Part shown: positions 1 through 38,912 of the stretch, piece by piece
Layout: each line of letters begins with the position of its first letter
Numbering within the stretch: position 1 is the stretch's first letter
NCBI GenBank assembly: GCA_014762755.1
Contig: JABURI010000255.1
Coordinates: 1 to 38,912, forward strand
Reading direction: 5' to 3'
DNA from: Marinobacter sp.
GTDB taxonomy: Bacteria > Pseudomonadota > Gammaproteobacteria > Pseudomonadales > Oleiphilaceae
Length of the DNA: 38,912 bases
Notes under the pieces: generated by a model
Told to the model about the DNA's origin: nothing
Database searches by the model: none
The model's input: only the letters and a program-made list of their open reading frames with translations
Position numbers and translations under genes: made by a program

Positions 1-12
1 GAAAGGGACGCT

Positions 13-41
13 TTTATACCAGAACTCGCCCCCCAACGCAA
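13..41 (-). promoter_or_regulatory. Candidate promoter pointing out of the left edge
   Basis: On the minus strand there is TTGCGT (41-36), a 17-base spacer, then TATAAA (18-13), followed by a GC-rich discriminator. In E. coli and many relatives radC lies just upstream of rpmB-rpmG, so this is probably the promoter of ribosomal protein genes beyond the window; that target is inferred. An inverted repeat, CCCAAC (32-37) and GTTGGG (48-53), overlaps the -35 element. The -35 match is weak (3 of 6) and the -10 match is strong. Confidence 0.45.
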
Positions 42-90
42 AAAATTGTTGGGAAATTGGCCAGTATCCGGGGCGTCATTTTACCGACAG

Positions 91-765
91 TCACATCAGT
101 CCTCTTTCGGCGAACGATATTACCTCACCATGGCCGACAACCATATGGTCAAGAACCCTGATATCCACCAGACCCAGGGCCTCTTTCAGGCGTCGGGTCA
201 GGGAAATGTCGGCCTGGCTGGGTTCGGCGACCCCCGAGGGGTGGTTGTGGGCAAAGATGACCGCCGCGGCGTTGTCCTCCAGAGCCTGTCGGACGACCTC
301 GCGGGGGTAGACAGCGGCGCCGTCAATGGTGCCCCGGAACAGTTCCCGGTACTGGATGACCCGATGGCGGTTGTCCAGGAACAGACCGGCAAACACTTCA
401 TGGGGGTAGGTTCCCAGCCGGCTGGTGAGAAACCGGCGGGTGTCGGCCGGAGAACGCAGCGGATCCCCCTGACGCAGAGGTTCATCCATCACCCGTCGGG
501 ACATCTCCAGGGCGGCCTGGACCTGGGCATACTTGGCCGTGCCCAAGCCCTTGACCTCGCAGAATTGCCGCCGGGAGGCGGTCAGCAGCCCGCGCAGGCC
601 ACCGAACTCCTCTATCAGGTGGCGTGCCAGTGTCATCACCGGCATGCCGGCAGTGCCTGTGCGCAGGAAAATGGCCAGTAATTCGGCGTCGGAAAGGGAT
701 TCGGGGCCGTGCGCCAGCAAACGCTCACGGGGGCGCTCGTCGGCCGGCCAGAGAGAGGTAGGCAT
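91..765 (-). CDS. radC: RadC-family JAB/MPN domain protein
   Basis: This 224-residue RadC homologue has the family architecture: an N-terminal helix-hairpin-helix region (around residues 70-90, [11 protein letters not shown]) and a C-terminal JAB metalloprotease-like domain. The JAMM metal motif is visible as H173-N-H175-P-S-G with D186 downstream, and a conserved Glu lies near residue 123. The old link to DNA repair in E. coli is doubtful and the cellular role of the family is unresolved. A longer reading to 810 is open, but the start at 765 has a good ribosome site (AAGGAAG, 6-7 bases upstream) and gives the usual N-terminus leading into [12 protein letters not shown]. It is divergent from coaBC, as in E. 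coli and Pseudomonas. Confidence 0.93.
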
Positions 766-828
766 ACCTGGCTTCCTTGCATCTGGTGGTTGTCTGGGTG
801 CTTCCTGCACCGTGAATGGCGTCTCAGG

Positions 829-870
829 GTTACAAAGGTTACTTGAGAAAGTAACATTTGGTAAATGTTA
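829..870. promoter_or_regulatory. Nested palindromes between radC and coaBC
   Basis: Two overlapping inverted repeats lie in the divergent gap. The first is GTTACTT (838-844) with AAGTAAC (849-855). The second is TAACATTT (852-859) with AAATGTTA (863-870), a perfect 8-base-arm repeat around GGT. A further GTTAC stands at 829-833. The AT-rich symmetry in a GC-rich genome, just upstream of the coaBC promoter, looks like a cluster of repressor half-sites. The bound protein is unknown. An RNA hairpin in a radC leader is the alternative. Confidence 0.45.
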
Positions 871-891
871 AGATTTCTCTCCCGGCTGTTC

Positions 892-919
892 TTGATAACC
901 GGGCGTGCTATCTTATAAC
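892..919 (+). promoter_or_regulatory. Candidate sigma-70 promoter of coaBC-dut
   Basis: TTGATA (892-897) and TATAAC (914-919) are separated by 16 bases and each matches the consensus at 5 of 6 positions. Transcription would start near 926, giving a leader of about 25 bases before the coaBC ATG at 951. It sits about 20 bases downstream of the palindrome cluster that ends at 870. Confidence 0.6.
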
Positions 920-950
920 CCTTTTCAATATAAGGAATTGTGGAGCCGGT

Positions 951-2147
951 ATGGGCGCCAAACGAATTCTGTTGGGAGTGACCGGTGGCATTGCCGCCTA
1001 CAAGAGTGCCGAGCTGGTGCGGCTGCTGAAGAAGGCCGGCTACGAGGTTCGAGTGGTGATGACCGCCGGCGCCGAGGCTTTCGTCACACCACTGACCTTC
1101 CAGGCCCTCAGCGGCGAGCCGGTCCGGACCTCACTGCTGGACCCGGAGGCGGAAGCCGGCATGGGCCACATCGAGCTGGCCAAGTGGGCGGAGCAGGTGG
1201 TGGTGGCGCCGGCCTCGGCCGATTTCATGGCCCGGCTGGCCAACGGTCTGGCAGATGATCTTCTGGCCACCGTCTGTTGTGCCACCGATGCGCCCATTGC
1301 CTTGGCACCGGCGATGAATCAGGCCATGTGGCGCAATTTCCGGACCCAGCGCAACCTGGCCATGCTGAACGAAGATCCCCAGGTGACGGTCTGGGGCCCC
1401 GATCAGGGCGATCAGGCCTGTGGCGATACCGGCCCTGGCAGGATGCTGGAGCCGGAGGCTCTGGCGTCCCTGATTCTGGATGAAGGCCAGGGACCACTGA
1501 GTGGGAAGCGGGTGGTGATTACCGCGGGCCCGACTCGGGAGCCGCTGGACCCGGTGCGCTACATCAGCAACCATAGTTCCGGCAAGATGGGCTATGCATT
1601 GGCCGGTGCTGCGCGGGCCGCCGGCGCCAGGGTCATTCTGGTCAGTGGGCCGGTCACCATTGCGCCGCCGGCGGGCGTGGACGTGCGTCCGGTAATGACC
1701 GCCCAGGACATGCTCGCGCAATCCATGGCCGCCGTCGATGAAGGCTGTGATGTCTTCATCGCCACCGCGGCCGTGGCCGATTACCGCCCGGAGACCTGCG
1801 CCGATGACAAGATCAAGAAATCCAGCGAAGCCATGTCCCTGGAGCTGGTTCGCAACCCGGATACCCTGGCGACGGTGGCGGCGCGCGCCGATGCACCTTT
1901 TACCGTGGGCTTCGCGGCGGAAACTGCCGACGTGGCCCGTTACGCCACCGACAAGATGACCCGGAAGAAACTGGACATGATCGTTGCCAACGACGTTTCT
2001 GCTCCGGGCCTGGGTTTCAACAGTGATAACAATGCGGTCACGGTGTTCTGGCCCGGCGGGCAGGAGCAGATCGGACCGGACAGCAAACAGACCATTGCCA
2101 CCCGTCTGGTGGCCCTGATTGGCGAGCACCTGGAAGCAACTGCATGA
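951..2147 (+). CDS. coaBC: Bifunctional CoaBC (phosphopantothenoylcysteine synthetase/decarboxylase)
   Basis: This 398-residue cytosolic enzyme makes 4'-phosphopantetheine from phosphopantothenate, cysteine and CTP in coenzyme A synthesis. The N-terminal CoaC flavoprotein half shows [14 protein letters not shown], catalytic H73 (MGHIEL), the PAMN motif (120-123) and the [10 protein letters not shown] flap with C157. The CoaB half begins near residue 185 with [18 protein letters not shown] and carries KIKKS with K289, at the same number as the catalytic Lys in E. coli. The ATG at 951 follows GGAG by 5 bases; an upstream in-frame extension lacks family similarity. Its TGA overlaps the dut ATG (ATGA), so the two are translationally coupled, as is common for dfp-dut. 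Confidence 0.97.
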
Positions 2148-2605
2148 CCAAAAAGACCCTTCAGGTCCGGATCCTTGATGACCGGATCGGTACCAGTATT
2201 CCGTTTCCCGAGTATGCCACTGAAGGTTCCGCCGGGCTGGATCTCAGAGCCTGCCTGAAGGAGCCGCTGGTGCTGGAGCCCGGGCAGACCCAACTGATTC
2301 CCACCGGATTGTCGATTCATATCGCCGATCCGTCCCTGGCGGCAATGATTCTTCCCCGCAGCGGACTGGGGCACAAACACGGCATCGTGCTGGGTAACCT
2401 GGTCGGCCTGATCGACTCCGATTACCAGGGCGAGTTGATGGTGTCCTGCTGGAACCGTGGCAACTCCACCTTCACGGTCAATGTGGGCGAGCGCCTCGCG
2501 CAACTGGTGCTGGTGCCGGTGGTGCAGGCCGATTTTGAAGTTGTGGATGAATTCGACGCCAGTGCCCGGGGCGAGGGCGGCTTCGGCTCCACCGGAAGCC
2601 ACTGA
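2144..2605 (+). CDS. dut: dUTP diphosphatase
   Basis: This 153-residue trimeric-type dUTPase hydrolyses dUTP to dUMP and pyrophosphate. That keeps uracil out of DNA and supplies dUMP for thymidylate synthesis. All five family motifs can be read: AGLDLRA (30-36), [10 protein letters not shown] (71-80), [10 protein letters not shown] with catalytic D91 (88-97), the GERLAQLVL strand, and the C-terminal glycine-rich [10 protein letters not shown] that closes over the active site. Its length is normal. The start overlaps the coaBC stop by 4 bases. The 92-base gap to algC contains a GGCCGG-rich inverted repeat near 2620-2640 but no clear terminator, so read-through into algC is possible. Confidence 0.97.
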
Positions 2606-2697
2606 TTATCCCGGGATCATGCCGGCCCAGAGGCGGCCGGCTATACTTGGCGGATAACTGCCTGGTCAGGACGAAAAATAACATCGCAGGATAGACT

Positions 2698-5328
2698 ATG
2701 AAGTTCGGCTGGAAAAAGACTTCAGAAGACGCGTCAGCGGACCAACCAGCGAAAACCGGGAAGGCACGCAAGGGCAGGGGCAAGGCTTCCGGCCCCCGCC
2801 TCAGGCGTCTGACGTCCATCGCGTTCAGTCAGGCCCTGATTGTTGTCCTGGCCGGGATCGCCTCGGTCGTGCTGTTGCATTTCATGGTGGTCCAGCCAGC
2901 CGGAAGCGAGCGCCTGATGCTCCAGCAGAGCCATGAGGTGGATGCCGCCGCCGATCGACTGAACCGGTATCTGGAACTTTTGCAGCAGAGTGTCGACGGA
3001 CTGTCGACCCAGGCTTACGTCCGGCAGGCGGTCCAGAATGGCGAATCCCTGGCGGCGGCCGAAGAGCAGCTCGCGGGCGCCCTGCCAGGTATCCGGGCGG
3101 TCTATCTTTTCCCTTCCGGCGCCATTCCCCGTTCTGCCGATGACGATGCCCTCCTTGGCTTTGCCGGTCTGGAGTTGGCGCGTACGGCGCAAGCCGGAGG
3201 CGAACTCTATCCGGATGCCTTCCCGCGGGAGAATAGCTGGTTCGTGCAGATTGCGACTCCGGTCAGCAATCCGGAGACCGGGGCGGTGGCCGGCAGCCTG
3301 CTGATGGTATTCGAGGCTTCGCGGCTGCAGCCGCTGCTGACGGTCGTCAATCCGGAACTGGGTGGCCAGCTGGCGCTGGTACAGACAGTCTCCGGCACCG
3401 CCCGGACGGTGGTGAGCAAGGGCAGCGGTAACGGCGAGTCGGTCAGCCGCACCCTGGTCAATCCCGATTGGTCGGTTTCCTACCGGCCGGCCCGGCTACC
3501 CGGACCTCCGGTGGACATAGTCGTCATCGCACTGATGGTCGGTGTGCCGGTCCTGATTGCAGCCATTGCCGTCTGGCTCCTGCTTGGCAGCGCCCAGCGC
3601 AGTCTGCGGCAGGATGTTGCCGCTCTGGTTCAGTGGGCCCAGAGGGCGTTTGGCGGCGAACGTGGCAGACCTCCCGGTTTCCGGTGGGACATGATTGCGT
3701 CCACCGGGGAAGTCCTTTACCGGTTGGCCCAGGCTGTGGACAAGCGTATTGCCAGGGCCACGACCTCGGCTCCTGCTGCCCGGGGCGGGGATCAGTCCAA
3801 GACCGGACCAGAGGACGAACCGCTGTTCCAGGACAAGGATGTACTCGACATCGACATGATGGACGGGGATGAGGATGTACTGGGTTTCAGCGGGGACAGT
3901 AGCCGGTCTGGTGGCGAACCCCTTCCGGAAGCGGCTGCGCCTGAAGGTCCGGCCGTGGAAGTGTCTCCGGAGATCTTCCGCGCGTACGACATCCGGGGCA
4001 TTGTCGGTGAAACCCTGTCCGAGGATGTGGTCCGGGTGATTGGCCAGGCCATTGGTTCCGAGGCGATAGCCAGAGGCGTCAACACGCTGTGTATCGGCTA
4101 CGACGGGCGCCATTCAAGCCCCGGGCTTGCCGATGCCCTTGCCGGCGGCGTCATGGCGGCCGGCTGTAACGTTATCCATGTCGGCGCGGTCCCGACACCG
4201 GTGCTCTACTTTGCCACCCACGAGTTACAGACCGGTTCCGGGGTAATGGTCACCGGCAGCCACAACCCGGCCAACTATAACGGCCTGAAAATCATGCTTG
4301 GTGGCGAAACCCTCTCCGGTGAGGCCATACAGCGGCTCTACCAGCGGGTTGAAACCGGCGAGCTGGCCAGCGGCCAGGGCGAGGAAACCTCCGAGGATGT
4401 CCGTCGGGCCTACCTGGACCGGATCGTCGGCGACATTGCGGTGGCCGCGCCCCTGAAAGTGGTGGTCGACGCCGGTAACGGTATCGCCGGTGAACTGGCG
4501 CCCCTGCTCATCGAGGAGCTGGGCTGCGAGGTGATTCCCCTGTACTGCGAAGTGGACGGCGATTTCCCCAACCACCACCCGGATCCCGGCAAGCCGGCCA
4601 ACCTGGATGATCTGATTGCCCGGGTCCGGACGGAAGGCGCGGATCTCGGGGTTGCCTTCGACGGCGACGGGGACCGGCTCGGCGTGGTGACCAATACCGG
4701 CAAGATCATCTGGCCCGACCGGTTGCTGATGTTGTTCGCCCGGGATGTGGTGTCCCGCAATCCGGGTGCGGATGTGCTCTACGACGTCAAGTGCAGCCGG
4801 CGCCTGGCCAATGTAATTTCCGAGGCCGGTGGCCGGCCCATCATGTGGAAAACCGGCCATTCCCTGATGAAAGCCAAGATGAAGGAAACCGGCGCCCTGC
4901 TGGCCGGCGAGATGAGTGGGCACATCTTCTTTGCCGAGCGCTGGTACGGCTTCGACGATGGCCTTTACTCCGCTGCCCGTTTGCTGGAAATCCTGGGTAT
5001 TGAAGACCGCCACTGCGACGAGGTGTTCGAGGATTTCCCGGAGGATGTCAGTACCCCCGAGCTCAATGTCGAAGTGACCGAGAGCAGCAAATTCGAGATC
5101 ATTGATCGACTAGCCGCGGAGGGGGAGTTTGGTGACGGCAACATCAGTACCATCGACGGTATTCGCGTAGACTATGCCGATGGCTGGGGCCTGTGCCGTG
5201 CCTCCAACACCACACCGGTGCTGGTCCTCCGGTTCGAAGGCGAAACCCGGGAGGTCCTGGAGCGGATCCAGGCAGTGTTCCGGGAGCAGCTGCAGCGGGT
5301 GGCTCCCGATATTGTGACCGATTTCTGA
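2698..5328 (+). CDS. algC: Membrane-anchored phosphomannomutase/phosphoglucomutase (AlgC type)
   Basis: This 876-residue protein has two parts. Residues 1-420 hold a basic N-terminus, a membrane helix (about 40-62), a roughly 200-residue periplasmic region resembling a sensor domain, a second helix (about 268-295) and an acidic linker. Residues 425-876 are a full AlgC-type alpha-D-phosphohexomutase that interconverts mannose- and glucose-1/6-phosphates for alginate, LPS and nucleotide-sugar synthesis. The active-site phosphoserine is S521 in VTGSHNP; the metal loop is D655-G-D657-G-D659-R; the sugar loop is GEMSGH (737-742); the phosphate loop is RASNTTP (834-840). The catalytic half matches the classic 463-residue P. 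aeruginosa AlgC, and a longer anchored form is also annotated in Pseudomonas. The function of the anchor is unknown. It lies between dut and argB, as in Pseudomonas. Confidence 0.93.
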   Translation: MKFGWKKTSEDASADQPAKTGKARKGRGKASGPRLRRLTSIAFSQALIVVLAGIASVVLLHFMVVQPAGSERLMLQQSHEVDAAADRLNRYLELLQQSVDGLSTQAYVRQAVQNGESLAAAEEQLAGALPGIRAVYLFPSGAIPRSADDDALLGFAGLELARTAQAGGELYPDAFPRENSWFVQIATPVSNPETGAVAGSLLMVFEASRLQPLLTVVNPELGGQLALVQTVSGTARTVVSKGSGNGESVSRTLVNPDWSVSYRPARLPGPPVDIVVIALMVGVPVLIAAIAVWLLLGSAQRSLRQDVAALVQWAQRAFGGERGRPPGFRWDMIASTGEVLYRLAQAVDKRIARATTSAPAARGGDQSKTGPEDEPLFQDKDVLDIDMMDGDEDVLGFSGDSSRSGGEPLPEAAAPEGPAVEVSPEIFRAYDIRGIVGETLSEDVVRVIGQAIGSEAIARGVNTLCIGYDGRHSSPGLADALAGGVMAAGCNVIHVGAVPTPVLYFATHELQTGSGVMVTGSHNPANYNGLKIMLGGETLSGEAIQRLYQRVETGELASGQGEETSEDVRRAYLDRIVGDIAVAAPLKVVVDAGNGIAGELAPLLIEELGCEVIPLYCEVDGDFPNHHPDPGKPANLDDLIARVRTEGADLGVAFDGDGDRLGVVTNTGKIIWPDRLLMLFARDVVSRNPGADVLYDVKCSRRLANVISEAGGRPIMWKTGHSLMKAKMKETGALLAGEMSGHIFFAERWYGFDDGLYSAARLLEILGIEDRHCDEVFEDFPEDVSTPELNVEVTESSKFEIIDRLAAEGEFGDGNISTIDGIRVDYADGWGLCRASNTTPVLVLRFEGETREVLERIQAVFREQLQRVAPDIVTDF

Positions 5329-5362
5329 CGATTTCGGCTGCCCGCACACCACGGGTGGGTGA

Positions 5363-6286
<924 letters not shown>

Positions 6287-6306
6287 TCCACCCGAGGAGT
6301 ATCCGG

Positions 6307-7557
6307 ATGAAGCGGCTGCTGACCCTGCTGATTGTGCTCGCCCTGCTGGTCTTTGCGGCCTTCAAGGGTGCCACCTGGTGGCTGGCCGACCAGCGTCTGG
6401 CGGAAGCCCGGCTGGCCCTCGACGAATACGGAGTGCTCGAACGGGGCACCATAGGTTCCGGCGTCGATGGACGGCTGTTGCTGACCAATGCCCGGTGGCA
6501 GGATTTTCGCCTGACGCAGCCGCTGGAATCAGGTCGTGTTGAATTCGACGCCCGCTCGCCGCTGGCCCTGCTCACTGTATTGGCCGATCCGGGTAACCTG
6601 CCGCCGGAATGGTCGCTCCGGGCCGAGGGCCTGGGCCTGGTGCTAGACGCCACCATGCTCCGGAACTGGGTGACTGCAGAAGGCACTAACGTGGAGGGCG
6701 ACCCGGCGCTTCTGTTGCTTCCCTGCGCGCCCGATCCGAGGCAGCAGCTGGGCAGTGGCGACCTGATGCGAATGGGCATCACCGGTCTGGCGGGCGAACT
6801 CCTGGTGGAACAGACCAGTGATGGGGTGTATGCCGAACTGAACACCGCCGGCACGGGCAGCCTGGAAGTGGACTGGCCGGGCGCCCGGGTGGATCTGCAG
6901 GCACCGGAAGATACCCTGGCCAGTTCGGAGGCCCCGATGGCAGTCACCCTCAGGGATGGCGGGCTGATGCGTCGGATTGCCGCCTACTGTTCCCGGGAAG
7001 CCGGGCTCGATACCATGGAGTGGGCGCGGCGCGCGACCGGTGCGCTGAAACAGGGTTTGAATGCCCGGGGGCTGGCGCCCAGTGAGCAGCTGCTCGCCCT
7101 CTACCGTCAGTGGTTACTGGAAGGTGGCGAACTGAACCTGGCTGTCGAGCCATTGGAGCCCTGGTTGGGCATCCCGGTCAGGGATCCGGGCGCAGAAGGT
7201 CAGGAGACTGAATGGCAAGTGGCGTACAATGGAGCCGGCGTTCCGGATGTTTACCTGGAGGCCTTGCCGCCCGAGCCCGAACTGGTGGATGAGGCTTCGG
7301 AGCCGCCCCCCGGTACTCGAGAGAATCCGTCGGTGGAGGGTTGGTATGCCGAGCCTGTGGCAACGGCCGGCTCGTGGGTCGGTCGCCGGGTCCGGGTCAC
7401 CCTTTCCAATGACAATGTGGTGGAAGGGCGTCTGGTCAGTGTTTCCGATCGCGAGCTGGAAGTGGCCCGGGTGGTTGCCGGCGGCGAAGTGGCCTATCCG
7501 ATGCTGTTGAGCGCTGTATCCGGCTTCGAGGTCTGGCGTCGTGGCCGCAGTGAATGA
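6307..7557 (+). CDS. Unknown envelope protein with an Sm-like C-terminal segment
   Basis: I do not recognise a named family for this 416-residue protein. Residues 1-27 form an uncleaved-looking membrane helix or signal anchor, followed by WW and a long region that should lie in the periplasm (motifs such as GTIGSGVDGRLLLTNARWQDF). Three cysteines are present, two of them at positions suited to a disulfide. Residues about 350-412, after a proline-rich linker, read GRRVRVTLSNDNVVEGRLVSV, which resembles the Sm1 strand pattern of Sm/LSm-like barrels. The ATG lies 20 bases after argB with CGAGGAG ahead of it, and argE follows 54 bases later. The gene is thus embedded in an arginine gene cluster, but nothing ties its function to arginine. 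Confidence 0.75.
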   Translation: MKRLLTLLIVLALLVFAAFKGATWWLADQRLAEARLALDEYGVLERGTIGSGVDGRLLLTNARWQDFRLTQPLESGRVEFDARSPLALLTVLADPGNLPPEWSLRAEGLGLVLDATMLRNWVTAEGTNVEGDPALLLLPCAPDPRQQLGSGDLMRMGITGLAGELLVEQTSDGVYAELNTAGTGSLEVDWPGARVDLQAPEDTLASSEAPMAVTLRDGGLMRRIAAYCSREAGLDTMEWARRATGALKQGLNARGLAPSEQLLALYRQWLLEGGELNLAVEPLEPWLGIPVRDPGAEGQETEWQVAYNGAGVPDVYLEALPPEPELVDEASEPPPGTRENPSVEGWYAEPVATAGSWVGRRVRVTLSNDNVVEGRLVSVSDRELEVARVVAGGEVAYPMLLSAVSGFEVWRRGRSE

Positions 7558-7611
7558 CGCCGGCTTCCCCTGATCATTCTTGTTCACCCCGGACGGGGTT
7601 GAGAGGATTCT

Positions 7612-8781
7612 ATGGCACAGTCCGCAGATACCAAAGCGTCGGTCCCCGGACTCAAAGACATGCTGGCCCGGCTGATTTCCCTGCCCTCGATCAGCAGCGC
7701 CTCGCCCGAGTGGGATCACAGTAACGAAGCGGTTGTTCGCACCCTCGCCGAATGGCTGGAACCCCTCGGTTTCGTGGTGGAGATTCTTGAGGTGCCCGGT
7801 ATGCCGGGCAAGTTCAACCTCATTGCCACCCTCGGGCGAGGGCCGGGCGGGCTGGTGTTGTCCGGTCACACCGATACCGTGCCGTTCGATGACAAGCGCT
7901 GGCAGAGCGATCCGTTCACCCTGACCGAGCGGGATAACCGCTGGTACGGTCTGGGAACCTGTGACATGAAAGGTTTCTTCCCCCTGGCGATCGAGGCAGC
8001 CAGAGCCTACTCGGATTCGACCCTCAAGCAACCGTTGATTATTCTGGCTACGGCGGACGAAGAGAGCTCCATGAACGGCGCCCGGGCCCTCGCCGAGGCC
8101 GGCAAGCCCAAGGCCCGGTATGCGGTCATCGGTGAACCCACCAGCCTCAGGCCGGTGCGGATGCACAAGGGCATCATGATGGAGCGGCTGAAGTTTGAGG
8201 GGCAGTCCGGCCATTCCTCCAATCCCGCCTTGGGCCGAAACGCCATGGAGGGCATGCACGAAGCCCTGACCGAATTGCTGACACTCCGCAGTCAGTGGCA
8301 GCAGCAATACCGGAACCCCAACTTTGAAGTCCAGTTTCCCACCCTGAACCTGGGCTGCATCCACGGTGGCGACAATCCCAACCGGATTTGCGCCCGGTGC
8401 GAGCTGCATTTCGACCTTCGGCCACTGCCGGGCATGGCCATGGAGGACCTGAGGCAGGCTATCCTGGCCAGGGTCCAGCCGGTGGCCGAGCGACGGCAGC
8501 TGGGGTTGGTTTTCGAGCCCCTGTTTGACGGTGTGCCGCCGTTCGAGACGCCAGCCGATGCGGCGCTGGTCCGGACCAGTGAAAAACTCACCGGACACAC
8601 CGCCCACGCGGTCGCCTTTGCCACCGAAGCACCCTGGCTTCAGAAGCTGGGGCTGGAGACCCTGGTGATGGGCCCCGGCTCCATTGACCAGGCGCACCAG
8701 CCGGACGAATACCTGGAGTTGTCCCAGCTGGAGCCGACGGTGCGGATACTCCGGGGACTGATCGAGGAGTTTTGCCTGTGA
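7612..8781 (+). CDS. argE: Acetylornithine deacetylase
   Basis: This 389-residue M20-family zinc enzyme hydrolyses N-acetylornithine to ornithine and acetate in arginine synthesis. The metal and catalytic residues are in place: H86 and D88 (SGHTDTVPFD), bridging D118 (TCDMKGFF), catalytic E150 with ligand E151 (ADEESS), E175 (GEPTSL) and H362 (IDQAHQPDEY). The dimerisation lid carries GHSSNPALGRNAM. The ATG follows GAGAGG by 6 bases. A small hairpin, ACCCC (7586-7590) with GGGGT (7595-7599), lies just upstream of the ribosome site. An ArgE beside argA implies a linear acetyl pathway in which acetyl groups are released rather than recycled, unless an argJ lies elsewhere. Confidence 0.95.
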   Translation: MAQSADTKASVPGLKDMLARLISLPSISSASPEWDHSNEAVVRTLAEWLEPLGFVVEILEVPGMPGKFNLIATLGRGPGGLVLSGHTDTVPFDDKRWQSDPFTLTERDNRWYGLGTCDMKGFFPLAIEAARAYSDSTLKQPLIILATADEESSMNGARALAEAGKPKARYAVIGEPTSLRPVRMHKGIMMERLKFEGQSGHSSNPALGRNAMEGMHEALTELLTLRSQWQQQYRNPNFEVQFPTLNLGCIHGGDNPNRICARCELHFDLRPLPGMAMEDLRQAILARVQPVAERRQLGLVFEPLFDGVPPFETPADAALVRTSEKLTGHTAHAVAFATEAPWLQKLGLETLVMGPGSIDQAHQPDEYLELSQLEPTVRILRGLIEEFCL

Positions 8782-8794
8782 CGGAGATGCGGAA

Positions 8795-10102
8795 TTGAAT
8801 TCGAACGACTGGCTACACGGTTTCCGCCACTCATCGCCCTACATCAACGCCCACCGTGGCCGGACCGTGGTGTTGACCATTCCGGGTGATGCCATCGAGC
8901 ACGGCAACTTCATCAACATCATCCACGATATTGCCCTGCTGAGCAGCCTGGGTGTGCGCCTGGTGGTCGCCTTTGGCGCCCGGCCGCAGATCCAGGCCCG
9001 CCTGGACAGCGCCGGTGCCCAGTCCCGGTTTGAGCGGGGCCTGCGGATCACGCCCGAGCAGCACCTGTCGATGGTCATGGAAGCCATTGGCGGTCTTCGC
9101 GCCTATCTGGAAAGCCAGTTGTCCATGGGGCTGGTCAACTCGCCCATGCACAATGCCCGGATCCGGGTCAGCAGCGGCAACTTTGTGACTGCCAGGCCGG
9201 TGGGCGTGCTGGACGGCATCGATTTCGGTTACACCGGTCGGGTCCGGCGGATCGATGCCAGCGGCATCGAGAAGTTGCTGGAACTGGGGCATATCGTGAT
9301 CCTGCCTCCCATGGGCTATTCGCCCACGGGCGATGCCTTCAACCTGTCCTACGAGGACGTCGGCAGCCAGGTCGCAGCCGCCCTGCAGGCCGAGAAGCTG
9401 ATCGTTTTCATCGATGATGAGGGTCTGTTGGAGGAAGACGGCTCCCTGATCCGGGAACTGTCGGCGCGGCAGGCCTCGGAACGCCTGGCGGCAGGGGTGG
9501 TCACCGGTCACGATGCGGATCTTCTGAAGGCGGCCTGCGATGCCTGCGTCAAGGGCGTCCGCCGGGCGCACATCATCAGTTACGTGGAAGACGGGGCGCT
9601 GCTGGGCGAACTGTTCACCCGGGACGGTTCCGGTACCCTGGTCAGTGGCGACAACTACGAGCAGATCCGCCAGGCCCGCGTGGAAGACATCGGCGGCATC
9701 CTTGAACTGATCCAGCCCCTGGAAGAGCAGGGGATCCTGGTGCGCCGCTCCCGGGAAATGCTGGAAACCGAGATCGACCGGTTCGTGGTGGCGGAGCGGG
9801 ATGGCACCATCGTCGGCTGTGCCGCCCTGTACCACTACCCCGAGGAAAGTGCCGGCGAGCTGTCCTGCTTTGCCGTCGATCCCTCCTATCGCCGGGCAGG
9901 CCGGGGCGACGACATCCTCGCCATGGTCGAGAAACTGGCCCGGGGCCAGGGCATCCAGAAACTGTTCGTGCTCACCACCCAGACCGAACACTGGTTCCGG
10001 GAGCGCGGCTTCCTGCCGTCCACTGTCCAGTCCCTGCCGGGCCCCAAGCTGGCGTCCTATAACAGCCAGCGCAACTCAAAGGTTTTCTTCAAACCGCTGT
10101 GA
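8795..10102 (+). CDS. argA: Amino-acid N-acetyltransferase (N-acetylglutamate synthase)
   Basis: This 435-residue enzyme acetylates glutamate, the first step of arginine synthesis. Residues about 1-285 are an amino acid kinase-like domain (PYINAHRGRTVV, GSGTLVSGDN at its end) that in this family binds arginine for feedback inhibition. Residues about 290-435 are a GNAT acetyltransferase with the acetyl-CoA loop in SCFAVDPSYRRAGRGDD. The start is taken as TTG at 8795 because GGAG lies 8 bases upstream, the N-terminus then matches ArgA, and the nearby ATG at 8786 stops after three codons. It begins 13 bases after argE and its last 27 bases overlap the convergent peptidase gene. Confidence 0.94.
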   Translation: MNSNDWLHGFRHSSPYINAHRGRTVVLTIPGDAIEHGNFINIIHDIALLSSLGVRLVVAFGARPQIQARLDSAGAQSRFERGLRITPEQHLSMVMEAIGGLRAYLESQLSMGLVNSPMHNARIRVSSGNFVTARPVGVLDGIDFGYTGRVRRIDASGIEKLLELGHIVILPPMGYSPTGDAFNLSYEDVGSQVAAALQAEKLIVFIDDEGLLEEDGSLIRELSARQASERLAAGVVTGHDADLLKAACDACVKGVRRAHIISYVEDGALLGELFTRDGSGTLVSGDNYEQIRQARVEDIGGILELIQPLEEQGILVRRSREMLETEIDRFVVAERDGTIVGCAALYHYPEESAGELSCFAVDPSYRRAGRGDDILAMVEKLARGQGIQKLFVLTTQTEHWFRERGFLPSTVQSLPGPKLASYNSQRNSKVFFKPL

Positions 10103-11146
10103 CAGCCGCTCCAGGGCGGCTGTCCGCTGGTCTGGTGGTTGCTGGCCCAGCTCCTCCACGGCCCGGTAGAACGCCGGGAAGTCATGGCCATGGTCCGACA
10201 ACAGCTGGCGGAAGCCCGGGACGAACTGGTTGTACTGCCGGAACAGGGCCAGGTTGGCGTTGTTGAGGGTGACCGGGGCGGGGCCGAACGGACCGGGCTC
10301 ATTCCAGGTTTCCGAGAGCCTTCGGTAATCGTCAGCAAGCTGTGCGAGGATTGACTGTTTTCCTGCCCGAAGGACGTCCTCGGGCAGGGTGTCTGCCTGC
10401 CTGTAGAGTGCCTCCAGGCCTCCGGTGGCCTGTTGAACCAGATTCAGGGTCTGGTTCCGGCGCTGCAAGCGGGCCAGGGCTGCGTCGAACCGGTCCGCCT
10501 CACCCCGTTGGTTCAGCCACAGCCGGAGCCCCTCCAGTTCCACCGCGGTGGCGAAGCTCTCGTTGAACGTGGTGTCCTCGGCAATGTAAACCACGCGATG
10601 GGCCAGCTCGTGGAACATCAGGGCGACCATCCGGTCCCCACTGAGACGGGTAAACCCGCTGTGCAGCGGATCGTCAAACCAGCCCAGGGTGGAATAGGCG
10701 GTGACACCCCCGATGAAGGTGTCGTAACCGTCCTCGCGGAACCGGGCCTGCTCGTGTCTGGCATCCTCCAGGCTGAAATAGCCCCGGTAGGCCTGGCAAC
10801 CGACAAACGGGTAGCACCAGCGGTGAGGCTCCAGGGAGAATTCCGGCACTGCCACCAGGTTCACCACCACCCAGGGGCGTTCCAGCTGAACGTAGTCCAG
10901 AAAGGCTTCGCCTACCGGTAGCCCCAGCTGTTTGCGGGCAAAATCCCGGGTCTTCTGTGACAGCTCCAGTTTTTTCCGGATGTCCGGGTGTGTTTTTTCG
11001 TCACGGAGTAACTCGGCTACCGGTTCGCCGCGGGTCATGAGGCTGAAATGACCGGAAATTGCCTGGGAGTAGTAGCCAATGGTCGTACACCCGGAAAGGC
11101 CGGTAATCAGTAGCAAAAGAAGATAGATCTGACTAAGCTGTTTCAT
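10076..11146 (-). CDS. Lipoprotein zinc metallopeptidase (putative aminopeptidase family)
   Basis: This 356-residue protein has a lipoprotein signal peptide with lipobox LSGC at C20, so it should be anchored in the envelope. The Thr after the cysteine favours the outer membrane. The zinc site is H179-E-L-A-H183, with E196 in TFNESFATAVE as the likely third ligand. The overall pattern fits the putative aminopeptidase family (Pfam Aminopep, COG4324). Its substrate is unknown. Three further cysteines could form disulfides. The ribosome site is weak. The 3' end overlaps argA by 27 bases, and the gene diverges from the PilZ-DUF1631 gene. Confidence 0.85.
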   Translation of the reverse strand: MKQLSQIYLLLLLITGLSGCTTIGYYSQAISGHFSLMTRGEPVAELLRDEKTHPDIRKKLELSQKTRDFARKQLGLPVGEAFLDYVQLERPWVVVNLVAVPEFSLEPHRWCYPFVGCQAYRGYFSLEDARHEQARFREDGYDTFIGGVTAYSTLGWFDDPLHSGFTRLSGDRMVALMFHELAHRVVYIAEDTTFNESFATAVELEGLRLWLNQRGEADRFDAALARLQRRNQTLNLVQQATGGLEALYRQADTLPEDVLRAGKQSILAQLADDYRRLSETWNEPGPFGPAPVTLNNANLALFRQYNQFVPGFRQLLSDHGHDFPAFYRAVEELGQQPPDQRTAALERLSQRFEENL

Positions 11147-11172
11147 GGATCTGGGTGTTATACTTGGGCCGG

Positions 11173-11202
11173 TTTCCAGTCAGGGTCCCGCCACTATATA
11201 AC
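11173..11202 (+). promoter_or_regulatory. Candidate promoter of the PilZ-DUF1631-GGDEF-EAL gene
   Basis: TTTCCA (11173-11178) is followed after 16-18 bases by the AT-rich ACTATATAAC (11193-11202), which holds either TATATA or TATAAC as a -10. It would give a leader of about 100 bases before the ATG at 11311. The -35 match is modest. Confidence 0.35.
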
Positions 11203-11310
11203 AGCCCTGATGCCCATAGTAGCCGGTGGCGTGCTCCACCATTTCAGGGACCCAAACCGGACCCGGGGGTGCTCAAGGGTCGGCTGGTGGTACGAAAAAT
11301 CAGGTTGTTC

Positions 11311-14300
11311 ATGGAATCAAAAGAACGTCGTAGAAGTCCCCGCCAACCTATCAAACTGGCTGCCCAGATCGATCTGGGTGGCGGTGACTCCTGGCCTTGC
11401 CAGATTGCCGACTTTTGTGCCGAGGGTCTGTTCATCCGCTATTCAGGCGAAACCTCCAGAAAGCTTGACCAGAACCTTGCCAAGGGTGCCAAACCGGAAC
11501 TGATCGTGCGTTTCCGCAGTGCGGATGGTCGCCGTGCCCACGAACTGTACGTCAGCATTGTGCGCCGCATTGACGGTGCCATGGGGGTGAATTTCACCCG
11601 CTCGAACCCTGAAGCACTGGAGGCCATGATTACGCAGTGCGGTGGTTCCCGCCATCAGGAGCGCTCCTCCCTGCATGCTCCGAATGACCGCACCCAGTTC
11701 GTCCTGCACCAGTGTGCCAAGGCGGTGACCCGTTTCATCGAACCGCTGATGGATACCTGTTTCGTCCAGACGGTTGCCGGCCTGAAACGGGCGGCCCAGA
11801 AAGCCGCCAGCGATCAACTGGCCAACGAATTCATGGATGCCTCGGGTCAGATCCAGGCCCGGCAGCGGGTGATCTGGCACCACATGTCACGCAACCTGGA
11901 GTCTCCCCTGAAACCGGCCCCCAAGGGCTTTCCCGGCTCCGAGCTTTCCATTGTCGACAAGGGTGAATTCGAGGACTGGCTGACCATTCGCGTGATGGTG
12001 ACCAAGGCGGATACCCAATACCGTGGCGACCTGCTGCAGCTCAAGTTGCGCCTGGACAAGCTGGGTATTGCCAATGCCACCGGGCACCACAATCCGCTTG
12101 GTCCGGCGCTGGTGTGTGAGGCTTTCCATGCCGGTCTCAGCCAGCTGAAACTGGCCCGGGAAGTGGAAAAGGTCTGTCTCAAGGAGTTCGAGCAAACGGT
12201 GCTGCAGCAGCTCGGTCCGCTCTATGAGGAGCTCAATAACATCCTCATTCGACACGGCGTGTTACCGGACCTGGACCTGAGCAAGTATCTCAGTGAGAAC
12301 ACGGTCAAGAAGGCGGAACCCCGGAGAACGAAACAGCCCGAGACAGTGTCCGAGGCGCCGGAACCGACTTCCGCCCGGGTGGAGCCGATCCGCGAACGGG
12401 TTCCCGGGCGTGCCGAATCCGCAGTTGGGCGTGCGGGCCAGGAATTCCGCGGCTATGCCCAGGCCGCCCAGACGGCCTTCGCCACGGTACGCAACCTGAT
12501 CTCCACCCTCTCTGCGAGCCGGCTTGCGGGTGCTGAGGCCGAGCCCATGCCGTTTCCCCCCAATGCTCAGCCGTTGTCGGCGGGTGCGTTGCAGCGTCAG
12601 TTGCAGCAGCTTCAGGTACAGGCCCGGGAGACAGTGGCTGACGATGTGCCCCTGAAACAGCGGGTGATTGATCGGGTCCGGGAGAGTGGCGACCAGCGGT
12701 TGAATGAGGAGCAACAGGAAACCCTGGATGTGGTTGACCGGTTCTTCCATAGTGTGGTGGAAAGCCCCAAGCTCAGTGACTACGCCCAGAGCCGGATACG
12801 ACAGCTCGAGGTTCCGGTTCTCAAGGTGGTGATGCGTGATCCGGCTTTCTTCGATGATCAGGACAGCCCGGTGCGGGGCGTGATGAACCGCCTGGCCCAG
12901 TTGGGCGTCAAAGGTGGTCGGGTGAACCCGGTGGTGCAGCGCCGGGTGGACGAGCTGATCCAGCGGATCAATACCGACTTCGAGCAGGATACCGGGGTCT
13001 TCGAGCAGACCGTCGGGGAGCTTGATACCCTGATCGACCGTCAGAACCTGGTCTACCGCCGTAATGTCGAACGGGTGACGGCCGCCGCCGAAGGGGCCCA
13101 GAAGGTTGCGGAATCCAAGAAGGCGGTGGCAGAGGTCCTCGATAAGCGGGTGGCGGGGCGTACGGTGCCCAAGGCGGTCCTGAGCCTGCTGGACGGAGGC
13201 TGGCGGGATCTGCTGTCGTTGACCTGGATTCGGCAGGGCCCGGACAGTCAGCTCTGGCAGGACTACCTGGCCGTTATTGATTCGTTGCTCGCCTTCGCTG
13301 ACGATCCCGACAGCAGCATCAATCTGCCCGAGTTGCTCCGGGTGATCCAGGATGGTCTGGCGTCGATTTCCAGCAACCATATGCCTTCTTCGCAGATCCG
13401 CGACGAACTCAAACAGTTCCTGGTGCGCCGGCCCGGTCAGGAGCCGCAAATGGTGGAAGTGCCGCCGGCTCGTACCGGGGAGAGCCGGCAGCAGGAGCTT
13501 ACGGACCGCGAGCAACGCAGCCTCCAGCGCTGGATTAACCGTGCCCAGCAACTGCGGACCGGGGATTGGCTGAGGGATCAGGACAACCCCGACAAGCCCC
13601 AGTACATCCGTCTGGTCTGGGTTGCCCGGGGCTTCAGCCGTTTCGTGTTTGTGAATCACCAGGGGATGCGCGTGGTCGAGCTGGAGCTGGAAGCACTGGC
13701 CCGGCAGATGCGAAAGGGTGTGATTGTTCCGGATAACCAGTATGAGCGCCCGCTGGTGGACGAGAGCATCGATCGCATGGTGCGCAAGGTCTATGACCAG
13801 CTGTCCTGGGCCTCCACCCACGACGAGCTGACGGGATTGTTGGGACGTCGGGAGTTCGAGCGCATGCTGGACCAGCAACTGGCGCGGCGGGAAGACGAGC
13901 GCGCCCTGGTGCGGCTGGATCTCCGTCGCTTCCGGATTCTCAACGACACCGCCGGCTACCAGGCCGGCGATGAGGCCCTGAAGCAGGTGGCGGATCTCCT
14001 CTGCAGCCACGTCGGGGACGGGATGCCGGTGGCCCGCCTGGCCGGCAACGAGTTCGCGATGCTGGTACCCGGTGAGGATGCCAGGGAAACCGCTGGCAAC
14101 CTGATCAAGGCGATCGAGGCCGCCGAATTCAGTTTCAGTGGTCGCAGTTACCGGTTGTCCGCCAGTGCCGGTATCGTGCCGACACTGCCGGGCCTGGTGA
14201 ACGCCGAGCGCTGGCTTCGGGCCTCGGAGCAGGCCCTGGCAGCGGCCAAACAGCAGGGCCACGGCCAGGCCGTGGAGTACGTGCCGGATGCGGATGACCA

Positions 14301-15066
14301 GGCCCGTCAGGAGCAGATTGCCGCCAAGGTCGCCAGCCTCGGTGACCTGAGTGAGGAACGCATGCTGCTGCGGTGCCAGAAGATCATTCCCTTGCATGGC
14401 CGTACCTCGATGTCGCCCCAGTACGAGATCCTGATCAGCATGTATGACGACGCCGGCAACCTGATTACCGGGCGGGATTTCGTTCGCATGGCCGAGCGTT
14501 ATGACCGGATGCAGGCGGTTGATCGCTGGGTGGTCGGGCAGATGCTCGACTGGCTGCGGGAGCGTCAGCCGGATCCCCGCCACCTCGGTGGTGTGTGCAT
14601 CAACCTGTCAGGCTTCAGCCTGAACGACCAGTCCCTGCTCGAATTCATCTACGAAAAGCTGAGCGAGAAGGATGCGCCAATCGAGCGGATCTGGTTTGAG
14701 CTCACCGAGGCTTCGGCCATTAACGATATCGAGTCGGTGGCGGAGTTTATTCGTGAAATGAAGGAACTGGGCTGCCGGTTCTGCCTGGGCAATTTTGGCA
14801 GCGGCCCGAGCTCGTTCAATTTCATGCGCTCCCTGCCGGTGGACCTGATCAAGATCGACAGCGCCTTCACCAGCCAGCTCACCACCAGCGAAATGGACCG
14901 GGCGATGGTCAGATCCATGGTGGAGATGGCGCACTACATGAAGCGGGAAGTGATTGCCTCCAAGGTTGAATCCCGCGAGGTTCTGGATATGCTGAGGCAG
15001 TTGGGCGTGGATTACGCTCAGGGATTCGTGGTGGAAAAGCCCCGGTCCCTCGACACCCTACTGTAA
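11311..15066 (+). CDS. PilZ-DUF1631-GGDEF-EAL protein, probably a c-di-GMP effector
   Basis: This 1251-residue soluble protein reads as: PilZ-like domain (1-100, RRSPRQP then IADFCAEGLFIRYSG), DUF1631 (about 130-790, largely helical), GGDEF (from about 838, HDELTGLLGRREFE) and EAL (about 1005-1250). The GGDEF signature is LAGNEF (910-915), so the cyclase site has lost its second Gly and its Asp. In the EAL domain E1039 (YEIL), the INLSG Asn, IKID and Q1237 remain, but the paired catalytic aspartates are G1160-N1161 (CLGNFGSG) and the usual AEGVE loop is ASKVE (1216-1220). Both enzymatic domains are therefore probably inactive and may sense nucleotide instead. The ATG at 11311 is chosen because the PilZ start is conserved; an upstream extension to 11155 is unlikely. 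prkB follows after 19 bases. Confidence 0.88.
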   Translation: MESKERRRSPRQPIKLAAQIDLGGGDSWPCQIADFCAEGLFIRYSGETSRKLDQNLAKGAKPELIVRFRSADGRRAHELYVSIVRRIDGAMGVNFTRSNPEALEAMITQCGGSRHQERSSLHAPNDRTQFVLHQCAKAVTRFIEPLMDTCFVQTVAGLKRAAQKAASDQLANEFMDASGQIQARQRVIWHHMSRNLESPLKPAPKGFPGSELSIVDKGEFEDWLTIRVMVTKADTQYRGDLLQLKLRLDKLGIANATGHHNPLGPALVCEAFHAGLSQLKLAREVEKVCLKEFEQTVLQQLGPLYEELNNILIRHGVLPDLDLSKYLSENTVKKAEPRRTKQPETVSEAPEPTSARVEPIRERVPGRAESAVGRAGQEFRGYAQAAQTAFATVRNLISTLSASRLAGAEAEPMPFPPNAQPLSAGALQRQLQQLQVQARETVADDVPLKQRVIDRVRESGDQRLNEEQQETLDVVDRFFHSVVESPKLSDYAQSRIRQLEVPVLKVVMRDPAFFDDQDSPVRGVMNRLAQLGVKGGRVNPVVQRRVDELIQRINTDFEQDTGVFEQTVGELDTLIDRQNLVYRRNVERVTAAAEGAQKVAESKKAVAEVLDKRVAGRTVPKAVLSLLDGGWRDLLSLTWIRQGPDSQLWQDYLAVIDSLLAFADDPDSSINLPELLRVIQDGLASISSNHMPSSQIRDELKQFLVRRPGQEPQMVEVPPARTGESRQQELTDREQRSLQRWINRAQQLRTGDWLRDQDNPDKPQYIRLVWVARGFSRFVFVNHQGMRVVELELEALARQMRKGVIVPDNQYERPLVDESIDRMVRKVYDQLSWASTHDELTGLLGRREFERMLDQQLARREDERALVRLDLRRFRILNDTAGYQAGDEALKQVADLLCSHVGDGMPVARLAGNEFAMLVPGEDARETAGNLIKAIEAAEFSFSGRSYRLSASAGIVPTLPGLVNAERWLRASEQALAAAKQQGHGQAVEYVPDADDQARQEQIAAKVASLGDLSEERMLLRCQKIIPLHGRTSMSPQYEILISMYDDAGNLITGRDFVRMAERYDRMQAVDRWVVGQMLDWLRERQPDPRHLGGVCINLSGFSLNDQSLLEFIYEKLSEKDAPIERIWFELTEASAINDIESVAEFIREMKELGCRFCLGNFGSGPSSFNFMRSLPVDLIKIDSAFTSQLTTSEMDRAMVRSMVEMAHYMKREVIASKVESREVLDMLRQLGVDYAQGFVVEKPRSLDTLL

Positions 15067-15085
15067 ACCGGGACAGGCGGAGCCC

Positions 15086-15952
15086 ATGTCAAAGCGTCAT
15101 CCGATCATTGCCGTGACCGGCTCCAGTGGTGCCGGCACCACGACCACCGGTCAGATCTTCAGCCGCATGTTTGCCAGTGAGGGATTGCGGGCCGCCATGG
15201 TCAGCGGTGACAGCTTTCACCGCTACAACCGGGAGCAGATGGCCCGGTTGGCCGCCAAGGGCCAGTTCGGTGAGCGCAACCACTTTGCCCTCGCGGCCAA
15301 CCACATCGACAAGCTCGAGGCGTTGTTCTACGACTATGGCCATACCGGTAACGGCCGCTACCGGCGGTATGTCCATGACGAGGACCACAACCTGATTGCC
15401 GCCGGTCACAAGGCAGGTACGTTTACCCCTTGGGGCCCGTTGCCGGCGGATACCGACCTGCTCTTCTACGAAGGCCTCCATGGCGGGGTGGTGAGTGACA
15501 CCTACAACATCGCCCAATACGTGGACCTGCTGATCGGAGTGGTGCCCATCGTCAACCTGGAATGGATCCAGAAGATCCACCGGGATACCCACAAGCGCGG
15601 CTACAGCCAGGAAGCGGTGGTCCAGACCATCATCAATCGCATGGATGACTACGTCCACGATATCGTGCCGCAGTTTGCCCACACCCACATCAACTTCCAG
15701 CGGGTGCCCCTGGTGGACACCTCCAACCCGTTCGTGGTTCGGGATGTGCCCACCGAAGACGAGAGTATGGTGGTGATCCGGTTCCGGGACCCCTCCGAGG
15801 TGAAGTTCACCCAGTTGCTGCAACTGATCTCCGGCAGCAGCGTATCCCGCCACGATACCCTGGTGGTGCCTGGGCCTAAGATGGCGCTGGCCATGGATCT
15901 TGTGCTCCGGCCGATGGTCCAGCGCCTGATGAGCCGGAAGACCTACGCCTGA
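15086..15952 (+). CDS. prkB: Phosphoribulokinase-like protein (PrkB type)
   Basis: This 288-residue P-loop protein has GSSGAGTTTT (12-21) as its Walker A loop and the phosphoribulokinase/uridine kinase fold pattern (SGDSFHRYNR, YEGLHGG, VPIVNLEWIQKIHRD). It resembles proteobacterial phosphoribulokinases and the E. coli PrkB product, which lies near crp and the OsmC-like yhfA, as here. No RuBisCO or other Calvin-cycle gene is in the window, so the true substrate is uncertain. It starts 19 bases after the PilZ-EAL gene, so the pair may be an operon. Its stop codon lies 2 bases from that of the convergent pirin gene, inside a 16-base palindrome. Confidence 0.88.
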   Translation: MSKRHPIIAVTGSSGAGTTTTGQIFSRMFASEGLRAAMVSGDSFHRYNREQMARLAAKGQFGERNHFALAANHIDKLEALFYDYGHTGNGRYRRYVHDEDHNLIAAGHKAGTFTPWGPLPADTDLLFYEGLHGGVVSDTYNIAQYVDLLIGVVPIVNLEWIQKIHRDTHKRGYSQEAVVQTIINRMDDYVHDIVPQFAHTHINFQRVPLVDTSNPFVVRDVPTEDESMVVIRFRDPSEVKFTQLLQLISGSSVSRHDTLVVPGPKMALAMDLVLRPMVQRLMSRKTYA

Positions 15953-15961
15953 CGTCAGGCG
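15946..15961. repeat. Perfect 16-base palindrome holding two convergent stop codons
   Basis: CGCCTGACGTCAGGCG is self-complementary throughout. It contains the prkB TGA (15950-15952) and, on the other strand, the pirin TGA (15957-15955). Neither strand has a T-run next to it, so it is not a standard terminator. Confidence 0.6.
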
Positions 15962-16800
15962 GTCAAACGTCCGTTCTGGTAGTCCCTCAGCGCCTGCTCG
16001 ATTTCCTCGCGGGTGTTCATCACGAACGGCCCGTACTGGACCACCGGTTCGCCAATGGGTCTGCCGGCAATCAGCAGCAGGCGCGCGCCATTGGTGCCGG
16101 CACTGAGGGTGATCCGGTCACCGTCACCAAGCACGTTGGCGGCACTGCGCCGCAGGGCCTGTTCGCCCAGGCTGGCATCGCCCTCGTACAGATACAGCAT
16201 GGCATTGTGACCTGCCGGAACCGGGAGAGTGGCCTGCCCGTCGGGATCCAACTGAAGATCCGCGTACAGGGGGTCGGTACTGCGGCCGACCACCGCACCC
16301 TGATGGCTGGCGCCGTCCAGGGTCATTGTTCCGGCAATCAGCTTGATGCGGGCGCCGGTGACGGTGATTTCCGGGATGTCCTCGGGCTGGATGTCGCGGT
16401 AACCGGCATCGGTCATCTTCTCCGCCGCCGGCAGGTTCAGCCAGAGCTGGAAGCCGCGCATCACGCCCTCTTCCTGCTGGGGCATTTCCGAGTGGATGAT
16501 GCCGCGGCCGGCAGTCATCCATTGGACCCCGCCGTTGCGCAATTCGCCCCGGTTACCCAGATGATCCTCGTGGAGCATGTGCCCCTCGATCATGTAGGTC
16601 ACGGTCTCGAAACCGCGGTGGGGATGGGAGGGAAAACCGGCAATGTAGTCTGCCGCGTCCGCCGAGCCGAATTCATCCAGCATCAGGAACGGGTCGAGGC
16701 GCACGGAAGGGTGCTGCCCCAGTGAGCGCTTGATGCGCACGCCGGCGCCGTCGGATGTTTCGGCACCCGGGATAACCTGCTTGAGAGTACGTTCTGTCAC
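15955..16800 (-). CDS. Pirin-family bicupin protein
   Basis: This 281-residue protein matches pirins. The N-terminal cupin carries the metal ligands H59, H61 (SHPHRGFETV), H103 and E105 (IIHSEMPQ), nearly the numbering of human pirin (H56, H58, H101, E103). The C-terminal cupin lacks such a set. Bacterial pirins have been described as quercetin 2,3-dioxygenases or as protein regulators of metabolism; no role can be assigned here. The GTG start has a strong ribosome site, GGAGGAGG, 6 bases upstream. A 156-base gap separates it from speD, which is transcribed in the same direction. Confidence 0.9.
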   Translation of the reverse strand: MTERTLKQVIPGAETSDGAGVRIKRSLGQHPSVRLDPFLMLDEFGSADAADYIAGFPSHPHRGFETVTYMIEGHMLHEDHLGNRGELRNGGVQWMTAGRGIIHSEMPQQEEGVMRGFQLWLNLPAAEKMTDAGYRDIQPEDIPEITVTGARIKLIAGTMTLDGASHQGAVVGRSTDPLYADLQLDPDGQATLPVPAGHNAMLYLYEGDASLGEQALRRSAANVLGDGDRITLSAGTNGARLLLIAGRPIGEPVVQYGPFVMNTREEIEQALRDYQNGRLTA

Positions 16801-16956
16801 GGTAGGCCTCCTCCGTCGAGGATCAGATGGTATGAGGCTATTGAACCGCGGGGCGGGGAAGGATGAAATCGGAGAATACTGGCAGGTTTGTTCAGAATAT
16901 CTGATGAGCCGGCCGGGGCACCGGGCAGTGCCCGCCGGCAGGCTCGCCAGAGTGGT

Positions 16957-17748
16957 TTATTCCACGTTCCGGGAATAAAAGATTTCCAGCATTTCCCGCC
17001 GCAGACGATCCTCGATGGACTGGGCTTCAGCCGGATCCAGGTCGCTGGCGTTGACGCCGAACACGTAGTTGTCCAGGTTGAAGTTCTTCAGCATCATCTT
17101 GGTGTGGAACAGGTTCTCCTGGTACACGTTCACGTCGATCATCTGATACGCGTTCTGGGTATCCTCGGTCAGGTAGTTCTGGATCGAGTTGATGTCGTGA
17201 TCGATGTAGTGCTTGGTGCCGTCCACGTCCCGGGTGAAGCCGCGCACGCGATAGTCCACGGTGACCACGTCGGAATCAAAGCTGTGGATCAGGTAGTTCA
17301 GTACCTTCAGCGGCGAAATCAGGCCGCAGGTGGACACGTCGATGTCGGCCCGGAAGGTACTGACGCCATCGTGGGGATGACTCTCCGGATAGGTGTGCAC
17401 GGTCACGTGGCTCTTGTCCAGGTGCGCCACGATGGTGTCCGGCAGTGGTCCCGGGGATTCCTCGTTGTTGGCCTCTCCGTCGGTAATCTCATGCTCGGCA
17501 ATGAGCATGGTGACGGACGCCCCGTGGGGCTCGTAGTCCTGGCGGGCAATATTCAGGATGTTGGCGCCGATGATCTTGACCACATCGGTCAGGATCTGGG
17601 TCAGGCGCTCGGCGTTGTACATCTCGTCGATGTAATCGATGTAGGCTTCGCGTTGCTCTTCGGTCTGCGCGTAACAGATGTCGTAGATGTTGAAGCTCAG
17701 GGATTTGGTCAGGTTGTTGAAACCGTGCAGCTGGAGTTTGGTTTCCAT
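16957..17748 (-). CDS. speD: S-adenosylmethionine decarboxylase proenzyme
   Basis: This 263-residue protein is the E. coli-type (class 1A) SpeD, which decarboxylates S-adenosylmethionine to give the aminopropyl donor for spermidine. The proenzyme cleaves itself before S113 in LDKSH, which becomes the pyruvoyl group. The family sequence is strongly kept ([56 protein letters not shown]). The start at 17748 has GGAGG 8-9 bases upstream and matches the known N-terminus; a reading from 17793 adds 15 residues without support. No speE is in the window. The neighbouring OsmC-like gene and crp are also found beside speD in P. aeruginosa. Confidence 0.97.
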
Positions 17749-17837
17749 GCTCAGCCCCTCCGGACATTGGAGATGAATGACTGCAGGGCACAACCTTGAT
17801 GGGTCAGCCCTGCCGAGGCCGCCACCGACTACTGACC

Positions 17838-17857
17838 AGGTGATTTACTGTTCACCT
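17838..17857 (-). promoter_or_regulatory. Inverted repeat in the speD leader
   Basis: AGGTGA (17838-17843) and TCACCT (17852-17857) are perfect inverted arms spaced by 8 bases. They would lie about 20-40 bases into the transcript from the candidate speD promoter, roughly 90 bases ahead of the start codon. It could be an operator or a leader hairpin. Confidence 0.4.
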
Positions 17858-17883
17858 TTTGCGCAGACCGGCAGAGAAGGCGC

Positions 17884-17912
17884 GTATTATGCACACCGCA
17901 AGTGACGTTGAA
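17884..17912 (-). promoter_or_regulatory. Candidate speD promoter
   Basis: On the minus strand TTCAAC (17912-17907), a 17-base spacer and TAATAC (17889-17884) form a plausible sigma-70 promoter, with an alternative CATAAT one step upstream. The leader would be about 125 bases, long enough for control in the transcript. Confidence 0.4.
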
Positions 17913-17968
17913 TAGTATCTGCAATGACATTTTAGCATCCGTAATTCCCGCCGCTTCCGGCGGTCTGG

Positions 17969-18397
17969 TCAGGCCTGTTCTGCTTCGCGGATCTCGTGAC
18001 TGTGGGTAATCTCCACGCCAGCCTTTTCCAGCATGATGGAGGCGGAGCAGTACTTGTCCGCCGACAGGCTCACCGCACGCGCAACCTGCTTTTCCTTGAG
18101 GTTGTGCCCGGTCACCACAAAATGCAGATGGATTTTGGTGAACACCGCTGGCACGGCATCGGCGCGTTCCGCCTCAAGCTCCGCATGACAGGCCGTCACG
18201 TCCTGGCGACTCTTCTTCAGGATGCTCATCACATCGAAAGCGGAACACCCGCCCAGCCCCATCAGCAGCATTTCCATGGGCCGCGGGCCCAGGTTCTCGC
18301 CGCCATGGTCGGGCGGACCATCAAGCTGTACGCTGTGGCCGCTGCCACTGGTAGCCCTGAAGCTGGCATTGCCGGTCCAGTCGATGGTTGCTTTCAT
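17969..18397 (-). CDS. OsmC/Ohr-family protein (YhfA-like)
   Basis: This 142-residue protein has the OsmC fold pattern with the two redox cysteines of the family, C51 (LGGCSAFDV) and C117 (DKYCSAS). OsmC/Ohr proteins are thiol peroxidases for organic hydroperoxides, but this sub-type resembles E. coli YhfA, whose role is not established. Its place between speD and crp matches P. aeruginosa (PA0653), and an osmC-like gene beside crp is also seen in E. coli. The ATG has only a distant GGAG (about 10 bases). It may be read with speD (220-base gap) or separately. Confidence 0.9.
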   Translation of the reverse strand: MKATIDWTGNASFRATSGSGHSVQLDGPPDHGGENLGPRPMEMLLMGLGGCSAFDVMSILKKSRQDVTACHAELEAERADAVPAVFTKIHLHFVVTGHNLKEKQVARAVSLSADKYCSASIMLEKAGVEITHSHEIREAEQA

Positions 18398-18413
18398 ATC
18401 GTGATGGTCTCCG

Positions 18414-18426
18414 TTGTTCAGAACAA
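18414..18426. promoter_or_regulatory. TTGTTC/GAACAA palindrome upstream of the OsmC-like gene
   Basis: TTGTTC (18414-18419) and GAACAA (18421-18426) flank a single central A, 17 bases upstream of the osmC-like start codon. It could be an operator in the divergent osmC-crp region or part of a leader hairpin. Confidence 0.35.
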
Positions 18427-18514
18427 GGTGTAATGAGGCCGGATGCTAGCACAGTCAGAATCCCCCGGCAGCCGCTGAAAACGCTATCGAGGTCAAGGAG
18501 TGCGCTCTTTCCGG

Positions 18515-18543
18515 TTGCCCGCCATTGGCCTTCTTGTTATAAG
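18515..18543 (+). promoter_or_regulatory. Candidate crp promoter
   Basis: TTGCCC (18515-18520), a 17-base spacer and TATAAG (18538-18543) form a reasonable sigma-70 promoter. Transcription would start near 18550, leaving a leader of about 80-93 bases. I see no clear TGTGA-N6-TCACA site, so autoregulation by CRP is not evident. Confidence 0.5.
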
Positions 18544-18630
18544 TTGGCGTGTTTTTGAAGAAAATTAACGAACCCGCAGGGAAAGCCGGGTGAAGAACAA
18601 CCATCGGGACCCGCCAGTATCTGAGGAGGC

Positions 18631-19284
18631 ATGACTCGCACTATGGCTACTATCGTCAAGCCGGTTGAGCAGAAAACCAAGCACCTGGACTATTTCCTGT
18701 CCCAGTGCCACCGCCGTCGTTACCCCGCCAAGAGCACCATCATCTATGCCGGTGACAAGAGCGACTCCCTGTTCTACATCGTCAAGGGTTCCGTCACCGT
18801 GATCATCGAGGATGACGACGGCCGTGAAATGATCATGGCGTACCTGAATGCTGGTGACTTCTTCGGCGAGATGGGCCTGTTCGACAACATGGATTCCCGC
18901 AGCGCCTGGGTGAAAGCCAAGACCGAATGCGAAGTGGCCGAGATCAGCTACACCAAGTTCCGCGAGATCGCCCAGCAGGATCCGAGGGTACTGTACTTCA
19001 TTGGTGAACAGATGGCCTCACGCCTGCGCCAGACCACCCGCAAGGTGGGGGACCTGGCCTTTCTCGACGTGACCGGCCGGGTGGCCAGGACGCTCCTGGA
19101 CCTGTGCAAGGAGCCCGATGCCATGACCCATCCCGATGGCATGCAGATCAAGATTACCCGTCAGGAAATCGGCCGGATCGTCGGTTGTTCCCGGGAGATG
19201 GTGGGCCGGGTACTGAAGACCCTGGAAGATCAGGGCCTGGTCCGGGTCAAGGGCAAGACCATGGTGGTGTACGGCACCCGTTAA
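18631..19284 (+). CDS. crp: CRP/Vfr-type cAMP receptor transcription factor
   Basis: This 217-residue protein is very close to P. aeruginosa Vfr. The cyclic-nucleotide domain (about 20-135) has [10 protein letters not shown] and the R-S pair that contacts the cAMP phosphate ([10 protein letters not shown]). The C-terminal winged helix-turn-helix reads [20 protein letters not shown], with the recognition helix (R-E-V/G-R) of CRP/Vfr. It should bind cAMP as a dimer and control many genes. The start is uncertain: AGGAGG (18624-18629) is 1 base from the ATG at 18631 and 13 from the ATG at 18643; the second aligns better with the Vfr N-terminus. Its TAA overlaps the stop of the convergent hydrolase gene. 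Confidence 0.96.
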
Positions 19285-20168
19285 CCAGCCCGCCTGTCTG
19301 CGAATGCGAATTCCCTGATTGCGTCCGCCACCACGCCGGGCGCAGTCAGCGGCGCCCAGTGCGGGGCGTCCACCTCCCTTCTTGTCAGCTTGCCCGTCCA
19401 CCGAACCTGCCGGTCAAACAGTTGCTCGCCCACGTAATTGTCCCCTTTGGGAATGATCAGCTGTACCGGACACTTTGCATGGCGCGGTTCCGGCCGCAGC
19501 AGGCGGGGCAGGAAGTTGGCGCGGTACAGTTTGACCCCGTACCTGCCGTCATCCTGCTGCAGTTCACTGAACCGGGCATCGGCAATGCCTTCGTATTTCC
19601 TCAGGATGCCGGGCCAGGCCCGGTCCAGTCCCAGCCGCCACAGGGTTTCAGACACCACCGGCACCTGGAACAGGAAAACGTACCAGGAACTGGCCAGTTG
19701 CCGGAGCACCTTGCCGGTTCCGCCGCCCTGAAGGTCCGTTGCCTGCTCTCTCAGCCAGTATCCGACATGATCCAGACAGGGGCCGGAGATTGAGGAGTAG
19801 GAGAGAATCCTTCCCCGGAGCGGGCCGGCTGTCACTGACTCCCAGCTCTGGATCGAGCCCCAATCGTGGGCCGCCAGGTGGAAGGCGCGTCCCGGCAGCA
19901 GCTGGTCAACAACCGCCTTCAGGTCGCCGGCCAGTGCCCCGAGCCGGTATTCCCTGGTCCGTGCGGGCTTGTCGGAAAGCCCGGCACCGCGCACGTCGTA
20001 GCGAACCACATAAAAATCCCGGGTCAGTTCGTCAACGACCCCGTCCCAGACGTGATGGTTGTCCGGGTAGCCGTGAACCAGCACCAGAGGTGCGTTCGCG
20101 GGGTTGCCTTCGGTGACAGCATGGAGCGCGACGTTGCCACTGCGTACGCGATGGTTGGTCCTTTTCAT
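19281..20168 (-). CDS. Epoxide-hydrolase-like alpha/beta hydrolase
   Basis: This 295-residue alpha/beta-fold protein has the oxyanion motif HGYP (32-35), the nucleophile elbow H-D102-W-G-S (an Asp nucleophile, as in epoxide hydrolases and haloalkane dehalogenases) and a C-terminal His in APHWAP. Asp and the HGxP pair favour epoxide hydrolase-like chemistry over an esterase; the substrate is unknown. The start at 20168 has AGGA 6 bases upstream; an extension to 20234 reads through a repeat-rich leader and lacks support. The leader can fold so that AGGA is paired. The stop overlaps the crp stop by 4 bases. Confidence 0.87.
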
Positions 20169-20175
20169 GGCAGTT

Positions 20176-20240
20176 CCTGTCGGTTTGGGGACGGATGGAT
20201 TCGTTACCGACAGGTTATCGGTTTGCGTGGCCACCGACAG
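20176..20240 (-). promoter_or_regulatory. Leader with alternative hairpins covering the ribosome site
   Basis: In the transcript of the epoxide-hydrolase-like gene, ACCGACAGG (plus-strand 20184-20176) contains part of the Shine-Dalgarno sequence. It is perfectly complementary to an upstream CCTGTCGGT (20214-20206). A second upstream copy, CTGTCGGT (20240-20233), can pair with the same element. An ACCGA (20222-20218) can instead pair with the TCGGT of the middle copy, which would free the ribosome site. The three related elements could equally be DNA operator sites. Confidence 0.4.
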
Positions 20241-20273
20241 CGGCCAAAGGGGCCATGGCTCGTGCCCGGGGTG

Positions 20274-21356
20274 TCAGTCGACAATGGCAACCGACTTCAC
20301 CTGCATCCAGACCTGTTGACCCGGTCGCAGGCACAGGGCGTGAACGGACCGGCTGGTGATGCGGGCCAGGAACGGTGTCGCCCCGGCTACCAGGCGCACG
20401 ACCGACGTACCGGGGCTCAGGTCCGAGGCGATTTCATCAATGGTGGCCGGCACCAGGTTCTGGGTGGTCTGTTCGGTGTGTTCGCCCAGGGCAATACTGA
20501 TGTCGCGGGCCAGCACCTGCAGCCGGATCCGCTGGCCGATTGCGAGCGCCGTATCGTCCCGTAACCAAAGGTGACCGCCGTCGAAATCGGCCCGGCACAG
20601 GTGCCAGTGCTGGTCGCGCTGGCCAATGACTGCCTCCATGATGACGCCGGCGTCCTCTTCCAGACCAAAGGGCTGGTCGGTACGGGCCAGGGTCTGTTGC
20701 AGCGGGCCCTCGGCAACGACCCGGCCGTTGTCCATCATCACGATGTGATCCGCGAGCCGTGCGACCTCGGCCGTGGAATGGGACACGTAGAGGATCGGAA
20801 TGGCCAGTGAATCCCTCAGGGTCTCCAGGTACGGCATGATTTCCTGCTTGCTGCGCGCATCCAGGGCCGAAAGGGGCTCGTCCATCAGCAACAGGTCCGG
20901 GCTGGTCAGCAACGCCCGGGCAATGGCGACCCGCTGGCGCTCACCGCCGGACAGGCGGTCGGGCATGCGGGTAACCAGATGGCCAAGGCCGAGCCAGTTT
21001 ACCGCCTGGTCAAAGCTGATCCGACGCCGGGCCTCGGGAATGCGACGGAAGCCGTAAGTCAGATTCCGACGAACGTTCAGGTGCGGGAACAGACTGGTTT
21101 CCTGGAAGACATAGGCCAGGGAACGCTGGTGCACTGGCAGGCTTCGGGCGCCGTCCTGCCAGGTTTCACCGTTGACGGTCAGGGCACCCTCGGCAGCCTG
21201 GAGCCCGGCAATGCAACGCAGCAGGGTGGTCTTGCCGCATCCGGAGTGCCCGAACAGGGCGGTGACGCCACTGCCCGGCAGTTCCAGGTCGACGTCGAGC
21301 CGGAATGACTCAAAACCGCATCGGAAGCGCGCCTGGATACCACGGGAACCGGTCAT
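20274..21356 (-). CDS. modC: Molybdate ABC transporter ATP-binding protein
   Basis: This 360-residue ATPase powers molybdate import. Visible motifs are Walker [10 protein letters not shown] (36-44), the ABC signature [14 protein letters not shown], Walker [13 protein letters not shown] and the switch His in YVSHSTAEV. The C-terminal 70 residues ([20 protein letters not shown]) form a mop-type domain, a molybdate/tungstate-binding domain typical of ModC. Length is normal. Its ATG overlaps the modB stop (ATGA), so the two are translationally coupled. The order modA-modB-modC is the standard operon. I see no ModE-like operator upstream of modA. Confidence 0.95.
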
Positions 21357-22030
21357 TTTACGACCCCGGGCTGAAGGCGGCCGTTGAGGCTGTAGAGGCT
21401 CAACAGGACGATAAAGGAAAACGCGAGCATGCCTGCGGCCAGCCAGTGTGCCGAAGTGTAGTCCAGGGCCTCGACATGATCATAGATGGCCACGGACAAC
21501 ACCTTGGTCTCGCCGGGAATATTGCCCCCGATCATCAGCACGACGCCGAATTCACCGACTGTGTGGGCAAAGGTCAATACGGCGGCACTGAGAAAGCCCG
21601 GGCGCGCCATCGGCAGGACCACGGTAAAAAAACGGTCACGGGGCGATGCCCTGAGCGTGGCTGCCACTTCCAGCAGGCGCTGGTCGATGGTCATGAAACT
21701 GTTCTGCAAAGGCTGCACGGTGAACGGCAGGGAGTAGATGATCGAGGCAATCACGAGGCCCTCGAAGGTGAACGGCAGCAGGCCGAGGCCCAGCTGTTCG
21801 GTCAGTCGCCCCACCAGGCCGTCCGGCCCCATCACGATGAGCAGGTAGAAGCCCAGGACGGTGGGCGGCAGGACCAGGGGCAGGGCAATGAGGGCCGACA
21901 CCGGTTGCCGGGACCAGTGCTGACTGCGGGCCAGCCACCAGGCCAGCGGGGTGCCAATGATCAGCAATAAGATGGTGGTGATGCCTGCCAGTTTCAGTGT
22001 CAGCCAGACGGCCTGCCATTCCGGGCCCAT
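21353..22030 (-). CDS. modB: Molybdate ABC transporter permease
   Basis: This 225-residue inner-membrane protein has about five hydrophobic helices and the permease coupling loop around [20 protein letters not shown]. The start [19 protein letters not shown] is typical of ModB. Two copies would form the channel driven by ModC and fed by ModA. GGAG lies 5 bases before the ATG. The gene begins 29 bases after modA, and its TGA overlaps the modC start. Confidence 0.95.
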
Positions 22031-22059
22031 GAAATCTCCATTGCCTAGGTCAGCCGGGT

Positions 22060-22860
22060 TCAGGGCTCCGGCGTGTCACCGGTATCGTAGCCGTCTTTTT
22101 CAATGATTTCCCGTGCTTCGTCACTAACCAGGAAATCAAGCCAGGCTCTTGCTGCTTCCGGGTGTTCGCTGCGGGCCAGGAGGATGGCCTGCTGATCAAT
22201 AGGCTGGTGCAGCGAGGCGGGGACGACCCAGCTGGCACCACTATTGCCGTCCCAGGCCCGAAGCTGGGCCAGGGCCACAAAGCCTGCCTCGGCATTGCCG
22301 GTGGCGACAAACTGGAAGGTCTGGGCGATGGAATCGCCACGGACCAGACGGCGCTGGACCGTCTCCGCCAGCCCCAGGGCATCGAGCACTTCCATGGCAG
22401 CGACACCGTAAGGTGCGGTGCGTGGGTTGCCAATGGCCAGTCGCGGCCCCGCGCTGGCGGCAAGATAGGCTTCCGGATCCTGGAATGCATCCCCGGACCG
22501 GCTCCAGAGCACCAACCGACCGCGGGCGTAGGTGAATCGGCTGCCAGTCACCCCCAGTTCCTGCTGTTCGAGCAATGCCGGTCGTTCCCGGTCGGCGGCC
22601 AGGAACACGTCGAAGGGCGCGCCCTGGCGGATCTGGGCATAGAGTTTGCCCGTCGAGCCGTAGCTGGCCCGGATCTGATGGCCGGTTTGCTGCTCGAAAA
22701 GCGGAATCAGTTTTTGCATGGTGCCGGTGAAGTTGGCAGCAACCGCTGCAGTCAGGGTCTCGGCACTGGCGGAGATTGTAGCGGTTGCAAGCAACAGGCC
22801 AGCACAGATGCTTTGCCAGCGAGAGTACCGGCGGGAAGACAGTTCGGAAGCTGCTGCCAT
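22060..22860 (-). CDS. modA: Periplasmic molybdate-binding protein
   Basis: This 266-residue protein carries a Sec signal peptide (basic start, hydrophobic stretch to about residue 30, likely cut after SASA) and the ModA fold. The ligand region [10 protein letters not shown] and the [23 protein letters not shown] and [10 protein letters not shown] motifs are typical for molybdate/tungstate binders. It delivers the oxyanion to ModB/ModC. GAGG lies 4 bases before the ATG. The 112 bases upstream have only a weak extended -10-like TGGCATGAT near 22900. Confidence 0.94.
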
Positions 22861-22972
22861 GGGTCCTCGGGATTCGATTCGTCAGGAATTACTGAGAGCA
22901 GATCATGCCACAGGGCGGGGCGGTATTCGAACCCCGACCGGCCTTGCCGGGAACCGGGGGATCTGCCCGGAT

Positions 22973-23923
22973 TCACTCCCGGGCCTTCCGCGGATCCTCA
23001 CTGCGAACCGGTCGTTGCCATTCCGGAGCCTGCCACAGATGGCTCAGCCGTGACCACAGGTTCCCGGGGCGCGCCATGTCCCGGAACAGGTCCACATACT
23101 CATGGGTCCAGAGTACCAGCAGGTTGTTCGAGGGCGCCGGCCGGGTAATGCCATAGTCGGGCGGGTCCTTGGCGTCTTCGTCGACGAACGTTCCGAACAG
23201 CCGGTCCCAGACAATCAGGGTGCCGCCATAATTGCGGTCGATATAACCGGGGTTGCGCCCGTGGTGGACCCGGTGATGGCTCGGAGTGTTGAACAGCCGT
23301 TCGATCCAGCCCGGCAGTCGCCCCACCAGGGTGGTGTGGATGAAGAACTGGTACACCAGGGAAAAAGCGTAGGCGACACCGATCCAGACCGGATTGAAGC
23401 CGATCAGGGCCAGGGGCAGGTAGAAAACCCACATACCGTTGAAGATGTTGGTGGCATTCTGGCGCATGGCGGTGGAGAAATTCATCCGCTCGGAGGAGTG
23501 ATGGACCACATGGGCGGCCCAGAACCAGCGCATCCGGTGACTGGCCCGGTGCATCCAGTAAAAACAGAAATCCACCCCGACAAAGGTCAGGAAACCGGTG
23601 AGCCAGTTGAGTTCGAGATCGAACAGCCGGTAGTGGTAACACAGGGCATAGACCGGGAAGGCAATCACGCCGGCAAACAGCAGTTCGGTGACCTGGTAGC
23701 CAGCTCCCAGGGCGAAGTTGCGGACGGCCTCGCGGGCATCCATAAGCCGGGGATCGTGGCGGATCTTCAGGTATTCCCACAGGGTCACGGCAATGAATAC
23801 CGGCGTGGCAAACACGAAGATCAGCTGGCGCTCATCCAGGGCCAGCCAGGGGGCAACCTGCTGCCAGAGTGTGAGCAGGCCGCTGTCTTCGAGCACCGCC
23901 TGCATCATGTCCCATAAAGCCAT
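22973..23923 (-). CDS. Sterol desaturase/fatty acid hydroxylase family membrane protein
   Basis: This protein (316 residues from the ATG at 23923; 323 from 23944) belongs to the membrane di-iron fatty acid hydroxylase superfamily. The three histidine clusters are clear: H125-RAS-H129, H138-VV-H141-H142 and H216-H217-RV-H220-H221, with H196 between. Four or more hydrophobic segments place the active site at the inner membrane. Members hydroxylate or desaturate sterols, carotenoids or lipid chains; the substrate here is unknown. A far longer reading to 24214 runs through the GST gene and is unlikely. It lies downstream of a GST gene on the same strand, 107 bases away, so the pair may be co-transcribed. 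Confidence 0.86.
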   Translation of the reverse strand: MALWDMMQAVLEDSGLLTLWQQVAPWLALDERQLIFVFATPVFIAVTLWEYLKIRHDPRLMDAREAVRNFALGAGYQVTELLFAGVIAFPVYALCYHYRLFDLELNWLTGFLTFVGVDFCFYWMHRASHRMRWFWAAHVVHHSSERMNFSTAMRQNATNIFNGMWVFYLPLALIGFNPVWIGVAYAFSLVYQFFIHTTLVGRLPGWIERLFNTPSHHRVHHGRNPGYIDRNYGGTLIVWDRLFGTFVDEDAKDPPDYGITRPAPSNNLLVLWTHEYVDLFRDMARPGNLWSRLSHLWQAPEWQRPVRSEDPRKARE

Positions 23924-24005
23924 AACCTGTCCCGATCCGGTCATTACCTGGTTACCATATTGGCACAGGCGGGCAGGAATGCATTGTCGCTTTGCGTCAG
24001 GGCCA

Positions 24006-24022
24006 TTGGCGTTTTGCGCCAA
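24006..24022 (-). repeat. Short hairpin after the GST gene
   Basis: TTGGCG (24006-24011) and CGCCAA (24017-24022) are perfect arms around a 5-base loop, 8 bases beyond the GST stop on the minus strand. There is no T-run, so it may protect the GST message or act as an operator for the desaturase gene rather than end transcription. Confidence 0.35.
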
Positions 24023-24030
24023 CCTCCGGA

Positions 24031-24774
24031 TCAGCGCCCGCGGTGTGTCCGGTAAAGATTCTCCAGCGGCTCGATCTGCGCCTGCCACTGGTCGAGCCAG
24101 GTTCTCATTGCCGGCAACAGCCGTTGCCGCTTTGGCCAGGGCACCGGGTACTGAGGCGGCTGGAACAGTGGCGCGAGCAGGGCCCCGGCGGTGAGATCGG
24201 CGCGGGAGAAGCAATCGCCGGCCAGGTAGGGCTGCTGCCGGTAGAGGTCCGCCAGTTCACTGAGCAGGGCTTCCAGAACCTGCTGTGAGGCATCCGCCGT
24301 TTTCTGGTTGATCTTCATCCAGTCGCGCATGATCTCGTCGACCCGGCTGAAGGCCAGGCTCAGCAGGATGCGGTTGTAGAAGGGGGTGCCGGCGGCCAGC
24401 ATCGGAACCACCAGCTTGGGGCGCTGCAGCAGATAGTGATAGGCCCAGCACCGGATTGCCGGGCCAACCTCGTCATCCAGGCGCTTTTCCCAGGCCAGTG
24501 CCTGCTCCCGGCTCGCCGGATCCGCCGGCGTCAGCGGGTGTTCCGGAAAGGCCTCATCCAGGTAATCGAGGATGGCCGAGGAACCCTGGATGATTTCGCC
24601 GTCATGGTCCAGTACCGGAACCGAGGACGCCTTGCCGGTAAGGGCGCGGATGGTCTTGATGTGCTGGCCGGGCAGCAGATTCACCGGCTGGTAGCGAATG
24701 CCCTTGTAATCCAGAGCCCAGCGGACTTTCTCGCTGTAATGGGAAATGGCGAACTGGTAAAGCCGGACGGTCAT
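24031..24774 (-). CDS. Glutathione S-transferase family protein
   Basis: This 247-residue protein has an N-terminal thioredoxin-like GST domain (RLYQFAISHYSEKVRWAL, with S11/Y13/S14 as candidate thiol-activating residues; VPVLDHDGEIIQGSSAI, the conserved cis-Pro and glutathione-contact Ser) and a helical C-terminal domain. The substrate is unknown. The ATG at 24774 follows GAGG by 8 bases; an upstream reading to 24852 adds non-conserved sequence. It is divergent from the MliC/HslJ-like lipoprotein gene and upstream of the sterol desaturase-family gene. Confidence 0.88.
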   Translation of the reverse strand: MTVRLYQFAISHYSEKVRWALDYKGIRYQPVNLLPGQHIKTIRALTGKASSVPVLDHDGEIIQGSSAILDYLDEAFPEHPLTPADPASREQALAWEKRLDDEVGPAIRCWAYHYLLQRPKLVVPMLAAGTPFYNRILLSLAFSRVDEIMRDWMKINQKTADASQQVLEALLSELADLYRQQPYLAGDCFSRADLTAGALLAPLFQPPQYPVPWPKRQRLLPAMRTWLDQWQAQIEPLENLYRTHRGR

Positions 24775-24913
24775 GGCAGCAACCTCATGGGTAAACGTCA
24801 GGGCCACTACGATAACGCCGAATCCGGAGCTCGGCCAGCGGACCTGTATCATGGCGGAGCCGTCGCGGTCGGCCTACAATACCGGCCTTGTCATCGGGAT
24901 CATTGGAGAGATC

Positions 24914-25897
24914 ATGTTTGTACGATACCGCACAGGGATAACCGGGGTGGTGGTTGCCGGACTGTTGGCCGGCTGTGCCTCCAGCGGACAGCCCGGAGCC
25001 GGATCGCAGTCGGACCCGAACCCGGTCTATCACTGCGGCCAGATGGAGATCCGGGTGACTTCGGGGGAAAACCAGGACCTGCTGGGCATTGATTACCTGG
25101 ATCGCCGGTTGCTGCTCAAACCCGAAGCAAGCGCATCCGGTGCCCTGTATGTGGCACCGGGAGACGATCAGACCCGTTTCTGGAGCAAGGGTGAGCGGGC
25201 AACCCTCACCATCCGGGGCGAAACCTACCCTGAGTGTCTGGTGCCTGGGGCGGTGGAAGTGCCATTCGAGGCCAGGGGTAACGAGCCGTTCTGGCGAGCG
25301 GTAGTCTCCGGCACCGAACTCCGGCTGGAACGCCCCTTCGAAAATGATGGCGTGAAGCGGCTTGAGGTGGAAAACGTGCTGGCTGATCGCCATGGCCGGG
25401 AATTTCTGGCCAAGGGGGGTGATCTCAATGTCCGGCTGACCGTGGCCCGGCAGCTGTGCGAGGACAGCATGTCCGGCGCCCAGTATCCGGCCCAGACCCG
25501 GTTGACGGTCAACGGGCAGACCTACGACGGTTGCGGAGGCGATCCACAGCGGCTGCTGCGGGGAGCCGAGTGGGTTGTCGAGGACCTTGCCGGCGCCGGC
25601 ATTATTGACAGTTCCCGGGTGACCATCCGGTTCCTCGCTGACAACCGGGTCGCAGGGCGGGGGTCCTGTAACCGCTACACCGGGAGCTACCAGCTGACCG
25701 GAGAGGGCATCGGGTTTGGCGCCCTTGCCTCAACCCGGATGGCCTGCGTTCCGGCGCTGATGAACCAGGAAGCCCGTTTTCTAGGCTTGCTCGGCGAGGT
25801 GTCCCGGGTGCGAATCGGTCGCCACGGGCAGTTGCAGCTGAGCACCCCCTCTGGTGACACCATAACCGCTTTTCAGTCCACTGGCGATACACCGTAG
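24914..25897 (+). CDS. Three-domain lipoprotein: MliC-like, COG3650-like and META/HslJ-like
   Basis: This 327-residue lipoprotein has a lipobox LLAGC with C21. Residues about 38-112 look like an MliC/PliC lysozyme-inhibitor barrel (start YHCGQMEIRV, then TRFWSKGERATL and a closing Cys). Residues about 115-220 (ARGNEPFWRAVVSG to YDGCGGDP) resemble the COG3650-type envelope domain. Residues about 225-325 are a META/HslJ domain (GRGSCNRYTGSY, MACVPALMNQE). Such proteins sit in the envelope and respond to or guard against cell-wall or drug stress; the exact role is inferred. GGAG lies 5 bases before the ATG. The 3' end overlaps the next gene by 25 bases on the opposite strand. Confidence 0.82.
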   Translation: MFVRYRTGITGVVVAGLLAGCASSGQPGAGSQSDPNPVYHCGQMEIRVTSGENQDLLGIDYLDRRLLLKPEASASGALYVAPGDDQTRFWSKGERATLTIRGETYPECLVPGAVEVPFEARGNEPFWRAVVSGTELRLERPFENDGVKRLEVENVLADRHGREFLAKGGDLNVRLTVARQLCEDSMSGAQYPAQTRLTVNGQTYDGCGGDPQRLLRGAEWVVEDLAGAGIIDSSRVTIRFLADNRVAGRGSCNRYTGSYQLTGEGIGFGALASTRMACVPALMNQEARFLGLLGEVSRVRIGRHGQLQLSTPSGDTITAFQSTGDTP

Positions 25898-26706
25898 CCC
25901 GAGCGGATCTCTGCCAGGCGTCCGGATGCCCTCAGCTCCCGGATGCCACGGCTGAGCGCGTCGGCCAGCTCTTTCGAACGGTGGCTGGCGGGGGAAAAGG
26001 CGATGTAGACCGATGTATCGTACAGGGCTCCCGCCATGCGCAGTTGGACACCCGGCAATTGGTGCTTGAGCGTCCATGCCATGACATCACGATCTTCCGG
26101 GAGCACATCCGAGCGTTGTTCCAGGATCAGTTTGATGGCGCGCTCCAGGGGCGCCGGTCCGGAAAGAATCCAGACCCGTTTCTGATCGTCGCGGTGACGC
26201 AGGATGTAGTCATCCAGTTCGGGAGAGTAGGAATAGCCGTTGAGGGCGATCAGGGTCTGGCTCCGTAATGAATCAACGCCCTCGTAGTGCCAGTCCTGTC
26301 CGGGCTGGGTGTACAACTCGATGTGGGAGGTGCCCAGGTGTTCTTCCGGGAAGATGAAGTCGGGAGCGTCTGACGTGAACGCCCCGATGATGCCGTCGAT
26401 ATGGCCTGCCCTGGCTTCTTCCAGTGCCCGCGCCCAGCTCATGTTCACATACGTCACCTCAAAGCCTGCCCGCCCGAGAGCCTCACGGGCCAGGTCGACC
26501 ATGTAACCTTCAGACGTTGATCCGGAGACGCAATTGTGGGGGCACCAGGGATCGGCGGCCAGTACCACCGTTCGGTTTGCCGGGTTCGGGGTATCGAGGC
26601 CGGGCGAAGCGGCGGGCTGGATTTGCTCGGCAGGGGAACGGGGTGGCTCCTCGGGCGAGCAGGCCGAGAGCAACAACGTCAGGATGAGCAGGAAAAGCTT
26701 GGGCAT
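25873..26706 (-). CDS. Solute-binding lipoprotein (family 3 type)
   Basis: This 277-residue protein has a lipobox LLSAC with C16 and the fold pattern of polar amino acid-type (SBP_bac_3) binding proteins: SEGYMVDLAREALGRAGFEV, then WARALEEARAGHIDGIIGAF. No permease or ATPase of the matching type is next to it. It is probably an orphan binding protein or a sensor component rather than part of the adjacent betaine transporter. Two cysteines (CPHNC) sit near the start of the mature domain. It lies 82 bases downstream of proV with its own candidate promoter, and overlaps the lipoprotein gene at its 3' end. Confidence 0.82.
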   Translation of the reverse strand: MPKLFLLILTLLLSACSPEEPPRSPAEQIQPAASPGLDTPNPANRTVVLAADPWCPHNCVSGSTSEGYMVDLAREALGRAGFEVTYVNMSWARALEEARAGHIDGIIGAFTSDAPDFIFPEEHLGTSHIELYTQPGQDWHYEGVDSLRSQTLIALNGYSYSPELDDYILRHRDDQKRVWILSGPAPLERAIKLILEQRSDVLPEDRDVMAWTLKHQLPGVQLRMAGALYDTSVYIAFSPASHRSKELADALSRGIRELRASGRLAEIRSGYGVSPVD

Positions 26707-26721
26707 TGGTCGGGACCGGTT

Positions 26722-26776
26722 AACCGCGGGTGAGCGGCGACTGCGTTTAGCATAACCCCCCGCCCGCGGTTTGTAA
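26722..26776 (-). promoter_or_regulatory. Candidate promoter and inverted repeat ahead of the binding-protein gene
   Basis: On the minus strand TTACAA (26776-26771), a 16-base spacer and TATGCT (26754-26749) form a weak promoter. Perfect 9-base arms AACCGCGGG (26722-26730) and CCCGCGGTT (26763-26771) span its -10 element. The same repeat could act as a proV-distal structure in the RNA, but no T-run follows. Confidence 0.35.
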
Positions 26777-26788
26777 CCATCCCCTTTG

Positions 26789-27844
26789 CTACACCCGTTG
26801 GCGTGATTCCGTTGCCGCGGCGGTCGGTACCAGTGCTTTGGTCAGATCCTTCATGTGCAGGGAGCCCACCTGACGACCGTCCCGGACGACGCGAAAGGCC
26901 AGGTCAGTATCGCCTCCGGAACGTTCCAGCACGGTTTCGAGGTTGTCTCGCTCGGAAATGTCGCCCGCGAAGTCCTCGCCGCTGTCCGTGCCCGGCTGCA
27001 TGACCGAGCGCACCCGCAGGACCCGTGCCCGGTTGATGTCGGAGATGAAGTCGACGATGTACGGATCACCGGGGTTGAGCAGGATGTCCTGGGGATCGCC
27101 TTGTTGCACCACTTCACCATCCTTGAGGATGACCAGGTGATCGGCGAGCTTGAGCGCCTCGTCCAGATCGTGGGTGATGAACACAATGGTCTTGTGCAGC
27201 TCCTCCTGAAGTTCCAGGAGCAGATCCTGCATGTCAGAGCGGATCAGTGGGTCCAGCGCCGAAAACGCCTCGTCCATCAGCATGATCGGGGCATCCGATA
27301 CCAGTGCCCGGGCGATCCCGACCCGTTGCTGCATGCCGCCGGAGAGCTGGTGTGGGTACTGGTTTTCGTTACCCTCAAGGCCAACCCGGGCCAGCCATTT
27401 GCGGGCATCGGCCTCGAAATCCGAGGTGGTGTAACCCCGGATGGCCTTGGCCATGCCGGCGTTCTCAAGCACGGTCTTGTGGGGCAGCAGGGCGAACTTC
27501 TGGAATACCATCGACATGCGCTCCCGCCGGAGCTTGCGCAGCTGCTCCTCGCTGTAGCTGAGCACGTCTTCGTCATCGATGCGGATTTCACCGGCCGTCG
27601 GCTCAATCAGGCGATTGAGGTGACGGATCAGGGTCGATTTGCCGGAACCGGACAGGCCCATGATCACGGTGATCTCGCCGTCCCGCATATCCACGTTGAT
27701 ATCGCGAAGACCCAGCACATGGTTCTGCTGTTCCAGCAGGTCGGCCTTGTTCATGCCCCGGCGCACATACTCCAGGGCCACGTCCGGATCCGGGCCGAAG
27801 ATCTTGAACAGGTTTCTGATCGAAATCTTGATGTCTTTCGTCAC
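26789..27844 (-). CDS. proV: Glycine betaine/proline-type ABC transporter ATP-binding protein
   Basis: This 351-residue ATPase shows the ProV N-terminus (ISIRNLFKIFG, DLLEQQNHVLGLRDI), Walker A GLSGSGKST (63-71), signature LSGGMQQRVGIARAL and Walker B IMLMDEAFSALD. The C-terminal region after position 260 (VLRVRSVMQPG to VGSLHMKDLTKAL) is CBS-like, the part that senses ionic strength in the OpuA/ProV group. The GTG start at 27844 has GAGGAAG 5 bases upstream and gives the family N-terminus; the reading to 27886 is not supported. It follows proW by 10 bases. Confidence 0.94.
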   Translation of the reverse strand: MTKDIKISIRNLFKIFGPDPDVALEYVRRGMNKADLLEQQNHVLGLRDINVDMRDGEITVIMGLSGSGKSTLIRHLNRLIEPTAGEIRIDDEDVLSYSEEQLRKLRRERMSMVFQKFALLPHKTVLENAGMAKAIRGYTTSDFEADARKWLARVGLEGNENQYPHQLSGGMQQRVGIARALVSDAPIMLMDEAFSALDPLIRSDMQDLLLELQEELHKTIVFITHDLDEALKLADHLVILKDGEVVQQGDPQDILLNPGDPYIVDFISDINRARVLRVRSVMQPGTDSGEDFAGDISERDNLETVLERSGGDTDLAFRVVRDGRQVGSLHMKDLTKALVPTAAATESRQRV

Positions 27845-27854
27845 GGGATCTTCC

Positions 27855-28889
27855 TCACTGCTTCTGGGACGCGTTGATACGTGCAAGCGACGCCTTGGTA
27901 ACCCGGTCGAGAATCACCGCCAGGATGACAATGCCCAGGCCGGACACCAGGCCCACGCCCAGTTCCAGATTCCTGATGCCTCTCAGGACCAGTACGCCCA
28001 GGCCGGGCGCGGACACCAGGGAGGCGATCACGACCATGGCCAGGCTCATCATGATGGTCTGGTTCACGCCGGCCATGATGTTCGGCAACGCCAGCGGAAT
28101 CTGGACCTTGTACAGCTTCTGCCGGGGCGTCATGCCGAAGGCGTCGGCCGCCTCGATCACGTCCTTGTCCACCAGCCGGATGCCGAGGTTGGTCAGGCGG
28201 ATCACCGGCACAATGGCGTAGAGAATGATGGCGATGCCGTAAAGCTTGGACTCGGTCACGCTGAACAGGAAGATCAGCGGAATCAGGTACACGAACGGCG
28301 GCAGCGTCTGCAGCATATCCAGCACCGGTATGATCAGTCGCTGAAGGGTGTTGCTCCGGGCCATGGCAATGCCGATGGGTACCCCCAGCAAGACGCAGAG
28401 GAAGGCACAGACAAAGATAATGGCCAGGGTCTGCATGGCGTAGTCATAGTGGTCGATGAACGCCAGCAGGATGATGCTGCCGCCGACGAACGCCATCAGT
28501 TTCCAGGATTTGGTGACCAGATAGACCACCGCGAGCAGCAGTGGTATGACGATCCACCAGGGCGTGTTGAGCATGGCGTACAGCGCACCATCCAGGAACC
28601 AGCTCAGTGGCTGGGTCAGCGGATCGAGTATCAGGCTGAGGCTGTCCTTGATCGCGAGAAACCCCTGTTCCAGCCCCTTGGTCAACTCGCGCGATTGCGG
28701 GAAGGCTGCACAGGATTCGTTGAGCGCATCCATCGAGGGGAAAGGCGCGTCCCAGAGCGATTCCGGTTCCGTGTTACCGCCCTTGGTCTTTGCCAGCAAT
28801 GCCTCCATCGACATGGGGGCATCACTCTTGCCTTGCGAGCACCATTCCTCGAGCCCGAGTGATGAAAATAACGAATCATAGGTTGCCAT
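27855..28889 (-). CDS. proW: Glycine betaine/proline-type ABC transporter permease
   Basis: This 344-residue inner-membrane protein has a long N-terminal extension (about 100 residues) as in ProW, then seven or so helices (from WWIVIPLLLAVVYLV to GLVSGLGIVILAVIL). The permease coupling motif is EAADAFGMTPRQKLYKVQIP. It pairs with ProV and receives substrate from the periplasmic ProX. It starts 94 bases after proX, behind a strong hairpin, and precedes proV by 10 bases. Confidence 0.95.
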   Translation of the reverse strand: MATYDSLFSSLGLEEWCSQGKSDAPMSMEALLAKTKGGNTEPESLWDAPFPSMDALNESCAAFPQSRELTKGLEQGFLAIKDSLSLILDPLTQPLSWFLDGALYAMLNTPWWIVIPLLLAVVYLVTKSWKLMAFVGGSIILLAFIDHYDYAMQTLAIIFVCAFLCVLLGVPIGIAMARSNTLQRLIIPVLDMLQTLPPFVYLIPLIFLFSVTESKLYGIAIILYAIVPVIRLTNLGIRLVDKDVIEAADAFGMTPRQKLYKVQIPLALPNIMAGVNQTIMMSLAMVVIASLVSAPGLGVLVLRGIRNLELGVGLVSGLGIVILAVILDRVTKASLARINASQKQ

Positions 28890-28930
28890 CAGGGGTCAGC
28901 CTCTCCTGGGTATCTGGAGTCGGATGGATT

Positions 28931-28971
28931 GGAAAGAAAGCCCGGGACGGGCGGGAAACGTCGTCCCGGGC
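28931..28971 (-). terminator. Terminator-like hairpin between proX and proW
   Basis: On the minus strand a perfect 10-base stem, GCCCGGGACG (28971-28962) with CGTCCCGGGC (28949-28940), has a 12-base loop and is followed by TTTCTTTCC (28939-28931). This looks like a partial intrinsic terminator inside the operon. It would lower proWV transcription relative to proX and protect the proX message, which suits the excess of binding protein needed over membrane subunits. Confidence 0.6.
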
Positions 28972-28983
28972 GGGGTGGGGCGA

Positions 28984-29955
28984 TCAGCTATCGAGGATCG
29001 CTGCGAGTTTTTTCTTGGCCGAGTCGTTCAGCCAGGTGGACCACTCGTCGCTGTGATTGTTGAGATAGTACACTGCGGCTTCCTCGCCGGACGCGTTGTT
29101 GGCATCCATCCAGGCCAGGATCGAGCTCATGGTCGAGGTCTGGAAGGTCAGCTTGCTGAGCATCTCCGCGACTTCCGGCTCACGCTCCTGAAAGTCCGTG
29201 GTCACCGAGGTCAGGATGGTGGCCGCCGGGAACTCGGAAACGCCGGGATTCTCGACGTCCGGGGTCTGGTTCTTCTGGTGCACCTCGGGCTTGTATTCGC
29301 CCAGCTCCACCCGGGTCATGTCGTACTTGCCCAGCGGCACGGTCGGGCCCCAGTAGTAGCCGAACCAGGGTTCCTTGTTCTGGACCGCGGAAGCCATGGA
29401 GGATGCCAGCGTCTCGCCGGAACCGTGGTTAAAGACTTCGATGCCGGATTCTTCCAGATCCAGGGCGCGAATCAGGTTGTCACTGACGACGCGGCAGCCC
29501 CAGCCGTCGGGACAGTTGTTGAAGCGGCCGCCAACCAGTTCCGGGTTGGCCATCACGCCTTCGATGGTGGTGAGTTCCGGGTGCTTCTCCGCCAGGTAGG
29601 TGGGGATCCACCAGCCTTCAACACCGCCCGGCTCCAGCACTTTGCCCAAGCGCTCAACCTTGCCCTGTTCTTCCAGGCGCAGGTAGGCCTCGCCGGCGGA
29701 GTTCAGCCACAACTCGGTGACAATGTCCGGCTCACCGTTCTCGGCGACCGAGGTGACAGCCGGAACCGTATCGGAGGGGACAATGGTGACATCGCAGCCG
29801 TAGCCCTGCTCCATGATGAATTTGGCGACATTGGTAACCACCGTGTTGGACGCCCAGTTCATCTCGGTGATGGATACCTCACCACACTCGTTGGCCTGGG
29901 CCATGCCGGGAATTGCCGCCGCACACAGGAGCGCGGCAGAAGTAAACTTCTTCAT
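28984..29955 (-). CDS. proX: Glycine betaine/choline-type substrate-binding protein
   Basis: This 323-residue periplasmic protein has a signal peptide cut near AQA-NEC (about residue 21) and the ProX/OpuAC fold pattern (WASNTVVTNVAKFIMEQGYG, then EPWFGYYWGPT). Aromatic residues suited to caging a quaternary ammonium group are plentiful (for example GWWIP and YYWGP), so betaine, choline or proline betaine are likely substrates. Four or more cysteines suggest disulfides (NNCPDGWGCR). The ribosome site AAGGAG is ideal, 8 bases before the ATG. The gene is first in proX-proW-proV. Confidence 0.94.
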   Translation of the reverse strand: MKKFTSAALLCAAAIPGMAQANECGEVSITEMNWASNTVVTNVAKFIMEQGYGCDVTIVPSDTVPAVTSVAENGEPDIVTELWLNSAGEAYLRLEEQGKVERLGKVLEPGGVEGWWIPTYLAEKHPELTTIEGVMANPELVGGRFNNCPDGWGCRVVSDNLIRALDLEESGIEVFNHGSGETLASSMASAVQNKEPWFGYYWGPTVPLGKYDMTRVELGEYKPEVHQKNQTPDVENPGVSEFPAATILTSVTTDFQEREPEVAEMLSKLTFQTSTMSSILAWMDANNASGEEAAVYYLNNHSDEWSTWLNDSAKKKLAAILDS

Positions 29956-30089
29956 GGTTACTTCTCCTTTGGGGTTGGTAACGCAGCAGAGCGCTTACAG
30001 GAATGACCAAACTGCGATCGCACGGGATCGGAGGGAGGGGTTGTTTTTGGAACCGCTACTGCGTTCTTCAAAACAAGATTTCTCGAGAG

Positions 30090-30129
30090 AATTCCCTTTT
30101 TAGGATAAGGAAATTGAATCGAGATTCAA
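30090..30129 (-). promoter_or_regulatory. Symmetrical operator over a candidate proX promoter
   Basis: TTGAAT (30114-30119) and ATTCAA (30124-30129) are perfect arms around CGAG. On the minus strand the first TTGAAT (30129-30124) can serve as a -35, with TATCCT 16 bases on (around 30107-30102) as a weak -10. A repressor bound there would block proX transcription. The TTGA-N8-TCAA form resembles TetR-type operators such as those I recall for BetI; that link is only inferred. The proX leader would be about 140 bases. The rest of the 282-base gap holds no gene I can see, only AT-rich sequence and a TGCGATCGCA palindrome (30013-30022). Confidence 0.4.
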
Positions 30130-30237
30130 GGAATTGCCGGAAAAACGTCGTGTTTGTCGTCATATTTCCCGCGCCACTGTCAACAATTTGTAGTTTCCGG
30201 GAGGTATCTTGAAAGGTTGTTGGCTGGAGGTGAGTGC

Positions 30238-31338
30238 ATGACCGAACTACGTGATCTGACCCCCCACACGGCGGTTGCCGATGAGCAATCGCAGCGGGCA
30301 GGGCGGCAGCGCAAACAGCTGAGAACCTTCCTGCCCGAGATGACGGCGCTGGAACGGATGCTGGCCGAAGCACCGGAGCAGGTTCAGAGCTGTGTGGTTG
30401 ATCATGTCGCCCTGGACGATCTGTGCTTGCCGATCTACCGGGTCGATATCGGGTCGCCCAGGCCGGAGGCCCCGGCGGTCTTGCTGGTTGGTGGCGTGCA
30501 CGGGCTGGAGCGGATTGGATCCCAGGTGGTCATGGCCTGGCTGGATGGCGTGCTGAAAAGGCTGGCCTGGGATGAACAGCTGGCGGCGCTGCTGGAGCGG
30601 GTTCACGTGACGGTCCTGCCGATCCTCAATCCGGGCGGGATGTATCTGAATCAGCGCAGTAACCCCAGCGGGGTGGATCTGATGCGGAACGCGCCGATCA
30701 CCGCCCAGGATCGGAGCGCGTTTCTGTTGGGTGGTCAGCGACTGTCCCGCAGGCTCCCCTGGTACATCGGCGATCCCGAGCAGGGCATGGAGGTGGAGAA
30801 TCTGGCCCTGGAAACCGTCATCCGGGAACTGCTGCCGGGGCGGTCGTTCAGTGTTGCCCTGGATTGCCACAGCGGGTTCGGCTGGCAGGACCAGATCTGG
30901 TTTCCCTACGCCTATCGCCGTCGTCCCATGCGGCGGATAGCGGCGGTGATGGCCCTGAAGCTGATCTGGGAGCAGGCCTATCCCAATCATGATTACAGGT
31001 TCGAGCCCCAGTCACGCCATTACCTGACCCACGGTGATCTCTGGGACTACTTCTACAAGCAGATCAACCGGGACAATCCGGGCGTGTTCCTGCCCCTGAC
31101 CCTGGAAATGGGATCCTGGCGCTGGGTTCGTAAACGCCCGCGCCAGCTGTTCCGACTCGACGGTCTGTTCAATCCTCTGGTGCCCCACCGTCACAAGCGC
31201 GTGTTACGCACACACCTCACCTGGATCGATTTTTTGCTCAATGCCGCCGCCAGTCACCGTAACTGGTTGCCGGAACAGGAGCAGGAGGCCATGCTGAGAG
31301 AAGCGGCGATCATGCATTGGTACCGGGATTCGATCTGA
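30238..31338 (+). CDS. M14-like zinc carboxypeptidase family protein (DUF2817 type)
   Basis: This 366-residue protein has the zinc-binding pattern of M14-like peptidases: H88 and E91 in GGVHGLERIG, H211 in LDCHSGFG and a candidate catalytic Glu E290 in LTLEMGS. It resembles the DUF2817/succinylglutamate desuccinylase side of the superfamily. No signal peptide is present, so it is probably cytosolic; the substrate is unknown. GGAGG lies 7 bases before the ATG. It diverges from proX across a shared 282-base control region. A hydrolase gene starts 1 base after its stop, so the two are almost certainly one unit. Confidence 0.83.
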   Translation: MTELRDLTPHTAVADEQSQRAGRQRKQLRTFLPEMTALERMLAEAPEQVQSCVVDHVALDDLCLPIYRVDIGSPRPEAPAVLLVGGVHGLERIGSQVVMAWLDGVLKRLAWDEQLAALLERVHVTVLPILNPGGMYLNQRSNPSGVDLMRNAPITAQDRSAFLLGGQRLSRRLPWYIGDPEQGMEVENLALETVIRELLPGRSFSVALDCHSGFGWQDQIWFPYAYRRRPMRRIAAVMALKLIWEQAYPNHDYRFEPQSRHYLTHGDLWDYFYKQINRDNPGVFLPLTLEMGSWRWVRKRPRQLFRLDGLFNPLVPHRHKRVLRTHLTWIDFLLNAAASHRNWLPEQEQEAMLREAAIMHWYRDSI

Positions 31339-31339
31339 C

Positions 31340-32077
31340 ATGCACTGGATACTGTTGCGGGGACTGACACGGGAGCAGGCGCATTGGGGGGATTTCCCGG
31401 TGGCGTTGCAATCCGCGTTTCCCGGCCACCGATTCCATGCGATTGATCTTCCCGGTACCGGTGTCCATTACCGGCAGGACAGCCCGGATACCATCGAAGG
31501 CATTCGCCGGCAAGTCTGCCGCCAGGTCAGTCACATCCCCCGGCCCTTCGGTATCATTGCGCTGTCCATGGGCGGCATGGTGGCGCTGGACTGGGCCCAG
31601 AACGCAGATCTGGGTGAAATCCAGCATCTGGTGATGATCAACACCAGTTCCGGATTCAGCCCGCCCTGGCAACGAATGCGCCCGGTGGCCTGGCCCGGGG
31701 TGCTTCGGCTGCTGGCGCGCCGGGAGCTGTTTGACCGGGAGCGGGACCTGTTGCAGCTGACCTCCAACCGGCCGGTGCCGCTGGCCCTCGCCAAGCGCTG
31801 GTACAGCATTCAGCGTCAGCGCCCGGTCAGCCTGGCCAATGCCTTCCATCAGTTGCGGGCCGCGGCCCGCTTCACTCCGGCGCCCCACCGACCATTGCCC
31901 GATGCCCTGCTGCTTGCCAGCCGGGGCGACCGGATCGTGCACTTCAGATGCAGTGAAGCCCTGGAATCCCGCTGGCAATGGACCCTCAGGCTGCATCCCG
32001 ATGCCGGGCACGACCTGCCGTTGGACGAGCCCGGATGGATACTGGAGCAGATCCGCCGTTGGCTGCCCGGGGATTAA
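31340..32077 (+). CDS. Alpha/beta hydrolase (serine type)
   Basis: This 245-residue protein resembles small BioH/esterase-like hydrolases. The nucleophile elbow is A-L-S76-M-G-G, an acidic residue is seen in LLASRGDRIV and the catalytic His in DAGHDLP, so the triad looks complete. The first strand HWILLRGL and the DLPGTG loop fit the fold. Its start lies 1 base beyond the stop of the M14-like gene, with no separate ribosome site of note, so it probably depends on translational coupling. A strong intrinsic terminator overlaps its stop codon. The substrate is unknown. Confidence 0.82.
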   Translation: MHWILLRGLTREQAHWGDFPVALQSAFPGHRFHAIDLPGTGVHYRQDSPDTIEGIRRQVCRQVSHIPRPFGIIALSMGGMVALDWAQNADLGEIQHLVMINTSSGFSPPWQRMRPVAWPGVLRLLARRELFDRERDLLQLTSNRPVPLALAKRWYSIQRQRPVSLANAFHQLRAAARFTPAPHRPLPDALLLASRGDRIVHFRCSEALESRWQWTLRLHPDAGHDLPLDEPGWILEQIRRWLPGD

Positions 32078-32102
32078 CAGTTGCTTGACGCAACTGTTTT
32101 TT
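32076..32102 (+). terminator. Intrinsic terminator after the M14-like/hydrolase pair
   Basis: AACAGTTGC (32076-32084) and GCAACTGTT (32090-32098) form a 9-base stem around a TTGAC loop, and six T residues follow at 32097-32102. The left arm overlaps the last bases of the hydrolase TAA. This is the only fully classical Rho-independent terminator I found in the window. Confidence 0.85.
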
Positions 32103-32172
32103 GCGGTCAGTCTCTGTGCTGTTCTCAGCAATCACGTCCATCCATCCAACACCCGGAACGGAGCCGATCACC

Positions 32173-32790
32173 ATGAAGATTTTCGAAACAAAAACCGCCC
32201 CGAATCCCCGCCGCGTGCGCATGTTCATGGCCGAGAAGGGCCTGCTGGACGAGGCCGAATTCGTCGAGATCGACCTGCAGAAGGGCGAGAACCTGACACC
32301 GGAATTCGTTGCCCGCAATCCCATGAAGAAAGTGCCGGTGATGGAACTGGATGACGGCACCTGCATTGCCGAGACCATGGCGATCTGTCGTTACTTCGAA
32401 GAGGCCTACCCCGATGCGCCGAAGCTGCTGGGTGAAACACCCCTGGAAAAAGCCCACCTGGAACAGTGGCTGCGCTGGATCGACTTCTACTTCTTCATGC
32501 CCACCGGCATGTGCTTCCAGCACACTACTGGTTATTTCAAGGACCGGATGAATCCCATCAAGGAATGGGGCGAGGAGTGTGGCCAGGGTGTTGAGAAGTT
32601 CATGCACTTCCTGAACAAACACCTGGAAGGCAAGGAATACATCTGCTGCGACCGGCTCACAGCCGCTGACATTAACGCCTTCACCACGGTGGCCTTTGCC
32701 CGGGTGGTGAATATCCGGATCAAGCCGGAGCAGACCAACCTTCAGGCCTGGTACGACCGCATCAAGGCACGGCCGTCAGCCCAGGCCTGA
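32173..32790 (+). CDS. Glutathione S-transferase family protein
   Basis: This 205-residue protein has an N-terminal thioredoxin-like domain (MKIFETKTAPNPRRVRMF; KVPVMELDDGTCIAETMAI with the cis-Pro and glutathione-contact acidic residue) and a helical C-terminal domain ending KARPSAQA. It is a different subfamily from the GST at 24031-24774. GGAG lies 9 bases before the ATG. It follows the terminator at 32102, so it should have its own promoter. Its last 15 bases overlap the convergent diguanylate cyclase gene. Confidence 0.9.
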   Translation: MKIFETKTAPNPRRVRMFMAEKGLLDEAEFVEIDLQKGENLTPEFVARNPMKKVPVMELDDGTCIAETMAICRYFEEAYPDAPKLLGETPLEKAHLEQWLRWIDFYFFMPTGMCFQHTTGYFKDRMNPIKEWGEECGQGVEKFMHFLNKHLEGKEYICCDRLTAADINAFTTVAFARVVNIRIKPEQTNLQAWYDRIKARPSAQA

Positions 32791-33930
32791 ACTGCCTGAG
32801 TCGGGCGTGGCTCCGGTCTCATTGGCCGGGGCCGTCATCACGCGGTTTCGGCCGGCGGCCTTGGCGTCATAAAGAGCTTTGTCGGCTCTGGCAATCAGTT
32901 GTTCGGGTGACCGTTCCCCGTCGAAACAGGCCAGGCCCAGACTGATGGTTTGCCGAACCCGGGCTCCGTCCAGTTGCATGGGCTGACCGGCCATGGCCGC
33001 ACGGATCTTTCGTGCCACTTCGAGACCGCCGGTCGGCCCGGTTTCCGGCAACAGTATGAGCAGTTCCTCGCCACCCCAGCGGCACAGGACGTCCTGCTGG
33101 CGCAGGCTGGCGCTTACCCGAACGGCGGTTTCCCTCAGAACCAGATCACCCACTTCGTGGCCATGGGTATCGTTGACCCGTTTGAAGTTGTCCAGATCAC
33201 CCATGATGACGCAGAAGGGTTTGTCGCTGCTGCGCCGCGCCCGGTCCATTTCATGGTGGATCAGGGGCAGGAAGGCATGGCGGTTGAGCAGGCCGGTCAG
33301 CTTGTCCGTGGTTGCCATTTGCTTCACGCGCTGTTCATTGAGGAACTGGTGATTACCCAGCCGACGCAGGGTTTCGGAGGTGATCAGTCCGACTGCCAGC
33401 ATGGCCGTGGGGCCGAACAGGTGAGGGATCAGACTGATCGGTGACACCTGCAATAACATGGTCGCGAGCACAAACAGCACCAGCGGCAGCAGGAACTGCA
33501 CCAGCCAATCCCGCAGTCCGCGGGTGGCCATCATGGTGACCCCGAAGAAGCTGATCATCAGTCCCTCACTAACCTGGGGCACGTCCTCGGGTTTGTTCTG
33601 GAAGTAGATCAGGAACAGGCCGAGCATCATCAGCATCAGTGACGTGGACATCATCCTGAGGAATACTTTCGGGTGCCAGCCGGGCACGGCGGTGTAATGG
33701 GACAGTAGGGTCAGTCCGATGCTGGCATAAACCGGCAATCGCAGAAGGTGTTCCAGCGACCAGGGCTCGGGCGGCCGGACCTCGCGCAGTTCATGGCTGA
33801 ACTGGTAAGCGACCATGATCGCCAGCAACAGCCAGGCACCGAAAACGGCGAACAGCCGCTCCCTTTGCCGCTGGAAGTCGCGGTATGCGGGGTGCCACTC
33901 GGAAGGAATGTCCGGGTTGGTCAGTCGCAC
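32776..33930 (-). CDS. Membrane diguanylate cyclase
   Basis: From the GTG at 33930 this 384-residue protein has about six membrane helices (LFAVFGAWLLLAIMVAY onward to LFGPTAMLAVGLIT) and a C-terminal GGDEF domain with the active signature R-W-G-G-E-E-L. An RxxD product-inhibition site (RQQD) lies 5 residues before it, so it should make cyclic-di-GMP under feedback control. The helices probably sense a membrane or external signal. The start is uncertain: TTG at 33963 has no ribosome site, and GTG at 33930 has only GGAG 11 bases away. It overlaps the GST gene by 15 bases. Confidence 0.88.
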   Translation of the reverse strand: MRLTNPDIPSEWHPAYRDFQRQRERLFAVFGAWLLLAIMVAYQFSHELREVRPPEPWSLEHLLRLPVYASIGLTLLSHYTAVPGWHPKVFLRMMSTSLMLMMLGLFLIYFQNKPEDVPQVSEGLMISFFGVTMMATRGLRDWLVQFLLPLVLFVLATMLLQVSPISLIPHLFGPTAMLAVGLITSETLRRLGNHQFLNEQRVKQMATTDKLTGLLNRHAFLPLIHHEMDRARRSSDKPFCVIMGDLDNFKRVNDTHGHEVGDLVLRETAVRVSASLRQQDVLCRWGGEELLILLPETGPTGGLEVARKIRAAMAGQPMQLDGARVRQTISLGLACFDGERSPEQLIARADKALYDAKAAGRNRVMTAPANETGATPDSGSSGLG

Positions 33931-34014
33931 GGATGGTCGGGCTCCGGAGATTGGTCGGGTCAATGTTTAATATTCATTCACGGAGCACAACCACGACAAG
34001 TTCCAGTAAGAGAT

Positions 34015-34030
34015 ATACCCTTCAGGGTAT
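34015..34030 (+). repeat. Hairpin upstream of the DUF4202 gene
   Basis: ATACCC (34015-34020) and GGGTAT (34025-34030) are perfect arms around TTCA, 43 bases before the DUF4202 start. It may be an operator or leader structure; there is no T-run. Confidence 0.3.
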
Positions 34031-34072
34031 TCACCTACGCTTACCCTGGTTCAAATAACGATGGAGTAACAG

Positions 34073-34687
34073 ATGACGGTATCCGACAGTCTCGGATGTG
34101 CCCTGAACAAGATCGACGAGGCCAACCGGGCCGATCCCAACCGGGAGATGGTGGGCGGCGAGAGCCTGCCCCGGGAATACGCCTACAGCCAGCACATGAC
34201 TCGCTGGTTGTTCGAGCTGGAGCCAGACCCCTCCGAGCGCATGCAGATCGCCTGCCGGGCCCAGCACATCGAACGCTGGACCATGCCCCGGAGCGAGTTC
34301 GGAGAGGGCCGGAAAAATTATTACCTGTGGCGCCAGGCTTGCGGCCGAATGCATGGCCGCCGGGCGGCGGAAATCATGGCAGAGTGTGGCTATCCCGAGG
34401 ACGAGTGCCAGCGGGTGGAAACCATCCTGACCAAGCGGGAACTGCGACAGGATCCGGACACCCAGTTATTGGAGGACGTGGCCTGCATGGTGTTCCTGGA
34501 GCGCTATTTTGCGCCGTTCTACGAGGAAAAGCCGGAGTACGACCGGGAAAAGTGGCTCCGGATTGTACGCCGGACCTGGGGCAAGATGTCGCCCCGGGGG
34601 CATGAGGCGGCTCTGAAGTTGGCCGGCGGGATGCCAGCACATCTGTTGGAGCTCTTGGAGGAAGCTTTGAGTGGGGCTGAGGGCTGA
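34073..34687 (+). CDS. DUF4202 family protein
   Basis: This 204-residue protein matches what I recall of the DUF4202 family: an early LGCALNKIDEANRADPN segment, then ACRAQHIERWTMPRSEF, NYYLWRQACGRMHG and a Cys/Glu-rich central part (DVACMVFLERYFAPFYEE). The histidines and acidic residues recall HD-type metal sites, but no catalytic role is established. GGAG lies 6 bases before the ATG. It diverges from the diguanylate cyclase gene and converges on trpC across a 58-base gap with a strong hairpin. Confidence 0.8.
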   Translation: MTVSDSLGCALNKIDEANRADPNREMVGGESLPREYAYSQHMTRWLFELEPDPSERMQIACRAQHIERWTMPRSEFGEGRKNYYLWRQACGRMHGRRAAEIMAECGYPEDECQRVETILTKRELRQDPDTQLLEDVACMVFLERYFAPFYEEKPEYDREKWLRIVRRTWGKMSPRGHEAALKLAGGMPAHLLELLEEALSGAEG

Positions 34688-34696
34688 CTTTGGTGC

Positions 34697-34723
34697 ACAG
34701 GCCGGCCCTGCCCACCGGCCTGT
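34697..34723. terminator. Strong hairpin between the DUF4202 gene and trpC
   Basis: ACAGGCCGG (34697-34705) and CCGGCCTGT (34715-34723) form a perfect 9-base stem with a 9-base loop, 9 bases after the DUF4202 stop and 23 bases after the trpC stop. Neither strand has a T-run beyond the stem. It may still mark the 3' end of both transcripts through RNA processing or Rho. Confidence 0.5.
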
Positions 34724-34745
34724 ATCGGCATCGGAGTTAGCGTTC

Positions 34746-35558
34746 TCAGAAGAAGAGTTCTCGAAGTTTGCTTCCAGGCTCCTCCGCCCGCATGAACGAT
34801 TCACCCACCAGGAAGCCGTAAATGCCCCTGCTGGTCATGGCTTCCACATCGTCCCGGGTCATGATCCCGCTCTCGGTCACCGTCAGCCGGTCCTGTCCTA
34901 TCCGCTCATGCAGGTCGAATGTGGTGTCCAGCGACACCTCGAAAGTGTGCAGGTTCCGGTTGTTGATGCCGACCAGGGGCGTTTCCAGGGTCAGGGCGTC
35001 GTCCATCTCATCAGGATCATGCACTTCCACCAGCACATCCAGCCCGATTTCCCGGGCGATGCCTTCCAGTTCCTGCATCTGGTAACGGGTCAGGCAGGCG
35101 GCGATCAACAGGATGCAGTCTGCGCCGATGGCGCGGCTTTCGTAGACCTGGTAGGGCGCCACCATGAAATCCTTGCGGATGACCGGAAGGCTGCAGGCAG
35201 CCCGGGCGGCTTTCAGGTAGTCCTCGTGGCCCTGGAAGAAGTCACGGTCGGTTAGTACCGACAGACAGGCGGCGCCGCCTTTCTCATAGCTCTCGGCAAT
35301 CTCGGCCGGCACGAACGGGTCCCGCAGGATGCCCTTGCTCGGGGACGCCTTCTTGATCTCGGCAATCACGGCAGGGGTCTGTTGCTCGATCCGGGTTCGC
35401 ATGGCGTCGGCAAAGCCCCGGGCGGGTGCCTGGTCCCCCGCCATGACCTTCAAATCGTCAACGGTGACGCGGCGTTTGCGCTCGTCGATTTCCTGCCATT
35501 TCCGGTCGACGATCTTGCGAAGAATGGTGGGAGTCTTATCCAGATGTCTGTCAGTCAT
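34746..35558 (-). CDS. trpC: Indole-3-glycerol-phosphate synthase
   Basis: This 270-residue TIM-barrel enzyme closes the indole ring from carboxyphenylamino-deoxyribulose phosphate. Visible family motifs are [49 protein letters not shown] and TESGI, which carry the catalytic Lys, Glu and Asn residues. It is a stand-alone TrpC, not fused to TrpF. It is the last gene of the trp run and starts 12 bases after trpD. The ribosome site is weak, so coupling with trpD is likely. Confidence 0.97.
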
Positions 35559-35570
35559 ATCAGGCCCGCA

Positions 35571-36599
35571 TCAAAAACACTGGGAGAAGTCGGCCAGTTC
35601 GGACATCTTGCCCGCAGCCAGCCCCGATCCCATGGCATCCAGCGCCATCTCCACGCCGGCTTTCGGCGTATCCGCCAGGCCGGCAATGTAGATGGCGGCC
35701 CCGGCGTTCAGCGCGATCAGGTCCCGCGCCTTCTCGGTGATCTCATCGTGCTCCCGGCCAAAAGCGGCCTTGATCAATTTCAGAGACTCCTCCGAGGAAC
35801 CCACATCCAGGCCCACCAGCGACTGGCTCTTGATGCCCAGATCTTCCGGGGTGATGTCGTACTCGGTGATCTCCCCGTCCTTGAGCTCGGCCACGTGGGT
35901 GAGCGTGGCCAGGCTGATCTCGTCCAGACCGTCCTTGGAGTGCACTACCATGATGTGCTCGGCACCCAGGCGCTTCATCACTTCCGCCATCGGGCGGCAC
36001 AGTTCCTTGGTGAACACCCCCAGCAGCTGGCGCTTGACGCCGGCGGGGTTGGTCATGGGGCCCAGGATGTTGAAGATGGTCCGGCAGCCCAGCTCCTTGC
36101 GCGGGCCGATGGCGTGCTTCATGGCGCCGTGGTGGGCCGGGGCGAACATGAAGCCGACACCGATCTGCTCGACGCAGCGGGCGACCTGCTCCGGGGTCAT
36201 GTCCAGGTTGATGCCGGCCTTCTCGATGAGATCGGCGCTGCCGCTCTTGGACGACACGCCCCGGTTGCCATGCTTGGCGACATAGCCCCCGGCCGCTGCC
36301 ACCACGAAGGAGGCCGCGGAGGAAACGTTGAACAAGTTGGCGCCGTCGCCGCCTGTACCGACGATGTCCACCAGTGGCTCGGCGTTCACCGCAACGCCGG
36401 TGGCCAGCTCGCGCATGACTTCGGTGGCGCCGGTAATCTCGTCAATGGTTTCGCTCTTGAGGCGCAACCCCATCAGGAACGCCCCGATCTGTGCATCGGT
36501 GGCCTCGCCGTTCATGACGATGCGCATAACCTCTTTCATTTCCTCCCGGGAAAGATCCAGGTTGGAGGCGATCCGGTTCAGAGCTTCTTTCATGTCCAT
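35571..36599 (-). CDS. trpD: Anthranilate phosphoribosyltransferase
   Basis: This 342-residue enzyme joins anthranilate to phosphoribosyl pyrophosphate. The PRPP loop GTGGDG (81-86), [18 protein letters not shown] and the [11 protein letters not shown] segment are all present, so the enzyme looks complete. It is of the stand-alone type, separate from TrpG. It begins 14 bases after trpG and ends 12 bases before trpC, in the order trpG-trpD-trpC shared with Pseudomonas. Confidence 0.97.
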
Positions 36600-36613
36600 G
36601 GAGAGTTGGCCTC

Positions 36614-37198
36614 TTATTTGTTTGTTCTCAGGAAGTTGCGCAGCAGTTCATGGCCCTGTTCGGTCATGATCGACTCCGGGTGGAACTGCACGCCTTCGAT
36701 GGGCAGGGTCTTGTGGCGCACGCCCATGATTTCCTCGATGGAGCCGTCATCGTTGCGGGTCCAGGCGGTGACTTCCAGGCAATCCGGCAGGGTGTTCTGG
36801 TCAATGACCAGACTGTGGTAGCGGGTGGCCTGCAACGGATTGCTCAGCCCCCGGAACACGCCGATGTCCTTGTGATAGACCGGCGAGACCTTGCCGTGCA
36901 TGACCCGGCCGGCGCGGATGATATCGGCGCCGTAGACCTGGCCGATGGCCTGATGGCCCAGGCAGATGCCGAGGATGGGCAGCTTACCGGCGAAGTGACG
37001 GATGGCTTCCATGGAAATGCCGGCTTCGTTCGGCGTGCAGGGGCCCGGTGAGATCACCAGCCGTTCGGGCTTGAGCGCCTCGATCTGCTCGATGGTGATT
37101 TCGTCGTTGCGGTAGACCTGCACATCGGCGCCCAGCTCTGCCAGGTACTGCACCACGTTGTAGGTGAAGGAATCGTAGTTATCGATCATCAGCAACAT
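36614..37198 (-). CDS. trpG: Anthranilate synthase glutamine amidotransferase subunit
   Basis: This 194-residue protein supplies ammonia from glutamine to TrpE. The class I amidotransferase triad is visible: C79 in GICLGHQ and the His-Glu pair in FHPES. The start [14 protein letters not shown] is typical. It is not fused to TrpD, and could also serve para-aminobenzoate synthesis, as some TrpG proteins do. It begins 16 bases after trpE, so the two subunits should be made together. Confidence 0.97.
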
Positions 37199-37214
37199 AA
37201 TCCGTTCCTCCGCC

Positions 37215-38702
37215 TCAGTGGTCGTAATCGTTGTAGGTCATGGCCACGGCACGGAAAATCGCGCGGCCCTTGTTCATGGTTTCTTTCCACTCGAGGCGCG
37301 GAACCGAGTCCGCCACCACACCGGCACCCGCCTGGATGTGCAGGGTGTTGTCCTTGATCACCGCGGTGCGGATGGCGATGGCGGTATCCATGTTGCCGTT
37401 GAACGAAAGGTAGCCCACCGCACCGCCGTAGACGCCTCGTTTGACTGGCTCCAGTTCGTCGATGATTTCCATGGCCCGGATCTTGGGGGCGCCACTGAGG
37501 GTGCCGGCGGGCAGGGTGGCCCGCAAGACGTCCAGGCAACTGGTGCCTTCTTTCAGGCGGCCGGTGACGTTGGACACGATGTGCATGACGTGGGAGTAGC
37601 GTTCCACGATCATCTTGTCGGTGACCTTGACGGTGCCGGTTTCCGACACCCGGCCGGCGTCGTTGCGGCCCAGGTCGATCAGCATCAGGTGCTCGGCGAT
37701 TTCTTTCGGGTCGGCCAGCAGTTCGTTTTCCAGGGCCTTATCCTCGGCGTCGGTGGCACCGCGCTTGCGGGTGCCGGCGATGGGCCGTACGGTCACCTCT
37801 TCATCCTCCACCCGGGCCAGGATCTCCGGGGACGAGCCGACGATGTGGAAGTCGTCCAGGTCCAGGAAATACATGTAGGGCGACGGATTCAGTACCCGCA
37901 GGGACCGGTAGAGGTTCAGGGGCGGTGCCTCGAACGGGATGGACATGCGCTGTGAGATGACCGTCTGCATCACATCGCCGTCCAGCACGTATTCCTTGAT
38001 GCGGTCGACGGCGGCTTCGAAACGGTCCTGGGTGAAGCCGGAGATGAAATCACTCTCGTCCACGGCCTTGCCACGCAGGTGCTCCGGAGTGCGAGGCGCG
38101 TTGGCAGTCTGCCGGTGCAGGCGCGCCTCCAGCTCGTCGATGCGGGTCTGGGCCTGTTCGTAGGCACCTTCCATGGCCGGGTCGACATGCACAATCAGGT
38201 GCAGCTTGCCACGCAGGTTGTCGAACACCACGATCTCATTGGAGACCATCAGCAGGATATCCGGGGTGCCAATCCGGTCAGGCGGGCAGGAGTTGCGCAG
38301 GCGTTTTTCGATGTAGCGCACGGTGTCGTAGCCGAAATACCCCACCAGGCCACCATTGAATCGGGGCAGTTCCGGCAGGTCCGGGGCGTTGAAGCGCTGC
38401 TGGTACTCGTCAACGAATGCCAGTGGATCGTCCACCTCGGCCTGTTCGATCACCTTGCCGTTCTGACTGACCTCGATGCGGTGATCAAAGACCTTGAGAA
38501 TCTCCTGGCTGGGCAGACCGATGATGGAATAGCGGCCCCATTTCTCGCCGCCCTGGACGGATTCAAAGAGATAGGAGTAGGGGCCACTGGCCAGCTTGAG
38601 GTAGGTGCTCAAGGGCGTATCCAGGTCGGCCAGGACCTCGCGATACACGGGGATACGGTTAAAGCCGGCGTGGGCGAGCTCGGAGAACTGCTCGGGTGTC
38701 AT
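37215..38702 (-). CDS. trpE: Anthranilate synthase component I
   Basis: This 495-residue enzyme turns chorismate into anthranilate with ammonia from TrpG. The N-terminal half carries the tryptophan feedback site (YSYLFES, the LLES-type motif, and WGRYSIIGL). The chorismate-binding half includes [14 protein letters not shown], the PIAGTRKRG motif, [13 protein letters not shown] and [15 protein letters not shown] lies 9 bases before the ATG. It follows a leader region of about 210 bases holding a Trp-rich leader peptide, so attenuation in addition to feedback inhibition is likely. Confidence 0.97.
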
Positions 38703-38735
38703 GTGTCGGTTTCCTGAATTCTGATCTGCATTTGC

Positions 38736-38809
38736 ACGGACGGGCCGGATGCCCTTCCGTCGGGTGGTACGGTCTGGACAGGCGTGCGCCTGTCAGCCGC
38801 CGGGCCTGT
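38736..38809 (-). promoter_or_regulatory. Candidate trp attenuator structures
   Basis: Downstream of the leader peptide on the minus strand lie: an ACAGGC next to the leader stop (38809-38804); a perfect hairpin with arms GACAGGCG (38794-38787) and CGCCTGTC (38784-38777); and a second hairpin, ACGGA-GGGC with GCCC-TCCGT, at 38760-38736. Both ACAGGC copies can pair with the same GCCTGT, giving exclusive folds. The Trp-codon stretch can also pair its GGUGG with a CCACC near 38763-38767. No U-run follows any stem, so termination may be Rho-dependent or control may act on trpE translation. Confidence 0.5.
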
Positions 38810-38890
38810 TCAGCCGGTGCGCCATCGCCACCATCGTGTTGCGCGGGTTGTGAGGATGCCTCGCGCTGCAGTCAGATTCAGTCCCTGCAC
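38810..38890 (-). CDS. trpL: trp operon leader peptide
   Basis: This 26-residue open frame begins with GTG (38890-38888), 9 bases after GGGAG, and ends with TGA (38812-38810), 107 bases before the trpE start. Its C-terminal part is TRWWRWRTG, with three Trp codons within four codons, the hallmark of a tryptophan attenuation leader. Regulation of trpE by a leader peptide is known in enteric bacteria and proposed in Pseudomonas. Ribosome stalling at the Trp codons would change which downstream hairpins form. The promoter must lie beyond the right edge of the window, only 22 bases away. Confidence 0.78.
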   Translation of the reverse strand: MQGLNLTAARGILTTRATRWWRWRTG

Positions 38891-38912
38891 GGCAGGAATC
38901 TCCCGATAACAA

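Follow-up and report, generated by a model that had tools for sequence, protein, structure and literature searches.

The attenuator of the trp operon is the textbook example of control by a leader peptide through early termination. In the ermC/ermB systems, the stalled ribosome itself opens the stem. For this type of attenuation, stalling on the leader is thought to destabilize the inhibitory stem of the downstream gene (PMC5118997, in its accessible part). In Escherichia coli, the upstream open reading frame (uORF) of toiL-topAI pairs with the downstream ribosome-binding site, and stalling on the uORF relieves repression (PMC12121999, in the part available). Two systems from Bacillus subtilis are described in the accessible sections of one paper: tRNA-dependent stalling on the leader of the anti-TRAP gene rtpA regulates translation initiation, and TRAP control, when Trp is plentiful, hides the trpE Shine-Dalgarno sequence in an RNA pairing (PMC11255114). 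Classical attenuators with U tracts are reported in the available text on the trp operons of Corynebacterium and Streptomyces (PMC1262725). For Pseudomonas aeruginosa, the part of the study at hand gives premature 3' ends for trpGDC beside a possible GTG uORF (PMC8297930). Attenuation through overlap with a ribosome site was outlined earlier (Lopatovskaya 2010), according to the accessible part of a 2016 note (PMC4833913).

Leader frame upstream of trpE in Marinobacter

The window analyzed here is a whole stretch of 38,912 nucleotides from the genome of Marinobacter sp., a genus placed in Pseudomonadales by NCBI. Its minus strand carries trpE followed, in order, by trpG, trpD, and trpC; these genes, as well as gph and obgE mentioned below, are presumed assignments made by recognizing the translations. 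A sequence-only reading had proposed a GTG-initiated frame of 26 residues before trpE, with a ribosome site and a Trp-rich end, and this frame was confirmed at 38890-38810 of the minus strand. The features of the region are:

37215..38702, minus strand: trpE, anthranilate synthase component I, the first gene of trpEGDC
38713..38729, minus strand: trpE ribosome-binding block GCAGATCAGAATTCAGG, predicted to pair with leader codons 4-8
~38794-38777 and 38761-38736, minus strand: two gap hairpins of the predicted fold, with no T run after them
38810..38890, minus strand: Trp leader peptide frame MQGLNLTAARGILTTRATRWWRWRTG, 26 codons, GTG start, TGA stop
38822..38833, minus strand: TGG TGG CGA TGG, three Trp codons (38833-38828 and 38824-38822) and a CGA Arg codon
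38841..38866, minus strand: internal hairpin GCGCGAGG...CCCGCGC directly ahead of the Trp codons, weakly supported
38868..38881, minus strand: leader codons 4-8 (nt 10-23), complementary to the trpE ribosome-binding block
38884..38896, minus strand: 5' mini-hairpin CCUGC-CGU-GCAGG around the leader start codon
38900..38904, minus strand: Shine-Dalgarno-like GGGAG of the leader, which by eye recurs in the listed leaders of relatives

No match to an Rfam model, T-box or other, was found in the window at gathering scores. At E-values up to 10, the single match was che1 (E 7.4), far below its gathering score and on the opposite strand. The contig ends at 38912, 22 bases past the leader start, and the promoter is therefore out of sight in the window; a pattern scan of 38650-38912 gave no sigma-70-like site. 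In related genomes, the end of gph lies upstream of the leader. The last two Leu codons of gph are CTT TTG, followed by TAA, in 99 of the 107 readable genomes, and both codons are infrequent in trpEGDC, where they make up 5 and 9, respectively, of 119 Leu codons. The sequence TTGTTG-TGTAAT over the gph end is the best sigma-70-like match in at least 44 of 93 genomes by a looser script, among the classes listed; a stricter scan found no promoter-like match in the relative L003. A -10 element possibly overlaps the gph stop codon, and these data are at most suggestive of a transcript start at the gph end, upstream of the leader.

A trpE match was found in all 58 genomes of the trpE search, in a few of them through a paralogue only. 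In total, the leader was found in 94 of 110 Marinobacter regions upstream of trpE, the window included, and was absent in 16; this sample is biased, as 53 of the 110 regions were obtained because they contain CGATGGTGGCGATGGCG. Among the 33 regions from the plain trpE search (29 loci and 4 more), the leader was found in 28 and was absent in 5. A further 23 regions were chosen mostly because the leader pattern was missing or unlisted there. Seven of 60 regions, which have no trpE, were left out, and 14 of the 124 genomes of the genus lie outside the leader count. All 35 named matches to a 25-base leader pattern belong to Marinobacter. Retention of the frame and its Trp codons in relatives had been set beforehand as a test of the proposal, and both are retained in these 94 of 110 regions.

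Each of the 94 leaders that have the Trp motif carries GTG, ATG, or TTG at the start position, and the first Trp codon lies 57 nt from the start in 92 of them and 69 nt from it in two. L103 (G127) and L104 (G077) have 12 nt inserted in mid-leader, with frame and Trp codons retained. In 92 leaders, codons 13, 14, 17, 18, 24, and 25 vary mostly synonymously; this mostly silent variation, together with the fixed start, indicates coding constraint on the leader frame. An upstream TTG or GTG with AAGGA was rejected as the sole leader start, the conserved GTG being the first start of the open frame in 6 of 28 leader-bearing relatives (L019, L028-L031, and L035).

Between the second and third Trp codons, all 40 leaders taken from trpE-derived loci have CGA (the pattern fixes CGN and leaves the third base free); directly ahead of the first Trp codon, 36 of these 40 have CGA as well. 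CGA accounts for only 4 of 84 Arg codons in trpEGDC. This rare codon may slow the ribosome or may be kept for another reason. CGA between Trp codons was also observed in 34 of 46 order-level leaders.

The 5' mini-hairpin is identical in all 94 aligned leaders, and the pattern used for finding them itself contains that stem. For the internal hairpin, the fraction of cells paired is 0.923 in 72 distinct leaders versus a mean of 0.911 and a maximum of 0.919 in shuffles; a regulatory role of this hairpin before the Trp codons is unproven.

Other genomic copies of the motif were considered as extra leaders: of seven copies without trpE, six are in obgE and the seventh lies within another long frame. 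In obgE, the 17-base CGATGGTGGCGATGGCG falls in a glycine/aspartate-rich stretch, in a frame unlike the Trp reading (L112, L113, L119, L138, L147, and L161). In three genomes with a listed completeness of 99% (G035, G088, and G089), the N-terminal 150 residues of TrpE gave no match at E 1e-25; these organisms are possible Trp auxotrophs, or their trpE is divergent or missing.

Predicted base pairing between the leader and the trpE ribosome-binding site

The block GCAGATCAGAATTCAGG overlaps the 5' part of the trpE Shine-Dalgarno sequence AGGA at 38715-38712. When leader nt 7-26 were paired with trpE positions -42..-1, using one genome for each of 33 leader types, energies of -9.8 to -21.7 kcal/mol were obtained. 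RNAalifold recovered four core pairs of this long-range pairing from the 94 leaders, and in the 14-pair helix between leader and block, 91.3% of cells are paired. After shuffling of trpE -45..-1, at most 5 of 100 shuffles were as good in 51 of 94 genomes. The window duplex of -19.7 kcal/mol does not stand out within its own contig, where 99 of 7711 windows pair as well.

Within the genus, RNAalifold found no covarying pairs among the 94 leaders; covariation is weak there because the letters hardly vary. With both helices taken together, the observed number of pairs changed on both sides was reached in 312 of 500 shuffles, and the number of cells changed on both sides and the covariation score in 2 of 500. 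The helix covariation comes mainly from divergent lineages and from the cross-genus comparison. In 9 of 17 divergent lineages, the own leader fits the ribosome block better than the window's leader does, and in 8 it does not (G125, G138, G118, G077, G090, G006, G132, and G036). The gain from the own leader is at least 3 kcal/mol in G106, G144, G082, and G020, all with a changed ribosome block; for G020, the fit of its leader to the ribosome site of the window is slightly better than to that of G020 itself. Swaps of leaders and ribosome sites among Marinobacter leader types gave mixed results with poor discrimination, since most leader types share one ribosome block. A rewritten trpE ribosome block was observed in L032 (G020), L105 (G106), L101 (G144), L127 (G082), and L162 (G125). 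In G106, the paired block is located upstream of the Shine-Dalgarno sequence rather than touching it.

Natural losses of the leader bear on the same pairing. The presence of the leader changes seven times on the tree of 109 genomes, and branches with good support require six of these changes. Where the leader is absent (16 genomes), the gph stop codon, as judged by eye, is right before trpE. The window's leader paired with the ribosome block gives a mean of -12.0 kcal/mol in leaderless genomes versus -17.8 kcal/mol in the others. The TCAGA core of the block was found in 83 of 93 leader-bearing genomes versus 1 of 16 leaderless ones. This core tracks the leader in about five of six independent pairs and is never opposite to it (sign test, median p 0.06). 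One genome, G096, keeps the block without a leader. The complementarity decays where the leader is lost, and from this pattern the block seems to be held by the leader.

The comparison was extended to the order. A strong trpE match was found in 149 of 194 order genomes searched, and 60 + 18 upstream regions were taken, 78 in all. A frame with an RWRW-like ending was found in 52 of the 78 regions, with a loose motif, so that some may be false. The endings include RWRW, CWRW, and SWRWRH; they are RWRW- or RWRR-like, sometimes with a single Trp. The 26 regions without the motif were left out, and 25 genera among them were used as a control.

With each of 38 genera represented by a single genome, the window among them, the stretch from 85 to 12 nt ahead of the Trp codons fits trpE -30..-1 of the same genome better than all swaps would predict: the residual is -3.66 kcal/mol (permutation sd 0.50), a value that none of 5000 permutations reached. 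When the family of the window is removed, the cognate residual is -3.39 kcal/mol. Among 37 genera, the window being left out for having too little upstream sequence, the own-site pairing has a z of -7.1, and with one genome per family (n=24) a z of -3.9. The strongest slice lies 59-35 nt ahead of the Trp codons (z -5.7). No such signal was found in controls taken farther upstream (z +1.0 and +1.9) or in the gap (+0.4). A small background was found for the leader paired with trpE coding sequence (z -2.3 twice) and for the 25 genera without the motif (z -2.2). In 24 of 53 leaders, with starts as predicted, the start codon of the leader itself falls within the best duplex. From these comparisons, a similar layout of a translational attenuator is probably widespread in the order. 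Terminator-like sites were found in 11 of 38 genera by lax rules and a T4 run in the gap in 22 of 38; the order may be mixed in mode, with some genera having terminator-like sites.

Proposed switch and alternative explanations

We consider it likely that the leader is a Trp-responsive translational attenuator of trpE. This role is supported, at the level of comparative evidence, by the conservation of the leader, by the lack of a terminator in the genus, and by the co-variation of leader and ribosome site across genera. We infer the direction of control, the response to Trp, the ribosome queue, and the transcript start. In the proposed mechanism, the 5' end of the leader would base-pair with the trpE ribosome-binding site, and trpE would be closed by default. 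The pairing segment would be the leader's own start region in many genera and mainly codons 4-8 in Marinobacter. Under Trp starvation, ribosomes would stall at the Trp codons near the leader end and occupy its 5' end. In the simplest form, a queue of at least two ribosomes would block the pairing and trpE would open; with enough Trp, ribosomes would clear the leader and the pairing would return. Since the stalled ribosome would sit downstream of the paired segment, a queue rather than a single stall seems to be needed.

The effect of ribosomes was modeled by equilibrium folding with assumed footprints masked. The mean pairing of trpE -28..-9 with the leader, a measure chosen after the result for the core -16..-7 was known, is 0.67 in the 94 Marinobacter leaders when no ribosome is present; it is 0.65 with a single stalled ribosome and falls to 0.23 when two are queued. 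The corresponding values are 0.74, 0.74, and 0.01 in the window and 0.42, 0.36, and 0.19 in 37 other genera. Opening of this stretch by at least 0.2 was found with two ribosomes in 51 of 94 Marinobacter and 12 of 37 other genera; a single ribosome had this effect in none of the 94 and in 4 of the 37. With two queued ribosomes, the openness of the core -16..-7 goes from 0.47 to 0.50 in Marinobacter (5 of 94 change by at least 0.2) and from 0.36 to 0.47 in the 37 other genera (11 of 37). The pairing of the core with the leader has a median of 0.475 and is above 0.5 in 32 of 94. This partial coverage indicates that the Marinobacter helix covers mostly the stretch just upstream of the Shine-Dalgarno core.

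A wider version of the switch, possible rather than probable in our judgment, would apply to much of the order. Here, the leader start and the trpE site would hide each other, stalling at a terminal W-CGA-W under Trp starvation would fill the leader with queued ribosomes, and only this queue would uncover trpE; the pairing would have been rewritten repeatedly with the architecture kept and, in Marinobacter, the terminator gone.

The sequence-only reading had offered two alternatives, Rho-dependent termination or stalling that controls trpE translation, and the comparative evidence favors the second over termination. A combination is conceivable, in which translational closure has as its main output Rho-dependent termination inside or before untranslated trpE, as in toiL-topAI; the two layers could combine. 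In the accessible text on E. coli toiL-topAI, translation is repressed when the uORF pairs with the ribosome site, and termination by Rho is the consequence (PMC12121999). Hardly any intrinsic terminator is available in Marinobacter: a terminator-like site from the Trp codons onward was found, by a lax match, in 1 of 94 leaders. Nothing seen in the sequence demands Rho, however, and we regard this output as somewhat unlikely.

Arrest of the ribosome by the nascent peptide, as for TnaC, would mean that the peptide sequence, beyond Trp-tRNA charging, sets the stall. Several of codons 13-19 keep their amino acids through synonymous changes, and the recurrence of RWRW/RWRR-like endings over the order, at times with one Trp, would fit such a role. 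However, a biosynthetic gene is expected to answer starvation rather than excess, and RNA pairing may explain part of the conservation, which makes peptide arrest unlikely.

The leader could also serve translational coupling: every reading of it would raise trpE translation, and Trp would not be sensed. A ribosome masked at the start region alone does lower the pairing from 0.67 to 0.34. Nevertheless, among the 110 regions no leader without three Trp codons was found (the pattern behind the 94 requires them), and Trp endings recur throughout the order; coupling alone is thus quite improbable.

The gap between leader and trpE bears on classical attenuation. The two strong hairpins after the leader claimed by the sequence-only reading are present in the predicted fold of the window, where the 213-nt region folds at -92.3 kcal/mol (z -4.18, 0 of 200 shuffles as low). 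The longest T run from the leader stop to the trpE start is, by eye, 2, in agreement with the claim that no run of four T occurs there, and a pattern scan of 38650-38912 gave no terminator-like sites, so that the claimed lack of a classical terminator holds for the window and, apart from the single site noted above, for the genus. A run of four T between the leader stop and trpE was found in 3 of 94 Marinobacter genomes. The gap is from 48 to 177 nt long across the 94 leader-bearing genomes, and it is 48-49 nt in 13 of them, which group together as a single clade (support 92/90); in our judgment, such a gap is too short for an antiterminator plus a terminator. The gap differs in length and sequence among species, and an alternation of antiterminator and terminator is not conserved. 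Copies of ACAGGC at 38809-38804 and 38793-38788 were also claimed to compete for one GCCTGT (38783-38778). These elements are present by eye, but their competition lies in the variable gap and was ruled out as a general switch. The comparison points to the pairing of the leader with the trpE ribosome site, and not to competition of gap hairpins, as the conserved element. Transcription attenuation with these hairpins as terminator and antiterminator could draw on their strength in the window and on the terminator-like sites and T4 runs of other genera, but with a gap so variable, at times so short, and so rarely containing T runs or terminator-like sites in Marinobacter, it is hardly credible.

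Comparison with known systems

The leader resembles the E. coli-type trp attenuator in being short and in having tandem Trp codons before trpE. The E. coli type has a terminator hairpin with a U run, whereas the window has none and Marinobacter has the one site in 94. In Pseudomonas putida, which belongs to the same order, attenuation of trpE has been reported: Olekhnovich and Gussin in 2001 reportedly found trpE and trpGDC to be regulated in this way. No description of the trpE switch proposed here was found in the literature examined, whose coverage excludes most subscription journals, the 2001 P. putida trpE work among them; priority for this mechanism is uncertain.

Among the literature examined, the closest mechanism is that of toiL-topAI. 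According to the accessible part of its description, toiL senses many antibiotics along its whole frame; unlike toiL, the Marinobacter leader would have Trp as its likely signal, sensed at the frame end, and a biosynthetic operon as its target. Unlike in ermC/ermB, the stem in Marinobacter lies upstream of the stall, and a queue seems to be needed. The rtpA leader, in the text available, acts on a regulator gene in a Firmicute and not on trpE. The TRAP sensor is described there as a protein, whereas the Marinobacter sensor would be the ribosomes on the leader frame.

If the proposed mechanism is true, a large group of bacteria senses Trp with the same kind of leader as the textbook attenuator but acts on the start of translation, and the pairing letters have been replaced again and again under a constant layout. 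Given where the stall lies with respect to the paired segment, a switch by queued ribosomes instead of one stalled ribosome lends itself to a direct test.
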